Below the pieces are notes generated by a model that had not been told where the DNA came from, did not search any database, and worked only from the letters and a program-made list of their open reading frames with translations. Position numbers and translations under genes: made by a program. From Bacteroidales bacterium (GTDB taxonomy: Bacteria; Bacteroidota; Bacteroidia; Bacteroidales; UBA3663), in the NCBI GenBank assembly GCA_017548545.1, contig JAFYZW010000083.1, positions 1 through 64,000 on the forward strand: a DNA stretch of 64,000 nt, in the 5' to 3' direction. This document shows positions 1-64,000 of the stretch, in pieces. How positions within the stretch are numbered: position 1 is the first letter of the stretch; every line of letters begins with the position of its first letter.

Positions 1-126
1 AAAATAGGTCTATATGCCTTCTACGGATGCAGCGGGCTTACAGCCATTGAGATGCCAAACAGCGGAATTTCCATTGACTCTTATGCTTTCCATGGCTGCG
101 ACGGGCTGGCTGCAACAAAAAAATAA
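1..126 (+). CDS. BspA-like leucine-rich repeat protein, C-terminal end
   Basis: Frame 1 is open from the first base to a double stop (TAA TAA) at 124-129. It encodes 41 residues containing two repeats of the form A-F-x-G-C-x-G-L (AFYGCSGLTAIEMP and AFHGCDGL), spaced as in the LRR_5/BspA family of Bacteroidales surface proteins. These proteins are exported and built from many short leucine-rich repeats; many bind host or matrix proteins. The start and most of the gene lie outside the window, so length, signal peptide and sorting signal cannot be judged. The last residues (AATKK) do not carry the C-terminal tag seen on other secreted proteins in this window. A strong terminator follows at 145-185. 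Confidence 0.8.
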   Translation, partial: KIGLYAFYGCSGLTAIEMPNSGISIDSYAFHGCDGLAATKK

Positions 127-144
127 TAACATGAAGTTTAACAA

Positions 145-185
145 CCGAAGGCGCGGCATCGTATGGTGTCGCGCCTTCGGTTTTT
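145..185 (+). terminator. Rho-independent terminator after LRR gene
   Basis: CCGAAGGCGCG at 145-155 pairs perfectly with CGCGCCTTCGG at 170-180. A run of five T follows at 181-185. It lies 19 bases after the LRR stop. Confidence 0.85.
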
Positions 186-292
186 ATATCATCGGAATAA
201 ACGGAAAGATACAGCCTCTCCAATCTCATTTCTTCGCATACATGAGCACTTCCTCTATCATGTCCTTAACCCGTGCAAGTAATTAAAATCTG

Positions 293-344
293 TTTTTAGA
301 AATTCTGTGATTTTGTAAAATGATATTTTAATGGCGCAATGATA
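293..344. repeat. Direct repeat, distal copy flanking the ATPase gene
   Basis: About 50 bp that recur at 2098-2148 in the same orientation with about three mismatches (shared cores AATTCTGTGATTTTGTAAAA and TTTAATGGCGCAA). The other copy holds the -7 box of the minus-strand ATPase gene. In this copy the box reads TATCATTG on the minus strand, so the promoter looks damaged. Confidence 0.85.
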
Positions 345-389
345 ATCTTGAAGAATTCATTCCCTCGCTCTTATCTTCTTCCCTCTTTT

Positions 390-2087
390 TTATCTGTGCC
401 GTCCGTGAGACCCGTCTTTTCCCAAGTCCAGAGAATCGTTTCGCTCATGTGACAAGGGTTCTGAAGACTTTAAGGAATCATCCTTGACATCATCCTTTTC
501 AAGATTGGAATCCTCAAGAAGAGCCATGCCCACTTTATTATCGAGAAGGATCTTCCTGCAGCCTTCCAGATCATGTTCGCTAATGGCGACATATCTTGCA
601 GGATTGCCGTCGGGACCAATGTGCGTCGCACTCTCCAGAACGGGGATTTTCAACACCTTTGCCACCAGCTCCGCATCTGCTTGATACGTCTCATAACTGC
701 CGCTGACGTGGAAGAGGGGAACAAGGTTTGGCATTGCCTTCTTGAAGTCCATGTACTGCCGCAACAAAGGAATTAGTTCTATTTTTCTCGCCTTTTGGAG
801 ATCATTCAGCAAATTCCATTTCCAAAAAGGAATGACTTCAATTTCACCAAACTCATCTGTTATTATCTCATTGTCATCATTCGTTACAATCAGGCGTTTG
901 CACCCCTGCTTATAGTTCGCGAATTTTGTCAAGGCATCCTTCTCCCTGTTGAAGGTGTCTATACTGCCATGAATGGAGTATGAAACCTGTATGGCAAGAT
1001 TGTCATCCGGCACATAGAAGTCAACTTCTATATTGTCCCTATAGAAATACAATTGGTCTTCGCGCCCGTATTTCCTAAACAATGATAGGGCAACGGCGTT
1101 CTCCAGCAAGGCTCCCTTCCTGTCATCAATCTGAAGATTGAGGAAGCCGTTGTCGATGAAATAATATTTGCATGATGTCTCTTTTTCACTGAAACGGGAA
1201 GAGTAGTTTCTAAGTCTCAGGATCAACCAGGCATCTTCACAACCTTCCACATATTTGGTTATGGTCGGAAGTGTAACTTTTCCTCCAATAGAGGAAAGAA
1301 TATGCATGAAATTGGTATAGGTCTGGGGTTGATTGACACTTTCAGCCATCTTCTTTAACAGAATACGAAGATGTATTTCATTGGGTGATGAAATGCCCAA
1401 GCGTCCCTTTATATCGCCGAGATATATTTTGCCGAAGGTATCACGCAGATAGTCACGTTTGCGAGGTTTATCAGATGAAATGTCAGCAATCTCCGGCATT
1501 CCTCCCCATTCAAGGTATTCATTCCATTTTTGCATAAGGTCTGCCTTGTATTCCATTCCGTATGAAGCCGTATGGTCATATTCTATGCCGTTAGCCTTCA
1601 AATACTCGTAAAGGGAATAAGGATAGACCTCCTTTACGGAATATCGTCCTCCAAGTCGCGCCTGAATATCTTTGGACAGCATTTGCTGATTGCTTCCTGT
1701 AATCCAAATGAAATATTTCATATCTGCCATGCGTCTTGCAAAACGTTCCCATCCAGCCACATTCTGAATCTCATCAAGGAACAGCTTGGGACGCTTTCCG
1801 TACATTTCAGCATGACATTCAAGAATCTTTTCAAAATCTTCAATGGAAAATCCCATCAAACGATCTTCCTCGAAATTGAGATATAGCATTTCATCCCATC
1901 CATGGCCACGTTTCATGAGGTCTTGCATCTTCTGATAGAGCATGAATGACTTGCCGGCTCGCCTTGCGCCGACTAGTACGATTCTCTCATAATCATCAGA
2001 AGGAATATCGCGGGAAAGGACTGCATATTGCTCAACTGCCCTTTGATTTCCAACCAACACCTTTCGTAATGTTTCCTTGTCTATCAT
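390..2087 (-). CDS. AAA ATPase (AAA_14/DUF4143) with MutS-I-like C-terminal extension
   Basis: 565 aa. Walker A is GARRAGKS at residues 40-47 and Walker B is KLFLDEIQ near 101-108, followed by the sensor-like ITGSNQQML and a DUF4143 nuclease-like region (VDFYVPDD, AIQVSYS). This is the archaeal-type ATPase plus DUF4143 layout common in multicopy in Bacteroidales; its cellular role is not established. Unusually, about residues 445-515 (LFHVSGSYETYQADAE, YVAISEHDLEGCRKIL, VGMALLED) resemble the N-terminal mismatch-recognition domain of MutS (F-Y-E-x-Y, then a P/S-H-x-L turn). A charged, low-complexity tail ends the protein. The start ATG lies about 50 bases below a TATCTTTG box. ~50-bp direct repeats bracket the gene. 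ATPase call sure; MutS-I resemblance is by eye. Confidence 0.88.
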   Translation of the reverse strand: MIDKETLRKVLVGNQRAVEQYAVLSRDIPSDDYERIVLVGARRAGKSFMLYQKMQDLMKRGHGWDEMLYLNFEEDRLMGFSIEDFEKILECHAEMYGKRPKLFLDEIQNVAGWERFARRMADMKYFIWITGSNQQMLSKDIQARLGGRYSVKEVYPYSLYEYLKANGIEYDHTASYGMEYKADLMQKWNEYLEWGGMPEIADISSDKPRKRDYLRDTFGKIYLGDIKGRLGISSPNEIHLRILLKKMAESVNQPQTYTNFMHILSSIGGKVTLPTITKYVEGCEDAWLILRLRNYSSRFSEKETSCKYYFIDNGFLNLQIDDRKGALLENAVALSLFRKYGREDQLYFYRDNIEVDFYVPDDNLAIQVSYSIHGSIDTFNREKDALTKFANYKQGCKRLIVTNDDNEIITDEFGEIEVIPFWKWNLLNDLQKARKIELIPLLRQYMDFKKAMPNLVPLFHVSGSYETYQADAELVAKVLKIPVLESATHIGPDGNPARYVAISEHDLEGCRKILLDNKVGMALLEDSNLEKDDVKDDSLKSSEPLSHERNDSLDLGKDGSHGRHR

Positions 2088-2097
2088 TAAAAAGAGA

Positions 2098-2148
2098 TTT
2101 TAGAAATTCTGTGATTTTGTAAAATATTATTTTAATGGCGCAAAGATA
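2098..2148. repeat. Direct repeat, promoter-side copy flanking the ATPase gene
   Basis: Second copy of the repeat at 293-344. It contains an intact minus-strand -7 box at 2141-2148, so here the repeat is the ATPase promoter and leader. Confidence 0.85.
2141..2148 (-). promoter_or_regulatory. -7 box for ATPase gene
   Basis: The minus strand reads TATCTTTG, the Bacteroidales -7 consensus TAnnTTTG, about 54 bases upstream of the ATG at 2087. Confidence 0.6.
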
Positions 2149-2270
2149 CGAAGTTTTTTATATATAACCAAGAAAAAATCGTTTTTTTTGCAGTTTTATC
2201 TGTATCAAGTGCGATTTGACACCGATTACCTTTCTTTTCCATCCACTGCCTGGCTTTTTTCGTTCAATAT

Positions 2271-2302
2271 TTTGCATATTTCGAAAATTCGTCTTATCTT
2301 TG
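2271..2302 (+). promoter_or_regulatory. Promoter for the 55-aa ORF / SLOG pair
   Basis: TTTG at 2271-2274 and TATCTTTG at 2295-2302 with a 20-base spacer match the Bacteroidales sigma-ABfr consensus. The first ATG is 29 bases downstream. Confidence 0.75.
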
Positions 2303-2330
2303 CAGCCAGAGAACAAACTTTTTAGAGAAC

Positions 2331-2498
2331 ATGATGGCAAAGCCCATGAAGTATACCCGGAAATTAACGCCAAAGATGGAGGATCCGACGCTTATGACCA
2401 AGGAAGAATGCAGAAATAATGTTTTTGGACGTAAGTGGAAGCCGATCTACGACATTGAATGGCTGCTTCACGAAGCGGGATTGAAGTTCAAAACATGA
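2331..2498 (+). CDS. Small unknown protein, 55 aa, coupled to SLOG gene
   Basis: An open frame of 55 codons begins ATG ATG GCA AAG and ends in TGA at 2496-2498. It contains a charged middle (MTKEECRNN) and the segment YDIEWLLHEAG near the C-terminus. It starts just after a consensus promoter and its stop overlaps the ATG of the next gene in an ATGA junction, which argues for real translation and coupling. No family is recognised. It could be a small partner or regulator of the DUF2493 protein; that is inference from the overlap alone. Confidence 0.55.
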   Translation: MMAKPMKYTRKLTPKMEDPTLMTKEECRNNVFGRKWKPIYDIEWLLHEAGLKFKT

Positions 2499-2884
2499 AC
2501 AAACAAATGAACAACTACCGGGTAATTATTGCGGATTGCAGGGATTTCGACGATTATGCACTGCTCAAGCAGCGGTGCAATTATTACCTACAGGAGAAGA
2601 TGGTGACACATAACGTCATCATCGTGTCCGGCCATGCACCAGGTGCGGATGCCCTGGGAGAGAGGTTCGCGGAGGAACACGGCCTTCCATGCGAGATTCA
2701 TCCTGCCGATTGGGCGAAATATGGACGTTCTGCCGGACCGATACGCAATGCTGAAATGGCATCGTGTTCTGATGCCCTCATTGCCTTCTGGGACGGCCAG
2801 AACCCCGGCACACGCTCGATGATCGAGCTCGCTCGCAAGAAGGGACTGCAGGTGGCCGTCGTGTACTTCACCGATAAAAAATAA
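2495..2884 (+). CDS. DUF2493 / YspA-type SLOG family protein
   Basis: 129 aa from the ATG at 2495. The fold is marked by V-S-G-H-A-P-G-A-D (Rossmann-like nucleotide-binding turn), followed by PIRNAEMASCSDALIAFWDG and GTRSMIELARKKG, all typical of DUF2493 (cpYpsA-related SLOG). SLOG proteins bind nucleotides or nucleotide-derived ligands and are frequent on phages, plasmids and in defence or stress islands. The family glycine GG before A-x-G-A-D is GH here. A longer frame exists from 2459, but the overlapping ATGA with the upstream 55-aa ORF favours 2495. The gene ends inside the first 140-bp repeat. Family call firm; function unknown. Confidence 0.88.
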   Translation: MNKQMNNYRVIIADCRDFDDYALLKQRCNYYLQEKMVTHNVIIVSGHAPGADALGERFAEEHGLPCEIHPADWAKYGRSAGPIRNAEMASCSDALIAFWDGQNPGTRSMIELARKKGLQVAVVYFTDKK

Positions 2885-2958
2885 CGAAAGCACCACCGGT
2901 AAAAGTGATGCTTCCGAGCTTGGGCTGCCCACCCGTAAGGGTGCGTCCTTGGCCAATG
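2876..2958 (-). ncRNA. Predicted small RNA, copy 1
   Basis: On the minus strand the repeat contains TTGACA (2990-2995), 17 bases, TATCTTTG (2965-2972), then about 80 bases ending in a hairpin AAGCATCAC / GTGGTGCTT (one U-G pair) followed by TCGTTATTTTTT. A second hairpin, CACCC-TTAC-GGGTG, lies near the middle. No convincing ORF is inside. A promoter, a short transcript and a terminator in this order define a small-RNA gene; identity unknown. Confidence 0.55.
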
Positions 2959-3015
2959 TCGGTGCAAAGATAGTGAATAAAACCGAATGTGTCAAGAGAT
3001 TGGGCGAACTTTTTG
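2876..3015. repeat. 140-bp direct repeat, left copy flanking MobV gene
   Basis: This 140-bp stretch matches 5017-5156 in the same orientation, with about 10 differences and no gaps by eye (~93%). It begins in the A-run that ends the SLOG gene and ends after GGGCGAACTTTTTG. The two copies are separated by 2.0 kb containing only the relaxase and its leader. Recombination between them would release a 2141-bp circle. Confidence 0.9.
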
Positions 3016-3103
3016 ATTATATTGTTCAAAAAAAGGCACTCGGCCCCCATGAATTGCTACATGAGAGTTCCATGTTCGATCGATTGAAATTGAGAGAGGG
3101 ATG

Positions 3104-4543
3104 TTATCGTCTCCGCCCTCTGCCAAGACTGGGCTTCATCATTGATGTGGCCTGTCTGATGCAGCGCATCCACCATTGATCATCATCTTCGTCTCGCTTT
3201 CGCCCCCATCCCGTCATGTTTCCGCCACCACCTCCACCATGGGATTCCGCATATGTCGTGGCTTCGTTCACGAAGTTGATGGCAAGCAGCAATGCGGTGC
3301 CAATGACATCGTTGGCCTTGTCGGCCAGGTCGTAGTAACCCGAATCATGAAGGGTCTCCCTCTGGTCTCGATCAAGCGTGTCAAGGACAGGCTTGAACGT
3401 TTCGGTTAGTTGTTTGTAAAACGCTTTATGGATACCAGCATGCACAAGCGTGGCTTCTTTCCTCATGTCTCCTTCGCAATCTTTCGACCATTCCTGATGT
3501 AGTTTTTTTAAATCATTTATGCCATTTTCGAGGTCTTTTTCTACTTGCTGCTTCCTCGCGATCTTCTTTCCTATTTCCTCTAACTTATTCTCATTATGCA
3601 CCAATTCATCTGATCTTTTGTTGCAAATTCGTTCAAGCTCTTCTATACGCTGCAGCGTCTCCTTTTCAAGTTCGGTCGCTGTCTTGTGTCTGACTCGATT
3701 CTTTTCCTCCTCGGTAAGGGTGTTCCTGGCTCTTCCACGAGCAAGACCGTAGCAACATCCGACTTCCTTGTAGAAGGCCGTGTGGAAGTTCCTCAGCCAC
3801 AGGCTCCTCTCCTTTCTGTCTTCGCCTACCAGACCTGAGAAGGATACGACCTGTTTGGTCTTTCGCTCGACTTCCTCGACCTTGGTGAAAGCTTTCCTTT
3901 TTTCTTTTGAAAGGTTCCTGTATTCTGCGGATGTGATACGTGAGCCGTCTGAATTGGCATAGATGCACGTAGCCCTGCCGCGCTCCTGTCGCATGGCCAC
4001 GGGAATCACGTTGACATGGGCATGTGGCGTTGTCTCGTCAAGATGCACCTCTACACCGATGACGTTTTCCTTACCGAACTTCCTGCAGGCGAACTTATAG
4101 ACATCGACGGCCCATTTCTCAATCCCCTGCATTCGCTTGATGTGGCTGTTGTCATCGCTGAGGTCAAATGAAACCTTCTGGTTCCCGAAAGCCAGCTTGT
4201 TCATGACGTCGTGATCTCCGCTGATCACCCAGTCTATGTAGCTGATGGGTTGGTTCGCGGCTTTCGGGTCGTATGCCTTGAAGCCGAGATCCTTCAGCCT
4301 GGCCATGTACTTTCCAAGGAGCTGCTTTGAGTTTGTGGAAGAGAGGGGCTTGATACCGTCTTCAGTAACGACGAAGTTCAATGATTTTCTTGAGAAGTCG
4401 TAATGATGTCCGTCTTCCTTGTTCTTGGCCGAATACCGGTCCTTGTCCCATCCGTCTCGGGTGTTCTCGTATGCCTGTCCATAATCAAATGTCTTCTGGG
4501 CCGTCCCGTGGATAGCCGAACGGGGGGTGTTGTCTCTTTTCAT
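3104..4543 (-). CDS. MobV-family (Mob/Pre) relaxase
   Basis: 479 aa from the ATG at 4543, which has AAGGA five bases upstream; a GTG 30 bases earlier is possible. Early residues SLNFVVTEDG and the catalytic H-x-D-E-x-T-P-H-x-H motif (HLDETTPHAHVNVIP, about residues 167-181) identify a MOBV relaxase, which nicks oriT and starts conjugative mobilisation. Residues about 280-370 form a charged coiled coil, as usual in this family. The tail is glycine-rich (GGGGGG) and ends in basic residues. There is no replication, coupling or partner mobilisation gene, so this is probably the remnant or core of a mobilisable element bracketed by the 140-bp repeats. The catalytic residues look intact. Confidence 0.93.
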   Translation of the reverse strand: MKRDNTPRSAIHGTAQKTFDYGQAYENTRDGWDKDRYSAKNKEDGHHYDFSRKSLNFVVTEDGIKPLSSTNSKQLLGKYMARLKDLGFKAYDPKAANQPISYIDWVISGDHDVMNKLAFGNQKVSFDLSDDNSHIKRMQGIEKWAVDVYKFACRKFGKENVIGVEVHLDETTPHAHVNVIPVAMRQERGRATCIYANSDGSRITSAEYRNLSKEKRKAFTKVEEVERKTKQVVSFSGLVGEDRKERSLWLRNFHTAFYKEVGCCYGLARGRARNTLTEEEKNRVRHKTATELEKETLQRIEELERICNKRSDELVHNENKLEEIGKKIARKQQVEKDLENGINDLKKLHQEWSKDCEGDMRKEATLVHAGIHKAFYKQLTETFKPVLDTLDRDQRETLHDSGYYDLADKANDVIGTALLLAINFVNEATTYAESHGGGGGGNMTGWGRKRDEDDDQWWMRCIRQATSMMKPSLGRGRRR

Positions 4544-4612
4544 GAATCCTTGTATTATTGAATCATTTGGCACGGGTTAGTGCCGTTTCTTGACGGTGTA
4601 GGAAAGGAGGGT

Positions 4613-4736
4613 CAAGGGAGAAGTACGCTCCCTTGTCGGGTTGCATAGGGCAGAAGCCCTTGCCCTCTATGGGAGGTAATCTCGTCAGAGCATAGCTGTG
4701 TTTTCTTGTGGTTGCGCCACAAAAAACCAAACTATG
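4613..4736. other. Candidate oriT: dyads in the relaxase leader
   Basis: Between the relaxase and its promoter lie CAAGGGAG (4613-4620) / CTCCCTTG (4628-4635), a perfect 8-bp stem. A longer interrupted dyad also occurs: CATAG (4691-4695) with CTATG (4732-4736), enclosing TTGTGG (4706-4711) with CCACAA (4717-4722). MOBV origins of transfer usually sit immediately upstream of the mob gene and contain such dyads. The nic site cannot be assigned from sequence alone. Confidence 0.4.
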
Positions 4737-4777
4737 TTTTTATTTTTTGCGGCTTCATCCTCAAAAAATATCCTCCA

Positions 4778-4808
4778 CAAAGGTATTGTGTTTCTATTAA
4801 TGTTCAAA
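4778..4808 (-). promoter_or_regulatory. Promoter for the MobV gene
   Basis: On the minus strand TTTG (4805-4808), 19 bases, then TACCTTTG (4778-4785). Initiation near 4771 would give a leader of about 230 nt that includes the oriT-like dyads. Confidence 0.6.
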
Positions 4809-4891
4809 GCATCTAGTTACTTTCTTTGATATCATCCATAATTTTATTAAGGCTATAGTCGTTTTGTAAAACGCATTTGACAACATAACGA

Positions 4892-5016
4892 TTGAAAGTA
4901 GCCGGTATCGAGGTCAGCACCGATTGGGGGTTAGGTCAGCGGATCCTGAATGATTATCTTGACAAGAAGAACGACAATACGGATTATCTTACACTTGTCT
5001 TTTCAAAAAAGGGGAG
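4892..5016 (+). pseudogene. Possible coding remnant before the right 140-bp repeat
   Basis: A frame with protein-like composition (TDWGLGQRILNDYLDKK, DYLTLVFSKKG) runs into the repeat, where it continues only by chance to a stop at 5206. No start codon other than TTG and no upstream gene exists. It may be the 3' end of a gene cut by insertion of the repeat unit. Not recognised; weak. Confidence 0.25.
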
Positions 5017-5099
5017 AAAAAATAACGAAAGCACCACCGGTAAAAGTGATGCTTCCGAGCTTGGCCTGCCCACCTCGAAGGGTGCGGCCGTGGCTAAGG
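5017..5099 (-). ncRNA. Predicted small RNA, copy 2
   Basis: Same arrangement as copy 1: TTGACA on the minus strand at 5131-5136, TATCTTTG at 5106-5113, and the terminator hairpin with T-run ending at 5017. The middle hairpin changes to CACC-CTTCGA-GGTG, so it keeps pairing while its sequence varies. Confidence 0.55.
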
Positions 5100-5156
5100 T
5101 CAGTGCAAAGATAGTGAATAAATCCGAATGTGTCAAGAGATTGGGCGAACTTTTTG
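5017..5156. repeat. 140-bp direct repeat, right copy flanking MobV gene
   Basis: Right partner of 2876-3015. Most differences fall in the central hairpin region and the bases next to the transcription start; the promoter boxes and the terminator are identical. Confidence 0.9.
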
Positions 5157-5468
5157 CAAAAACCGCTTCATTTTTTTATGCTTTGTTTCTGTTTTGTCCT
5201 TTATAGTCAGCAAAACAGACAGTGATGACATCAATGATCAACCTTGCGCCATGGTTGCCATGATCATTGCCTGGTGCAATTCATGGTCCAATCATAGTCC
5301 AATAAACGACGGTTTTACGGACATCAGAGGATCATGCAGTCATTCCTCCCTTTTCTCCCCTTTATTCGTTTCAAATACCCGTCTGTAAAACAAAGTGCAA
5401 CAAATAGGGCGAAAGAACCATTATCAGACGCTATTTCGCACGTCAAAACCAACTTTTCTTCGCAAATA
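5157..5468. other. Non-coding stretch, nothing recognised
   Basis: About 310 bases of mixed composition without a plausible gene, repeat or hairpin. The short open frames here overlap one another and lack start context. Confidence 0.5.
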
Positions 5469-5500
5469 TTTGTTTTATTATATAATAATATGTATATTTG
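5469..5500 (+). promoter_or_regulatory. Promoter for structured leader and 69-aa ORF
   Basis: TTTG at 5469-5472, a 20-base spacer and TATATTTG at 5493-5500. Transcription would begin near 5507, four bases before the closing stem of the leader. Confidence 0.75.
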
Positions 5501-5506
5501 CACCGC

Positions 5507-5646
5507 GAAACTATCAGCAGCCGCGAGCCATCACGGCTGAAAAAAACCTATTCGTCCTCAGCAGGTGGTGAGCCGGGAAACCGTCACATGGATCTGATAG
5601 TCCAAGCAACACCTTAGCTGGGGACATTTTGCTAAAACTATCAACT
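5507..5646 (+). ncRNA. Structured 5' leader (candidate cis-regulatory RNA)
   Basis: CTATCAG (5511-5517) pairs with CTGATAG (5594-5600) and encloses two hairpins. These are CAGCCG (5518-5523) / CGGCTG (5534-5539), and a GTGA-GC-CGG stem closed by a GAAA tetraloop on CCG-TCAC (5568-5587). A further hairpin TTAGC (5614-5618) / GCTAA (5631-5635) sits just before the ATG at 5647. A closed multi-helix domain with a GNRA loop followed by a hairpin near the start codon is the layout of a cis-acting RNA switch. It does not match a riboswitch class I can name. Confidence 0.45.
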
Positions 5647-5856
5647 ATGTTACAAATCACCAACGACGTCCTGGCTAAGTACAAGCCACGTCACCTTCGA
5701 CTGAGCCTTTGGCTCGTTTACAATCGACTAACAAATTATATCCTCCTGGACAACGGCGAGAACGACGTATGCGCTAACGAGGACAACCTTCCGGAAGCGA
5801 TGGAGATCCTGCGCGAGATCATAGACGCTCTCGACGAGGATGAGCATGATCATTGA
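5647..5856 (+). CDS. Unknown small acidic protein, 69 aa
   Basis: The ATG at 5647 gives MLQITNDVLAKYKPRHLRLS and an acidic C-terminal half (ENDVCANEDN, EAMEILREIIDALDEDE). Not recognised. The consensus promoter, 140-nt structured leader and clean reading frame support a real gene. The leader suggests control after transcription starts. No partner gene is adjacent. Confidence 0.5.
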   Translation: MLQITNDVLAKYKPRHLRLSLWLVYNRLTNYILLDNGENDVCANEDNLPEAMEILREIIDALDEDEHDH

Positions 5857-6036
5857 TGAAATCAAATGAAAACAGAAACACCAATGTGGGTGTAATACTG
5901 TAAAATGGGCTTCTTTCATTGCCCACAGGACAATATGTTGGACAATTTTAAGGTTGTCCCATAATATTGGTTGGCATAACTTGTTGTTATTCAAATAAAT
6001 TGCGATTCGTTGTACAAATCTCGGTGGGGCAACGTA

Positions 6037-6084
6037 AGAGCGGAGTTAACATTTTGAACGATAAATGTTAATTCCGCTCTTTTT
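6037..6084. terminator. Strong bidirectional terminator
   Basis: AGAGCGGAGTTAACATTT pairs with AAATGTTAATTCCGCTCT apart from one central mismatch, and T4-5 follows on the + strand. It separates the accessory module from the secreted-protein genes. Confidence 0.85.
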
Positions 6085-6126
6085 GTTATAAATTTTCATA
6101 AGCGATTGCAGATTTTTTGAGAATTA

Positions 6127-6158
6127 TTTGGTGTTTTCGTCAAAATTCCCTACCTTTG
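6127..6158 (+). promoter_or_regulatory. Promoter for the 906-aa secreted protein
   Basis: TTTG at 6127-6130, 20 bases, TACCTTTG at 6151-6158; the chosen ATG is at 6206. Confidence 0.75.
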
Positions 6159-6205
6159 CCGTAATTATTTCCTATACTTATTATCATAATTATTTATTAA
6201 CAAAA

Positions 6206-8926
6206 ATGCGTATGAGAAAAATTACCTTTCTAACCATGCTGGTTTCACTGCTCGGTGTGACCGCATTCGCACAACAGGCCACGACACAAGGCCCAAGTAC
6301 AACAATCAAGGGCATTGTCCGCCAATCCCAACCCGTCATCCGCAAAGCTCCAGCTATGACTGCCGCCAATGAACTGGTGACACCTCCCGCCACCGCCACA
6401 GTCGAGACCTGGTACACCGTGGACGGCACTCTTTATGTGAATACCGCGAGTGGCGCCGTGCCTTTCCAGCCCGAAATCCAGGTGGCTATTGATGGCACCG
6501 ACATCTACCTCCAGGGCATGGCCTATTGGTTCTCCGACGGCTGGATCAAGGGAACGATCAGCGAGGCAACAGCCACCTTCCCTTGTGGACAGTTTGTCGG
6601 CGAGGATGAATATGGCCCCGAATACATCTGTGCCACCAACGATATTGAGACGCTTGCCGACAATATCGTCTTCGATTACGACGCAACAGCCGGCACTCTT
6701 GTCTCCCAGACCGTTTACATCCTCGAGAATAGCAATGCTACGTCCGTCAGCCCTTATTGCTACTGGTATAAGCCAACGTTCAGCAAGACCGCTCCTGGTT
6801 CAGGACCCATTGAGGCACCCGAGGGCTTGGAGACCGACGAATGGGCCATCAGCGCCATGAACAACTTCGGCGAACCCGTTTCGGGCTACGTGAACATAGG
6901 CTTCGACGGCAACGACTGCTACATGCAGGGCTTCTGCCACTATCTGCCTGAATCATGGATCAAGGGTACCCTCGAAGGCAACACCATCACCTTCCCCGGT
7001 GACCAGTACTTTGGCCCCTACGATGCCGATGCCTATACCCACTACGAGTTCTACCTTCGTCCCGAGGATGTGGTCTTCACCTACGATGCCGAAGCTGGCA
7101 AGATGACAGCCGAGGGCGAGATCTATGTCCGCGAGGCCGTCAGGAACTACAAGGGCGATGTCTATAACGATCCCGTCCTCACCAAGGTAGTCGAGAAGGC
7201 AGCCACTCCCGCTACGCCCACTATCAGCCAGATCTACGATGCCACTACAGGACCTCTGGTCATGTTCACCATCCCAACCGTCGATACCGAGGGCAACGCC
7301 GTGGCTTCGTCCAAGCTCTTCTTCCAGTTCTTCAAGGACGTCGAGACGGAGATCACCGATGTCACCTTCGACCCCGCCGACTACTCCGGCCTCACCGAAG
7401 CCATGACCATCTTCCCCTACGGCTTCACCAGCGGCGAAGAGATCGCCTACAACTACATGTACCTCAAGCAGGCCGACTACAACACCTGGAACAAGATTGG
7501 TCTGCAGACCATCTACACCGGAGGCGGCGAGGAGAACAAGTCCGAAGTCTTCTGGCTCGACATCAAGCCATACGAGAAGGCCACCTTCGACTTCAATGCC
7601 ATGACCGACGAACCTTGCTCATCGGGTGACGACAACTCGGGCGACATCACCGAGGACCGTGTATTCACCTCCAACGGTGTAACACTCACCGTATCGCCCA
7701 AGACCGAGGAAGCCACCACGCCCAATCGTTTCTGGAGCACCAAGAACGGCCCGCAGCTGCGCGTCTATAGCGGCACCCTCACCTTCGAAGCTCCCGTGGG
7801 CAAGGTGATCACCAAGATGATCTTCAACAACGGCAAGTGGAACGATGGCAACAGCGCCGACTCGGGTGCCTTCGAAGGCAACGTGTGGACAGGTGAAGCC
7901 CAGAAGGTGGTAGTCACCATCGCCGGCAACACCCAGATCAACAGCATCGAGGTTTATCCAGCCGACTATGTGCCCACAGCTGTCGAGGTTCCTGAAGGCT
8001 TGGCCACCGACACCTACATCTTCCGGGCTCACTCCGAGAAGCAGTATTACGATCCCGCCGAGCTCACCCTTTGGGTAAAGGCTGGCTTTGATGGCGACGA
8101 TGTCTATATCCAGGGTCTGGCCGCTGACTACAACTCCAGCGTAGCCGAACTTTGGGTGAAGGCCACCAAGAACGAGGCCGGACAGTATGTCATCCCCGCC
8201 AACCAGTTCATGGGCTCTGTAGCCTTCTGGATGTCCACCATCGACTGCTACTTCACTGCTGTCGATGCCGAGGGCAACATGGTCGATGCCGTGCTTGACT
8301 ACGATGCCGAGAAGGGTGAGTTCACCACCGACCAGACGCTCGTGCTCAACGCTATGCTCACCGAGCTCTATCCCTACGAGACCTTCACTGGTGTCACCAT
8401 CACCAAGTTCAACGAGGTAGCCGCCACACCTGCCGACCCGACGATGAATTCGCTCACCTTCGACGAATGGTCACACTACATCACCTTCACCATCCCACAG
8501 GAAGGCACCGAGGGCGAGACACTCAACCCGCAGAAGCTCTTCTACACCATCTGGATTGACAAGGGATACGAGACCGTGCCTTACGTCTTCTCACCCGACA
8601 TGTACTGGGGCTTCGATGGCGATACCTCCGAACTGCCATGGAGCCAGTATTACAGCTCATGGGACGGCACCCACAGCATCTACTTCTACGACGACGCCGA
8701 AGTCTTCGACGCATGGGCAAGGGTAGGTGTCCAGACCATCTACTACGGTTGCGACGAGGCCCGCAAGTCGAACATCGCATGGATCGAGACTCCATTCTAC
8801 ACAGGCATCAGCAGCGTCAATGCCAACATAGGCGAGAACGTAATCTACAACGTCGCTGGTCAGCGCATCTACGCTCCTGCCAAGGGTCTGAACATCATCA
8901 ATGGCAAGAAGGTTATGATCAAATAA
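6206..8926 (+). CDS. Secreted repeat protein with C-terminal sorting tag
   Basis: 906 aa from the ATG at 6206 (6212 also possible). The frame extends further upstream, but the signal peptide MRKITFLTMLVSLLGVTAFA and the promoter at 6127-6158 fix the start here. Three diverged modules of about 130-150 residues share a pattern: V-x-I/G-x-D-G-x-D-x-Y-x-Q-G, then W-I/V-K-G/A-T, then a Q-F/Y-x-G segment and F/L-D/T-Y-D-A-x-x-G. They lie around residues 90-190, 245-340 and 630-730. The last 30 residues (YNVAGQRIYAPAKGL, then IINGKKVMIK) form a short type IX-like C-terminal sorting signal. No catalytic motif is visible. The protein encoded at 13629 has the same module. Likely exported or surface-attached; function unknown. 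Confidence 0.85.
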   Translation: MRMRKITFLTMLVSLLGVTAFAQQATTQGPSTTIKGIVRQSQPVIRKAPAMTAANELVTPPATATVETWYTVDGTLYVNTASGAVPFQPEIQVAIDGTDIYLQGMAYWFSDGWIKGTISEATATFPCGQFVGEDEYGPEYICATNDIETLADNIVFDYDATAGTLVSQTVYILENSNATSVSPYCYWYKPTFSKTAPGSGPIEAPEGLETDEWAISAMNNFGEPVSGYVNIGFDGNDCYMQGFCHYLPESWIKGTLEGNTITFPGDQYFGPYDADAYTHYEFYLRPEDVVFTYDAEAGKMTAEGEIYVREAVRNYKGDVYNDPVLTKVVEKAATPATPTISQIYDATTGPLVMFTIPTVDTEGNAVASSKLFFQFFKDVETEITDVTFDPADYSGLTEAMTIFPYGFTSGEEIAYNYMYLKQADYNTWNKIGLQTIYTGGGEENKSEVFWLDIKPYEKATFDFNAMTDEPCSSGDDNSGDITEDRVFTSNGVTLTVSPKTEEATTPNRFWSTKNGPQLRVYSGTLTFEAPVGKVITKMIFNNGKWNDGNSADSGAFEGNVWTGEAQKVVVTIAGNTQINSIEVYPADYVPTAVEVPEGLATDTYIFRAHSEKQYYDPAELTLWVKAGFDGDDVYIQGLAADYNSSVAELWVKATKNEAGQYVIPANQFMGSVAFWMSTIDCYFTAVDAEGNMVDAVLDYDAEKGEFTTDQTLVLNAMLTELYPYETFTGVTITKFNEVAATPADPTMNSLTFDEWSHYITFTIPQEGTEGETLNPQKLFYTIWIDKGYETVPYVFSPDMYWGFDGDTSELPWSQYYSSWDGTHSIYFYDDAEVFDAWARVGVQTIYYGCDEARKSNIAWIETPFYTGISSVNANIGENVIYNVAGQRIYAPAKGLNIINGKKVMIK

Positions 8927-8940
8927 CCCATAACCCCATC

Positions 8941-8967
8941 GAACTCTTCGAACCTTTCGAACCCCTA
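8941..8967. repeat. Short copy of the GAACCCCTC/TTCGAACC minisatellite
   Basis: About three degenerate 9-bp units (TTCGAACCT, TTCGAACCC) between the stop codon and the terminator. Related longer runs occur at 29246-29313 and 39596-39637. Confidence 0.5.
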
Positions 8968-8969
8968 AC

Positions 8970-9004
8970 AGCCCAGGTTCGTCCCGCGAACCTGGGCTTT
9001 TTTT
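8970..9004 (+). terminator. Rho-independent terminator
   Basis: AGCCCAGGTTCG (8970-8981) pairs perfectly with CGAACCTGGGCT (8987-8998), and seven T follow. Confidence 0.9.
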
Positions 9005-9064
9005 ATGATACCCTCTATCTTCCGCTATGTATTTCGTCGAAAACGAAAAAATATTTGAATATTT

Positions 9065-9096
9065 TTTGGAACATATTCAGAAATCCTTTATCTTTG
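9065..9096 (+). promoter_or_regulatory. Serpin promoter
   Basis: TTTG at 9065-9068, 20-base spacer, TATCTTTG at 9089-9096. Confidence 0.75.
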
Positions 9097-9137
9097 CAGC
9101 ATCCATTAAACATTAAACCCTTTAATCAACTCTCGTT

Positions 9138-10508
9138 ATGAAACAATTAGTTTTATTATCTCTCTCCCTCCTCGCCGCCAGTCCTCTGGCTGCGAATAAT
9201 GCCGACGACACAGAAACAACGGCATCTGATTGCTCCGCTGCATACCAGCAGTTCTCGTTCGACCTTTACACCAACATCGAAAACTATTGCACGGAAACAC
9301 TTGGCTCCATGAATGTCGTGGTGTCTCCACTCTCGGCATGGATCGCTTTGGGTATGCTCCAACAGGGAGCGAATAATAGTACTTTGCATGGAATAAATAA
9401 GGTCCTTTGTCTTCCGGAGGATTTCCGTGGTCTTGCCCTTTATAACAGTCAGCTGATCGACGACCTTCTGAAGCCCTGTTATTGGGATGATTGGGAGAAC
9501 GAAAAAGCCAAGCCCGTATTGGAACTTGCCAATAGTTTCTGGGCCGATGACGCAATAACTTGCCTCGACCTGTACAAAGACACATTAAGCCTCTGCTATA
9601 GTGCCGACTACAGCCAGCTCGACCTTGCTCTTCCCGCAAGCATGGATGCAGTCGATGCTTGGGTGAATGAAAAGACACATGGGACGATCCCCTCGCTGAA
9701 AATCATGCCAAGTGATGAATTGATGATGTTGCTGGTCAATGCCCTCTATTTCAAGGCAGGTTGGGAAACTCCCGCCGATAGCACACAAACCACAGAAATG
9801 CCCTTCCACACCTACTCGGGAGAAGTGAAGAATGTGCCCATGATGTATTTTGAAGGTCACATGAACTGTATGGAGATCGATGGCTTCCTTGTTCTCCGTC
9901 TATGGTTTGGCGTGGATCACACGTTTTCGATGACCTTTTTCGTCCCCCAGGATGATGCCACATTCGACAGCTCTATTTACACCCAGGCAAAACAGACTTT
10001 GGACCAATATTACAAGCACATTATTCTCAGATTGCCACGCTTCACGACCGATGCAGAAATCGTCATGAATAAAACTCTGCAGGAGATGGGCATGTCGGAG
10101 GCGTTCATGAGTGGCGCAGACTTTAGCGGCATGTCAAATGACGCGCTGTCCGTGTCCTTGGTCAAGCAGCTCACCCATATCGCAGTTGACGAGAAAGGTG
10201 TGGTGGCTTCGGCAGCTACCGTCATAGCAATGGAGAATTCCTTAGAACCTGTACCAGAGCCAGAGTATGTGACCATAGATCGTCCTTTCTATTTCAGCAT
10301 CGAAGATAACCAGACTGACAAATTATTGTTCCTGGGGCATATCATCGATATCGAAGAGGACTCACAGAACCCAGACCACTTGAATACGATAGAGAGCACC
10401 TGTCCTAATGTTATATACGACATGATGGGACATCGCCAGTCTTCCCTCGTTCCAGGAATTAATATTGTTCACCAGAGCGGTAAATCTCGTCTGGTGTTTG
10501 TGAAATAA
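9138..10508 (+). CDS. Secreted serpin (serine protease inhibitor)
   Basis: 456 aa with signal peptide MKQLVLLSLSLLAASPLA. Serpin landmarks are NVVVSPLSAWIALGMLQQGA (helix B region), MLLVNALYFKAGWETP, the gate/shutter strand MTFFVPQD, LRLPRF, and the reactive-centre hinge EKGVVASAATVIAM near residue 350. The hinge carries small residues as in inhibitory serpins, and P1 probably falls in the A-M-E-N-S stretch. After the normal serpin end (LLFLGHI) comes an added tail VIYDMMGHRQ, then a G-I-N-I segment and SRLVFVK. This resembles the C-terminal tag of the other exported proteins here and suggests secretion to the surface. Its target, if endogenous, could be a subtilisin-like protease such as the one at 58458, since serpins can trap subtilases; this is inference. 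Confidence 0.93.
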   Translation: MKQLVLLSLSLLAASPLAANNADDTETTASDCSAAYQQFSFDLYTNIENYCTETLGSMNVVVSPLSAWIALGMLQQGANNSTLHGINKVLCLPEDFRGLALYNSQLIDDLLKPCYWDDWENEKAKPVLELANSFWADDAITCLDLYKDTLSLCYSADYSQLDLALPASMDAVDAWVNEKTHGTIPSLKIMPSDELMMLLVNALYFKAGWETPADSTQTTEMPFHTYSGEVKNVPMMYFEGHMNCMEIDGFLVLRLWFGVDHTFSMTFFVPQDDATFDSSIYTQAKQTLDQYYKHIILRLPRFTTDAEIVMNKTLQEMGMSEAFMSGADFSGMSNDALSVSLVKQLTHIAVDEKGVVASAATVIAMENSLEPVPEPEYVTIDRPFYFSIEDNQTDKLLFLGHIIDIEEDSQNPDHLNTIESTCPNVIYDMMGHRQSSLVPGINIVHQSGKSRLVFVK

Positions 10509-10826
10509 GCACTCTGACGCGCGCCATGATGCTCTATCCAATCGAGCAAGCACTCTGTCGCGCGTCACAATGCTCTATCCAATTGAGCAAGCACTCTGTC
10601 GCGCGTCATGATGCCCTATACAAACGAGCAAGCACTCTGTTGCGCGTCACGATGCTCTATCCAATCGAAGGAAGCACTCTGTCGCGCGTCATAATGCTCT
10701 ATCCAAACGAGCAAGCATTCTGTCGCGCGTCATAATGCTCTATCCAAACGAGCAAGCACTCTGTCGCGCGTCATGATGCTATCGCAAAAAGAGGAAGCAT
10801 TCTGTTGCGCGTCAGAGTGCTTCCTC
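10507..10826. repeat. 41-bp tandem repeat array, eight units
   Basis: Units begin at 10507, 10548, 10589, 10630, 10672, 10713, 10754 and 10795. Each starts AAGCA[CT]TCTGTCGCGCG and most continue through TGATGCTCTATCCAA. The first unit overlaps the serpin stop codon. The last is different: GAGGAAGCATTCTG (10791-10804) and CAGAGTGCTTCCTC (10813-10826) form a 14-bp stem with one U-G pair. A related palindrome lies at 62916-62947. No ORF in the array is believable. Confidence 0.9.
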
Positions 10827-10867
10827 GATTTGAGAAGAAGAATGACAAATTATTATTGATTAAGAAG

Positions 10868-10981
10868 GTGAAAATGGCAGGAGACTGCGGGCTCAATAGG
10901 ATTGTTTATTTGCGGCTAAGGCCGTCCCCAAGAATGGGGCCAAGTCTCCGCTATTGGAGCGAGAGACGAGGCCATTTTCAC
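10868..10981 (+). ncRNA. Fold-back RNA candidate upstream of DUF4248 gene
   Basis: GTGAAAATGGC (10868-10878) pairs perfectly with GCCATTTTCAC (10971-10981). Inside, GGAGACT (10880-10886) pairs with AGTCTCC (10943-10949), CGGC-TAAG-GCCG is a hairpin (10913-10924), and CCCCA-AGAA-TGGGG is another. GCTCAATAG (10891-10899) can also pair with CTATTGGAGC (10951-10960), which excludes or pseudoknots the GGAGACT stem. No promoter is obvious and no T-run follows, so it could be the leader of the gene at 11010 or an independent RNA. Confidence 0.4.
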
Positions 10982-11009
10982 AAGATATATAGAAATAAAC
11001 ACTTATCCC

Positions 11010-11222
11010 ATGTGGCCTATACAACAATATACAAAATTCGCACTGGCAACAGCTTACTTCCCTGAGTTAACCTATGACGCTGCCATACGTCGCCTGAGGC
11101 GATGGATAACAGGGAACCATGACCTTCAAGCCCAACTGGCAGAAGCTGGCTATCAGCAACGCCAGCACCATTTCACCGCCCGCCAGACCGCACTCATCTT
11201 CGAGTATCTCGGCGAGCCGTGA
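11010..11222 (+). CDS. DUF4248 family small protein
   Basis: 70 aa. The pattern K-F-A-L-A-T-A-Y-F-P, A-I-R-R-L-R-R-W-I, L-A-E-A-G-Y, F-T-A-R-Q-T-x-x-I-F-E-Y-L-G-E-P is the DUF4248 signature (Y-x-P ... W-I ... G-Y ... T-x-x-Q-x-x-x-I ... L-G-x-P), which is restricted to Bacteroidales. These proteins often sit beside HU-like and amidase genes near horizontally acquired regions; neither neighbour is present. Role unknown, possibly nucleic-acid related. The gene follows the fold-back RNA by 28 bases. Confidence 0.8.
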   Translation: MWPIQQYTKFALATAYFPELTYDAAIRRLRRWITGNHDLQAQLAEAGYQQRQHHFTARQTALIFEYLGEP

Positions 11223-11235
11223 TGCTTCTCATTAT

Positions 11236-11353
11236 CCCGAATTATCAAAAGGTCACACAGAAAAATCGTTTTAGGGCCTTTTCGTGTTTTCGGACCTTTT
11301 CGGAATCCATAAACATTGTTCTTTCGGGTTCCCGACAGTACTTGGGGGTATTC
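11236..11353. repeat. 118-bp dispersed repeat, copy 1
   Basis: Matches 15414-15533 in the same orientation at roughly 88-90% by eye. Shared blocks include TCGTTTTAGGGCCTTTTCGT and AAACATTGTTCTTTCGGGTT. The two copies bracket the genes at 11832 and 13629. Non-coding, no clear hairpin. Confidence 0.85.
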
Positions 11354-11653
11354 CGAAAAATTCCCCAAAAGACGAAATATCCGAAAACTCTTTTTCAAAT
11401 TCTCAAATTCTTGATAAAAAATTCATGGCCATTCGCGATAATTCGTGTTAAAGAACCTCGGAGCGCGTAGCGAAATCTGTGCCATCTGTGTCGATCTGTG
11501 TGAAATATCGATGAGACAACGTCTGAAGAAACCGAACGGATGATTTCGCTGTGATGATATCCCCAGGATGGCATCTCTGGTCGAGGATGTAATCGATTGT
11601 TTGACACAATACTCTGTCAAAAGTGTCCATTATTGGAAAATATTGGCAAAATG
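11354..11653. other. Non-coding stretch with short dispersed motifs
   Basis: It holds the 14-mer GATAATTCGTGTTA at 11437-11450, also found at 24679-24692 and inverted at 24590-24603. Three close ATCTGTG words lie at about 11474-11498. No gene is supported. Confidence 0.5.
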
Positions 11654-11685
11654 TTTGTTTTTCTTGGTTTTTATTTTTATCTTTG
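11654..11685 (+). promoter_or_regulatory. Promoter for Omp28-like gene
   Basis: TTTG at 11654-11657, 20 bases, TATCTTTG at 11678-11685. The signal-peptide ATG is 146 bases further on, so the leader is long. Confidence 0.65.
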
Positions 11686-11831
11686 GCACGTCAAATCAAA
11701 TATTTCGTCTGTTTTGTTATCGCAGCACAAAGATTAGAGTAATATTTGAGATGACACAACGCAATCAACTTATTGTTGACCAGATGTTTATTAAATATTT
11801 TATTAACAATGCTGCGAATTCCAGGTTATCT

Positions 11832-13583
11832 ATGAATAGAGTTTTTTTATTCGTTGTATTCTTAATTCATACCATAGGCTATTCTTTGGCTGACGGTATT
11901 CATTTGGGATATTGTGATGGCAAACTCCCCACTTCTTCTATGGGTCAAAGCGGCAATGGCGCTACCATCTCTGCGGCTTTGAAGATTACTCCAGAAATGC
12001 TAATACCATACACCGATTGTCAAATTACCTCCCTTTACATTGGTTTGGCCCTCGATTTGTCAACCTATCCCGACAACATCACGGGTTGGCTCCGCGCCGA
12101 GCGCGATGGCGATAATATCAGAACCTATACTATTGATGCACACGGAGGATGGTTGACACTCCAATTTGACTCCCCTGTTGAAATCGCAGATTATGTGACA
12201 AGTGGCATCTGGGTCGGTTTTGACTATACGCAGCCCAAGCGACTAAATTTGCTGGCTATAGGAGGTCCGTGTAATGTGGAGGATGCATGCTGGGTGGGCA
12301 AAAATGGTAACTGGAATGACTTTAGCCAGTATGGTGTATTGCCTATCGAAGCCGTTGTTGAAGGCCCAAGTGTCCCATACCATGACCTCTCGTTATTAAG
12401 ATGCTTTTCATCGAGTGCTGTGACTTTTGGTTCGACTATCAACTTGCATGGCACACTTAGGAATAATGCCCTTCAGTCGGTTGAGTCACCTATTATCAGG
12501 CTTTCCTATGAGGGAAAAGAACAGTCAAAGGCCCTTCCCGTCACGCTTACTTATAGACAGGAAACAGAGTTCGATCTTTCTTTCCAGCTTGACCCCGCCG
12601 ACACACAAGCTCGCGACCTGATTGTTGATATTGAGGTTCTTTGGCCTGATGGCTCGATGGATGAGAACATTTCTGACAACAGTATCCAGCTTGCCATCAG
12701 CTTGGTTGAACAACTATATTCGCGACGTATGGTTGTAGAGGAGGGTACTGGTAATGAATGTCAGTGGTGTGTACGTGGCATTGTGGGGCTTGAGGAGATG
12801 AAACAACAATATCCAGACGACTTTATAGGCATCGCAGTTCATTATTACACGGTTAATGATCCTTATTACATCAACCTGGCGACCGAAGGCTCGTATTCAA
12901 ATTATCTCTCGAACTATATCACTTCATTTCCTGGATGTCTCATCAATCGAGATGGTAGTTTGTATGACCCCAATTTACAGGCCTTGAAGGAATATTATTT
13001 AACGATGGATAAGGTTGCTTTTGCGAATGTTGAACTGCAGGCCTTTTATCAAGACAACCAGATTAGATTCAGCAGCGAGACCAGCTTCCTCATTAATGAC
13101 CAATCAAATGAATATAGATTGGCTTATGTCCTCATCGAAAACCAGCTTCCCATTACGCAAGCTAATGGATATTCTGGAGGAGACGCGGGGCCAATGGGCG
13201 GTTTTGAGGAAAAACCTAATCGGGTAGATATTCTGGTCGATGACGTCGCACGTGGCATCTGGCCTTCTGCCACAGGTGCTGAAGGTAGTCTTCCGGCTAA
13301 GATAGTCAAGAATGAAGTTTATACTCACGAGTTGACCATTGATATGCCTGAATATGCAGATGGCAACAACCTTGAGGCTATAGCGATTCTGCTCAATATG
13401 ACTGATGGATCAATCGTCAATGGCACACGATGTCGTTTTATCGATGGATTAACTGCAGGAATACATCAGTTGCATAGCGAGGATATCCCATCATATATGT
13501 ACAATCTACGTGGACAGCGAACTACGCAAAAAAAGGGAATTGTGGTGATGGGTGGCCAAGCGAGGTTTATGATTGGCAAATGA
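11832..13583 (+). CDS. Omp28-like thioredoxin-fold secreted protein
   Basis: 583 aa from the ATG at 11832, chosen because MNRVFLFVVFLIHTIGYSLA is a signal peptide; the frame is open upstream without coding character. Residues about 1-250 are beta-rich (GLALDLS, GIWVGFDYT) and about 250-290 look like an Ig-like segment. Around residue 300, VVEEGTGNECQWCVRG holds a C-x-x-C pair (C310, C313) and starts a thioredoxin-like Omp28 domain, with YPDDFIGIAVHYY and SFPGCLINRDG as in that family. The end (SYMYNLRGQR, KKGIVVMGGQARFMIGK) is the shared C-terminal tag. Likely exported; a redox role is possible from C-x-x-C but unproven. It is transcribed together with 13629, 45 bases later. Confidence 0.82.
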   Translation: MNRVFLFVVFLIHTIGYSLADGIHLGYCDGKLPTSSMGQSGNGATISAALKITPEMLIPYTDCQITSLYIGLALDLSTYPDNITGWLRAERDGDNIRTYTIDAHGGWLTLQFDSPVEIADYVTSGIWVGFDYTQPKRLNLLAIGGPCNVEDACWVGKNGNWNDFSQYGVLPIEAVVEGPSVPYHDLSLLRCFSSSAVTFGSTINLHGTLRNNALQSVESPIIRLSYEGKEQSKALPVTLTYRQETEFDLSFQLDPADTQARDLIVDIEVLWPDGSMDENISDNSIQLAISLVEQLYSRRMVVEEGTGNECQWCVRGIVGLEEMKQQYPDDFIGIAVHYYTVNDPYYINLATEGSYSNYLSNYITSFPGCLINRDGSLYDPNLQALKEYYLTMDKVAFANVELQAFYQDNQIRFSSETSFLINDQSNEYRLAYVLIENQLPITQANGYSGGDAGPMGGFEEKPNRVDILVDDVARGIWPSATGAEGSLPAKIVKNEVYTHELTIDMPEYADGNNLEAIAILLNMTDGSIVNGTRCRFIDGLTAGIHQLHSEDIPSYMYNLRGQRTTQKKGIVVMGGQARFMIGK

Positions 13584-13628
13584 TAACAACAATACCACGT
13601 TATACTAACTATTAAATTTTTAACTTTT

Positions 13629-15284
13629 ATGAGAACATTTATTATCTTTTCAATGATGGCAACAGCAACGCTGATTGCTAATGCGCAGCGTCCAGCTTCT
13701 TCCGAAGAAGCTATCCGTGGCCAATTGACACAAAACGTTACCATTGCACCTATTTCCCATACAGGCATCGGCAAGGCAAAGGCTGCTACAACTGTCGAGT
13801 TTTCTGATATCATCAGCGAAACTCCTGAAGGTGAGGTCACAAACTATGTCCGTTATGGCAGTTCATTTTTTGCTTGGTATGGCTATATCTATTTCGGCTC
13901 GCAGAATGGTATGAATCTCGAATTGGTAACGGCTCCCGACGGAAAGACAGTTTACCTGAAGGATCCCATTGCAAACCTAAATTATGGCAATTGGGTAAAA
14001 GGCACCATCGAAGACAATAAGATTCATTTGCCTCTCTATCAAACCTTGTGCGAAACCAATGACGGCATTTATGGCTTGGTAAAGTCAGATATGGTTGACA
14101 ATGGCGATGGTTCTGTTACTTGGGTGCCCGACTATGAGGCCACCGAGGTGGTCTTTACCATTGACGAGAATGGCACACTTAGACTACAGGGCACTGAGGC
14201 CAATGAGACAGGATACGGCAGTAGCCTTTTGGCAGCTATTGACATAGCAACAGAAAAATGGACGGGCTTCGGTGACTTTGAGAGTGTTTACGAACCGCTT
14301 ACGGAAACCATCGTTTCGGTTCCTGAGTCGGTTAAATTCGAGGACTTTACTTGCAAGAGTTCCAAGGGTGTAATTCTTGTCAAAGTGGGAATTGATGGCG
14401 ATCGCATCTACATTCTTGATCTTTTTAATGCTCCTTTTGTAGGGACCATCAATGGTAATAAGGTTACCTTTGCCTCCGACCAATTTATGGGCATCAACGG
14501 CAACTATTATGAGTTCGCTGCGACAGCAAATTATGAAATAGTAGTACATGATGAAGGCTACTCTTGGGAAGAGACAATTTACAATGCAGTGCCATCTCTT
14601 GAATATGTTTATGATGCTGAGAATAAGACTATCACTCCCGTGTCTGAGAATGTGGCATTCATCAGTGTCAGCGGAAAAAGTGCTTATGGCATCACATCAG
14701 TATTATCGAACTATCTTGATGCATCGTTCAAGCCATTCGTCGAGGTTGCTGAAGCTCCTGTGACACCATACTTCTTCTATTATGGTGGTGAGAATGATGG
14801 GCAATGGAATTTCTATTTCTATACTCCTAACGAGACCGTTAATGGCGAATACATCATGAAAGATAAACTCGAATGGGCAGTATATACTGATGAAGATCTT
14901 TTTACCTTCACGGAAGAAGACGGCTATGCCCTTTCTGAGGATATGACATGGTTTCCTCCGGGATTCCGCGATGATAAGGGTGGTTGGGACATCTTCTGTG
15001 ATGGTAACTCCATGCTTGTAACGCTCTACATGTACACTACACTGTGTAGTGAGGTAGGAATTCAAAGCCGAGCAACATTCGATGGTGTCAGCTATTATTC
15101 GGATATCTGCTACATCGATGTCAATACCGGTGAAACCCGTGTTCAAGAATATGTTGATCCTGTTGGCATTAAAAATGTCGTGGTTCGGAATTCTGTCCAG
15201 CTCATAGACCTTCAGGGTCGTCATCTTGAAGAGAAGACCAATGGCTTGATGATTCGAGATGGCAAGGTTATTTTCATAAAGTAA
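13629..15284 (+). CDS. Secreted repeat protein, relative of the gene at 6206
   Basis: 551 aa with signal peptide MRTFIIFSMMATATLIANA. The modules W-V-K-G-T-I-E-D-N-K-I, EVVFTIDENGTLRLQG, and I-D-G-D-R-I-Y-I-L-D ... KVTFASDQFMGING correspond to the W-I-K-G-T / D-G-x-D-x-Y / Q-F-x-G pattern of the 906-aa protein at 6206. The C-terminus (VQLIDLQGRHLEEKTNG, then MIRDGKVIFIK) is the common tag. No enzyme motif. It follows the Omp28-like gene by 45 bases without a new -7 box, so the two probably share a transcript. Confidence 0.82.
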   Translation: MRTFIIFSMMATATLIANAQRPASSEEAIRGQLTQNVTIAPISHTGIGKAKAATTVEFSDIISETPEGEVTNYVRYGSSFFAWYGYIYFGSQNGMNLELVTAPDGKTVYLKDPIANLNYGNWVKGTIEDNKIHLPLYQTLCETNDGIYGLVKSDMVDNGDGSVTWVPDYEATEVVFTIDENGTLRLQGTEANETGYGSSLLAAIDIATEKWTGFGDFESVYEPLTETIVSVPESVKFEDFTCKSSKGVILVKVGIDGDRIYILDLFNAPFVGTINGNKVTFASDQFMGINGNYYEFAATANYEIVVHDEGYSWEETIYNAVPSLEYVYDAENKTITPVSENVAFISVSGKSAYGITSVLSNYLDASFKPFVEVAEAPVTPYFFYYGGENDGQWNFYFYTPNETVNGEYIMKDKLEWAVYTDEDLFTFTEEDGYALSEDMTWFPPGFRDDKGGWDIFCDGNSMLVTLYMYTTLCSEVGIQSRATFDGVSYYSDICYIDVNTGETRVQEYVDPVGIKNVVVRNSVQLIDLQGRHLEEKTNGLMIRDGKVIFIK

Positions 15285-15683
15285 TCATCTATTCGCATTA
15301 ATTCCGCTCAATAGAGTCTAAAAATTCTGGGGTGTGTCAGAAGGGTTATCAGTTTCTCTTTTGACGCACCTTATCCGTGTCCCTCATGACTTATACTTTG
15401 TAATTCTCAACTTCCCGAATTTTCGATAGGTCAAACAGAAAAAATCGTTTTAGGGCCTTTTCGTTTTTTCGGATATTTTCGGAATCCTTAAACATTGTTC
15501 TTTCGGGTTCCCGAAAGTACTTTGGGGTTATTCTCAAATTTTTCTTTATCTCTACGGACAAAAGGGACATAAAGGAGAGCAGTGGCTAAGGGATTTAGTG
15601 CTACAAACACAATTTCATGTCTCAAAACGCCTTTCTACTGAACAAAATTGCGGAAATTATATAAAATGTTGAGTTATTATTTC
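15285..15683. other. Intergenic region holding the second 118-bp repeat
   Basis: The region between the secreted-protein pair and the IS carries the repeat at 15414-15533. No gene is seen. Confidence 0.6.
15414..15533. repeat. 118-bp dispersed repeat, copy 2
   Basis: Partner of 11236-11353, same orientation. Differences are scattered single bases and one added A and T. Confidence 0.85.
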
Positions 15684-17414
15684 TTGACTTCGGCGATTTT
15701 AACACTTCTGCCATACGGTCTTTCCTGAAATGTTGTTTTTAAGACATTGTAGGCCATATTTCGCAAAAAAACTCATGGTGATTTGGGTGACTCAGAGAAT
15801 TTGATTACCTTTGCACCATGTTTCCAAGAAAAAAGAAGAACACTACGGGCACAATCAGTGTCGTGGTCATAGACAAGAGCCGAGGCGGGTACAAGGAGGT
15901 GAAGAACTTCGGTGTTGCCAAGACCGAGGAGGAAGCCGATGTCCTTTACGCCAAGGCATCGGATTGGATACGCACCGCCCACGGCCAAAAGGAGATAGAC
16001 TTCGACGGAGATGCAGTGATGCATTCGGAACGGATTGAGGTTGAACGTGTGCTGAGCAATATCTCGTCCGTCATCCTCAACGGGCCTCAAATGATTCTGG
16101 ACCAGATATATGACGGCATCGGATTCAACAGGATAAAGGACGATGTCCTGAGGCATCTTGTCATAGCCCGGGTCTGCCAGCCGGCGAGCAAGTCCGCTAC
16201 GGTTGAATATCTGAAGTCATACTTCCGTGAGGATGTGAGCCTTGACAAGATATACCGCTATATGGACAAGCTGTACGACAGGCAGCGTGAGCTGGTGCAG
16301 CAGATCAGCGTGGAGCATACGCGCAAGATTCTCGGAGGCAGCATAGGCCTACTGTTCTATGACGTGACGACACTGTACTTCGAGACGGGCATGCAGGATG
16401 AGTTGCGCACGAACGGCTTTTCGAAGGACGGAAAGACATCCGAGTCCTAGATCGTTTTGGGGCTTCTTGTAAGCGCTGACGGCTATCCGCTATCCTATTC
16501 CATCTTCAATGGGGCCCAATACGAGGGGTTTACCATGATTCCGGTCATAGATGACTTCATACAGCGCTTCAAGATAAATGATTTTGTCATTGTGGCCGAC
16601 TCTGGCCTCCTGAGCAGGTCAAATGTGGAGCTGCTTCGTCAGGACGGCTACAAGTATATCCTAGGGGCGAGGATCAGGAAAGAGGCTTCAGATGTCATGG
16701 AGTGGATCCTTTCGCAGCCCAAGATTCCCGGCAAATATCACGAATACAGGCGCAAGAACGGCGAGAGGCTTGTCCTCGGCTATTCAGAGCAGCGTGCGAA
16801 GAAGGACGCGCACAACCGGCAGAAGAGCATCGAAAAGCTGCGCAAGGCATACGGCAGCGGCATCCTTACCAAGTCTTCCATCAACAGGCGCGGCTACAAC
16901 AAGTTTCTGACCATCAGCAAGGATGTGACGGTGTCGATTGACGAGGCCGCGATAGCCAATGATGCCAGGTGGGACGGCCTGAAGGGCTATATCACCAACA
17001 CCGGCCTTGACGCAGGGGAAATCGTAGCCCAATATCACAGCCTTTGGTATGTTGAGCGGGCGTTTCGCATTACGAAAGGGAACCTGGAGGCAAGGCCCAT
17101 ATTCCATTTCACGGAAAAAAGGATTGAAGCGCACATCTGCATCTGCTTTATCGCCTACAAGATTTATAAGGAGCTGCAACGCATTATAAGCCTGCATGGC
17201 GGCATAGATCTAAGTGCTGACAAGGTCTTGAACATTGCCAAGACCATTCCGACCATCAAGGTAAACATGCCATACAATGATGAGCAGAGGGTAGTAACAC
17301 TATTCCTCACGGAAGATCACAAACTAATAAGGCCGCTGTTTGATATAAAGGCTATCCTCCAAAAGTCATTGTGATGGCAAATTTAAAAATGGGTGACGCA
17401 GCGTCGAAGTCAGG
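15684..17414 (+). mobile_element. IS1634-type insertion sequence
   Basis: About 1.73 kb. The left end TTGACTTCGGCG (15684-15695) matches the reverse complement of the right end, which ends in CGTCGAAGTCA (17402-17412), over about 9 of 11 bases. The single transposase gene fills the element. The right end sits directly against a CRISPR repeat that has lost its first ten bases. No target duplication is evident, which suggests a deletion or rearrangement after insertion. Ends are provisional. Confidence 0.65.
15818..17374 (+). pseudogene. IS1634-type transposase with in-frame amber stop
   Basis: The frame encodes 518 residues but has TAG at 16448-16450 where the family has Q in a Q-I-V-L-G-L-L motif; a single C-to-T change from CAG explains it. 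DDE residues are present: D in LFYDVTTLYFE upstream of the stop, D in VIVADSGLLS, and E in WYVERAFRITKGNLEARPIF. Before the break come 210 residues (N-terminal domain and first D), after it 307. Without readthrough neither part is active. A TACCTTTG box at 15806-15813 lies immediately before the ATG. Family length and motifs otherwise look complete, so the inactivation is recent or the stop is suppressed. Confidence 0.85.
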
Positions 17415-17795
<381 letters not shown>

Positions 17796-17920
17796 TAGCC
17801 GCCATGATCCAATTGGCAGAAACCTAGAGTGCAATCAAACAATTCCGCCTAAAAATCGGTCAAATGCACCCATAATGGGAAAAATCCACCAAAAGGTGTG
17901 ACTTTTTCAGATTTTATTTG

Positions 17921-17928
17921 TATCTTTG
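17921..17928 (+). promoter_or_regulatory. -7 box for the 924-aa protein
   Basis: TATCTTTG with ATTTTATTTG immediately before it; the ATG is 42 bases downstream. The 225 bases from the CRISPR array to here hold no gene I can support. Confidence 0.6.
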
Positions 17929-17970
17929 CCACGTCTTGTAAAAAAAAATATTCAAAATAAGAAGTAATAT

Positions 17971-20745
17971 ATGGCTAAAACAAAAAAAAGGGGATGTTGT
18001 CTATGGAGAATACTGTTTGTTCTTCTTGTTGCTGTTGGCGGATTTTACATTTTGGGAGAATACTATTACAACGAAGGTGGTGACGATTTCTCGAAGCCTG
18101 TCGGTTTGGCTCTGAACGACTTGTACCTTTCTACATCCGAAAATGTTATTAAACCTACCCCAGAGAATTCTCCGGGCAATCCTCAGTTTATCGACGTAAG
18201 TTTCACCGAGGAGGATTTTCTTAACAGCCCTGCTGCAGCCGGAATAATCAACTCCGACACAGCGGCAATCCTTTTCTCCGAGCAAGGTGTGATGGTGGAT
18301 GTGAGAGGTTATAATTTGCACAACCCAAACGATACGCTGGTGGTACAGACTATGCCGGTGAAGACTGACCCGACCTACGGACACGAACTGCACACGTATA
18401 ACATCTTCCTGACATCGGGACAGGATAAGTTCGGTACCGAAGTGGAGGTGACCTTACCAATTCACAACGGACGCGGTTCTCTGCGGAATGTGCTGTGGCT
18501 CAACGAAGCAACAGGCAAGTGGGAAGAGGTGTTTTATACGGTTGCCAACGACGGCAAGTCGTGTACAGCTTATGTGGATCATTTCAGCCTTTTTTCCGCC
18601 GAGGAAAGTTCTGATAAGGACCTTGGACAATTCTATTATGATGTGAAAAACTATCTTGATGGCTCTATTTTTGTGGAATATGACCCATCGGGCAATGCTC
18701 CGCAGGCTATGAAAAAGGTGGGAGTGATAGATACCGACGCATTTGAGAAATTCCTGCGCAGAACCACCAAGAACTCCGAGGGCGTTTACAAAATCCTTAG
18801 CCAGGGTGGCGGAGTGCCCACCGGTTCCGAAGTCACCGAGTCTATGGATATGTTAGGATTGGGAAATGATATTTCTTCCACAATCCTTACCGTGGCAGGT
18901 TCCATGAAAAAGATTTCAGGCGCTGTGGGCAACACGCTTGGCACTGCATGCACTCTTTTGGGGTGGTGGATACTTGACCAGCGCGAGAAAGATATGACCT
19001 TGCGTGGCATCTCTCCTCAGAAAGTGGAAGAAGAAAACCGCTGGTCTCATTATTGGACTAAAGTCGGCACCATCGGCACTGCTTTGTCGTTGATTGGGGC
19101 ATCGGTTGCAGGCGCAACATGTAGCTGGGCTTGTGTGATAGGCTTTGCCGCTTCAACGGTTTATACTCTCAATCAGGATTTCATAAATAAAGAATGTCCT
19201 TACGGTCAACCGATCACCATAGAGGAGGGCGCATATCACGAGTATATGTTCTTTGACAATGTTGGCCCTCTTAGGAAACTGGGTATAAACAGCAATGTTC
19301 CGCTCAATGGATTGGGAAAAGGGTGGGCCGAGGCTATTAATGCCATCAGAGAAGCCAATCCTGATGCAAAAAGTATAGATGATGTAAGTGAACAAATAAA
19401 GCAACTTTATGAGGAGTATGTGAATTATTTCTGGACAGATCTCCCTGAAGAGCAAAAATTGGTAACTTGGCGTACTTACCTCCAAAAAGCCTCGATAGAC
19501 ATATGTAATTATTGCAATAATCTTTACGCAAGAATCCCCAATCCCATTACTTGGGAGGATCTTTTCAATACGGTCCCAAATTTGCCGTCGGATAATGATG
19601 AATATGTTCGTCTTTTCAATATCGTCTGCCGAAAGGCGGGAGTGATAGCACTTAACAATGGTGGGAAGATGGTCCCCACTCACTCTATAATAAGCGAAAA
19701 CCTCTTTAATTCCGTTTCCGGTGAAGCGCGGTTCAACGAAAACTATATTCTCGCGCAGAGGAAAGAGTATAAACATCGCGCTATGGAGGCACTGATGCGT
19801 CACACCAACAAAATCATCTATGACATAATTGAAAAAGACTTCCACAAGCGTGCCATGGAAGCCCGCACGAAAATCAGGAATGAAGTGCTGCCCACGCTGA
19901 ACGCCACACTGTATTTCTATGCTGTGGACGAGTCGCTGAAAAAGGATGAGACCGTGCTTCATTCCATGTATTACGGCTATGATCCTGTGAGCAAGAAAAA
20001 TGATCCCAAACTGCTGTGTGAGATGAAGTTCAGGGGTCGCCGCACGCCGTTGTTCCGTGCCAAGAACGACACCGATGCCCCTTATTGCCTCAACCTTAAG
20101 ACCAGCTACAAAGAGGATAAAGTGGGGAAAAGCACAGTGTTCCACTATCTGCAATATGGCGCTCCCGATTCGGTGGATATAAAGGCACCGAACTACAACA
20201 ATCTGAAAGACCTTGTGGGATATGTGCAACTGGCAAAAGCAAAGCCTTACGAAGTCCCCACCGACGACGGCAAGCCGGAACGTGGTTTTCGTGTTCCTGT
20301 GACGTTCAAAAATGATAGTTTCGACTTGACCCAGTTTAACGGCATCTGGGTCCCTCTTGAGCTTAAAGGCAAGGTTACTCAAGACGATTACATTACGATG
20401 ATTGTGTATCTGCCCGAGGACAATGAGTTCGGCATATTCGAAGGTGAGTTAAGATACAAGTCTGCCAAAAGCCGCTGGACGGAAATAAAGTATTTCTCTT
20501 TCGATGAGAAGACCAAGACCATATCCATTGACTTCCAGAAAAACGCCCGAAAAGGCCAGAATATGAGGGAGGGAATTGCCCGTTACACTCTTAAGGACAA
20601 TGGCAACCTGATGATGAGAAACAGCGCTGGAAGCTGGGAGTTCTTCCGCCTCACAGAGGAAGACGTCAATACTACGAATACGATACCCATTTACAAGCGT
20701 GATGACTCTAAGCTGATTCCTTTGGGCGATACAGAGACCTACTAA
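17971..20745 (+). CDS. Large unknown membrane-anchored protein, 924 aa
   Basis: Residues 1-10 are basic, followed by one hydrophobic segment (about 12-30, ILFVLLVAVGGFYILG) without a lipobox, so a signal anchor is likely. Residues about 50-215 are a beta-rich region ending LWLNEATGKWEEVFYTVAND and YVDHFSLFS, reminiscent of repeat or autoproteolysis-like beta-sandwich domains, which I cannot name with confidence. Residues about 305-405 contain three hydrophobic or Gly/Ala-rich stretches (LGTACTLLGWWIL, GTALSLIGASVAGA, WACVIGFAAS). The remaining 500 residues are soluble, with a second beta-rich part (FRVPVTFKNDSFDLTQFNG). It lies alone between the CRISPR array and an ATPase. Not recognised; the Gly/Ala stretches would suit membrane insertion, which is speculative. 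Confidence 0.75.
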   Translation: MAKTKKRGCCLWRILFVLLVAVGGFYILGEYYYNEGGDDFSKPVGLALNDLYLSTSENVIKPTPENSPGNPQFIDVSFTEEDFLNSPAAAGIINSDTAAILFSEQGVMVDVRGYNLHNPNDTLVVQTMPVKTDPTYGHELHTYNIFLTSGQDKFGTEVEVTLPIHNGRGSLRNVLWLNEATGKWEEVFYTVANDGKSCTAYVDHFSLFSAEESSDKDLGQFYYDVKNYLDGSIFVEYDPSGNAPQAMKKVGVIDTDAFEKFLRRTTKNSEGVYKILSQGGGVPTGSEVTESMDMLGLGNDISSTILTVAGSMKKISGAVGNTLGTACTLLGWWILDQREKDMTLRGISPQKVEEENRWSHYWTKVGTIGTALSLIGASVAGATCSWACVIGFAASTVYTLNQDFINKECPYGQPITIEEGAYHEYMFFDNVGPLRKLGINSNVPLNGLGKGWAEAINAIREANPDAKSIDDVSEQIKQLYEEYVNYFWTDLPEEQKLVTWRTYLQKASIDICNYCNNLYARIPNPITWEDLFNTVPNLPSDNDEYVRLFNIVCRKAGVIALNNGGKMVPTHSIISENLFNSVSGEARFNENYILAQRKEYKHRAMEALMRHTNKIIYDIIEKDFHKRAMEARTKIRNEVLPTLNATLYFYAVDESLKKDETVLHSMYYGYDPVSKKNDPKLLCEMKFRGRRTPLFRAKNDTDAPYCLNLKTSYKEDKVGKSTVFHYLQYGAPDSVDIKAPNYNNLKDLVGYVQLAKAKPYEVPTDDGKPERGFRVPVTFKNDSFDLTQFNGIWVPLELKGKVTQDDYITMIVYLPEDNEFGIFEGELRYKSAKSRWTEIKYFSFDEKTKTISIDFQKNARKGQNMREGIARYTLKDNGNLMMRNSAGSWEFFRLTEEDVNTTNTIPIYKRDDSKLIPLGDTETY

Positions 20746-20978
20746 AGCGTTCTTTCAAAATGAAACCCTTTTGCATCGCCAAGCTTCTGGAGATGTATCA
20801 GGAGTTGACGAAGTGAAGAATCATTCGACGGTCGCAGGGAAAAACATTGGGAAATTTGCAAAGAGCGGCCACCTCAAGGTCGTTTTCAGGAATCATGATT
20901 GTCGTTGTGGCGTGTTGTGAGAAAAATTTGACTTAAAACAATCTGTTTTTATGTTTTTTTCAACAAAACTCTTGCAGG
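20746..20978. other. Intergenic, possible coding debris
   Basis: Short frames with protein-like composition (from ATG 20761, MKPFCIAKLLEMYQELTK then a stop) suggest a decayed gene. Nothing identifiable. Confidence 0.3.
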
Positions 20979-21061
20979 AAATCTCAAAAAGGTGTATATT
21001 TGCAGCATCAAAAATCTCAAAAAGGTGTAGAATGAGGTAGGACAAAAATCTCAAAAAGGTG
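20979..21061 (+). promoter_or_regulatory. Promoter with three iterated operator-like motifs
   Basis: AAATCTCAAAAAGGTG occurs exactly at 20979-20994, 21012-21027 and 21046-21061, spaced 33 and 34 bp (about three helical turns). The first copy abuts the -7 box TATATTTG (20995-21002), and the other two lie in the leader, the last 14 bases before the ATG. This is the arrangement of a repressor array or of leader-RNA sites. The ATPase downstream is the probable target. Confidence 0.6.
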
Positions 21062-21075
21062 CAAACAACAACATC

Positions 21076-22425
21076 ATGAAGCGAAAAATATATCAACAAC
21101 TCCTTGACTGGAAGGAGAAAAGAAACGGCGAGGTGGCGCTACTCGTAGAGGGAGCGCGACGCGTCGGAAAGAGCTATATAGTAGAAGAGTTCGCCAAGAA
21201 TGAGTATGAGTCATACATTCTCATCGACTTCAATAAGGCTCCCCACATGGTCAGAGACTGGTTTGACCTCTATCTAGAAGACCTTGACACGCTGTTCCTC
21301 TATCTGAGTCAGCACTACAAAGTGAGACTCCATGAGCGCAAGTCGCTAATCATTCTCGACGAGATACAGTTATGTCCCAGAGCGAGAGCTGCCATCAAGT
21401 TTCTGGTGGCCGACAGAAGGTATGACTATATTGAAACAGGATCCTTGGTAAGCATCAAGAAAAATACTCAAGGTATCGTACTCCCTTCTGAAGAACGTCC
21501 TATACGGATGTACCCGATGGACTTTGAAGAGTTCCTTTGGGCTACAGGCAACGACATGCTGATGGACTTGATTCGGAAGACGTATGCAGAGCGGAAACCG
21601 ATGGGGCAGGATTTCCATCGTCAGGCCATGGATGCTTTCCGTCTCTATATGATAGTTGGAGGAATGCCGCAAGCCGTCAAAAAGTATATTGAGACAAAGG
21701 ACTTTGATGCTGTAGATGCTGCCAAGCGCGATGTGCTGGCCATTTATCGTAACGACATTTTCAATTATGCAAGTGAGATAGCCGATAAGGTGGTGTCAAT
21801 CTTTGATCAGATTCCTCCACAGTTATCTAAACATGAAAAGAAATTCCGCCTTTCTGCCCTAAAGCCAGGTGCGAAATATCGCGATTGGGACGATGCTTTC
21901 TTCTGGCTGAAGGATGCGAGAGTTGTCAACATCTGCTATAATTCGACAGAGCCGAACATCGGACTAAAGATGAACGAAGACCGCACGACATTGAAGTGTT
22001 ATATGAACGATACAGGCTTGTTGATCAGTCATGCTTTCGATGAAAAAGGTATTGTCTCGTCTGATATTTACCAGAAACTGCTCTTTGGGAAGCTGGAGGT
22101 GAACGAGGGAATGCTCATTGAGAATATCGTGGCACAAATGTTGACAGCCAGCGGAAACAATCTCTATTTCTATAGTAAGTCATCAGAGGAAGCCGAAGAA
22201 CGGATGGAAATCGACTTCCTGCTCCAAAAGAGCAAAGTGACCAGCCGCCATAATATCTGTCCTATAGAAGTCAAGAGCGGCAAGAACTATACATTATCTT
22301 CCCTATCGAAGTGTATGAAGAAGTTTGGAGAGTATATGGTCACTCCTACTATTTTACATGCAGCCGACTTTAAGGTAGAAGATGGTGTCACCTATCTTCC
22401 TCTTTACATGACACCTTTATTGTAA
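21076..22425 (+). CDS. AAA ATPase (AAA_14/DUF4143)
   Basis: 449 aa. Walker A GARRVGKS is at residues 26-33 and Walker B SLIILDEIQ near 90-98. The sensor region is DYIETGSLVSI, followed by MDFEEFLWATG, which is typical of this family. The C-terminal DUF4143 part has MEIDFLLQKS and ICPIEVKSGKNYTLSSL, a PD-(D/E)xK-like D...E-x-K arrangement. Such ATPases are abundant in Bacteroidales and archaea, and their role is unsettled (proposed links to mobile elements or toxin-like functions). It is the shorter, standard form compared with the one at 390-2087. Expression is probably controlled by the iterated motif at 20979-21061. Confidence 0.92.
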   Translation: MKRKIYQQLLDWKEKRNGEVALLVEGARRVGKSYIVEEFAKNEYESYILIDFNKAPHMVRDWFDLYLEDLDTLFLYLSQHYKVRLHERKSLIILDEIQLCPRARAAIKFLVADRRYDYIETGSLVSIKKNTQGIVLPSEERPIRMYPMDFEEFLWATGNDMLMDLIRKTYAERKPMGQDFHRQAMDAFRLYMIVGGMPQAVKKYIETKDFDAVDAAKRDVLAIYRNDIFNYASEIADKVVSIFDQIPPQLSKHEKKFRLSALKPGAKYRDWDDAFFWLKDARVVNICYNSTEPNIGLKMNEDRTTLKCYMNDTGLLISHAFDEKGIVSSDIYQKLLFGKLEVNEGMLIENIVAQMLTASGNNLYFYSKSSEEAEERMEIDFLLQKSKVTSRHNICPIEVKSGKNYTLSSLSKCMKKFGEYMVTPTILHAADFKVEDGVTYLPLYMTPLL

Positions 22426-22463
22426 GTGATGGCATTGGTTTAATTGTGTCTTTGCTTGCTAAG

Positions 22464-24539
22464 TTATCTCACCTTGTTGAGCTCTTCGTGTGTCGGGCTG
22501 CGGTAGAGACCGACGTTGAGGCGACTGTGCTTGCACTCTTCGAGGGTGTGGACGGGAGGATCGAGGAAGTCGGGAAAGGGCATGCCGTGGAGCGACTGGA
22601 AATAGAGTAGGCAACCGTCCTTCCACCATTCGGCATCGCGGGTCTGCGTCATGAGTCGGATCTGCACGTCGCGGAAGATGTCGGGATCGATGGCGCCTTC
22701 GAGACTGTTCCATTGGCGTTGCAGCTGACGGGCTTCGTTCACGCCATTCTGATAGTGATAGCAAAGCTCTTCCCAGACGGTGCGTCCCGACTGGCAGCGA
22801 TGCGTCCAGGGGACATGATGGAACCAAAGCAGGTACTTGTCGGGACAGGTGCTGAGGTTCTCCATGACATTGCCGAAGTCGGGATGATACTGCGAGGTGG
22901 CATCGGTGCCGGTGGCCTTCGTGCGGTCGAAGCCTATGCCCTCAGCATCGGCCTGGTTGTAGAAGACGGGGAGCCAGTCGCGACGGATGGGGCGATTGTC
23001 CCATGCTCCGGGGGCATAATGCGAGTCGCCGAACTGGTGGTGCAGTCCGATGGGCATCTCGTAATCGACTACGGCTTCGCGACTGCGCATGAGCATGGCG
23101 ACGAGCGTCTGGTGCTGCTTTGCATCGAGCTTGGGGAAGGTGAGCGAAACCCACTCGTTGGCGATGGTTTCGGCATCGAGGTCGGGGTTCCAGGCCATGC
23201 GTCCGAAGGCGTACCAGTTGGACTGTGCCAGGGGATGGCCTGTCCAGTCGGCATCGGTACCGGTGTTGGCTACACCTGCAATGGCGTTGTAGCGGGCACG
23301 CAGCTGGTTGGCCTTATAGTTGGCGTAGGGCATCACTTCGTGGAAGAACTCCTCCCACATCGTGCCGAGATAGGCAAGGTGGTTGGATTGTCCGAGGTAT
23401 TCCTGGGTAATCTGGAACTCGGGCATCTCGGCGGTCAATTTGAGGGCATCGAAAAGCGCATTGAAGGGCTCGCGTGGCTGGAAGTCGATGGGGCCGTTCT
23501 TGACCTGGATGATGACATTGTCGAGGAACTGTCCGTCGAGGTGTTCGAACTCGATGCGTGCCTGCTTGGCGCGATCGGGATCGGTGGGATTATTGATGAA
23601 CGCACGCCACATAACGATGCCTCCATAGGGACGGATGGCGCTTGCCAGGAGGTTGGCACCTTCGGCATGCGTGCGGCCATAGTCGCCGGGGCCCGGCTGT
23701 CCCTCGCTGTTGGCTTTGACCAGAAAACCGCCGAAGTCGGGGATGAGGTTGTAGATCTCCTTGGCCTTCTGCTTCCACCAACGCTGCACCTCCTTGTCGT
23801 AGGGATCGGCAGTCTTCAGCCCTCCCACGATGACGGGGCTTGAGAAGTTGACAGCCAGATAGACTTTGATGCCGTAGGGGCGAAGCACGTCGGCATACTG
23901 CTGCGTCATCTGCAACACTTCGGTAGTGAGCATCTTGGGCGAGGCATTCACATTGTTGAGCACGGCACCATTGATGCCCAGTGAGGCATTGGCACGGGCG
24001 TATGTGGTATTTCGGAGGGGATTGTTGCGCATGTCGGCCACGTCATTCTGTCCGAGTGTCTCGGGGAAGCCCTGCACATGCCAGAATATGCTCTTACCGG
24101 CATAGCCGCGCTCGCTGTTTCCGTCGAGGTTGTCCCAATGGTTGAGCAGACGAATGTCGTGGAAGGGGCTATCGGTGAGTTCGAAATCCTCGGATACGGT
24201 TCCCAATGTCTGCATCTGCAGCAGACGGTAGGCTCCATAGAGCAAGCCGATATCGGAAGGGGAGGTGATGGTGACGAACCCCCGCTTGCGGCTGATGGAG
24301 AAGGCGTCGCGTTTCATTCCCTTCTGCTTGGTGATGGCCAGGTTGACAGCCCCGCCGTTCCATCCGTCGGTGAGTTCCTTGATGGCGATGTCGGTGGTGG
24401 GGGTACTTTTGGCATGCAGTGTGACCGCAGCCTTGTCGCCAGTTGCCTTGTGCAGCCAAAGGTTTGAACCATCGTCGGCGAACGATGCACAGCAGCACAC
24501 ACACATCAAAGTTAATAAAACGAGAAAGGTTTTTTTCAT
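22464..24539 (-). CDS. GH67 alpha-glucuronidase
   Basis: 691 aa with signal peptide MKKTFLVLLTLMCVCCCASFA; its cysteines just before the cleavage site could make it a lipoprotein. An N-terminal GH67N-like domain spans about 25-150. The central TIM barrel has RLLNHWDNLDGNSERGYAGK, GFLVKANSEGQPGPGDYGR, QVKNGPIDFQPREP and QITQEYLGQ, all diagnostic of GH67. The C-terminal helical domain continues to 691. The enzyme removes (4-O-methyl)glucuronic acid from the non-reducing end of xylo-oligosaccharides, so it belongs to glucuronoxylan degradation, in periplasm or at the outer membrane. No SusCD pair is adjacent. The gene and the next minus-strand gene are separated by a palindromic intergenic element. 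Confidence 0.96.
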   Translation of the reverse strand: MKKTFLVLLTLMCVCCCASFADDGSNLWLHKATGDKAAVTLHAKSTPTTDIAIKELTDGWNGGAVNLAITKQKGMKRDAFSISRKRGFVTITSPSDIGLLYGAYRLLQMQTLGTVSEDFELTDSPFHDIRLLNHWDNLDGNSERGYAGKSIFWHVQGFPETLGQNDVADMRNNPLRNTTYARANASLGINGAVLNNVNASPKMLTTEVLQMTQQYADVLRPYGIKVYLAVNFSSPVIVGGLKTADPYDKEVQRWWKQKAKEIYNLIPDFGGFLVKANSEGQPGPGDYGRTHAEGANLLASAIRPYGGIVMWRAFINNPTDPDRAKQARIEFEHLDGQFLDNVIIQVKNGPIDFQPREPFNALFDALKLTAEMPEFQITQEYLGQSNHLAYLGTMWEEFFHEVMPYANYKANQLRARYNAIAGVANTGTDADWTGHPLAQSNWYAFGRMAWNPDLDAETIANEWVSLTFPKLDAKQHQTLVAMLMRSREAVVDYEMPIGLHHQFGDSHYAPGAWDNRPIRRDWLPVFYNQADAEGIGFDRTKATGTDATSQYHPDFGNVMENLSTCPDKYLLWFHHVPWTHRCQSGRTVWEELCYHYQNGVNEARQLQRQWNSLEGAIDPDIFRDVQIRLMTQTRDAEWWKDGCLLYFQSLHGMPFPDFLDPPVHTLEECKHSRLNVGLYRSPTHEELNKVR

Positions 24540-24589
24540 AAGGGTTTATAAATAAGTAACTATTCAGAATTAACTATTACGTATTATTA

Positions 24590-24692
24590 TAACACGAATT
24601 ATCGTAAATTAACGTTAATTTTTCAGTATGAATATCTGTAAATGACACATCTCTCAAAATAATTCATGTAAAATTCATGATAATTCGTGTTA
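24590..24692. repeat. Intergenic inverted repeat with dispersed 14-mer arms
   Basis: TAACACGAATTATC (24590-24603) is the exact inverse of GATAATTCGTGTTA (24679-24692). The right arm also occurs at 11437-11450. AATTCATG words fill the inner right side (24661-24679). It lies between the 5' end of the GH67 gene and the 3' end of the RING/TerD gene. Confidence 0.65.
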
Positions 24693-24742
24693 AGAAAAAC
24701 ACATATAATTATCATTAATTTTGGTTACATACTTAATGTGCT

Positions 24743-27031
24743 TCAGATATTGAGGAGCGAGGAGACTTCGGCGGGGTTGAGGGCCCAGTCGTAGGTGTAG
24801 GCTTCGTCGGCATCGGCGGGGGAGGAGACGAGAGAGAGGTGCTGGGCATCGGCCTTCATTTCCAACAGTTCGCCGATGGAGAGCTTGTTTTCGAGTCGGT
24901 GGAGAAGGGCTTCGATGGAGGCGCTGTCGGCATCGTGGATGACCTGGGAGGTGAATGGCATTTCGAGCCAGATGATCTCGCGCTTGACTACGTCGAGGAC
25001 GCCGAAGACGAGACCCTTGGAGAGGTTGCCTTCGCTGATGCGCACGGCATGCTGCACGCACGAGGGGTCGTAGGCCACGCCTTTCTCCTCGGATATCTTC
25101 ATCGGATAGGCGGAATTCATCCAGCCTACGACGAGGTTGGGGGAGAGGGCTCCATGGGAATAGGCGTTGCAGGTGAAGGTGACGTACCTGGCTTGGGCGG
25201 CTTCGAGTTCGGGCAGCGAGAGTTCGATGTATTCGGCTGTGCCCACCATCTCGGGGATGGAACGGATGTCGCCCGAATGCTTTGCACCCGTGCAGGTGAG
25301 GTGGCCGTAGTAACAGTGGTGGGTTATGCCGTCGGACATCGCAATGCGGCAGCTCAGGTCCATGTCGAGATGCTGTGCATGGAGCCCCTTGCCCCACTGC
25401 ATGAAGAGGCGCACGGCATCGCCCTCGACGGGGAATCGTGTTCCCATGAGGGCGCAGGAGGTGTCCTGCACGGTGGTGGAACGGTCGCCTACGCTGACGG
25501 GTATATTGTATAAGGTCGGGTCGATGTAGATGGTGGTCTTCCTTGTTTCCCCTTCAAGGGGCGGGGTGACGGCTGCTGCGAAACGACGTGTCATCGAGGA
25601 TTTGTAGATTTCCATGACATCCTTGACCATGGCCTCGCGTGCGGCCTCGTCGTAGAGGGCGAGCAGTTTGTTGGGCTGGAGCTTGTGCGTCACTCCGGTG
25701 ATGGGCCTTGCGATGCGCACCTCGTTGGTGTCGAAGTAGGTGTCGGCAGCATTGCCCAGCGAGAGCAGAAGACGTGCGGGCAGCTTGTCGGCTATCTCGT
25801 TGAAGGAGGCAAGCACCTTCGAGCTGCCGAAACGGAGCATGGAGGCGAACAGACAACGTGCGAAGAGACCGGGACGCTGCTTGAGCAATTTCAGGGTGCG
25901 GTCGGCATCGTTGGCCGAACGTGCCTTATCGACGCTGCCCTGCCAGGTGGTGTAGTCCTGCTTGTAGAAGACGTCGAGGATTTCGGCGAGATGCTCCATG
26001 CCTTTCTTGCGGGAGTATTCGCCGAGACGGAGGGCACGGATCATGCGCACCCACATGCCGCGTTTGGGGTTCATGTTCTCGGCGGCCTGTTGGGCTGACA
26101 GGGGAAGGGCGTTCAGCCACTGTGCCACACGCTGACAGGCCCTGCGGTCGTACTTCAGCATGAGTTTCTGCTTCATGCCTTTTGCGGCGTCGGCTCCTCT
26201 GTCGAGCGGCCCCCACATGTGATAGTACAGCTTTCGCGCATGGGCCACCAACGTCCTTGGCTCGATGATCTGCACGTAGCCCGTCTTTTCGTACCACAGA
26301 TAACGCAGCACGTCGGTAGGTGTCTTCAGCAACGGCGTTGCTTTGCCGGCCTGGCCTTGTTCGACCAGGAGCTTGACGACGAGCATGGCCGTCTCTTTCA
26401 TGGTGATGTTGGCATCGGCGGGCAGCAGGTATTCGCGCAGTAACTGGTCGATCGAGTCCTTCTGCGTGGCATCGAGGGGCGTGGTTGATGCGAGGAGGGA
26501 GGTGAAGACGTGACGCAGGTCGGCATCGGTGAACAGGCGCAGTTCCTTGAGCTTGCTTGCCTGTCCTTTGTACACGAAGTCGGCGGTGACGAAGGGTGTG
26601 CCGCAGAACGGACAGCCATTGTAACGCTCAAGCGGGAAGGTGCCGTCGGGGATGAAGTGCCCGCATGGCAGCGTGGTGCCTTTGAAGCCTGCCGCTTCAC
26701 CACCGAAAAGATTGGCGGACAATGTGATGAGATGGTCAATAAACGATTCGCCTGTAGGTACGTCCCATCCTTTGACGAGGGGTGCCCAGTTGAGATCGAC
26801 GCCCATCACTTCGTTGATGCACGCGGTGATGTCGGCAAGCGTGTCGGAGGATACTGCATTGAGCGCATGGAGCAGCTCTTCGCTGACGCAGAAGCCGTTC
26901 TCCTTGAGACGAGCGAGGAACGCCAGCACGGGCACTGCGGCTTCGGAGTGCATGTCGATGTCTTCGCGACGGATGTCGAGATAGACGGCACGGTAGCGCA
27001 AGGCTACCTTTACAAGAGTCTTGTTTGTCAT
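24743..27031 (-). CDS. RING-like zinc finger plus TerD-like domain protein
   Basis: 762 aa from ATG 27031 (MTNKTLVKVALRYR); the frame extends upstream through the tRNA-like element, so that part is not coding. A C-x-H...C-x-x-C cluster (C123, H125, C140, C143; LPCGHF and CPFCGTPF) is a RING or zinc-ribbon finger. The long middle is helical. From about residue 560 the pattern HLDMDLSCRIAMSD, HSGDIRS, AEYIELSL, VTFTCNAYS, VVGWMNS, and VFGVLDVVKREIIWLEMPF follows the TerD/CABP fold. This matches the MXAN_6230/SCO0854-type RING domain family as I recall it. TerD proteins belong to tellurite/phage/stress response clusters; no other ter gene is here. Role inferred as stress-related. Confidence 0.72.
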   Translation of the reverse strand: MTNKTLVKVALRYRAVYLDIRREDIDMHSEAAVPVLAFLARLKENGFCVSEELLHALNAVSSDTLADITACINEVMGVDLNWAPLVKGWDVPTGESFIDHLITLSANLFGGEAAGFKGTTLPCGHFIPDGTFPLERYNGCPFCGTPFVTADFVYKGQASKLKELRLFTDADLRHVFTSLLASTTPLDATQKDSIDQLLREYLLPADANITMKETAMLVVKLLVEQGQAGKATPLLKTPTDVLRYLWYEKTGYVQIIEPRTLVAHARKLYYHMWGPLDRGADAAKGMKQKLMLKYDRRACQRVAQWLNALPLSAQQAAENMNPKRGMWVRMIRALRLGEYSRKKGMEHLAEILDVFYKQDYTTWQGSVDKARSANDADRTLKLLKQRPGLFARCLFASMLRFGSSKVLASFNEIADKLPARLLLSLGNAADTYFDTNEVRIARPITGVTHKLQPNKLLALYDEAAREAMVKDVMEIYKSSMTRRFAAAVTPPLEGETRKTTIYIDPTLYNIPVSVGDRSTTVQDTSCALMGTRFPVEGDAVRLFMQWGKGLHAQHLDMDLSCRIAMSDGITHHCYYGHLTCTGAKHSGDIRSIPEMVGTAEYIELSLPELEAAQARYVTFTCNAYSHGALSPNLVVGWMNSAYPMKISEEKGVAYDPSCVQHAVRISEGNLSKGLVFGVLDVVKREIIWLEMPFTSQVIHDADSASIEALLHRLENKLSIGELLEMKADAQHLSLVSSPADADEAYTYDWALNPAEVSSLLNI

Positions 27032-27104
27032 AATAATATAAAGAGGTAATTGAGAGACTATACAGATAAAATCAAAAAAGGAGTAAGTCTCTCTTGGACC
27101 TCGT

Positions 27105-27194
27105 TGGTGGGGCGGGCTGGGATCGAACCAGCAGAAACCATAAGAAGTAAGCATTCGCTTAAGCCAGAAAAGGCGATTGCGAAGCTTCCGCCCC
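27105..27194 (-). other. tRNA-like element (no D arm or anticodon arm recognisable)
   Basis: On the minus strand a 7-bp acceptor GGGGCGG (27188-27194) pairs exactly with CCGCCCC (27109-27115). A perfect T arm GCTGG-TTCGATC-CCAGC precedes it and ACCA follows (27105-27108). The total of 90 nt suits a class II tRNA, but the interior lacks the D-loop GG and a 5-bp/7-nt anticodon arm. Instead GCTTCGC near the 5' side pairs with GCGAA(T)GC as one large arm. It is a degenerate tRNA, a tRNA-like RNA, or a recombination product at a tRNA site. Confidence 0.4.
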
Positions 27195-27285
27195 AAAGAC
27201 GAAGATGGAAATTGCAGTTCTGGGAATCACACCTTGCGGCGTACAGAAAAAATTGAAGTAAGAACTGCTTGGTCCATCTTCTTTT

Positions 27286-27777
27286 TTATGCCAGTTCAAT
27301 AACCTCGAGATCCTGCACCTTGCCTTCGTGGAGGGCGAAGCGCATGAGAGTGCGATGGACTTGCGGGCCGTAGGTGCCTGCAGCGCCCGGGTTGAGCATG
27401 AGGGTGGCGAGGCTGCGGTCGTACATGGCTCGGCAGATGTGGCTGTGTCCGCACACGAAGAGGGTGACGGGCTGGGCGCGCAGTTGGTCGAGGATGTTGC
27501 GTGGCCATCGTCCCGGGTAGCCACCGATGTGGGTCATCCAGACGCTGACGCCTTCGAGTGTGAAGCGCTGGTCCTTGGGATAACGCAGGCGCATGTCCTG
27601 ACCGTCGGCATTGCCCCACACGATGCGGCACGTCTTGCCGGTGGCTTCAAGGCGGTCGCAGATGCTGCTATCAACGACATCGCCAGCAAGCCATATCTCG
27701 TCGCACGCCTCGAAGTATTGCAGGTAGCGATCGTCCCATAGGGCGTGCGGATCGCTCATCAGGCCAATGTGGGTCAT
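27286..27777 (-). CDS. YfcE/MJ0936-type metallophosphoesterase
   Basis: 163 aa from ATG at 27777. The dimetal motifs are SDPHA (D9, H11; the usual form is SD-x-HG), LAGDVVD, VWGNAD, and VCGHSHICR, with LNPGAAG near the end as in YfcE-like phosphodiesterases. The likely reaction is hydrolysis of phosphodiesters or phosphomonoesters with Mn/Ni/Mg; the natural substrate is not known. Its start overlaps the stop of the upstream nuclease gene by one base (TGATG), so the two are translationally coupled. Confidence 0.9.
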   Translation of the reverse strand: MTHIGLMSDPHALWDDRYLQYFEACDEIWLAGDVVDSSICDRLEATGKTCRIVWGNADGQDMRLRYPKDQRFTLEGVSVWMTHIGGYPGRWPRNILDQLRAQPVTLFVCGHSHICRAMYDRSLATLMLNPGAAGTYGPQVHRTLMRFALHEGKVQDLEVIELA

Positions 27778-28634
27778 CAATTACGACGTTTCCAGAAGTT
27801 GAAGGAGTCGTCGGCTTCGATCTTGTCCTCGATGTCGTCGGGGAGGTTGTAGAAGAAGTCGTGGCCGGTGATTTGCTCGATCTCATCGACAGAACGGGCG
27901 TACTGCCAGATACGGCCCTTGCAGTCTTCGTTGGGGAAGATGAAGCCGACGGCGTGGTAGCGGTTGTTCTGTTCGGCGCAGATGACCTTGAAGAAGGAGG
28001 AGGGTACTGCAATCTTTTTCTTTACCATCAGATGGATGTCATCGACGATGGGACCGCAGCATATCCATACCTTGCCGTAACGGCGTGCCCAGGTGCGACT
28101 GAGGCTCTCAACCTCCTCCCACAGTCCGGCATTGAGTTCCTTGTTCTGGGGACAGATGTTCGAAGTATAGTAGCATTCGTTCATGGCGTCTTCGTCCCAC
28201 TTCATGTCGCCCGAAGGAGCCATGTGACCGCGCGTGTAACCCGAGTTGGAGTAGTCGTGGGTGGTGATCTTCTTGCCTTTCACCAGCGGGTCGGGCTCGA
28301 AGTCGCTGTTGCGTTTGCGATAGGGAGCACGAGTCTCTTCTCTGGTCAGTTCCCAGGCCACCCAGTTGGGTTCGTTCCAGACGCTGTTGTAGGAGACGAT
28401 GTGTCCGGTGTGCTCGATGATCTGCTCCTTCGCGTCGAGTCTTGTCCCAGCAAGTTCGGTGAGCGTGCCTTCGGGATAGGAGTGGGTCTGTTTGTCGGTT
28501 TGTGCGACGGACGGGAGATCGGTCTGCGCAATAGGCGGCGTGACGCTCGGCTCGGTGGGCTGTTGCATCAAGCAGGAAACAAATAACAAAGAACAATTAA
28601 CAATTATCAATTGTATAGTGGCGCTGGATTTCAT
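27777..28634 (-). CDS. Secreted DNA/RNA non-specific endonuclease (NUC1)
   Basis: 285 aa. The N-terminus is a lipoprotein signal (LLFVSC, cysteine near 20) and a Pro/Thr-rich linker follows. The beta-beta-alpha-metal core has WVAWELT, DYSNSGYTRGHMAPSGDM (usual D-R-G-H; here T-R-G-H with the catalytic His kept), and NICPQNKELNAGLWEEVE (metal-binding Asn). The later part is KVWICCGPIV, FFKVICAE and AVGFIFPNE. Members degrade extracellular DNA and RNA for nutrition. The D-to-T change before R-G-H is unusual but R-G-H and N are intact, so activity is plausible. It is coupled to the phosphoesterase downstream, consistent with nucleotide salvage. Confidence 0.93.
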   Translation of the reverse strand: MKSSATIQLIIVNCSLLFVSCLMQQPTEPSVTPPIAQTDLPSVAQTDKQTHSYPEGTLTELAGTRLDAKEQIIEHTGHIVSYNSVWNEPNWVAWELTREETRAPYRKRNSDFEPDPLVKGKKITTHDYSNSGYTRGHMAPSGDMKWDEDAMNECYYTSNICPQNKELNAGLWEEVESLSRTWARRYGKVWICCGPIVDDIHLMVKKKIAVPSSFFKVICAEQNNRYHAVGFIFPNEDCKGRIWQYARSVDEIEQITGHDFFYNLPDDIEDKIEADDSFNFWKRRN

Positions 28635-28657
28635 TGCAGTCGATGTGTTTTGATGTG

Positions 28658-28665
28658 CAAATATA
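28658..28665 (-). promoter_or_regulatory. -7 box for nuclease-phosphoesterase operon
   Basis: TATATTTG on the minus strand, 24 bases from the ATG at 28634. Confidence 0.55.
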
Positions 28666-28716
28666 CGACAAAAGTTTGGAATAAAAAATTTTTTGAAGAA
28701 AAATTAGCGCATTTGT

Positions 28717-28747
28717 TTTGCGATTTGCCCGAAAATGCCTATCTTTG
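28717..28747 (+). promoter_or_regulatory. Promoter for helicase-nuclease gene
   Basis: TTTG at 28717-28720, 19 bases, TATCTTTG at 28740-28747. It is divergent from the nuclease operon. Confidence 0.7.
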
Positions 28748-28775
28748 CGCCTAATAAACACAAAACCTCACACAG

Positions 28776-31700
28776 ATGACCTACGAAGAAAGTGCCTCCC
28801 AACTGTATCAGGATTTAGTCGAAGCGCTCGCCCAACCGAAGGTGCGCGACACGTATCGTGACTATGCCCGTGTGTTGCGTATTGCCGCTGATCAGAAGAC
28901 GGCGTTCGACGACCTGCATCTTGGCAGCCTGTTTGCCAAGATTGACTACCTGTCGAAGCAGTATCAGCTGAAGCGTCACTTGGTGAAATCAATCAATGAT
29001 ACGCGTGTGCGGTTGCGTAAGCTCATGACTTACGAAGACCATGAACTGATTGCCTGCAAGCTGTACGACCTGAAGGCAATCTGCCTCTTCATCGAGGCCA
29101 TCTATGGAGAACAGCCGCCGATGGACCTTGCCCTACTCTTCCCGAGCGATGAACGACAAGCCGAGCAAGGCAGCCTCGTGTCGGACTATTTCCGCCTTTA
29201 TGTCACGCGATGGGATGATACGTTTGTGTATGGGCATACGGAGGAGGGGGTTGAGGGGTTTGAAGGGGTTGAGAGGTTTGAGGGGTTTGAGGGGTTTGAG
29301 AGGTTTGAGGAGGTGAAGGTTTGCTATAATTATACGGGGGGATATGTGGGAGGAGATTGGAGGCATATTCGGCCCTTCCTAGCACCTGATGTGCAGCTTA
29401 ATCTGGTGCGTCCGCGTCTGCAGGATGGTGTGTATTACCCCGAGCTGATTATTCTTGAGCCCGATTACCTGGTGGATGTGACATCGATTGCCAAATGTTT
29501 TGAGGAGTATTCGCATTCCCCCTATCTACACCTGATCAACAAACTGATGCCGACGGAGGATACTGTCCACATGATGCTTGGCAACTTGGCCAGCCAGTTA
29601 CTCGACGAGGAGGTGCATCATGGCGAGAAGGAGATACCCTACGAAGAGAGCTATGCCACGTTCATGCGTGCCAATGCGTTCAAGGTCTTGACCACCGATT
29701 TGGGCAATATCGAGAAAGACGGGGAAGTGCAGCGCGACAATATTCGTCGTGCCCTGCGTGAAGGACTGCAGCAGCGCGTGGGGCGCTATCGGCGTGAGGA
29801 GGTGATGGTCGAACCATCGTTCTTCAGCGAGATGCTGGGTGTGCAGGGACGTATGGACCTGCTGCAGCTCGACTACAAGGTGCTCGTAGAACAGAAGTCG
29901 GGGAAGGGAAAGTATATGAGGGGGGCACGACCCGATGACCCGCCGCGTCAGCAGACCCAGCACCATGTGCAGCTGCTGCTTTACCTGGCCATCCTCAACT
30001 ACAACTTCAATACCCCCAACCGCGAGGTGCAGGCGATGCTGCTCTATTCGAAGTATGCCAATGGACTGATTGGCGTGACACCGGCACCCCAACTGCTCTT
30101 CGAAGCCATCAGTCTGCGCAACCAGATTGCCGGCCTTGAGGCACGCTATTGCAGGGGAGGGATGAAGATGCTCGACAAGCTGACAACCGGATATTTCCAT
30201 CAGCTGGAAATCAGTGACAATTTCTGGGACAACTATGTTGCGCCCAAGCTGGACAACATCCTCAATCCTATTCACCAGGCTACGGAAACGGAGCGTGCGT
30301 ACTTCTATCGCTTCCTGACCTTCCTGTCCCGTGAGCATATGCTTTCGAAGGTTGGCAACAAGACCAAGGAGTGCTCGGGCTTTGCAGTCAAGTGGCACGA
30401 TACGCTGGAGGAGAAGTACCAGGCAGGCAACATCTACGACCAGCTCACCCTGCTAAGCCCCGATGCGAGCCATGAGGGAAGCGTCGAGCGATTGACGTTC
30501 GGATTTGCGAAGGACAGGGCCAGCGACATGTCGAATTTCCGTGTGGGCGACATCGTCATCACCTATCCTTATCGGCATGAGGAGGAACCCGACGCACGTG
30601 GCACGATGGTCTTTCGCGCCAGCATCACCGACATTGCAGCCGAGAGCATCACCCTTGAACTGCGTGCTCCCCAGAGCGACAAACACGTCTTCGTGCGCTA
30701 TCAGGCCGACGAATACCATTGGGCCATCGAGCATGACTTCATGGAGGCTTCCTACCGTTCGCAATACAGCGGCATGCATGCCTTCCTGATGGCTCCCCAG
30801 GAGCGGCGTGACCTCCTGATGATGCAACGCGAGCCCCGTCGGGACGAGAGCCTGCGCCTGAAGGGCGATTATGGCCGATTCAACGAACTGGCGCTTCGCG
30901 TGAAGCAGGCTCGGGACTTCTTCCTCATCATCGGGCCTCCCGGCACGGGAAAGACCTCATATGGCTTGCTATACACTTTGAAGGAACAGTTGTTGGAGGA
31001 GGGGAGCGACGTGCTTATCCTGTCGTTCACCAACCGTGCCGTGGATGAGATATGCAGCAAGCTGGTGGAGGAGGGTATCGACTTCCTGCGTGTGGGCAGT
31101 CGTCATAGCTGTTCGCCGGAATATCGACCGTACCTGCTCGAAAACCGCTTGAAGGAATGCGCCGACCTTGCCAAGATGCGCGCCCTGGTGGAACGGACAA
31201 GGGTGCTGGTGGGCACTACCGCTTCGCTTTCAGGCAGCACGCAACTCTTCCGACTGAAGACGTTCGACCTGGCCATCATCGACGAGGCTTCGCAGATACT
31301 CGAGCCCCACCTCATGCCGCTGCTCGCAGCCAAGACTCCGGATGGCGCTTCAGCCATCGGAAAGTTCGTGATGATAGGCGACCACAAGCAGTTGCCTGCC
31401 GTGGTGCAGCAGCATCCCACCTTCTCGCGTGTCGATGACCCCTCGCTTCTCACCATCGGCCTGGAGGACTGCCGTCTCTCGCTCTTCGAACGCCTCCTGA
31501 AGCGCTATCGCGACGACAAGCGATTCGTCTATATGCTGACGCACCAGGGCAGGATGCATCAGGAGATTGCCGACTTCCCGAACCGCGCCTTCTATGGGGG
31601 ACGTCTTCACGTTGTGCCCTTGGAGCATCAGATCGAGGACCTGCCCAAGCACTGCAATTCGAAGCACGGCATCGACAAGCTGCTGCTGACGCGTCGCGTA

Positions 31701-32219
31701 TGCTTTGTGCCCACAGCGGCTCCTGAACCGATCATTTCGGAGAAGGTAAATCCCGTGGAGGCACGTATGCTGGCTGCCACCGTGGAACGTATCTATCTGC
31801 TTCATCGGCAAGACTTCGACACGACGCGGACCGTGGGCATCATTGTGCCTTATCGAAACCAGATTTCTGCCGTGCGCAATGCCATCGATGCCTACGGGCA
31901 TCCTGAACTTCACGACATCACCATCGACACCGTGGAACGTTTCCAGGGCAGTCAGCGCGACTATATCCTCTACGGATTCACGGTGCAGCGCACCTATCAG
32001 CTCAATTTCCTTTCGAACAACACCTTTGAGGAAGATGGCCAGCTGATAGACCGCAAGCTCAACGTAGCGATGACGCGTGCGCGGAAGCATCTGCTGCTGT
32101 TCGGCAATCCGCAGGTGATCTGCGAGGATCCCGTCTTCTGCAAACTGGTCAGCTATGCCAAAAGCCACGAATGGTGGATTGACGTGGATGAGGAGCGGTA
32201 TGTGGAAGGGGAGTTCTGA
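28776..32219 (+). CDS. Dna2-like helicase-nuclease (PD-(D/E)xK plus SF1 helicase)
   Basis: 1147 aa. Residues about 290-480 carry a RecB/Cas4-type nuclease motif: GRMDLLQLDYKVLVEQKSGKG (D, then E-x-K near 360-375), followed by a Q-x-x-Q-L-x-x-Y-like helix (HHVQLLLYLAIL). The SF1B helicase starts with Walker A GPPGTGKT near 720, then LSFTNRAVDEIC, Walker B LAIIDEASQILEP near 834, IGDHKQLPAV, VGIIVPYRNQ, DTVERFQGSQRDYILYGF and NVAMTRARKHL. The order nuclease-helicase is that of Dna2/UPF1-like enzymes, implying cleavage and unwinding of DNA flaps or ends in repair or defence. Around residues 155-180 a low-complexity run G-F-E / R-F-E / G-V-E is encoded by a minisatellite. It stands alone, divergent from the nuclease pair. 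Confidence 0.88.
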   Translation: MTYEESASQLYQDLVEALAQPKVRDTYRDYARVLRIAADQKTAFDDLHLGSLFAKIDYLSKQYQLKRHLVKSINDTRVRLRKLMTYEDHELIACKLYDLKAICLFIEAIYGEQPPMDLALLFPSDERQAEQGSLVSDYFRLYVTRWDDTFVYGHTEEGVEGFEGVERFEGFEGFERFEEVKVCYNYTGGYVGGDWRHIRPFLAPDVQLNLVRPRLQDGVYYPELIILEPDYLVDVTSIAKCFEEYSHSPYLHLINKLMPTEDTVHMMLGNLASQLLDEEVHHGEKEIPYEESYATFMRANAFKVLTTDLGNIEKDGEVQRDNIRRALREGLQQRVGRYRREEVMVEPSFFSEMLGVQGRMDLLQLDYKVLVEQKSGKGKYMRGARPDDPPRQQTQHHVQLLLYLAILNYNFNTPNREVQAMLLYSKYANGLIGVTPAPQLLFEAISLRNQIAGLEARYCRGGMKMLDKLTTGYFHQLEISDNFWDNYVAPKLDNILNPIHQATETERAYFYRFLTFLSREHMLSKVGNKTKECSGFAVKWHDTLEEKYQAGNIYDQLTLLSPDASHEGSVERLTFGFAKDRASDMSNFRVGDIVITYPYRHEEEPDARGTMVFRASITDIAAESITLELRAPQSDKHVFVRYQADEYHWAIEHDFMEASYRSQYSGMHAFLMAPQERRDLLMMQREPRRDESLRLKGDYGRFNELALRVKQARDFFLIIGPPGTGKTSYGLLYTLKEQLLEEGSDVLILSFTNRAVDEICSKLVEEGIDFLRVGSRHSCSPEYRPYLLENRLKECADLAKMRALVERTRVLVGTTASLSGSTQLFRLKTFDLAIIDEASQILEPHLMPLLAAKTPDGASAIGKFVMIGDHKQLPAVVQQHPTFSRVDDPSLLTIGLEDCRLSLFERLLKRYRDDKRFVYMLTHQGRMHQEIADFPNRAFYGGRLHVVPLEHQIEDLPKHCNSKHGIDKLLLTRRVCFVPTAAPEPIISEKVNPVEARMLAATVERIYLLHRQDFDTTRTVGIIVPYRNQISAVRNAIDAYGHPELHDITIDTVERFQGSQRDYILYGFTVQRTYQLNFLSNNTFEEDGQLIDRKLNVAMTRARKHLLLFGNPQVICEDPVFCKLVSYAKSHEWWIDVDEERYVEGEF
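29246..29313. repeat. 9-bp minisatellite inside the helicase-nuclease gene
   Basis: About seven units of GGGTTTGAG or GGGGTTGAG, in frame, encoding G-F-E, G-V-E and R-F-E. The same units, inverted, lie between genes at 39596-39637 and 8941-8967. Unit number changes would keep the frame. Confidence 0.85.
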
Positions 32220-32291
32220 GGCGTTTTTTGCGTTGAAATAACTGTGAATTTGGGAAACATGGTGCCAAAATGGGAGATTTAACGCAAAACA

Positions 32292-32323
32292 TTTGGTAGA
32301 GAAGGAAAAATCGATTATCTTTG
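32292..32323 (+). promoter_or_regulatory. Promoter for tamB-tamL operon
   Basis: TTTG at 32292-32295, 20 bases, TATCTTTG at 32316-32323. Confidence 0.75.
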
Positions 32324-32339
32324 CCCCGATAATCAAACA

Positions 32340-32367
32340 CTCCGCAGACGGTAGGAAGCCTGCGGAG
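32340..32367 (+). promoter_or_regulatory. Leader hairpin before tamB
   Basis: CTCCGCAG (32340-32347) pairs perfectly with CTGCGGAG (32360-32367), ending nine bases before the ATG. It may limit ribosome access; no T-run follows. Confidence 0.4.
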
Positions 32368-32376
32368 CCATGAAAA

Positions 32377-35300
32377 ATGGAAGAACAGAAGGAACAGATA
32401 GCACAGCCCAAGGAAAAGAAGTCGAAGGCGGGACGTGTGGTGCGCGGTATCGTCATCGGTCTGCTGCTTTTTCTGATAGGTATGCCTCTCTTGCTCTACA
32501 TCCCGCCGGTGCAGGATGTGGTGAGTGGTGCTGTGGTGTCGTACCTTAACAGGACGAGTGATGACCTGGAATACAGGGTGGGGAAGGTGCGCATCGGTTT
32601 CCCGTTCCGGTTGAAGGTGAAGGATGTGGACGTACTGAAACGCAAGGACGGATCGACGCTGATTCACGTGGGCGAACTATCGACGGGCCTTGACGATATC
32701 CCCATCAACCAACCATTCTTTGTGCTCGACAAGGTGCATATCGAAGATGTTGTGGTCGGCATGGATTCACTTACCGAATCATTCGGAATGACGGGTACGC
32801 TGAAGAGCCTCGATGTCCGACGACTGGAGCTGGACCTTGCCAACCATCAGATACGGCTGAAGGAGGGTGTGTTGGATGGTCCCGACGTACGACTTTACCT
32901 CGGTCCATCGCCACCCGACAGCAACGATGAGGAGAGCGCGCCATGGCGCGTGACAGTAGATAAAGTGGCCATCCATAATGGACGTGTGGGCCTCGACATG
33001 AGCGACGAGAGTCTGGCAAATGCCTTGAAGAGCATCAGTACCTCACCTTATCTCGATTACAATCATCTGCTCGTTGCCGACCTTGACCTTGAGGCCGAGA
33101 ACATCACCTATACACCCGATGTCATTCATGCCGATGTGAAGTACGCAAGGGCACGCGAAGAGAATTGCGGCCTGGAGGTGACTCAGTTGGCGGCAAACTT
33201 CAACATGGAGGATGATGTCATCGCCCTCCATGAGGTTGATCTTGGTTTGGGAGACGGCGATTACCTGAAGGGCGATGCCGTGCTCCATTTAGGCATGTTG
33301 GATTCTGTGCGGACTGGATATATCGATGCTGACCTTGTGGCACAGATTGATTCTGCGAACCTATGCCGACTGGCTGCTCCCTATTTGCCCAACCTGCAGA
33401 AACATTGGGTGGACGAACGTGCCAAGGTGGTACTGCAGGGACGTGTGACACCCGATTCGCTGGATGTGCGTCAGCTGACGCTCCAGATACCTCGTCACAT
33501 CGACTTTTCGGCCGACGTAGTGGGGGCTTCTGTTTTCGACCACCAGAAACGCCAGGCTTCTGCCAATGTCAAGGGTTCGCTGAAAGATGCCGACTTCCTC
33601 GTTTCGGCCTTTGTCGATGAGCCCACGAATCGTTCCTATCGTATCCCTAAAGCGCTCGATGTTGACCTCACAGGAGTGCAGCGTGGACAGCGTTTCACGG
33701 CTCGTGCCGATATGAAGCAGTATGGACAGAATATCGTGAGAGCCGATGGCAACTATGACCTGAGCACCGAGGCATATCACATCGATGCCAAGACGTGGGG
33801 GCTCAACGTGAGCGAGTTTGTGCCCGGTATCATCGCCGACCATCTCACTGCAACCGCCTTGGCCGATGGCCGGCACTTCGACTTCCCTGGAAAGCGCACA
33901 CGCCTTGATGCAAAGGTGCTGATCGATACCCTTCAGTTCGTAGATAATACTGGTCGACGCAACACTTTCACGGGAGTCTCGGCCGACGCTTCGATGGTGG
34001 ATGGCAATTATGTGGCCGATATCCATTCCACACATCACATCGTGGCACTCGATACTCATCTGGAAGGCTTCTTCCTGAAGGATACCCTTTCGACCAAGGG
34101 ATATGTCAGACTGCCCTCGCTCGATTTGGCTCAGCTGCCATTCGGCTTGGCACGTCCCGACTTGGGTAGGATTGGACTTAACAGCACCCTTGAAGGGTAT
34201 TACGACTGGGGAGATAACGCGCATCTAGAGCTAAAGATAGATTCGTTGGGCTATGCCAACACCACACGGTCGGATTACTTCGAGAACATTGTCATCGGCC
34301 TTGAGTCGAGTCCGGGAATGATGGATATCTCCCTTTCGGGTGGTGATGCCAACGTGATGATGTGTACCGATCGAAGCATCCGCGACCTTCCTGCCATCGT
34401 CGATACGATGATGGTCGAGGTGAATCGTCAGCTGGCGAACTACGAGTTTGACTTCAATGCACTCGTCTCGAAGGTGCCGCAGCTCTCGGTCGATCTGCAT
34501 ATTGCGAATGAGAATCCCTTTTACGAGCCTATCGTGTATCATACGGGTTATGGGTTCAGCAGCATCGACATCATGGCCCTCAATGCCTATCGCTTTTCGC
34601 TCGAAGGCACGATCGTGAACCTTGTGGATCAGACTGGCAGTGTTGATTTCGACACCATTGCCATCTCTGTCCAACCCAGCAAACACGATTCGTACGAATA
34701 TGCGGTGCATGCCATGCACATCGACCCCAGGGCTTCGAAGACCTACGACATTCATTTGGATGGCAAGTTCATGCCCGATAGCATCACCGCAGGCCTCACG
34801 TATATCAACGGTCACTACCTGACGCTTTATGATGTCGAAGCCTCGTTGGCTATCGCTGATGATAGTGTCACCTTCCATCTTGAGAAGGATCCCATCCTTT
34901 ACGAACAGCCATTTTCGGTCAATCGTGGCAACTACCTCAGCGTGATGCACTACAAGAACCTCGAAGTGCGCAAGCCCGACACTCGGGCACGCATCATCCT
35001 CGATGGTCCGCGTGGTCTCAACGTTCGACTCTATACACGTAAGGACACGCGGAGCGAAGCAGGCAACCAGATGCTGCTGCTGGTGCGTAACCTCGACCTT
35101 GCCTATGCCACACAACTGATGCAATGGGAGGGAGGCGATGCCGGCGGCAATTTCGGGCTCACGGCAGTGGTCAATCTCTATCCCGACAGCTTGGGTGCTC
35201 GTCTGCGTTCGGGCATCAAGACATTCCACTTGGGTGACTATCGGGCCGATACGCTCTCGTTCGATGGCAATTTCGCGATGGCAAAGAATCGGCGTGATGC

Positions 35301-37098
35301 CAATGGTGTGCTCACGGTGGATAGCATCGTCAAACTGAACATCGATGCTCGCTTGGCTGATAGTGTCAATGTCAGGGCCAGGATTGACGAGTTCCCCCTG
35401 CCGCTTGTCAATACCTTCCTGCCCAGCAACATCAACCTTTGGGGCACTACCACCGGACGGCTTACCATGCTCGGCAAGGACTTTGACATGGCAAAGGTCG
35501 ATGCACATCTGTCGATGCATGAGGCGGGTGTCGTGTATGATGACCTGGATGCACAACTCAGGTTCTGCGAAGACACCATCCGGCTGATCAACAACCGCCT
35601 TGCGCTCAATGATTTCAAGATCTATGGGGCGAATTCGAATCCCATCAACGTGCGTGGCACTGTTGACCTCAGCAATCAGGTGAGCAATCCGGGCATCAGC
35701 CTCAATCTGACGGGCGATAGGGTAAGGCTCATCGACAACAACAAGCTGCGGCTGAGCGACCAGTATATCACCGGACGTCTGCCCATCTCCCCGAATATCC
35801 GTGTGCGCGGCACCCTCAACCGACTCGATGTGAGCGGCACGCTGCGTGTTCATTCGGGTACGAACCTCAGTTACTACATGTCGGACGACCCATTGCTGGA
35901 AAACAGCAGAATTGACGACATCGTCGAGTTTGTCAACTTCCGCCAACAGGATCGAGAGATGGCTATGTCGGGCATGCGGCGCCGCCAGCCTTTGCAGGAT
36001 CAGGCCGACGAAGGCATGAAGGTGCGTCTCGGCATAGAGATTGACAAGGATGTGAAGGTGACGGCTTATCTGGACGCTGAAAACAACAAGGTCGATATTG
36101 TGGGTGGTGGAAGCCTCAACCTGCAGACCGACAACCAGGGTGAATTCATCATGAATGGCACCTACGACATCATCAGCGGAAAGGTGAATTACAAGCTGCC
36201 CATCCTGCCGATGGTCAAGACCTTCGATATCAACAGTTCGAGCCTAGTCAGCTGGACAGGCGATGAGCCGGGCGATCCTGACATTAACATCATCGCTTCG
36301 GAGGAAGTGAAAGCCACGGTCAATACCGACAATAAGACGAGCCTCGTGAACTTCATTGTCACGATAGCCATCACCGGCTCGCTTGAGGACCTACATATCA
36401 CCTTCGACTGCAGCGCTGCCAACAACAGCACCATCAATTCGGGTATTGCATCGCTCGATGATGACGAGCGTTCGAAGATCGCCCTCATCCTGTTGATTTC
36501 GCAAACTTATACGGGCCCAGGCAGCAGCAGTTCGGCAGGTCTCGGTGTCGCCAATGCCGCCCTTTCGTCGATGATCAACCGCCAGCTGGAGTCGCTCATC
36601 GGCAATATGAAGGGCACAACCATCGACATCGGTGTCGATACGTACAATACGGAGTCGGGCAGCGCTCGCACCGACTATTCGCTCAAGGTGACCAAGACAC
36701 TCTTCAATGAGCGTGTGCGTGCCACCATCGGCGGACAGGTAAGCAGCGGCGGTGATGCCAACCAGGGTAATGGAGCACAACTTGGCGACATGTCGGTCGA
36801 ATACCTGATTAAGAAGGACGGCTCGCATTACATCAAGGTCTTCCGTCGCACCAACTACGAGTCGGTGCTCGAAGGCGAGGTCGTGGAAGCCGGTGCCAGC
36901 TATATTCAGGAGAGCTCCGGCTATCGCTTCAAGCAGCTATTGCTTCCCACCAGACGCAAGCGTCGTGCACGCATTGAGGAGCATATCCGTCAGCTCCAGC
37001 TACTGGAAGAGGAAGAGCGTCGGAATCAGTCGGAGGAGAACATAGAAACCCAAGCCATCTCGAACGAAAACAATGAAACAGAACAAACGTCTGAATAG
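32377..37098 (+). CDS. tamB: TamB-like translocation/assembly protein (DUF490)
   Basis: 1573 aa. A basic N-terminus precedes one transmembrane anchor (about 24-46, GIVIGLLLFLIGMPLLLY). About 1000 residues of AsmA/TamB-like beta-strand repeats follow, forming the periplasmic hydrophobic groove. The C-terminal DUF490 domain begins around 1080 (LRLSDQYITGRLPISPNIRVRGTL split over two strands) and includes GGGSLNLQTD, GTYDIISGKVNYKLP and TGSLEDLHITFDCS. A charged Glu/Gln tail ends it. TamB bridges inner and outer membrane with an Omp85 partner and moves phospholipids or assists outer-membrane protein assembly. The partner gene starts 26 bases before the tamB stop, so they are coupled. Confidence 0.93.
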   Translation: MEEQKEQIAQPKEKKSKAGRVVRGIVIGLLLFLIGMPLLLYIPPVQDVVSGAVVSYLNRTSDDLEYRVGKVRIGFPFRLKVKDVDVLKRKDGSTLIHVGELSTGLDDIPINQPFFVLDKVHIEDVVVGMDSLTESFGMTGTLKSLDVRRLELDLANHQIRLKEGVLDGPDVRLYLGPSPPDSNDEESAPWRVTVDKVAIHNGRVGLDMSDESLANALKSISTSPYLDYNHLLVADLDLEAENITYTPDVIHADVKYARAREENCGLEVTQLAANFNMEDDVIALHEVDLGLGDGDYLKGDAVLHLGMLDSVRTGYIDADLVAQIDSANLCRLAAPYLPNLQKHWVDERAKVVLQGRVTPDSLDVRQLTLQIPRHIDFSADVVGASVFDHQKRQASANVKGSLKDADFLVSAFVDEPTNRSYRIPKALDVDLTGVQRGQRFTARADMKQYGQNIVRADGNYDLSTEAYHIDAKTWGLNVSEFVPGIIADHLTATALADGRHFDFPGKRTRLDAKVLIDTLQFVDNTGRRNTFTGVSADASMVDGNYVADIHSTHHIVALDTHLEGFFLKDTLSTKGYVRLPSLDLAQLPFGLARPDLGRIGLNSTLEGYYDWGDNAHLELKIDSLGYANTTRSDYFENIVIGLESSPGMMDISLSGGDANVMMCTDRSIRDLPAIVDTMMVEVNRQLANYEFDFNALVSKVPQLSVDLHIANENPFYEPIVYHTGYGFSSIDIMALNAYRFSLEGTIVNLVDQTGSVDFDTIAISVQPSKHDSYEYAVHAMHIDPRASKTYDIHLDGKFMPDSITAGLTYINGHYLTLYDVEASLAIADDSVTFHLEKDPILYEQPFSVNRGNYLSVMHYKNLEVRKPDTRARIILDGPRGLNVRLYTRKDTRSEAGNQMLLLVRNLDLAYATQLMQWEGGDAGGNFGLTAVVNLYPDSLGARLRSGIKTFHLGDYRADTLSFDGNFAMAKNRRDANGVLTVDSIVKLNIDARLADSVNVRARIDEFPLPLVNTFLPSNINLWGTTTGRLTMLGKDFDMAKVDAHLSMHEAGVVYDDLDAQLRFCEDTIRLINNRLALNDFKIYGANSNPINVRGTVDLSNQVSNPGISLNLTGDRVRLIDNNKLRLSDQYITGRLPISPNIRVRGTLNRLDVSGTLRVHSGTNLSYYMSDDPLLENSRIDDIVEFVNFRQQDREMAMSGMRRRQPLQDQADEGMKVRLGIEIDKDVKVTAYLDAENNKVDIVGGGSLNLQTDNQGEFIMNGTYDIISGKVNYKLPILPMVKTFDINSSSLVSWTGDEPGDPDINIIASEEVKATVNTDNKTSLVNFIVTIAITGSLEDLHITFDCSAANNSTINSGIASLDDDERSKIALILLISQTYTGPGSSSSAGLGVANAALSSMINRQLESLIGNMKGTTIDIGVDTYNTESGSARTDYSLKVTKTLFNERVRATIGGQVSSGGDANQGNGAQLGDMSVEYLIKKDGSHYIKVFRRTNYESVLEGEVVEAGASYIQESSGYRFKQLLLPTRRKRRARIEEHIRQLQLLEEEERRNQSEENIETQAISNENNETEQTSE

Positions 37099-39595
37099 TC
37101 TCTTGTGGTCATTGTTGCCTCGTCATTGCAATGGTCTGACCACCCTTACGGCATTCGCCCTATTGGCCTGTTGGCTCACGGCATGTAGTATCACCAGCCA
37201 ACTGCCCAAGGGGGAGGTGCTCTATACGGGTGTGTCGAAGATTCATCACAACAAGGTCGATACCGTCGATGGTGTCGTCAAGGAGGCTTTGGCCACCAAG
37301 CTCGAAGTGGCACCCAACAGTTCGTTCCTTGGCTCGGCTTATCATATCTCTCCCTTCCCCGTGGGCCTTTGGATCTACAACGGATTCCATCCGAAGGAGG
37401 AACAGGGTTTCCGCTATTGGTTCTGGAAGCACTTCAAGAGTGACCCCACCCTTATCAGCCAGGTCAATCCCGAACTGCGAGCCCATGCCGCGGAAGCTGC
37501 CCTCAAGGACGAAGGCTACTTCAATGCTTCGGTCGATTTTGACACCGTCTATGACAGGAAGGATTCGCTCAAGGCAAAGATTGCCTATACTGTCAACTAT
37601 GCGCATAAGTCACGATTGGGCACTGTGACCTATATGCGCAGTCCTTTCCCCCGTATTGACAGTATCGTGAACCACTCACTCGACAAGAGCCTGTTGCGCA
37701 GTGGAGATCGGTTCTCTTATACAAATCTGGATGCTGAGCGAACTCGCATTGCCGACGTGTTGAAAGACTCGGGATACTATTTCTTCGAACCCAAGTACGT
37801 CAAATACATGGCCGATAGCACGCTGCAAGGCAATACGGTCAACCTGCGTGTGCTGGTTGGTCCTGGTGCTGATCGAAAGGCATTGGCACCTTGTACCATC
37901 GATTCGGTCCACTTCAAGCTCGACATGGGTGCAGGTTTGAAGTCGCGTCATTTCGATTCGCTTCGATTCATGACAGTGGGATGGAATGGTCCGAGACAGC
38001 AGATGAAGACCCGGCACCTGCGGCGTTCGTTGGGTTTCCGTCGGCATGCGCTATTAACCCCCAATCGTATTGGCTTGGCCAAGGAACTGATTTCGCGACT
38101 GAACACCTTCAAGTATTATCCGATAGAGACCGAGATCATGCATCTGGCAGGCGACTCGCTCACCCGAACCTTTAGCCGAGTGCCGCTTGAGGAAGGTCAG
38201 GTGCTGCGTCTTGGAGAGGATACCACCAGCGTTCGCCTCGTCATCAATGCCACCTACGATTACCCATGGACGGGAACCACCGAAATCGGTGCTGTATATA
38301 AGGACAACAACCAGGCGGGACCAGGTGCCACCTTTAAGGCCATGCGGCGCAATCTGTTTGGAGGAGGCGAGAAGCTGGTCTTCCAACTTGATGGTACCTA
38401 CGAGTGGCGTACAGGCAAGCATGCGAGCAGCGGTCATCGGCTCAACAGTTATGACTTGGGTGGCAAGGTGTCGCTCTCGGTGCCTCGTCTGCAGATCCCG
38501 CACTATTTCCGTCCCATCCGTGAGAAGCCGGTATCATCGACCTATAGCGTTTCGATTGACTGGATGCGTCGTGCCGGTTGGCTCGACATGGTCAGGGCGA
38601 GTGGTTCGGTGGAGTATGGCTTTGGGCTCGACAAGTACAACACCATGACGTTCACTCCCCTCAAGCTGACCTACGTTTCGGCCTTCAACAAGACGGATGC
38701 CTTCGAGGAAATGATCACCCGTTACCAAAGTCTGGAACATGCGTTCGAGGACCAGTTCATTCCACAGATGCAGGTGAGCTGGACTTTCGACAACGCCTCT
38801 TCGACATCGTCGCGACCCCATCGTGAATATGCCAGGGTGACACTGGCTGAAGCCGGCGGCATCACCGACGTGCTGATGGGACAGATGGGTTCGCATCGCA
38901 TTCAAGGGGAACGACAGTTGTTCTTCTTGAAGTTTTCGCAGTTCCTCAAAGCGACAGCCGAATTGCGCTACACGCATACCATCGATGGCGACATCAAGGT
39001 TGCCGGACGTGTGCAGGGTGGCATAGGTTATGCCTACGGAAATTCCACCGATTTGCCCTACAGTGAGCAGTTCTACATCGGAGGACCCAACTCGCTGCGT
39101 GGTTTCTCGGTGCGCGGCATCGGCCCTGGCAGTACAACGTGGATCTCGAAGTATGGCGATGACGAGTATTCCTACCTGCAGCGTGTAGGTGACATCAAGC
39201 TTGAAGGTAATGTCGAGTTGCGATTCCCGATAGCTGGTGCTTTTCATGGAGCCTTGTTTGCCGATGCGGGCAATGTGTGGAGATTACGTTCGTCGGCACT
39301 TGCGGAGGAGGATTATGACCTCCTGCATGAATATTTGGACGATGAGGCACTCCAGGCCTTCCGCGATTTCATGGATGCCTATAGCAAGGGAGAGCAAATA
39401 GGTCGTGACTTTGCCAAGCAGCTTGCATTGGATGTTGGTGTGGGCTTCCGTCTGAATCTCGATATGTTCATCATCCGCCTGGATATTGGTGTGCCACTCC
39501 ATGACCCCAATGAAGTTGGCGGCAGCTACTTCAACTGTCGGCATGCCTTGCTCAAGAACCTCGGCTGGAATCTTGCTGTAGGTTACCCCTTCTAA
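37073..39595 (+). CDS. tamL: TamL-type Omp85 outer-membrane lipoprotein
   Basis: 840 aa. The signal peptide ends with a lipobox (ACWLTAC, lipidated Cys near 38), which marks TamL, the Bacteroidetes lipoprotein version of TamA. POTRA-like segments lie about 40-400 (GEVLYTGVSKIHHNKVD, LGTVTYMRSPFPRIDS, GEV-like strands). The 16-strand barrel occupies the C-terminal half, with the lid-lock motif region SLRGFSVRGIGPG (family R-G-F/Y) and the final strand ending NLAVGYPF, a phenylalanine-terminated beta signal. It works with TamB in outer-membrane biogenesis. The start overlaps the tamB end by 26 bases. Confidence 0.93.
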   Translation: MKQNKRLNSLLWSLLPRHCNGLTTLTAFALLACWLTACSITSQLPKGEVLYTGVSKIHHNKVDTVDGVVKEALATKLEVAPNSSFLGSAYHISPFPVGLWIYNGFHPKEEQGFRYWFWKHFKSDPTLISQVNPELRAHAAEAALKDEGYFNASVDFDTVYDRKDSLKAKIAYTVNYAHKSRLGTVTYMRSPFPRIDSIVNHSLDKSLLRSGDRFSYTNLDAERTRIADVLKDSGYYFFEPKYVKYMADSTLQGNTVNLRVLVGPGADRKALAPCTIDSVHFKLDMGAGLKSRHFDSLRFMTVGWNGPRQQMKTRHLRRSLGFRRHALLTPNRIGLAKELISRLNTFKYYPIETEIMHLAGDSLTRTFSRVPLEEGQVLRLGEDTTSVRLVINATYDYPWTGTTEIGAVYKDNNQAGPGATFKAMRRNLFGGGEKLVFQLDGTYEWRTGKHASSGHRLNSYDLGGKVSLSVPRLQIPHYFRPIREKPVSSTYSVSIDWMRRAGWLDMVRASGSVEYGFGLDKYNTMTFTPLKLTYVSAFNKTDAFEEMITRYQSLEHAFEDQFIPQMQVSWTFDNASSTSSRPHREYARVTLAEAGGITDVLMGQMGSHRIQGERQLFFLKFSQFLKATAELRYTHTIDGDIKVAGRVQGGIGYAYGNSTDLPYSEQFYIGGPNSLRGFSVRGIGPGSTTWISKYGDDEYSYLQRVGDIKLEGNVELRFPIAGAFHGALFADAGNVWRLRSSALAEEDYDLLHEYLDDEALQAFRDFMDAYSKGEQIGRDFAKQLALDVGVGFRLNLDMFIIRLDIGVPLHDPNEVGGSYFNCRHALLKNLGWNLAVGYPF

Positions 39596-39637
39596 CCCTT
39601 TGAACCCCTCAAACCCTTCGAACCCCTCAAACCCTTT
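39596..39637. repeat. Intergenic minisatellite (GAACCCCTCAAACCCTTC)
   Basis: About five alternating 9-bp units between the tamL stop and the next ATG. In reverse complement it is the repeat found inside the helicase gene. Confidence 0.85.
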
Positions 39638-39644
39638 ATATAAT

Positions 39645-39860
39645 ATGTTGCAGAAATTCGTTCGTATCTACTCTATCGTAGTATCAGTCCTCATCCTTCT
39701 GGCATTGTTGGGTGCAGGCTATTGTTTCTTCGGTATTGGATCACAGGCTGGTGCGCTAGGCTGTGTCTTCATGGCATTCCTATTTGCGATCATGCTCTTC
39801 GTCACTCGTGCCTTTGTGAAGCAGAACACCAAAAAGCACAAACGCTCGCGCTTCAGATAA
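39645..39860 (+). CDS. Small two-helix membrane protein, 71 aa
   Basis: From the ATG at 39645: two hydrophobic helices (IYSIVVSVLILLALLGAGY and LGCVFMAFLFAIMLFV) with a short glycine-containing loop and a very basic C-terminus (KQNTKKHKRSRFR). The frame can be read from 39600, but that part is the minisatellite (N-P-S repeats), so the later ATG is preferred. Not a family I can name. It may be transcribed with tamBL, as no terminator separates them. Confidence 0.6.
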   Translation: MLQKFVRIYSIVVSVLILLALLGAGYCFFGIGSQAGALGCVFMAFLFAIMLFVTRAFVKQNTKKHKRSRFR

Positions 39861-39885
39861 AAAAGTCCATCTTCCCCATCGTCGT

Positions 39886-41640
39886 ATGAAAAGGCTGCTA
39901 TCCCTCTTCACGCTCATCTTTTGTCTGAACGCCGTCTCATCGAGCGCCTACACACTGTTCAGCGGTGGACGTTCGTCGTATCACATCGTGGTTGCTGCCG
40001 ATGCATCGACCACCGAACGTTATGCGGCCGAGGAGCTGCAAAACTGGCTTCAGCAGGTGGGAGGTGTCAAGCTTTCTGTGGTGGACGAACGTAAGGGCGT
40101 CCGCGGTAAACGAATCCTCGTGGGCTATGGCAATGAAGTGAAGAAACTTGTCCAGACAGCACGTCCTAAGGCCGATGACCAGGGCTTCGTGTATGGCAAC
40201 GTGGGCGGCGACATCTATATCTATGGAGGCAAAGAGATAGGCACTCTGTATGGCGTCTATACCTTCCTTGAAAATGAGATGGGATGTCGCTGGTACACGA
40301 AAGACTTTTCCATCGCTCCACGTAAGAAGCGGTATGAGTTCACCAAGCTCTACGACAAGGAGGAACCGGCGTTCCAATCGCGCGACCTGTATTATTTCGA
40401 CGCCTTCGATGCAGATTGGACTTTGCGCAACAAGACCTGTGGCCGTAGGAACTCGAAGAAGACGGAGTTCGGCAAAATACAGGTGCCCAGTGAGGCCTTC
40501 TGGTCGACACATGCCTTCAACAAGCTCTGTAAGCCGGAACTCTACTTCAAGTCGCATCCCGAATACTTCAGCCAGCGAAATGGGAAACGTACGACCGACC
40601 AGCTTTGTCTGTCGAATAAGAACGTGTTGCAGATTTGCATCAAAAGCATCAAGGAGGTGATGACCCAATATCCTTACTTCCTGATCTATTCGGTGACACA
40701 GAACGACAATCAGAACCCTTGTCAGTGCAGAGAGTGCAAGAAGTTGGTGAAGAAATATGGCGGTGAGTCGGGTGCTATGATATGGTTTGTCAATCAGGTG
40801 GCAGCCGCTGTCGAGAAGGATTTCCCAGACAAATACATCGGCACTTTTGCGTACCAATATACGCGCTCGGCACCACAGGGCATCAAGCCGCGCCAGAACG
40901 TTGTGATACGGCTTTGCAGCATCGAATGTTGCTTCACTCACAGTATTAGGAACTGTCGGCAGAACACCGCGTTCCTCGATGACTTGAAGGCATGGAGTCG
41001 TATTTCGCCACATCTCTACATCTGGGACTATGTCACTACCTTCCAACAGTATCTCCTGCCATTCCCCAATATCAAGGTGCTGCAATCGAATCTACAGACC
41101 TTCCGTGCCCACAATGCCATCGGCGTGATGGAGGAAGGGTCGTACGACGTGCCGGGAGGAGATTTTGCCGAACTGAAGGCTTACCTGCTCGCCAAGCTGA
41201 TGTGGAATCCCGATGTCGATGCCGATGCCATCATCGACGAGTTCATCAACGCATACTATGGCAAGGCAGCAACCCAGATGAAGGAGTATCTTACCTTGGT
41301 GAACGGTCTGGTTACGAAGGATACGCATCTGAAGTGCATGACGACCATCTATCATGGCCGTTCAACCTACACCGATGCCTTCATCAACAGAGCACTCGCC
41401 ATCCTCTCAAGAGCTGAGAAAGCCGCAGAATCGAGCACCATCAGGAATCGTGTGCAGCTTCAGAAGATGGTGCCAGCCTATATGCAATGCCGTGTCATGA
41501 CGAAGGAGGCTGTCAAGGCCGGTAACTATAAGCTTATTCAAACCGTCGCATCAAAGAACAAGATCGATCGTTTCGCAGAAGGAGGTTCGCTCAAGGATCC
41601 TAAGGCCTTCTATGAGATGATGGATAAGGTCAAAAAATGA
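39886..41640 (+). CDS. DUF4838 domain secreted protein
   Basis: 584 aa with signal peptide MKRLLSLFTLIFCLNAVSSSA. Residues about 30-140 resemble the N-terminal domain of alpha-glucuronidases and hexosaminidases (TTERYAAEELQNWLQQ, LVGYGN, YGVYTFLENEMGCRWY). The DUF4838 domain follows (about 230-480: YFSQRNGKRTTDQLCLSN, QNDNQNPCQCRECKKL, GTFAYQYTRSAP, LYIWDYVTTFQQYLLPFPN). The last part matches the usual helical end (ELKAYLLAKLMWNPDVDAD). These are predicted glycoside hydrolase-like proteins; the substrate is unknown. Its tail is not the shared C-terminal tag. Confidence 0.85.
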   Translation: MKRLLSLFTLIFCLNAVSSSAYTLFSGGRSSYHIVVAADASTTERYAAEELQNWLQQVGGVKLSVVDERKGVRGKRILVGYGNEVKKLVQTARPKADDQGFVYGNVGGDIYIYGGKEIGTLYGVYTFLENEMGCRWYTKDFSIAPRKKRYEFTKLYDKEEPAFQSRDLYYFDAFDADWTLRNKTCGRRNSKKTEFGKIQVPSEAFWSTHAFNKLCKPELYFKSHPEYFSQRNGKRTTDQLCLSNKNVLQICIKSIKEVMTQYPYFLIYSVTQNDNQNPCQCRECKKLVKKYGGESGAMIWFVNQVAAAVEKDFPDKYIGTFAYQYTRSAPQGIKPRQNVVIRLCSIECCFTHSIRNCRQNTAFLDDLKAWSRISPHLYIWDYVTTFQQYLLPFPNIKVLQSNLQTFRAHNAIGVMEEGSYDVPGGDFAELKAYLLAKLMWNPDVDADAIIDEFINAYYGKAATQMKEYLTLVNGLVTKDTHLKCMTTIYHGRSTYTDAFINRALAILSRAEKAAESSTIRNRVQLQKMVPAYMQCRVMTKEAVKAGNYKLIQTVASKNKIDRFAEGGSLKDPKAFYEMMDKVKK

Positions 41641-41701
41641 TGTCGCGAATTAGTCAATTTTTTTCCGCAAACATTTTATTAATAAAAATATTTAGTCATC
41701 C

Positions 41702-43939
41702 ATGAACAAGGTTTTTTCATTATTGATTTCACTTGCCATGTTGTGTGTATCAGCACAGCAGGGTGTGGCACAGAATGAATCGAATGCCAATCGTCCGAAG
41801 GTAGGACTTACCCTCTCGGGCGGCGGTGCCAAGGGCGTGATTCATATCGGTGTGCTGAAGGTCTTGGAGCGTGCCGGTATCCCCGTGGATATCGTGACGG
41901 GTACATCGATGGGTGGTCTCATTGGAGGCCTCTACAGCATGGGCTACACGCCGATGCAGATCGACTCGATTGTCAGGGCTCAAGATTGGATGTTCCTGCT
42001 TTCCGATCAGGAATACTCCGATCGTCAGACACTTGATGACCGTGAGATGCATAACACCTATTTCTTCAGTCGTGGAGTATCGTACAACTCGAAGGAAAAA
42101 GCCGCTAAAGCAGGTATGATACGTGGCAAGAATCTGGCTACACTTTTCTATCGCTTGACCAATGGATATCGAGATAGCATCGACTTCAACACGTTGCCAC
42201 GTCCCTTTGCATGTGCGGCCACTGATGTCATCTCCGATACGGAATATGATTTCCATAGCGGGCGTCTCGCCGAGGCTTTGCGTTCCACGATGGCTATACC
42301 GGCAGCGTTTGCACCTGTGCGCAAGGGCAATATGATATTGGCCGATGGAGGCATGAAGAACAACTATCCTGCCGACTTGGCGAAGGAGATGGGTGCCGAT
42401 TATATCATTGGTGTGCGTTTCCTCGGCGATGAACGCGATCCTGACAAGGTGACAACAACCTTGGATATGGTGGGCCTGTACATAGGCATGAGCACAGGCA
42501 ACAAGATAGAAGAGAATATGGCCATGACCGATCTGATGCTGATGGCCGACCCGCGTCCTTACGGTACCATTAGCTTTACGGCCGAAGCTGTTGATACGCT
42601 GATACGCCGTGGTGAGGAAGTGGCTATGGCCCATTGGGACGAGTTGATGGAGCTTAAGAGCAAACTGGGTCTCCCCCCTGACTATCAGGTACAGCCCGTG
42701 GCTCATCAGGAGGTGGAGTCGATGGATGCAGCCACACCAGTGAAGGAGTTCCGCTTTGAGGGAATTAGCAAGTACGACGAACGCTTTATACGTAGGAAAT
42801 TCCATCTGAAGAAAGCCAACAGCATCGATATCAACACAGCTGAGCTGATTGCCAGTTCACTTCGTGGCGATTTCCTATACGATGACATCGATTACCAGCT
42901 CGACTACGAGGGACAGCAGGTGGCATTGTTCACTGCCGGGACTTGTCAGTCTGCACGTTTCCATGTGGGCGGGCGTTTCGATAACGAAGAGATGGCTGCA
43001 ATCAATCTTCGAATGGATGTGCCTATGCGCTCCAAGGTGCCATTCACCATGTCCTTCTCCATGCGTCTGGGCCGTCGTGTCAAGGCCAAAGCTGAGTTGA
43101 TACACCAGTCGTTCAGTTCTACCAAAGGACGACTCTCGTACGAATATGGCTATAATGACATCAGCCTTTATTATAGGGGTGATAAGATGGGCAATGGCAC
43201 CTATAATTATCATGCCATTGATTATTCGGCTCTGGAGTTCCATTTCCACAAATTCGACTTCAGGGTGGGTGCCAAGTGGGAGTATTATCATGTAGGCGAT
43301 ATGCTTGCCAACGTCAATTATGAGGAAGTCAAGAACCTGAATTCATTCGAAAACGAACGGAATTACAGTTACTATGCAAGAACTCGCTTCGATACCGAGA
43401 ACGATTGGTATTTCCCCACACGAGGAACATACTTCAGGGCCGGTTTTGCCTATTACACCGACAATCTGGTAACTTACAACGATCACGTGGGCTTCTCGGC
43501 CGTCGATGGTGTGTTACGCACTACCATTCCGATGGGAAGTCGTCTTGCCGTACAGCCCAGTGTCTATGGTCGTCTGCTCTTTGGCACAGATATTCATCGT
43601 GTGCAAGGCAATGTGATTGGAGGTAATTACTTTGGACGTTACCTGCCGCAGCAAATGCCATATCCGGGTATCGGACATGCTGATGTGGCTGAGAATGCCT
43701 TTGTTGCTGCACAACTCATGGCTCAGCTTCAAGTCATAGACAGAGGATATGTTTTGGCTAAAGTCACAGCATCCCAACAGGACGATCACCTGAGCGATAT
43801 CTTAATGTCCCATACGATGTGGGGCGGAATGATAGGAGGCGCTTATCAGACTTTGTTAGGACCAATAAGCGCCGAACTGGGTTGGAGTAATCGTACGAAA
43901 GAGTTCCAGTTATATCTTAGTCTTGGTCACACGTTCTGA
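41702..43939 (+). CDS. Patatin-like phospholipase with outer-membrane barrel
   Basis: 745 aa with signal peptide MNKVFSLLISLAMLCVSA. The patatin domain (about 30-320) has the oxyanion loop LSGGGAKGVIHIG, nucleophile GTSMGG, and the dyad Asp in DGGMKNNYPAD, so it is a Ser-Asp lipid acyl hydrolase. A POTRA-like segment (about 345-400, VKEFRFEGISKYDERFI) and an Omp85-type beta barrel follow, ending LYLSLGHTF. This is the PlpD/type Vd autotransporter-like layout, where the barrel places or anchors the lipase. All catalytic residues are visible. It is preceded by an AT-rich 61-base gap without a clear consensus promoter. Confidence 0.93.
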   Translation: MNKVFSLLISLAMLCVSAQQGVAQNESNANRPKVGLTLSGGGAKGVIHIGVLKVLERAGIPVDIVTGTSMGGLIGGLYSMGYTPMQIDSIVRAQDWMFLLSDQEYSDRQTLDDREMHNTYFFSRGVSYNSKEKAAKAGMIRGKNLATLFYRLTNGYRDSIDFNTLPRPFACAATDVISDTEYDFHSGRLAEALRSTMAIPAAFAPVRKGNMILADGGMKNNYPADLAKEMGADYIIGVRFLGDERDPDKVTTTLDMVGLYIGMSTGNKIEENMAMTDLMLMADPRPYGTISFTAEAVDTLIRRGEEVAMAHWDELMELKSKLGLPPDYQVQPVAHQEVESMDAATPVKEFRFEGISKYDERFIRRKFHLKKANSIDINTAELIASSLRGDFLYDDIDYQLDYEGQQVALFTAGTCQSARFHVGGRFDNEEMAAINLRMDVPMRSKVPFTMSFSMRLGRRVKAKAELIHQSFSSTKGRLSYEYGYNDISLYYRGDKMGNGTYNYHAIDYSALEFHFHKFDFRVGAKWEYYHVGDMLANVNYEEVKNLNSFENERNYSYYARTRFDTENDWYFPTRGTYFRAGFAYYTDNLVTYNDHVGFSAVDGVLRTTIPMGSRLAVQPSVYGRLLFGTDIHRVQGNVIGGNYFGRYLPQQMPYPGIGHADVAENAFVAAQLMAQLQVIDRGYVLAKVTASQQDDHLSDILMSHTMWGGMIGGAYQTLLGPISAELGWSNRTKEFQLYLSLGHTF

Positions 43940-43963
43940 TGATGTGACAGGCTTCTTTTTTGT

Positions 43964-44791
43964 TCAAAACTTGTCTTTGTAATATTTCCAGCCATATTCC
44001 TTGCGCATCTGCTCAAAGATCTTGATGGTGGAGATGCGGGAGAAAAGGTCGATGCTGGAACGAATCATCTTGATGTCGAAACGTGAAAAGATGTCGAAGA
44101 TGGAATGATCGTTCTGGAGGATAGCCTCGCACATCTTGAGCAGACGCTTGCGCAGCATTGGATGGTTGATGTAGATGAGCGCCTCGGTCTCGTCGCGCAG
44201 GCTGTAGTAGAATGTCGGCAGGTCGCGGTCGGTCTTCATCTGTGGGAAAAAGTAGTTGACCCAACGGGTTCGTTTACTGCCTGAACGGATCTCGGTCATG
44301 GCACGATGGAACGACGTGTGATCTACGTTCGGGTCATTGCCGCCCTGTTGTATGGCCAGGAAACGATGCAGGTTGTGACGGTCGGGCCAACGAGTCAAGA
44401 CGATCGAGGCAAGCATGTCGTTATCGCTTTTCCCGTATTCGACGAGGAACTTGTCGATGACCTGCTGAGCCTCGATGCATCCCAGCATGGCAAACTCGAT
44501 GAGGCTGGCGCGCAGCGTACGCACGGTGAGCGGATCCAGTTCGCCATTGGTGTTGAGCAGCTCCTCACACCTGGGCACGTAGAAGCCTTGCATGTAGTCT
44601 TCATCCAAGCTCAAGGCCATCAGACCATAATTGGTAAGCACGGGCGTGCCCTCGGCAAGACCTTCGGTGCTCTCATGCGCCGGCAAGGTCTTTGGGTTCT
44701 TCTTGTAAGCATCAAGCAATGCGACGTCGTGAGGCGTCGTTTCGAGATTCTTGTCAAGATACGTTTTGTTAATTTCCTGGATTGACTTCAT
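43964..44791 (-). CDS. DUF1810-like protein with N-terminal extension
   Basis: 275 aa. From about residue 140, LHRFLAIQQ, FHRAMTEIRSGSKRTRWVNYFFPQM, EALIYINHPMLRKRLLKMC, and SIFDIFSRFDIKMIRSSIDLFS follow the DUF1810 pattern. The usual K-R-x-H-W-M-W-y-x-F-P-Q is changed to K-R-T-R-W-V-N-Y-F-F-P-Q. The first 140 residues (LDAYKKNPKTLPAHES and so on) have no recognised family and are absent in the typical ~140-aa DUF1810 protein. Function of the family is unknown. Soluble, no signal peptide. Confidence 0.7.
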   Translation of the reverse strand: MKSIQEINKTYLDKNLETTPHDVALLDAYKKNPKTLPAHESTEGLAEGTPVLTNYGLMALSLDEDYMQGFYVPRCEELLNTNGELDPLTVRTLRASLIEFAMLGCIEAQQVIDKFLVEYGKSDNDMLASIVLTRWPDRHNLHRFLAIQQGGNDPNVDHTSFHRAMTEIRSGSKRTRWVNYFFPQMKTDRDLPTFYYSLRDETEALIYINHPMLRKRLLKMCEAILQNDHSIFDIFSRFDIKMIRSSIDLFSRISTIKIFEQMRKEYGWKYYKDKF

Positions 44792-44840
44792 AGCTTCTTT
44801 GTGTTAAGAGGTGTGTCTGTGACTGACTGAACAAATTAAT

Positions 44841-46034
44841 TTAGAATCGGACACCGGTCTCTATCGAAACCTCCATCCAATTGTCGTCGAATGTGCGATC
44901 GTGAACATACCCTACACGTGGCTGGAACCAAAGGTTCTTGTGAATCTGGATGTTGGGACTGATGGAGTAGATGGATCGTGTGCTTCCCCAACAGGCATCA
45001 TCCTGATAGGCATCATACTTGAGCCAGATCTTGAGCCAATCGTTGAGGGGCATGCCGAGTGTGGCGTACCAGCCTTGTGCCTTTCCTGCGCCCGACCATT
45101 CACCGGTGATGGGGTTGTAGTCGCTGATCTTGTGGCCCGTAGAGTGAGCGTACTCAGCACGTGCAGTCCATTCGTTGACATCATAGAATGCCGAGATCAT
45201 ATAACGGTTGCGGCTGACGGTAACGTTGTTGGCCTTGTGGTCGCCTGTCCAGCCATACAGGGCGAGATAGAAGCCCTTGATGGGCTGCACTTGGAAGGTG
45301 CCCGAGATGTCCTTCTTGCCGTTGGCATCTCCGGTATTGATGGTTTGGCCATTCGACAACATGAGTTGGTAGTGGATGAGTCGATGCTGGTCTTTGCCTA
45401 CGGGGAAGAGGTCGCCTTGCACCTGGATGCCCTGGTCACGTCCACCGCCATTGTCGGTGCCGATGTAGTCCGACTGAGCCGCAAGTTTCTGGGTGATCAG
45501 CGCATAGGCTCCATCACGATATTCGAAGGGATTGTAGGGATTCTCGAAGCCGAAGACACGAATGAACTGTCCGACCTTCACGCTGAATTCCGGATATTTC
45601 TTCCATTCCAGCCAATAGTCCTTCATGTGGAATGCAGCATTGACGAGCTGCACCTGCACGAGGTAGTTGAAGTGTTTGAAGACGGAACCGCTCACATAAA
45701 GACGGATATTCTTCTGTTTGAATCCATCGCCATTGTGAGCTCCATCCTGACTGCTGTAGTAATAACCCGACATGAAATATCCGCCGACTTTGGGAGCTGT
45801 GGCAAAGTCGGTGACGGTGCGTCCGTATTTGAACTGCATCTCGTTGTCGGCACTACGCATACCGCGTTCGATGGCTTGGTTGAGTGGTGTGCTGAGGAAT
45901 CCCGACTCGTAGGTCTCTTCAGTGGGAAATTCGGGTTTTGAAGAAACGGCCTCGTTGGCGTTTTCTGGGGCTGATTCTGCATAGCTTGCAAAGGCCAACA
46001 GTGTGGCAAATGCAATGGTTAATGCTCTTTTCAT
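44841..46034 (-). CDS. Phosphate-selective porin O/P-like outer-membrane protein
   Basis: 397 aa with signal peptide MKRALTIAFATLLAFASYAESA. Alternating beta strands follow: GGYFMSGYYYSSQD, IRLYVSGSVFKHFNYLVQVQL, KVGQFIRVFGFENP, GRDQGIQVQGDLFP, YMISAFYDVNEWTARAEY, and a last strand ending SIETGVRF with terminal Phe. The pattern is that of OprO/OprP-type porins of Bacteroidales, which take up phosphate or other anions; substrate cannot be told from sequence. A long leader (about 225 nt) precedes it. Confidence 0.88.
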   Translation of the reverse strand: MKRALTIAFATLLAFASYAESAPENANEAVSSKPEFPTEETYESGFLSTPLNQAIERGMRSADNEMQFKYGRTVTDFATAPKVGGYFMSGYYYSSQDGAHNGDGFKQKNIRLYVSGSVFKHFNYLVQVQLVNAAFHMKDYWLEWKKYPEFSVKVGQFIRVFGFENPYNPFEYRDGAYALITQKLAAQSDYIGTDNGGGRDQGIQVQGDLFPVGKDQHRLIHYQLMLSNGQTINTGDANGKKDISGTFQVQPIKGFYLALYGWTGDHKANNVTVSRNRYMISAFYDVNEWTARAEYAHSTGHKISDYNPITGEWSGAGKAQGWYATLGMPLNDWLKIWLKYDAYQDDACWGSTRSIYSISPNIQIHKNLWFQPRVGYVHDRTFDDNWMEVSIETGVRF

Positions 46035-46359
46035 ATATGTGTAGTTTTAGAGGTTTGTTCAATTCATGGTCAAGGGCGACAAAGAGTGTTGACAAATATG
46101 CCAGAGGTTGAAGTCGAACGACCTGCTTCAAGGATTGCTTCGAGCTGAGAGTAGGAGATTTGACTACTGTCAAACTTTTAGCATGAGAAGCGATTGGGTA
46201 CGACTTCTTTGAATTTCATAGTGTTTTGTTTTAAGGGTTGTACTTGTTTAACTTAGAAATGCTTTGCAAATATATGTAGTTTTTTGGTATTCTCAAAGTT
46301 TTGACCGTGAAAAATCACTAAAAGTCGAAAATTTTCTTGGGTTTTCGCCAAAAATGCAT
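46035..46359. other. Divergent intergenic region, porin / riboflavin operon
   Basis: It carries the minus-strand promoter at 46267-46297 and leads to the ribD promoter. I find no RFN (FMN riboswitch) motif in it. Confidence 0.6.
46267..46297 (-). promoter_or_regulatory. Porin promoter
   Basis: Minus strand TTTG (46294-46297), 19 bases, TATATTTG (46267-46274). Confidence 0.65.
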
Positions 46360-46367
46360 TATCTTTG
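46360..46367 (+). promoter_or_regulatory. -7 box of the riboflavin operon
   Basis: TATCTTTG, 29 bases before the ribD ATG. Confidence 0.65.
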
Positions 46368-46396
46368 CGCCGTATTTCAACTATTTCGATGACAAT

Positions 46397-47506
46397 ATGG
46401 TAACGACCAGCGATATCGATCTGATGCGCAAAGCGATGACATTGGCCCAGAAGGGTGAGGGTTCGGTGAACCCCAATCCGCTTGTGGGAGCGCTCATTGT
46501 GCGCGATGGGAAGGTGATTGCCGAGGGTTATCATGCACGCTTCGGCGACTTACACGCCGAACGCAATGCTTTTATGGATGCCGACCGGCATGGAGCTGAC
46601 TCCAAGGGGGCAACGATGTATGTGACCTTGGAGCCTTGTTGTCATCACGGACACCAGCCGCCCTGCACCGATGCCATCATCGAGCGTCAGATTGCTCGTG
46701 TAGTTGTCGGGCTCCGGGACCCCAATCCTCTTGTTGCGGGTAAGGGTATCGAGAAGCTTGTGAATGCAGGAATCGAGGTGGAGATAGCCGAAAGTCTTGA
46801 AAAGGAATTGCGCTATCAGAATCGAGTGTTCTTGAAGTATATAACCACAGGACTCCCTTGGGTGGTGATGAAATATGCCATGACACTCGACGGCAAGATT
46901 TGTACCCGCCGAGGTGACAGCAAGTGGGTGTCGTGTGAGGAGTCAAGGCTGCGTGTGCATTATCTGCGGCGAGAGCTGACTGGCATCCTCTGTGGCATAG
47001 GTACGGTGCTTGCCGACAATCCCACCCTCACGACACGCATCCCCAAATATCCTGCCGCTCGTAATCCTATCCGTATCGTGGCAGATCGCCAGGCCCGTTT
47101 GCCCCTCGAGAGTCATCTGGTGCGTACGGCCAAGGAGATTCCCACTATTGTCGTTTATGCACATGGGGCTGACCTTCGCAAACTCGCACAACTCAATGCG
47201 GCAGGTGTCAAGACCTGGTGTTGCAATTCCCCTCAGGACCTTCTTGCACGTGCTGGAAAGGAAAAGATCGATGGCATCCTGCTCGAAGGTGGAGGCACGC
47301 TCAACGAAGCTTTCTTGCGCGAAGGTCTCGTGGATGAAGTTTATGCTTTCATTGCCCCCAAACTCATAGGAGGTATGGATGCCAAGACACCCGTCGAGGG
47401 GCTCGGTCTTGCTAAGATGGCCCAAGCGGTGAAACTTCACGATGTCCAGGTCGAAAGAATTGGCGAGGACCTGCTCGTGAGGGGATTGGTGAAGAAGGAC
47501 TCGTAA
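46397..47506 (+). CDS. ribD: Bifunctional riboflavin deaminase/reductase RibD
   Basis: 369 aa from ATG 46397; an upstream in-frame ATG at 46337 lies before the promoter box and is not used. The N-terminal deaminase has the zinc motif HAE (GDLHAERNA) and the P-C-C-H-H-G cluster (LEPCCHHGHQPPC). The C-terminal reductase has KYAMTLDGKICTRRGDSKW, GIGTVLADNP and LLEGGGTLNEAF. It deaminates and reduces the pyrimidine intermediate in the second and third steps from GTP to riboflavin. It heads the operon ribD-ribE-ribBA-ribH. Confidence 0.97.
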   Translation: MVTTSDIDLMRKAMTLAQKGEGSVNPNPLVGALIVRDGKVIAEGYHARFGDLHAERNAFMDADRHGADSKGATMYVTLEPCCHHGHQPPCTDAIIERQIARVVVGLRDPNPLVAGKGIEKLVNAGIEVEIAESLEKELRYQNRVFLKYITTGLPWVVMKYAMTLDGKICTRRGDSKWVSCEESRLRVHYLRRELTGILCGIGTVLADNPTLTTRIPKYPAARNPIRIVADRQARLPLESHLVRTAKEIPTIVVYAHGADLRKLAQLNAAGVKTWCCNSPQDLLARAGKEKIDGILLEGGGTLNEAFLREGLVDEVYAFIAPKLIGGMDAKTPVEGLGLAKMAQAVKLHDVQVERIGEDLLVRGLVKKDS

Positions 47507-47512
47507 TCTGAA

Positions 47513-48148
47513 ATGTTTACAGGAATAATCGAAGAAGTGGGCCATGTGAAGGCCCTGCATAGAGGTGCGAAGAGCTTCACCCTTGAGGTCGAGGCGAACC
47601 TTGTTGTGCAGGATGTGAAGGTTGGCGATAGCATCGCCACCAATGGCGTTTGTCTGACGGTGACCAGCCTCGGAGATCATGGTTTCTCGGCCGATGTGAT
47701 GCCTGAGACGGTTGAACGCACGGCCTTGGGACGACTGAAGCCAGGGAGTCCTGTGAATTTGGAACGAGCCTTGTCGCTACAGTCCCGACTGGGTGGGCAT
47801 ATCGTTTCGGGGCATATCGATGGCACGGGCCGCATTGCCGCCCGTCGTCAGGATGATACCGCTCTTTGGCTCACGGTGGAGTGCGACAGCAAACTGCTCA
47901 GATATATCATTGAGAAGGGAAGCATCACTGTCGAGGGCGTTTCCTTGACAGTAGCTCGCGTGGATGAACGCAGTTTCTCGGTCTCGCTCATCCCTCACAC
48001 CCAGCTCGTCACTACGCTCCATCGCCTTCGTATCGGCGACCTTGTGAACCTCGAGAATGACATCATCGCCAAATATGTCGAAAAGCTCTTGGGCAAAACT
48101 CCTGACGAAACCCTCATGGCAAAACTCAGGGATAATGGCTTTCTCTAG
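47513..48148 (+). CDS. ribE: Riboflavin synthase (alpha subunit)
   Basis: 211 aa. Two lumazine-binding barrels: the first begins [12 protein letters not shown] and contains [11 protein letters not shown]; the second has [13 protein letters not shown] and [10 protein letters not shown]. It dismutates two 6,7-dimethyl-8-ribityllumazine molecules to riboflavin. It starts six bases after ribD. Family length and both repeats are complete. Confidence 0.97.
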
Positions 48149-48198
48149 GGCATCTAGAATCTCTAGGTTTTCTAGAATCTCTAGATAATCTAGGCCCT
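48140..48198 (+). repeat. CTAG-rich spacer between ribE and ribBA
   Basis: Within 59 bases CTAG occurs at least seven times in units of the form TCTAGAATCTCTAGG. CTAGGGC at the left (from 48146) and a GCCCTA at the right end can pair, with inner TCTAGA palindromes forming alternative hairpins. It begins inside the ribE stop region. Confidence 0.75.
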
Positions 48199-48222
48199 AA
48201 TGAAAAGCAAAAAGAAAACAGA

Positions 48223-49458
48223 ATGAATCAATTCAACACTATAGAAGAGGCCATCGCTGCCATCAAGGCAGGCAGGTGTATTTTGGCTCTTGATGACCCC
48301 GATCGTGAAAATGAGGGTGACCTCATCTGTGCAGCAGAGTTTGCGACCACAGAGAACGTTAACTTTATGGCTTCTGAGGCCAAGGGCCTTATCTGCATGC
48401 CCATGAGCCGCGAGATCTGCGAGAAGCTGGCCTTGCCCCAGATGTGTGCCAACAACGGAGACAATCACCTCACAGCCTTCACTATCAGCATTGACCACCG
48501 TTCCACCACTACAGGTATTTCAGCCGTGGAGCGTGGCATTACAGCTCGTGCTACGGTGAGCGATGATGCCAAGCCTGTCGATTTTCGACGTCCTGGACAC
48601 ATGTTCCCTTTGCAGGCACGCGATGGTGGTGTGTTGGTGCGTACCGGACACACCGAGGCTACAGTCGATCTGTGTCGTCTTGCCGGACTCAAGGAATGTG
48701 GTCTCTGTTGCGAAATCATGCGTGAGGATGGAACGATGATGCGTACTACCGAACTTCTGGAGTTTGCCAAGAAGCACGACCTTGTCGCCATCACCATCTC
48801 CGACCTCGTGAAATATCGTCGTCGCACCGAGAAACTGGTCGATAAGATTACTGAGGCTGAACTACCCACACGTTTCGGTACGTTCAAAGCCTGCGGATAT
48901 GTGAATCGTGTGACCGGCGAGCATCATGTGGCGCTCGTCAAGGGTGATGTGACGACCGACGAGCCTGTCCTTTGTCGCGTCCATTCGGAGTGTCTCACCG
49001 GTGATGCCTTTGGTAGCTTGCGTTGTGATTGCGGTGAACAGCTGGCCGAAGCCCTGCGTCGCATCGAGCAGCGTGGACGTGGTGTCCTGCTTTACTTGCG
49101 TCAGGAGGGACGAGGTATTGGGCTTATCAATAAGCTCAAGGCCTATCGTTTGCAGGATCAGGGAATGGACACCGTGGAGGCCAACTTGGCACTGGGCTTT
49201 GCTGCCGACTTGCGGGAATATGGCACGGGTGCTTCCATACTCGCTGACCTCGGCATCCATGAGCTCATACTTATGACCAACAATCCTGCCAAGATCGAGG
49301 GTCTCGACGGGTTTGGGCTCAAGATTGTCAGTCGTGAGCCCATCGAGATGACCTGCAATGAGAAGGACGAGTTCTATATGTACACCAAGTACGCCAAGAT
49401 GGGCCATCTGTTGCACGTCAAGGATTTGCGTAAAAAATTTAAAGATATCAAACAATAA
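48223..49458 (+). CDS. ribBA: DHBP synthase / GTP cyclohydrolase II RibBA
   Basis: 411 aa. The RibB half (about 1-205) has the acidic active-site loop [19 protein letters not shown] and [10 protein letters not shown]. The RibA half has the zinc triad in [20 protein letters not shown] and the R-Q-E-G-R-G-I-G-L turn. It supplies both precursors of riboflavin, from ribulose 5-phosphate and from GTP. The 74-base gap to ribE contains the CTAG-rich element. Confidence 0.97.
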
Positions 49459-49467
49459 CGTAAGATT

Positions 49468-49929
49468 ATGAAAAGAATTGAAGGTAACTTTTCGGCTGCC
49501 GGCCAGAAGATAGGCATCGTGGCATCGCGTTTCAATGACTTTATCGTCGATCGTCTCATCGGTGGAGCCGAAGACTGCTTTGTTCGTCATGGTGGCAATG
49601 GTGACGACCTCACGTTGACCTACGTCCCTGGAGCATTCGAGATCCCACTAGTGGCTTTGAAGATGGCCGAATCGGGCAAGTATGATGCAGTAGTCTGCCT
49701 GGGTGCAGTGATACGTGGTGCTACGCCTCATTTCGACATGGTGGCCAACGAGAGCGCCAAGGGTATAGCTACAGCAAGCCTCAAGAGCGGTGTGCCTGTC
49801 ACCAACGGCATACTGACTACCGACAGCATCGAACAAGCAATCGAACGAGCAGGTACAAAGGCAGGCAACAAGGGTGCCGATGCCATGCTTTCGGCCATCG
49901 AGATGATCAACGTTGTCAAAGGTCTATAA
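49468..49929 (+). CDS. ribH: 6,7-dimethyl-8-ribityllumazine synthase
   Basis: 153 aa. Family motifs are [31 protein letters not shown] (catalytic His) and [12 protein letters not shown]. It condenses the pyrimidine and butanone precursors and usually forms a capsid-like shell. It lies nine bases after ribBA and completes the pathway. Confidence 0.97.
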
Positions 49930-49962
49930 TATTTCTGATAGGTCATTAATCATACGAAAAGG

Positions 49963-50427
49963 ATGGAAGAAAGAAGTCATATCGGCGCCTCCAGCGTCCA
50001 GTTTGTCAACGATCTTATCAAGGACGTTTGCCTCAATGGCAAGTCGCTGTCGAAATTCCGCGGCGAGGTGAACAAGTATTTCCCAGGTAATGATGATGTC
50101 TTTGGCCAAATTGAGGAGTTCGTCGATGCCGTTAAATCGGTGAAAAGTGGAGAAAAGGAAGTAGATGCCTCCTTCCTCGAACTACGTACTCTGGCTCAGC
50201 ATATCTACCTGACAAGCGACACGGTAAATACTGTGGTCGAGCCACTTCGTTCGATGGTGAAGAAGCCAGAACCTGTTGTCATCAAGCAGGGCACAACAAG
50301 TATAACGACCCAAAAGACTCCGACACCAGTGCCAGTCAAGAAGGGAAACAGCAAGAAGACTCTCTATATAGTCCTCTTCATCATCGTCGTGTTAGTGCTA
50401 CTGATTCTATATTTTAACTCGAAGTAA
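49963..50427 (+). CDS. Tail-anchored unknown protein, 154 aa
   Basis: A soluble helical N-terminal part (about 1-100, including VFGQIEEFVDAVKS and LRTLAQHIYLTSD) is followed by a Pro/Thr/Lys linker and a single C-terminal transmembrane helix (LYIVLFIIVVLVLLILYF) with NSK at the very end. No signal peptide, so a cytoplasmic domain anchored by its tail is likely. Not recognised. It begins 33 bases after ribH and may be cotranscribed with the rib genes. Confidence 0.65.
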   Translation: MEERSHIGASSVQFVNDLIKDVCLNGKSLSKFRGEVNKYFPGNDDVFGQIEEFVDAVKSVKSGEKEVDASFLELRTLAQHIYLTSDTVNTVVEPLRSMVKKPEPVVIKQGTTSITTQKTPTPVPVKKGNSKKTLYIVLFIIVVLVLLILYFNSK

Positions 50428-50464
50428 AGAAAAATCGCGAAGGTTATTTATAAATTGATGCATC

Positions 50465-51178
50465 ATGGAAGGATTCTATGAGATGATCATGAGCCCTCAC
50501 ATCAATCTGGTGGGAGCTATCTACAAGATGTTGCTCAGCCTTGTGCTGGGTGGCATGATTGGACTGGAGCGCCATCATAAGGGGCAATTCGCCGGCATGC
50601 GAACCTTCTCTCTGATTTGCATGGGTGCCACGATGGCAATGCTTGTGTCGATCTACATCCCTCAGGAGTACATGGGGCTGAAGAATGGCGACCCTGGACG
50701 CATCGCTGCCCAAGTCGTTTCAGGTGTGGGCTTTCTTGGTGCGGGTGCCATCATTCAGATGAAGGGTTCGGTGAAAGGTCTCACCACTGCAGCCGGCATC
50801 TGGATGACTGCTTCCATCGGCTTGGCTATTGGAGCGGGTATGTATATCATCTCGACGGTGGCTACGCTGCTTATCATCATCGTCCTCTCGTATGCCGACC
50901 GCTATGTGACACGCTTCATCCGTGCTGGCGAGAGCAAAATCATCCGTGTAAAGGTCTCTGGCATCGTCAATGATATAAGTACCTTCCGAAACATGCTTCA
51001 AAGCTACAGCATCCACATTTCTGATGAGTTCCTGCGCTTCAATTATACCGAAGGGCAAACTGTTATCAACTTCGTGGTCGTCTCATACGGCAAGCCTAAC
51101 TATGTTGCTCTCTTCAATGAGATTCACCAGTTGGGCAATGTGGCTTCGGTGACTCTATCCAACGAATTGAACAATTAG
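50465..51178 (+). CDS. MgtC/SapB family membrane protein
   Basis: 237 aa. Four or five transmembrane segments carry the MgtC motifs LGGMIGLERHHKGQFAGMRT, VSGVGFLGAGAIIQ, and VKGLTTAAGIWMTASIGLAI. A C-terminal ACT-like cytoplasmic domain (about 150-237, KIIRVKVSGIVNDISTF) follows. MgtC proteins modulate Mg2+ and P-type ATPase homeostasis and adaptation to low Mg2+. It lies 37 bases after the tail-anchored gene. Confidence 0.93.
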   Translation: MEGFYEMIMSPHINLVGAIYKMLLSLVLGGMIGLERHHKGQFAGMRTFSLICMGATMAMLVSIYIPQEYMGLKNGDPGRIAAQVVSGVGFLGAGAIIQMKGSVKGLTTAAGIWMTASIGLAIGAGMYIISTVATLLIIIVLSYADRYVTRFIRAGESKIIRVKVSGIVNDISTFRNMLQSYSIHISDEFLRFNYTEGQTVINFVVVSYGKPNYVALFNEIHQLGNVASVTLSNELNN

Positions 51179-51325
51179 GTGGGCTCTTATCCTTTCATTT
51201 TGTAATGATGGAATACCGAAAGACCCCCGATAAGGTGTAATTATTGACTTTTTGCCATTTTTTGCCCGAATTATTTTGCCAATTCAAGGAATTGCATTTA
51301 ATTTGCAACAAGAAACTAAAGTACT

Positions 51326-52336
51326 ATGCATTTCCCAGCCTGCTTTGTAGAGCTTTCGAGCCATGAGGGTGCAGCTCGAGCACCCTTCTACCTCGCTGCC
51401 GAGGAATGGATAGCCAGCCATTTGCCTGCCGACAATTACCTCTTCACGTGGCAGCTGGGCCGTACAGTGGTGATGGGTCGCAACCAGGTGGCTCATCAGG
51501 AAGTGAACCTTGACTTCTGTCGTGAGAATCACATTGACGTCATTCGCCGCAAAAGCGGGGGAGGTGCAATCTTCGCCGACGAGGGCAACATCATGATTAG
51601 CTTTGTTACCAGCCAGGGCAAGGTGGAGCCCATCTTTATGGAATATGCCACCACTGTATCCCGAAGCTTGAATGAATTGGGAGCACATACAGAGGTTCAT
51701 GGTCGCAACGATGTCATACTCATGGGCAAGGGGAAGGTTTGCGGCAATGCTTTCTATCGTTTGGCTGACCGTAACATCGTTCATGGAACGATGCTTTATG
51801 ACACCGATCCGCTGTTGATGCAAGGTGCATTGCATTCCAATCCTCAGAAACTTCAGGCCAAGGGCGTTAGCAGCATTCGCGCTCGAGTGGGGGGGCTGAA
51901 AGGCAGTTTGAACGTTCCGGCGGGTCTCAGTGAAGCCGAAGAAGTGGCATGGCTGAGAACTCAGTTGCGCCAGAAGCTCACCGACCGTACCATCCGGCTT
52001 CCCCTTTCGGCCATCCACGAAATAGAGCAGATCGAGCAAGGGTATTACGCCGAAGAGTTTCTTTTGGGCAGCTCGGCACGCGACGAGGAAGTGCGAAAGG
52101 CACGCATCGAAGGTTGCGGAACGCTTGAGATCCATTTCGATTTGAAGGGAAGCCTGATACGAAAGGTACGTCTCACAGGCGACTTTTTCGAGACGACTGA
52201 TGCACAAAAGGCTTTTGCCGAAACTTTTGAGGGTATTCCTTTCACCAAAAAGAGTCTCAGAGAGGCAGTGGTTCGGCATCATCCCGAACAATCCATACGC
52301 AATCTCAGCCAGGAACAGCTATTCAGCATGATTTGA
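51326..52336 (+). CDS. lplA: Lipoate-protein ligase A
   Basis: 336 aa. The BPL/LplA fold motifs are FTWQLGRTVVMGRNQ, RRKSGGGAIFADEGNIMISF (R-x-S-G-G-G-A), NDVILMGKGKVCGNA (lipoyl-AMP lysine region) and HGTMLYD. A C-terminal Lip_prot_lig_C-like domain spans about 250-336. It attaches free lipoate to the lipoyl lysine of carrier proteins. It opens the glycine cleavage operon, so its natural client is probably the GcvH encoded next but one. The upstream 147 bases show no glycine riboswitch that I can recognise. Confidence 0.93.
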   Translation: MHFPACFVELSSHEGAARAPFYLAAEEWIASHLPADNYLFTWQLGRTVVMGRNQVAHQEVNLDFCRENHIDVIRRKSGGGAIFADEGNIMISFVTSQGKVEPIFMEYATTVSRSLNELGAHTEVHGRNDVILMGKGKVCGNAFYRLADRNIVHGTMLYDTDPLLMQGALHSNPQKLQAKGVSSIRARVGGLKGSLNVPAGLSEAEEVAWLRTQLRQKLTDRTIRLPLSAIHEIEQIEQGYYAEEFLLGSSARDEEVRKARIEGCGTLEIHFDLKGSLIRKVRLTGDFFETTDAQKAFAETFEGIPFTKKSLREAVVRHHPEQSIRNLSQEQLFSMI

Positions 52337-52364
52337 ATGAACAACAACTTTACAAATTATATCT

Positions 52365-53456
52365 ATGGAAGATAAGAAAACATGTCTTTATGACCGTCAC
52401 GTGAGCTTGGGTGCCAAGATGGTTCCCTTTGGTGGTTTTGTGATGCCACTCCAGTATTCCGACATCGCCGATGAGCACATCGCAGTCCGCACCGCTTGTG
52501 GCGTGTTCGATGTGAGCCATATGGGTGAGGTGCTTGTCACCGGACGTGAGGCTGAACGTTTCGTGCAGCATATTTTCACCAACGATGTGGCTGGTGCTCC
52601 TGTTGGCAAGATTTTCTATGGCATGATGCTCCACGAGAATGGCGGCACTGTCGATGACCTTCTGGTTTATAAGGAGGCTGACGATCGCTTCTTCCTGGTC
52701 ATCAATGCAGCCAATATCGATAAGGATTACGCTTGGATTGTTGAGCAGGCCAAGACTTTCGATGTCGTTACCGAGAACCAGAGCGACTACTATGGACAGC
52801 TCGCCGTACAGGGTCCACTGTCCGAACGTGTGGTCGAGGAGGTGCTGGGTCTGCCTTGCGCCGAACTCGTCTTCTACACCTTCAAGAAGTTGGATGTCGG
52901 TGGAGAAACCATCATCATCAGCCGTACAGGTTATACAGGCGAGGATGGTTTCGAGATCTATGGCTCGCACGCCTTCACTGTAGCTCAATGGGACAAGCTC
53001 ATCGAGAGCTGTCGCGTGAAGCCTTGCGGACTGGGTTGCCGCGATACCTTGCGTTTCGAGGTGGGTCTTCCTCTCTATGGCGACGAACTGACCGATGAAC
53101 TGAGCCCTATCGAGGCAGGTTTGGGCATGTTCGTGAAACTCGATAAGGAGGAATTTGTCGGCAAGGAGGCGTGTGCGAAGCAAAAGGCCGAGGGCATCAC
53201 CCGCAAGGTGGTAGGCATTGAACTCGAAGGACGTGCCATTCCACGTCATGGCTACGATGTCGTAGTTGGTGATGAGGTGGTCGGCACTGTCACCACTGGC
53301 TACAATTCCATCTCTACAGGCAAGAGTGTCTGCATGGCCCTTGTGAAGATTGAGTATGCCAAGCTGGGCACCCCCGTGCAGGTTCGTATACACCGTAAGC
53401 TCCAGCCGGGAGTGGTAGTCAAGAAGAAATTCTACGAGAAATCATATAAGAAATAA
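52365..53456 (+). CDS. gcvT: Aminomethyltransferase, glycine cleavage T protein
   Basis: 363 aa. Motifs are GVFDVSHMGEV, FTNDV, GMMLHENGGTVDDLLVY, ISRTGYTGEDGFEIYG, and the C-terminal barrel GHVTTG-like VGTVTTGYNSIS. It transfers the methylene group from aminomethyl-lipoyl-GcvH to tetrahydrofolate and releases ammonia. 28 bases after lplA and 20 before gcvH. Full length. Confidence 0.97.
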   Translation: MEDKKTCLYDRHVSLGAKMVPFGGFVMPLQYSDIADEHIAVRTACGVFDVSHMGEVLVTGREAERFVQHIFTNDVAGAPVGKIFYGMMLHENGGTVDDLLVYKEADDRFFLVINAANIDKDYAWIVEQAKTFDVVTENQSDYYGQLAVQGPLSERVVEEVLGLPCAELVFYTFKKLDVGGETIIISRTGYTGEDGFEIYGSHAFTVAQWDKLIESCRVKPCGLGCRDTLRFEVGLPLYGDELTDELSPIEAGLGMFVKLDKEEFVGKEACAKQKAEGITRKVVGIELEGRAIPRHGYDVVVGDEVVGTVTTGYNSISTGKSVCMALVKIEYAKLGTPVQVRIHRKLQPGVVVKKKFYEKSYKK

Positions 53457-53476
53457 TAATCAAAACCTCAAGAAAA

Positions 53477-53854
53477 ATGGCAAAAGTTATTGAAGGCCTC
53501 TTTTATGCAGAGAGCCATGAGTATGTAAGAGTGGAAGGCGAGTACGGTTATGTCGGCATTACCGATTATGCACAGTCTCAGTTGGGCAATGTGGTATATG
53601 TTGATATGCCCGAGGTTGACGACGAAGTGACTGCAGGCGAGGAGTTCGGTGCTGTGGAGTCTGTCAAGGCTGCCAGTGACCTTTTCTCACCCGTTTCTGG
53701 AACCGTCGTCGAAATCAACGAAGCTCTCGAAGAGCAGCCCGAGCTCATCAACGCCGATGCTTTCGAGAACTGGATCATCAAGGTGAAACTTTCCGATCCT
53801 TCAGAACTTGACAACCTCCTCGATGCCAAGGCATACGAGGCAATTTGCGAGTAA
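53477..53854 (+). CDS. gcvH: Glycine cleavage H protein
   Basis: 125 aa, the normal length. The lipoyl hybrid motif is GAVESVKAASDLFSPVSG with the lipoylated lysine K64 (E-S-V-K-A). GITDYAQSQLGNVVYVD is the family signature. It carries the aminomethyl and reduced lipoyl group among the P, T and L proteins. Two bases separate it from gcvPA. Confidence 0.98.
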   Translation: MAKVIEGLFYAESHEYVRVEGEYGYVGITDYAQSQLGNVVYVDMPEVDDEVTAGEEFGAVESVKAASDLFSPVSGTVVEINEALEEQPELINADAFENWIIKVKLSDPSELDNLLDAKAYEAICE

Positions 53855-53856
53855 AT

Positions 53857-55176
53857 ATGTTTAAATACTTTCCCCATACGACCGATGACATTCAGCAGAT
53901 GCTGGGTGTCATTGGTGTTCAGAGCCTCGATGATCTCTATGCCGAGATTCCCGAGGAACTGAAGCTAAAACGTGACCTCGACATTCCTTCCGAGAAGTCG
54001 GAGGTCGAGGTGCGCAGGATCATCGGAGACCTGGCTGCCCAGAACAAGCCGCTCCTCTGCTTCGCTGGTGGTGGCGTCTATGACCATTATACACCGAGCG
54101 TGGTTCCGTTCCTTGCCAGTCGAAGTGAGTTTTCGACCAGCTATACTCCCTATCAGGCCGAAATATCGCAGGGTACGCTCCAGTACATCTTCGAGTATCA
54201 GACCATGATGGCCGACCTAACGGGTATGGATCTGTCGAATGCTTCGATGTATGATGGCACAACGGCCACAGCTGAGGCAATGATGATGTGTGTGGCTCAG
54301 GCCAAGAAGCGTAATAAGGTGCTCATCTCCGCGACATCCAATCCGCAGGTGCTGCGCGTCGTCGAGACCTATGCCCATTATCATGAGGTTGAGCTGGTGA
54401 AGGTGCCGGCCAAGGGCGGTGTCATGGACAAGGACATTGCTCGGGAACTCATCGAGAAGAACGACGTGGCAGGCCTTCTCGTCAGCCAGCCAAATTATTA
54501 CGGCATCATCGAGGACTTCACAGGCCTTGCTGACCTCTGCCATGCTCATAAGTCGCTCTTTGCCATCAATACGATGGCTAGCGCTTTGGGAGTACTCCGT
54601 TCGCCTGGCGAATGGGGAGCTGACATCGCTTGTGGCGATGCCCAGAGTCTCGGTATCCCTATGAACTACGGCGGCCCCTATATCGGTTACCTTTGCACCA
54701 AGAACGAGCTGGTGCGCAAGATGCCTGGTCGCCTCGTTGGAGCCACCACCGATGCCGACGGTCGTCGTGCTTTCGTCCTCACTATGCAGGCTCGCGAGCA
54801 GCACATCCGTCGCGAGAAGGCTACAAGCAACATCTGCACGGCTCAGGGTTTCATGTGTCTCTTTGTGGCCTCTTATCTCAGCCTGATGGGCGAGAAGGGA
54901 CTGCGTGAGGTCAATGAACAGAGTTATGCCGGTGCTCATTATCTGCATGATGCACTGCTCAAGACCGGAAAGTTCGAGGATGCTTTTGGCTCACAACCCT
55001 TCCTCAACGAGTTTACCGTGCGTGTCAAGGGTGATGCCAAGGCTTTGCGCAAGTCTTTGGCCGAACGTGGATTCCTCTTCGGTGTTGAAACCGAGGGTAT
55101 GCCCCACTGCCTCACCATCGCCGTCACCGAAATGCGTTCGAAACAGGAAATCGATTCACTCATCTCAAATCTTTAA
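53857..55176 (+). CDS. gcvPA: Glycine dehydrogenase subunit 1 (P protein, N-terminal half)
   Basis: 439 aa from ATG 53857, three bases after the gcvH TAA begins; an upstream GTG inside gcvH is less likely. Motifs are GGGVYDHYTPSVV, YTPYQAEISQGTLQ, ASMYDGTTATAEAM, GGPYIGYLCTK and RMPGRLVG-like KMPGRLVGATTD. It forms the P protein with the second subunit. The N-terminal half carries no PLP lysine. The split form differs from the single ~950-aa GcvP of many Bacteroidetes. Confidence 0.97.
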   Translation: MFKYFPHTTDDIQQMLGVIGVQSLDDLYAEIPEELKLKRDLDIPSEKSEVEVRRIIGDLAAQNKPLLCFAGGGVYDHYTPSVVPFLASRSEFSTSYTPYQAEISQGTLQYIFEYQTMMADLTGMDLSNASMYDGTTATAEAMMMCVAQAKKRNKVLISATSNPQVLRVVETYAHYHEVELVKVPAKGGVMDKDIARELIEKNDVAGLLVSQPNYYGIIEDFTGLADLCHAHKSLFAINTMASALGVLRSPGEWGADIACGDAQSLGIPMNYGGPYIGYLCTKNELVRKMPGRLVGATTDADGRRAFVLTMQAREQHIRREKATSNICTAQGFMCLFVASYLSLMGEKGLREVNEQSYAGAHYLHDALLKTGKFEDAFGSQPFLNEFTVRVKGDAKALRKSLAERGFLFGVETEGMPHCLTIAVTEMRSKQEIDSLISNL

Positions 55177-55181
55177 AGGCT

Positions 55182-56660
55182 ATGAACAACGTATATTATG
55201 GAAAACTCGTATTCGAGTTGTCAAAGCCAGGACGTGTAGGATATTCTCTTCCCAAGTCCGAGATCAGTGGATACAGTCTCAATGAACTGCCCGAAGCTCT
55301 GAAGCGTCAGGGCAAGACTATCCTTCCGGAATGTGACGAACTTACTGTGGTGCGTCATTATACCAACATGTCGAACAATAATTTCGGTGTTGATACGGGA
55401 TTCTATCCATTGGGGTCTTGTACGATGAAGTACAATCCGAAGATCAACGAGGAGCTTTGTGCCCTCCCTGCTTTCAATCGTCATCCTTCCACACCCGTGG
55501 AATTTGTGCAGGGTAGCCTGAAGGTATATGATGAGGTACAAAAGACGCTGTCTGAGATCTCTGGCCTTTCGCGCTTTACCCTCAACCCATACGCAGGTGC
55601 TCATGGCGAGCTTACTGGCTTGATGGTGATCAAGGCCTATCATCAGCAACGCGGCGATAACGCCCGCACCAAGATCATCGTGCCCAATTCAGCACATGGT
55701 ACCAACCCGGCCTCTGCTGCTGTGGCCGGCTTCAAGGTAGTGGAGGTGAAGAGTCTCGCTGATGGTACGGTCGATGTGGAGGATCTCAAGCCGCTGCTTG
55801 GTCCCGATGTGGCCGGCATGATGATGACCAATCCGAACACTCTCGGTATCTTCGAGAGGAACATTCCCGTGATTGCCCGTCTCGTGCACGATTGTGGCGG
55901 CCTGATGTACTACGATGGTGCCAACCTCAACCCGATGCTTGGCGTTTGTCGTCCGGGTGATATGGGCTTCGACGTGATGCACATCAACCTGCACAAGACC
56001 TTCTCCACACCTCATGGTGGTGGTGGTCCAGGTAGTGGTCCCGTGGGTGTACGCAAGGGTTTGGAACATCTGTTGCCTAACCCACAGGTCGAGAAGTTGG
56101 CCGATGGCACCTATACACTGCAATGTGACAAGGATTCGCTTGGAAGTATTTCGACCTTCCTCAGCAATTTCACCGTCATCATTCGTGCTTACGCCTATCT
56201 GCTCTCACTCGGTAAGGAGAATGTCCCGATGGCTGGTAAACTTTCGGTGCTCAACGCCAATTATATCAAGGAGTGTCTCCGTAGTCATTACGAGCTGCCC
56301 ATTGAGGGGCTCTGCAAACATGAGTTCGTTTTCGACGGTTTGCGTCCTGAATTCGGTGGCGACCATCACGACGATAACCATGTCACCACGCTCGATGTGG
56401 CAAAGCGTCTCCTCGACTACGGTTTCCATGCGCCTACCATCTATTTCCCGTTGCTCTTCCACGAGGCACTGATGATTGAGCCCACCGAGACCGAGAGCAA
56501 AGACACACTTGATGACTTCATCGCTGTGATGAAACGTATTGCCGAAGAATCACGTGATGATCGCGAGATGGTCAAGACCGCTCCTCACCACACGCCCATC
56601 CGTCGTCTTGACGATGTGAAGGCTGTCAGGGAGCCCAAGTTTACTTTCAAGAATCTCTAA
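55182..56660 (+). CDS. gcvPB: Glycine dehydrogenase subunit 2 (P protein, PLP half)
   Basis: 492 aa. PLP-binding lysine in NLHKTFSTPHGGGGPG; other motifs are FYPLGSCTMKYNPK, NPYAGAHGELTG, PNSAHGTNPASAA and YYDGANLNP. It decarboxylates glycine and passes the aminomethyl group to GcvH. Five bases after gcvPA. Confidence 0.98.
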   Translation: MNNVYYGKLVFELSKPGRVGYSLPKSEISGYSLNELPEALKRQGKTILPECDELTVVRHYTNMSNNNFGVDTGFYPLGSCTMKYNPKINEELCALPAFNRHPSTPVEFVQGSLKVYDEVQKTLSEISGLSRFTLNPYAGAHGELTGLMVIKAYHQQRGDNARTKIIVPNSAHGTNPASAAVAGFKVVEVKSLADGTVDVEDLKPLLGPDVAGMMMTNPNTLGIFERNIPVIARLVHDCGGLMYYDGANLNPMLGVCRPGDMGFDVMHINLHKTFSTPHGGGGPGSGPVGVRKGLEHLLPNPQVEKLADGTYTLQCDKDSLGSISTFLSNFTVIIRAYAYLLSLGKENVPMAGKLSVLNANYIKECLRSHYELPIEGLCKHEFVFDGLRPEFGGDHHDDNHVTTLDVAKRLLDYGFHAPTIYFPLLFHEALMIEPTETESKDTLDDFIAVMKRIAEESRDDREMVKTAPHHTPIRRLDDVKAVREPKFTFKNL

Positions 56661-56676
56661 TACCCTATTCCCTTTA

Positions 56677-56748
56677 TCACGAATTTGCGAATTAGCGATT
56701 TTGGGGTTGTAAGCTAACCGTTAATTCTTTAATTCTCAAATTCGTGAT
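56677..56748 (+). promoter_or_regulatory. Inverted repeat between gcvPB and lpdA
   Basis: ATCACGAATTTG (56677-56688) and CAAATTCGTGAT (56737-56748) are perfect inverse copies with a 48-base loop. No T-run follows, so it is more likely an attenuating or processing hairpin or a dispersed element than a terminator. It covers the alternative GTG start of lpdA at 56744. Confidence 0.6.
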
Positions 56749-56758
56749 TAATAAGCTT

Positions 56759-58105
56759 ATGGATCTAATCATTATCGGAGCAGGCCCAGGTGGCTATGAG
56801 ACGGCTGTCCGTGCCGCCAAGGTGGGATTGAAGACCGTGGTCATCGAGAAGGCCGCGTTGGGCGGCACTTGCCTCAATGCAGGCTGTATCCCCACGAAGT
56901 GCTTGTGTCATTCGGCCGAGGTACATGACGAAGTTGTTGCAGCAGGTTATGCCGATTCTCCTGTCGATATCGCAGCCATTGTGGCTCGCAAGGACAGTGT
57001 GGTCGAGAAACTGCGAGCTGGTGTCGCCATGCTGATGAAGACGCCTGGCATCACGTTCCTCGAGGGCAAGGCTCGCTTTGTTGATGCCCACACGGTGGCT
57101 GTGCATAAGGCCGATGGGGCTGAGGAGCAGTTCTCTGCTCCCAATATCATCATCGCCACTGGCAGCGTGACTAAGTTCCTCCTCATTCCTGGTGCACATG
57201 CCCAGGGTGTAATCACTTCGACCGAGGCTCTCAACCTCACAAGCCTGCCTCGTCGTCTCTGCATCATCGGTGGTGGTGTCATCGGCATGGAGTTCGCCAG
57301 CATCTTCCGCAGTTTCGGCGTGGAAGTTGAAGTGGTGGAGTTCATGAAGGAGATTCTTCCCGCCTTCGACCGCGATATTGCCAAGCGTCTGCGCACCTCG
57401 CTCAAGAAGCGTGGTATCGGTTTTCATGTGGGTGCTGCTGCCAAGGCCATCTACGAAGGAACTCCGATGCGCGTCGAATATGAGGAGAAAGGTAAGCTTC
57501 AGTCGCTCGAATGTGACCTTGTGCTGATGGCTGTGGGTCGTGGGGCCAATGTCGAGGCCATCAATCTCGATGACATCGGCATAGAGTATTCTCGTCGCGG
57601 CATTACCGTCGATGAGAATATGCAGACCAACATCCCGGGTGTTTATGCCATTGGAGATGTCAATGGTCTATGTCAACTCGCCCATGCTGCCACCTTCCAA
57701 GGTTATTGTGCGCTTCAGCACATTCTTCATCCCGACGAAGCCAATCCTTATCGCGAATCCTTGAAAGTGATTCCCGCAGCGGTGTTCACTACACCCGAAG
57801 TGGCCATGGTTGGTCAGACCGAAGAGCAGCTCTCCGAAGCAGGCATCGAATACCGTGCTCTCAAGGCATTCTACCGCGCCAACGGCAAAGCGCTCTCTAT
57901 GGATGCTGACGATGGTTTGACCAAGGTTCTTGTCAGCCCTGAGGGTACGATTCTTGGCGCCCATATCCTGGGTGCTCATGCCAGCGACATGATTCATGAA
58001 GTCACCGTCGTAATGCGTAATGGAGGTTCTATCCATGATATTGCCAACACTGTCCATGCTCATCCTTCGCTTAGCGAGATACTTCTTGCTGCTGCCGAGG
58101 CATGA
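56759..58105 (+). CDS. lpdA: Dihydrolipoyl dehydrogenase (L protein)
   Basis: 448 aa from ATG 56759 (M-D-L-I-I-I-G-A-G-P-G-G-Y). The redox pair is in GGTCLNAGCIPTK (C38, C43). A second nucleotide site GGGVIGMEFASIF and the C-terminal H-x-H-P-S-L-S-E with catalytic His are present. It reoxidises dihydrolipoyl-GcvH with NAD+. Being in the operon it is probably dedicated to glycine cleavage. The start at 56744 (GTG) lies in a hairpin arm and is rejected. Confidence 0.97.
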   Translation: MDLIIIGAGPGGYETAVRAAKVGLKTVVIEKAALGGTCLNAGCIPTKCLCHSAEVHDEVVAAGYADSPVDIAAIVARKDSVVEKLRAGVAMLMKTPGITFLEGKARFVDAHTVAVHKADGAEEQFSAPNIIIATGSVTKFLLIPGAHAQGVITSTEALNLTSLPRRLCIIGGGVIGMEFASIFRSFGVEVEVVEFMKEILPAFDRDIAKRLRTSLKKRGIGFHVGAAAKAIYEGTPMRVEYEEKGKLQSLECDLVLMAVGRGANVEAINLDDIGIEYSRRGITVDENMQTNIPGVYAIGDVNGLCQLAHAATFQGYCALQHILHPDEANPYRESLKVIPAAVFTTPEVAMVGQTEEQLSEAGIEYRALKAFYRANGKALSMDADDGLTKVLVSPEGTILGAHILGAHASDMIHEVTVVMRNGGSIHDIANTVHAHPSLSEILLAAAEA

Positions 58106-58141
58106 GGCTGTTGGTTAATTACACATATAATATTTTATAGT

Positions 58142-58176
58142 GAGCTCACGTGGTTTTGACCATGTGGGCTCTTTCA
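58142..58176 (+). terminator. Terminator of the glycine cleavage operon
   Basis: GAGCTCACGTGG and CCATGTGGGCTC form a 12-bp stem with two G-U pairs (58142-58171), followed by TTTCATTTC. Confidence 0.75.
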
Positions 58177-58379
58177 TTTCCTATCGAATAGAGGACATAG
58201 CGAATCATAATGATAGTATATCTGTCGGACTACTGACATTTTGTTTGCACTGCTATCGGGGAAAGTGCGTCATCGTTTTTTCAATTTGTTATAAATATTT
58301 AAATATTGTGGTGTTTTTATAGTTTTTCAAGAAAATTCGAGAAAAATAGTGTATTTTTTTAAAAAATCTTTCAAAAATG
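58177..58379. other. AT-rich intergenic stretch
   Basis: Together with the promoter and leader it makes a gap of about 350 bases between the operon and the protease. No gene or repeat seen. Confidence 0.5.
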
Positions 58380-58409
58380 TTTGTCGTATCATTTTATTGC
58401 ATATCTTTG
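58380..58409 (+). promoter_or_regulatory. Promoter for the secreted protease
   Basis: TTTG (58380-58383), 18 bases, TATCTTTG (58402-58409); the ATG is at 58458. Confidence 0.65.
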
Positions 58410-58457
58410 TGGCGTTTTTTTACACAACAATTACTACAACCTCAAAACTGTTTCATT

Positions 58458-61400
58458 ATGAGAAAAGGTTTATTATTCGCTCTTCTGATGGCATCAAGTA
58501 TGCTGTCATTTGGTCAGAGTGACATCAGTAACAAGTTGTCAATCTCGACGCAGATGTTCATTGATGAGCGCGATGGTGCGCTCGAGTTGAAACGTAATGT
58601 TGACGCTGAGAAGCGCCTCGGCCTGGAGTTTGTGGGCAAGCGGCTCAAGGCAAACAAAAACGACGACCGCATCTATGCGGCTCCCGACACCATCGATGGT
58701 CGTGCCTATATCTCTGCCTTCATCCGTTTGGACAACAATGCAGACGTCAAGACGCTCACCAACAAGGGTGTCCGTATCCAGAGTAGTTTTGACAATGGAC
58801 TATATACAGCCCTCATCCCTGTGAACAGTATTGAGGAGGTGGCTCTCCTCAGCAACGTGAAACGTATCAACGTGTCGATGCTGATGCGTCCGTTCACCAA
58901 CAATGCACGTTCGGCTTCCAATGTCGATGATGTGCTCACCAAATCGGCCGATGCCGTTGCCCTCGGTCTCAGCAAGCAGTACGATGGTTCGGGTGTTGTT
59001 CTTGGCGTGATCGACACAGGTATCGACTTCCAACACATCGCATTCAAGGATGCAAGTGGCAATTCGCGTATCAAGCGCGCGTATGTATATAATGGTTCAA
59101 GTGCCAAGGAATATACATCTATCACCAGTAGTAGTCCCACCACCGACGACAAGAGTGAAGACCACGGCACGCACACCAGTTCGACTGCCGGTGGTTCGAG
59201 TGTCATCATCAGCGGCTCAAACGTTACCGTCACCAACGACCATGCCAACGCTACCTACGGCGGTATGGCTCCGGGTGCCGACCTTTACCTCGCTGGTGTC
59301 AATGGCCTTTCGAGCACCTATATGGCCAACGCTTTCCAAAAGATATGTGACTATGCCGATGCTCAGGGCAAGCCTGTGGTGATTAGCAACAGTTGGGGTT
59401 CGCAGTATGGTCCTCACGATGGTACAGGTGACTTTGCCGACATTACAGCACAATACTTTGGTTCGAACCATCCCAACCACGTCTGCCTCTTCGCAGCCTC
59501 TAACGATGGCGGCAAGTCGAAGGACGGAGAGGGTGGTGGCTATCACGTCAGTGGCACTGCATCGAGCAGTAGTCCCCTTGGCTCCATTCTGCGTGCTGCT
59601 TCTTACAGTAATACCGATGCCGGATACTATTACTATGGCATCATTGCTAACGCTTGGTCTCGCTCAAGATTGAGCAGTGGTAGCCTTGCTTGCAAGATTT
59701 TCGTCCTTGATTCCAGCACAGGTGCTGTCAAGACTTCGGTTACCGTTACTCCAAGCACTAGTGGCGCCTCGGTGAGCGGTCTGTCGAGCTATTTCAGCGG
59801 CACGCTCTATGCCTACAAGGACTATGTCAGCTCCAACAAGAGCCAGATCATGCTCTACACCTCGGGTCTCACCTCCAGAAGCTATACCACGACCACCAAG
59901 AACGGTAGCACTTACTACAAGAGCAAATATACTCTTGCCGTACAGTTCTATCCTACCAGCGGCAGCTGTACCATCGATGCCTGGGGAGGCAGCTACGGCT
60001 ACTTCACCAATCATCTCTCGACCAGCGGCTACACTTGGACCAATGGTTCGGATGACATGTGTGTAAGTGACGAAGCCACCGATCCCAATGTCATCTCCAT
60101 TGGAGCATACGTGACTGCCAATACGTGGAAAGCCTACAATGGCTCATCCTACAGCATGAGCGACGTCTATACTGTCGGCGACATCGCCTATTTCTCCAGT
60201 TATGCAACCGCTAACCAGAGCCCCACTGGCATCCAGTACCCATGGATTACGGCTCCCGGTGCCCGTCTGGCAGCCGGTGTGAACCATTACCATACCGCCA
60301 GCGTCGATGACTACAGCTACTATGGAAGCAACTACAACAGCGACCTTGTGGTCAACAGTTCGTCCTCACCTTATGCTATGATGGAGGGTACCTCAATGGC
60401 TACTCCTGTGGCTGCTGGTATCGTTGCCCTTTGGCTCCAGGCAGCCAAGGAGTCCGGACAGTCGCTTACCAACAGTGACATCAAGAACATCATGAAGCAG
60501 ACGGCCATTAAGGACAGTTATACGACCACTGGTGCCAATGCCTCGCATTTCGGTAACGGCAAGATCAATGCTCTTGCAGGCCTCCAGCAGATTCTGGGTT
60601 CTACTCCTGGAACTGTAGTAACTACACCAGTCATTACGGCCAGCGCTTCGTCACTTGCATTCTCGGGCACTGTAGGTCAGACCTACACCAAGACATTCAC
60701 CGTAAGCGGTACCGACCTTGAGGGTGCTGTCACAGTCACTATTAACGGTTCTAACTGCTTTACCGTTTCACCAAGCTCCATCAGCAAGGCAAGTGCTACA
60801 TCGGGCGCTACCGTTACTGTTTCATACGCTCCGACTGCAGCCGGCAATACCTCGGCTACCCTTACTTTGGCCAGCAGTAATGCACAGAGTGTAACCATCA
60901 GCCTTAGCGGCTCTGCTGCAGCTGCTGCCGTGCCAGTCATCACGGCCAGCGCTTCCAGCCTCTCGTTCAGCGCCAACACAGGCGAGACACAAACCAAGTC
61001 GGTTACCATCAGCGGTTCGGACCTCACGGGTGTTATCACTGTAGCCGTCAGCGGCTCGGCATTCTCAGTTAATACTTCCAGTATCTCTACCACCCAGGCA
61101 GCTGCGGGCAAGGCTATCAACGTGACCTTCACCGCTCCCGCCACCGCAGGCTCATACTCAGGCACTCTCACCCTCACCAGTGCATCGGCAGCAGCTGTCA
61201 CCATCGCTCTCGCAGGCACATCGGTAGCACAGCAGCCTGATCCCGAACCCACTACGACCAAGGAGGTTTATAAGCTTGTGAGCAGCGTTACTTCGGGCAA
61301 ACAGTATGTGATTGTCAATAAGAATACTGCAGGTTCGGCCAACGCCATTACCACCAATTCCAGCCACACTGTTACCAACAGCTCGGTCAACATCGTGAGC

Positions 61401-62825
61401 GGCAATGATGGAAGTGGTAACACCATCAAGTACATCGAGGAGCCCAGCTCGTATGCAGTTTGGACCTGCGGTACCAGCAGTTCGAGCAAGACGTTCAAGA
61501 ATGGTAGTTATTACCTCTATCACAAGAACAACAAACTCTCGATGAATACTTCGACCAACAATGCCAAGTGGACCGTTGGCTCGAGTGCAACTTCGCTCTA
61601 CTATTCGAGCGGTGGTACCAAATACCTGGCATATAGTAGCGGTTGGACCATCACGTCGAGCTCTTCGAAGGTTTATTTCTATGAGAAGACTACCATCACC
61701 GTGCCTGGTGAAGGCGGTGGTGACGATCCCGTAGTTCCTGATCCTGCACTCAGTGTTTCGAAGTCTTCGCTCAGCTTCAACACCGAAGAGGGCACACCCG
61801 TCAGTCAGACCTTCACCCTCACGGGCGCTAACCTCACTCAGAACGTCAGCGTTAGCCTTACTGGTGGCAACGGCACATTTGCTGTAAGTCCTTCGTCCGT
61901 ATCGGCCAGCGCAGCTCAGGCAGGTGCTACCATCACCGTTACCTTCAGTCCTGCAGCAGCCGGCAACTACAATGGTAGCGTTACCTTCACCAGCGGCAGC
62001 GCTTCGGCTAATGTTACCCTCTCAGGTAGCGCAACAGCAATTCCCGAACCAGAACCAGCAGGTGGCACAGCTACTGATGCTTATCTCAATCTCCATAAGT
62101 ATAGTACCATCAGCGATGCGGGCTATAGTGGTGTGAATGCACTCTACGCCTACACTGAGAAGTCCGATGGTTCGGCATGGATCACTGTTCCCGCTTATGG
62201 CGCCTATAGTTCAAGCAGCTACCAGGGCTGGATCTCTTACAGTAGCAATAGCACGGTACGCACCACTTGGAGCAGCTACGATGTCTTCAAGGGCTATTCA
62301 AATTGGTTCTCGAAGAGCTCGTCGTCTCGTGCCATCACCTCAAGCTCAAGTGGCACGGCTACCCAAACCTACTATGTGAGCAACCTCACAGCTGTCAAGG
62401 TTTATGGCTACAATCCGAGCTCATGGTTTAGCAGTCCTTCTACCACCATCAACGTCTATGAGTGTACGGTAGCTTCCAACGGCTCGGTATCGGCATCATC
62501 TTCAGTTGTAGCCACTGGTTCGTACAGCACAACAGGCAATAGTTTCGTCATCACGATTGATAACCTCGATGCAAGCAAGGTTTATAAGGTGGAAGTGAAC
62601 GTTAAGAAGTCGTACTTCTACGAAATCGCATTCCAAACCACTCAGTCGGCTATTGAAGGCAACAGCAACTTCAACGATTGGGGCACCCTTGGCATTGGCA
62701 CCATCAATGCCGACGAGGACGAGACCTGCATCTTCACTATCCATGGCCAGTATGTCGGCAAAGATATCCAATCACTCGAGAAGGGCATGTACATCATCAA
62801 TGGCAAGAAGGTGATGATTAAATAA
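58458..62825 (+). CDS. Secreted subtilisin-like protease (S8) with C-terminal sorting tag
   Basis: 1455 aa from ATG 58458, where MRKGLLFALLMASSMLSFG is the signal peptide. The propeptide-like region includes ISAFIRLDNNADVKTL. The catalytic triad is Asp in VLGVIDTGIDFQH (~185), His in DHGTHTSS (~235) and Ser in MEGTSMATPVAAG (~645). A long insert lies between His and Ser (about 400 residues, Ser/Tyr-rich, beta). Then come three ~95-residue Ig-like modules with S-x-S-x-L-x-F-x...V-S-G-x-x-L (near 725, 825 and 1095). A 130-residue domain (VYKLVSSVTSGKQYVIVN) lies before the third module, and a further unrecognised domain follows it. The end, FTIHGQYVGKD then MYIINGKKVMIK, is the shared tag. Exported, probably surface-bound; broad or dedicated substrate unknown. 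Confidence 0.95.
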   Translation: MRKGLLFALLMASSMLSFGQSDISNKLSISTQMFIDERDGALELKRNVDAEKRLGLEFVGKRLKANKNDDRIYAAPDTIDGRAYISAFIRLDNNADVKTLTNKGVRIQSSFDNGLYTALIPVNSIEEVALLSNVKRINVSMLMRPFTNNARSASNVDDVLTKSADAVALGLSKQYDGSGVVLGVIDTGIDFQHIAFKDASGNSRIKRAYVYNGSSAKEYTSITSSSPTTDDKSEDHGTHTSSTAGGSSVIISGSNVTVTNDHANATYGGMAPGADLYLAGVNGLSSTYMANAFQKICDYADAQGKPVVISNSWGSQYGPHDGTGDFADITAQYFGSNHPNHVCLFAASNDGGKSKDGEGGGYHVSGTASSSSPLGSILRAASYSNTDAGYYYYGIIANAWSRSRLSSGSLACKIFVLDSSTGAVKTSVTVTPSTSGASVSGLSSYFSGTLYAYKDYVSSNKSQIMLYTSGLTSRSYTTTTKNGSTYYKSKYTLAVQFYPTSGSCTIDAWGGSYGYFTNHLSTSGYTWTNGSDDMCVSDEATDPNVISIGAYVTANTWKAYNGSSYSMSDVYTVGDIAYFSSYATANQSPTGIQYPWITAPGARLAAGVNHYHTASVDDYSYYGSNYNSDLVVNSSSSPYAMMEGTSMATPVAAGIVALWLQAAKESGQSLTNSDIKNIMKQTAIKDSYTTTGANASHFGNGKINALAGLQQILGSTPGTVVTTPVITASASSLAFSGTVGQTYTKTFTVSGTDLEGAVTVTINGSNCFTVSPSSISKASATSGATVTVSYAPTAAGNTSATLTLASSNAQSVTISLSGSAAAAAVPVITASASSLSFSANTGETQTKSVTISGSDLTGVITVAVSGSAFSVNTSSISTTQAAAGKAINVTFTAPATAGSYSGTLTLTSASAAAVTIALAGTSVAQQPDPEPTTTKEVYKLVSSVTSGKQYVIVNKNTAGSANAITTNSSHTVTNSSVNIVSGNDGSGNTIKYIEEPSSYAVWTCGTSSSSKTFKNGSYYLYHKNNKLSMNTSTNNAKWTVGSSATSLYYSSGGTKYLAYSSGWTITSSSSKVYFYEKTTITVPGEGGGDDPVVPDPALSVSKSSLSFNTEEGTPVSQTFTLTGANLTQNVSVSLTGGNGTFAVSPSSVSASAAQAGATITVTFSPAAAGNYNGSVTFTSGSASANVTLSGSATAIPEPEPAGGTATDAYLNLHKYSTISDAGYSGVNALYAYTEKSDGSAWITVPAYGAYSSSSYQGWISYSSNSTVRTTWSSYDVFKGYSNWFSKSSSSRAITSSSSGTATQTYYVSNLTAVKVYGYNPSSWFSSPSTTINVYECTVASNGSVSASSSVVATGSYSTTGNSFVITIDNLDASKVYKVEVNVKKSYFYEIAFQTTQSAIEGNSNFNDWGTLGIGTINADEDETCIFTIHGQYVGKDIQSLEKGMYIINGKKVMIK

Positions 62826-62856
62826 TCTGCAATAGTTCACCTAATTAGAATTGAAT

Positions 62857-62906
62857 TTAGGGCGTGCCAAATGTCTTTCCGAACTTGGCACGCCCTAATT
62901 GTTTTT
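62857..62906 (+). terminator. Strong terminator after the protease gene
   Basis: TTAGGGCGTGCCAA (62857-62870) pairs perfectly with TTGGCACGCCCTAA (62885-62898), followed by TTGTTTTT. Confidence 0.9.
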
Positions 62907-62915
62907 AGAAAAACG

Positions 62916-62947
62916 GCAAGCATCCTGTCGGCCGACAGAATGCTTGC
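62916..62947. repeat. Palindrome related to the 41-bp array
   Basis: GCAAGCATCCTGTCGG and CCGACAGAATGCTTGC form a 32-bp palindrome with one mismatch. Its half AAGCAT-CTGTCG matches the start of the units at 10507-10826. It also lies just behind a gene for a tagged secreted protein. Confidence 0.75.
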
Positions 62948-62987
62948 TACGATTATTCGATGTTTTAGTAAGAACGCAACGCAGGAT

Positions 62988-63128
62988 TTACTGCGAGCGA
63001 CGATTCATTTGCTTTGGAGCAGCTTTATTACCCTTAGTAGATGCAGTACCGGCTTGCTTGCCGCCTTTGCCTTTAGGACCGTTCTGAGCTCCTTTGTTCA
63101 GGAAGTTCTGCCAGGAATTATCTTTCAT
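62988..63128 (-). CDS. Small basic Gly/Lys-rich protein, 46 aa
   Basis: From ATG 63128: MKDNSWQNFLNKGAQ, then a G-P-K-G-K-G-G-K-Q tract and N-K-A-A-P-K-Q-M-N-R-R at the end. Very basic and probably unstructured, so RNA or ribosome contact is possible but unproven. Composition and frame differ from the AT-rich surroundings, which supports coding. A near-consensus TATCTTCG lies about 75 bases upstream on the minus strand. Family not recognised. Confidence 0.5.
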   Translation of the reverse strand: MKDNSWQNFLNKGAQNGPKGKGGKQAGTASTKGNKAAPKQMNRRSQ

Positions 63129-63336
63129 AACAAATTCAATTAACAATGAATAATTTACTTTTAACAATGAATAGTTTTCTATTGTTGCCTTAATGGAAGC
63201 GCCGCGAAGATAACAATTATTTTTGATTCTTCCAAGCTTCTTGGTCAAAAATACGCAAATGGCTTGGAAAAAACTGAGTTATTGGGGAGAAATGCAACGT
63301 CACGCTTTCTCAAACCGATTCCGTCATCTAGTGAAA

Positions 63337-64000
63337 TTAAGGCAGGAAGGTGCTCAGCCATTGGCCCAGTTCGCTGACGTATTGTGGCTTGTAGAGGAAG
63401 TTGTCGCGCCAGCACCAACCGTGACCACCTACGGGATAGAGGTGCATGGTGGCTGAGACACCGTGGTCAACGAGCGCGTTGTAATAGAGGATGCTGTTGC
63501 GCACGGGTACCAGGTCATCATCGCTGCTGGCAAGGATGAAAGCGGGCGGTGTGTCCTGTGTTACCTGCAGTTCATTGCTGTAGCTTTGGACGAGTTGGGC
63601 TGGTGGGTTGTCTCCCAATAGAAAATGACTCGACCAGAAGTGGGTATAGGCGGGATCAAGCGTGATGACGGGGTAGAAGAGGATCTGGAAGTCGGGACGG
63701 TCGGCGGGCTTCCGATAATGGGTGGCTGCGGTAGAGGCGAGGTGTCCGCCAGCCGAGCAGCCTTGCACGCCGAGCTTTTGGATGTTCCACTCTTCGCTGT
63801 GTTCCCGCATGATGCGCATAGCTTGCTGCACGTCTTCGAGGGGCACCTGTGGATGGGCGTTGGGCAACCGATATTTCAGCACGGCATAGACGATGCCCTG
63901 TTCGATGTACCATGCTGCGGGCAGATGTCCTTCGTGCCCGTACCATACGCCGCTGTAGCCGCCACCAGGGATGGCGAGTACAGCAAGCCCACAAGGATGC
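63337..64000 (-). CDS. Alpha/beta hydrolase, acetyl-esterase type (5' end outside window)
   Basis: 221 residues are visible; the frame stays open to the window edge, so the start and signal peptide are missing. The oxyanion motif AIPGGGYSGVWYGHEG, nucleophile GCSAGGHLAS (G-x-S-x-G), acid SSDDDLVPV and catalytic His in PVGGHGW make a complete triad. Spacing and LKYRLP match the BD-FAE/acetyl-xylan esterase-like lipases of Bacteroidales. The likely role is removal of acetyl groups from plant polysaccharides, which would fit the GH67 gene in the same window, although the two are far apart. Confidence 0.9.
   Translation of the reverse strand, partial: HPCGLAVLAIPGGGYSGVWYGHEGHLPAAWYIEQGIVYAVLKYRLPNAHPQVPLEDVQQAMRIMREHSEEWNIQKLGVQGCSAGGHLASTAATHYRKPADRPDFQILFYPVITLDPAYTHFWSSHFLLGDNPPAQLVQSYSNELQVTQDTPPAFILASSDDDLVPVRNSILYYNALVDHGVSATMHLYPVGGHGWCWRDNFLYKPQYVSELGQWLSTFLP

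Follow-up and report, generated by a model that had tools for sequence, protein, structure and literature searches.

Two 143-nt direct repeats flank a MobV relaxase gene in the stretch of Bacteroidales DNA studied here (64,000 nt in all, called the window below). We give an even chance to the reading that each repeat is a copy of a lineage-restricted gene for a predicted small RNA (sRNA) of ~85 nt, a functional, element-encoded RNA at the cargo end of tRNA-anchored mobile elements. Copies of the repeat recur at element ends in relatives, so the repeat appears to be a recurrent component of the integrase-distal end, and the window a rearranged remnant.

Anatomy of the repeat pair

The repeats are 92% identical and lie 2141 nt apart, start to start. 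Read on the minus strand, each contains TTGACA, 17 nt, TATCTTTG, and then ~85 nt extending to a terminator hairpin with a U-run. For the primary sigma factor of Bacteroides, the -7 consensus given in the literature is TAnnTTTG (PMC7366714). In a strict pattern search, TTGACA-N16-18-TANNTTTG was found at two sites in the 64-kb window, both in the repeats, and 30 dinucleotide shuffles gave a mean of 0.00. The initial annotation of this DNA had described two repeats ~2 kb apart with a minus-strand promoter and a hairpin, and this description is confirmed. The features of the region, in window coordinates, are:

2459-2884, plus strand: YspA/cpYpsA-related SLOG gene (YAcAr, PF10686), convergent with copy 1; an outer flank shared with the relative RUG465
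2873-3015, minus strand: repeat copy 1, predicted sRNA gene (116.9 bits with covariance model R1, in whose training set it is included)
2995-2990 and 2972-2965, minus strand: copy 1 -35 box TTGACA and -7 box TATCTTTG
~2962-2878, minus strand: copy 1 predicted RNA, with terminator hairpin at 2916-2885 and U-run
3016-3066: sequence upstream of copy 1; a 93% identical counterpart precedes a contig-end copy in the congener G011
3104-4543, minus strand: MobV relaxase of 479 aa, codirectional with the RNA genes (NF041497, Pfam Mob_Pre, HLDETTPHAHVNVIPV motif)
4699-4770: inverted repeats upstream of MobV, a candidate oriT with no homologue in the genus
5014-5156, minus strand: repeat copy 2, predicted sRNA gene (113.5 bits with model R1, likewise in the training set)
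5136-5131 and 5113-5106, minus strand: copy 2 -35 and -7 boxes
~5103-5019, minus strand: copy 2 predicted RNA, with terminator hairpin at 5057-5026 and U-run
5157-5400: outer flank of copy 2, a conserved left-end module of tRNA-anchored elements (91% identical in RUG465, part of it in G011)

The two terminators are identical, with a 13-pair stem, a 6-nt loop and the tail TTATTTTTT; the stop codon of the SLOG gene falls inside the U-run of the copy 1 terminator. Folded singly, the copies have z-scores of -2.3 and -2.8. Between a point just upstream of the -35 box and the start of the U-run the copies differ at 10 of 119 nt, and nine of the ten differences fall in the 48-nt 5'/middle part (p = 0.0018). 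The earlier picture, in which promoter and terminator stay constant and the middle varies, is therefore borne out. The accompanying claim, that the middle hairpin varies and still pairs, stands only in part: copy 2 loses one of the CACCC/GGGTG pairs, and the sole covarying pair of the eight-copy alignment described below sits in the terminator.

Adjoining copy 2, at window 4959-5013 on the plus strand, is a promoter-like site, TTGACA-N17-GATTAT, with an open frame that enters the repeat; it is possibly the end of a lost gene.

Distribution of the repeat

Relatives were sought by a DNA search of 99 genomes and with the covariance model R1, built on the 96-nt core. Eight strong copies score 88-119 bits, all eight having also been used to build the model. 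They are confined to three of the 15 genomes of a rumen Bacteroidales genus: three copies in the window's genome (one of them on contig C104), two in G003 (isolate RUG465, contig ONNR01000028.1) and three in G004 (isolate Reindeer_1_mag_244). No RNA copy was found in the other 12 genomes of the genus, save a promoter fragment at a contig end in G011. The phage, plasmid and IMG/VR collections gave nothing convincing, and a covariance search of ~300 genomes of the order gave nothing beyond generic terminators. The covariance search that the initial annotation had proposed for Bacteroidales genomes and plasmids thus yields eight copies in one genus and none convincing on plasmids. The repeat has no significant match in Rfam at gathering or permissive thresholds. 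Weak covariance matches in other genera and in congeners were set aside as generic hairpins or terminators; likewise, promoter-only likenesses in G007, G013 and G042 and a 23-nt match in G029 were judged to be chance or a shared -7 motif. All of the relatives are draft assemblies, and several contigs end inside the repeat, which bounds the copy number and arrangement that can be read for G004 and G011.

Not all copies are intact. The C104 copy has lost its promoter, none being recognisable, and in the G004 copy on contig C10 the 3' half of the terminator is gone. Homologues lacking a promoter or terminator, which had been named beforehand as evidence against an RNA gene, therefore do occur, at two of eight copies. 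The RUG465 copy G003b has an unrelated upstream region, still with a TATCTTTG box, and its RNA part is preserved.

Some 1.4 kb from the C104 sRNA copy there are group II intron matches (RF02001, 144.8 bits; L004 3384-5235).

Element contexts

What kind of DNA carries the repeat? The clearest case is RUG465, where the same outer flanks as in the window enclose two copies separated by 216 bp that contain no relaxase (contig C11). Window 2514-2972, which includes SLOG gene sequence, is 90% identical to the RUG465 locus L015, and window 5018-5400 is 91% identical. The RUG465 copies sit in a ~14.5-kb integrative mobilizable element anchored at tRNA-Arg(CCG). The element encodes YoeB/YefM, an AAA_25 protein, a TraJ-like protein, MobV, an HTH_17 protein and, beside the tRNA gene, a tyrosine integrase. 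A 12-bp duplication of the 3' end of tRNA-Arg, TCCCATACGGAG, delimits it at C11:8775 and 23242, and 22-bp TGTCAGC arm repeats occur at both ends. The RUG465 MobV gene is ~7.6 kb from the RNA copies and is oppositely oriented with respect to the RNA. The MobV proteins of RUG465 and the window are 38% identical overall, with a strongly conserved C-terminus; the last ~95 codons are 79% identical in DNA (window 3104-3403 versus L015 14614-14891), which suggests recombination or a conserved C-terminal module.

The G004 copies occupy comparable positions. Contig C65 begins within the repeat and runs into a related element, the second found at tRNA-Arg(CCG), which has MobV and an integrase that is 93% identical; this copy lies at the element's integrase-distal end. 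Contig C38 stops inside the repeat, beyond a type I restriction locus that lies by a tRNA-Arg(TCT) gene with an integrase remnant. The C10 copy is ~200 bp downstream of tRNA-Leu(TAA). G011 has the left-end module, with a toxin gene, beside different chromosomal genes, and there the counterpart of window 3016-3066 lies ~160 bp from the module.

At the C38 locus (L025 15031-19445 and L016), the tRNA-Arg(TCT) gene and an integrase fragment are followed by the type I restriction-modification genes, then by a putative regulator gene and, last, by the sRNA. This relic is likely a defence-carrying relative of the element.

In the window itself we found no tRNA gene and no att motif or duplicate, nor was a relative of the integrase found in the draft genome from which it comes (85% complete); we therefore take the window to be an element remnant.

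The interval between the repeats and its surroundings

The repeats enclose the MobV gene and a ~470-bp region with the inverted repeats of the candidate oriT, and nothing else, as had been noted from the sequence. The product of window 3104-4543 is a MobV relaxase: it scores 105.1 bits against NCBIfam NF041497 (curated cutoff 100) and has the relaxase motif HLDETTPHAHVNVIPV.

It was this tidy arrangement that led to the proposal of a 2141-bp mobilisable unit with sRNA genes as its ends, able to leave as a circle. One might think that 143-bp direct repeats around a relaxase and a candidate oriT, with no other cargo, favor such a unit, yet the RUG465 pair, with the same outer flanks and a relaxase-free interval, runs against it. 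The two-copy arrangement exists there without the relaxase. In the window the relaxase unit lies between copies that are adjacent elsewhere, the opposite of what is predicted for a unit with terminal repeats of its own. A unit with the repeats as its exact ends should be present or absent as a block between related sites, and the genus offers no second occurrence of the MobV/oriT unit. The unit is without a recombinase and is absent from the plasmid collection, where MobV matches with a query coverage of 80% or more reach ~26-27% identity to the window protein. We found no paper on sRNA-flanked integrative mobilizable elements in Bacteroidales. Nothing supports the 2141-bp unit, and we consider it very unlikely.

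Two other features of the neighborhood may be recorded. A c4-2 RNA (Rfam RF02944; 44.4 bits, gathering score 41) is located at window 5552-5629 on the plus strand, 400 bp from the repeat and directly 5' of a 70-75-aa ORF ending at 5856, whose homologue adjoins the integrase in the RUG465 element. The upstream promoter region is found again across the genus. Like the repeat RNA, the c4-2 RNA is small and lies in the same neighborhood, and it is structured; the two differ in sequence and strand. On the other side, 63-bp direct repeats (89% identical) at window 282-344 and 2086-2148 flank a gene for an AAA_14/DUF4143 ATPase (390-2087) that carries a MutS_I-like domain at its C-terminus and matches PDC-S01 of PADLOC. 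The upstream 63-bp copy comprises the -7 box and leader of the ATPase gene, and a third 63-bp copy abuts the decayed sRNA copy on C104.

RNA gene or DNA feature?

Is the repeat a gene for an RNA, or does it matter only as DNA? The promoter argues for the former. Its -35 and -7 boxes show no change in any of the six copies in which the promoter is retained; in the 5'/middle part, by comparison, 16 of 48 positions vary. Were the repeat a left-end module or recombination substrate acting at the DNA level, with promoter and terminator incidental or a mere transcription boundary and any RNA non-regulatory, this distribution of change would be surprising, as would the preservation in G003b of the RNA part, behind a different upstream region that still has its TATCTTTG box. 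Structure points the same way: across the eight related copies 96.9% of structure cells are paired, versus 38-47% when the partners are slid, the structure coming from the same alignment, and one terminator-stem pair changes from A-U to U-A/U-G. The DNA-level reading nevertheless draws on several observations. Cargo differs between otherwise identical flanks, and the copies without promoter (C104) or terminator (C10) persist. Covariation is weak, being seen at that single pair. Nor did a search for base-pairing targets among the genes of the window unit and the RUG465 element do better than shuffles, as judged by duplex energies that carry no accessibility terms. When the support from structure and promoter is set against the few related copies, the one covarying pair, the two decayed copies and the missing target, we come to an even estimate for a functional sRNA and regard a DNA-level end module as possible, though doubtful.

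Other readings fare less well. One is that an integrated plasmid left behind an antisense RNA for copy number or incompatibility; a copy-number RNA had been suggested from the sequence. Plasmid incompatibility RNAs, like the repeats, combine an unchanging promoter and terminator with a middle that varies. Neither between the copies nor next to them is there a replication initiator, searches gave no plasmid match and no complementary leader, and the relatives carry the RNA in a tRNA-anchored chromosomal element; we think this reading highly improbable. It is also hard to credit that a protein gene, in either direction, has its 3' end in the repeat. In every copy four of the six frames run through the core without a stop, but pN/pS is 0.58-1.14 across frames and near 1 in most of them, so that no codon frame is under strong purifying selection; there is no conserved start or stop, and the flanking sequence on both sides differs among copies. 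The coding reading was rejected in all six frames on these grounds.

An integron attC-like reading of the gene stop plus repeat was dropped on inspection by eye; the repeat ends have no consensus core sites.

A proposed model for an element-encoded RNA

A predicted, self-contained sRNA transcription unit associated with mobilisation elements is the part of the initial proposal that gains support. We propose that the RNA gene is a standing component of the integrase-distal, or cargo, end of a tRNA-anchored integrative mobilizable element family in one genus. Transcription would start at the gene's own sigma-ABfr-type promoter, run away from the left-end module, and stop at the intrinsic terminator. 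The genes of the intact RUG465 element run convergently towards the RNA, so read-through from them would be antisense to it. The RNA most likely acts as an element-encoded regulator. The duplication, and the exchange of the interval (216 bp in RUG465, the 2-kb MobV unit in the window), most likely arose by recombination or element accretion. A more elaborate scenario, which we think unlikely, has a family of element-specific regulatory RNAs, their promoter and terminator fixed and their middle diversifying, serving at the cargo end of tRNA-anchored elements as the homology block for cargo exchange between elements, each duplicate marking a cassette boundary; the cargo would be the spacer, the relaxase unit or the defence genes.

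If expressed, the repeats define an undescribed sRNA family on mobilizable elements of rumen Bacteroidales, where few element-borne RNAs have been characterised, and offer a candidate transfer regulator and a marker of the element cargo border. If they are not expressed, the reading of the locus is still corrected: the repeats delimit no mini-mobile element.

Comparison with known systems

With known Bacteroidales MobV elements anchored at tRNA genes the RUG465 element shares a tyrosine integrase by the tRNA gene, a MobV relaxase, a TraJ-like protein and the duplicate of the tRNA 3' end. The window, by contrast, holds fragments only, with MobV relocated between the RNA copies.

Element-borne regulatory RNAs have precedents. 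The Bacteroides conjugative transposon CTnDOT encodes RteR, in one account (PMC7366714, citing Jeters 2009 and Waters & Salyers 2012) a 90-nt trans-encoded RNA with an effect on the tra operon. As far as that account goes, RteR and the repeat RNA are both ~90-nt RNAs of integrated Bacteroidales transfer elements, the own promoter and discrete size being predictions in our case; the repeat RNA differs in being duplicated, in residing on a MobV integrative mobilizable element, and in having no significant Rfam match. A role like that of RteR is possible by analogy, and we claim no kinship. In Salmonella Genomic Island 1, the self-encoded sgm-sRNA is needed for mobilisation; located between mpsA and oriT, it is a processing product of a longer RNA, and transfer requires it (PMC9299015). 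It too is an island-encoded small RNA tied to a mobilisation module, whereas the repeat RNA is predicted to stand alone as a unit, at the integrase-distal end. Given RteR and sgm-sRNA, small RNAs borne by elements are not new as a class; the novelty here lies in the sequence family, which is undescribed, in its duplication, and in its location at the cargo end.
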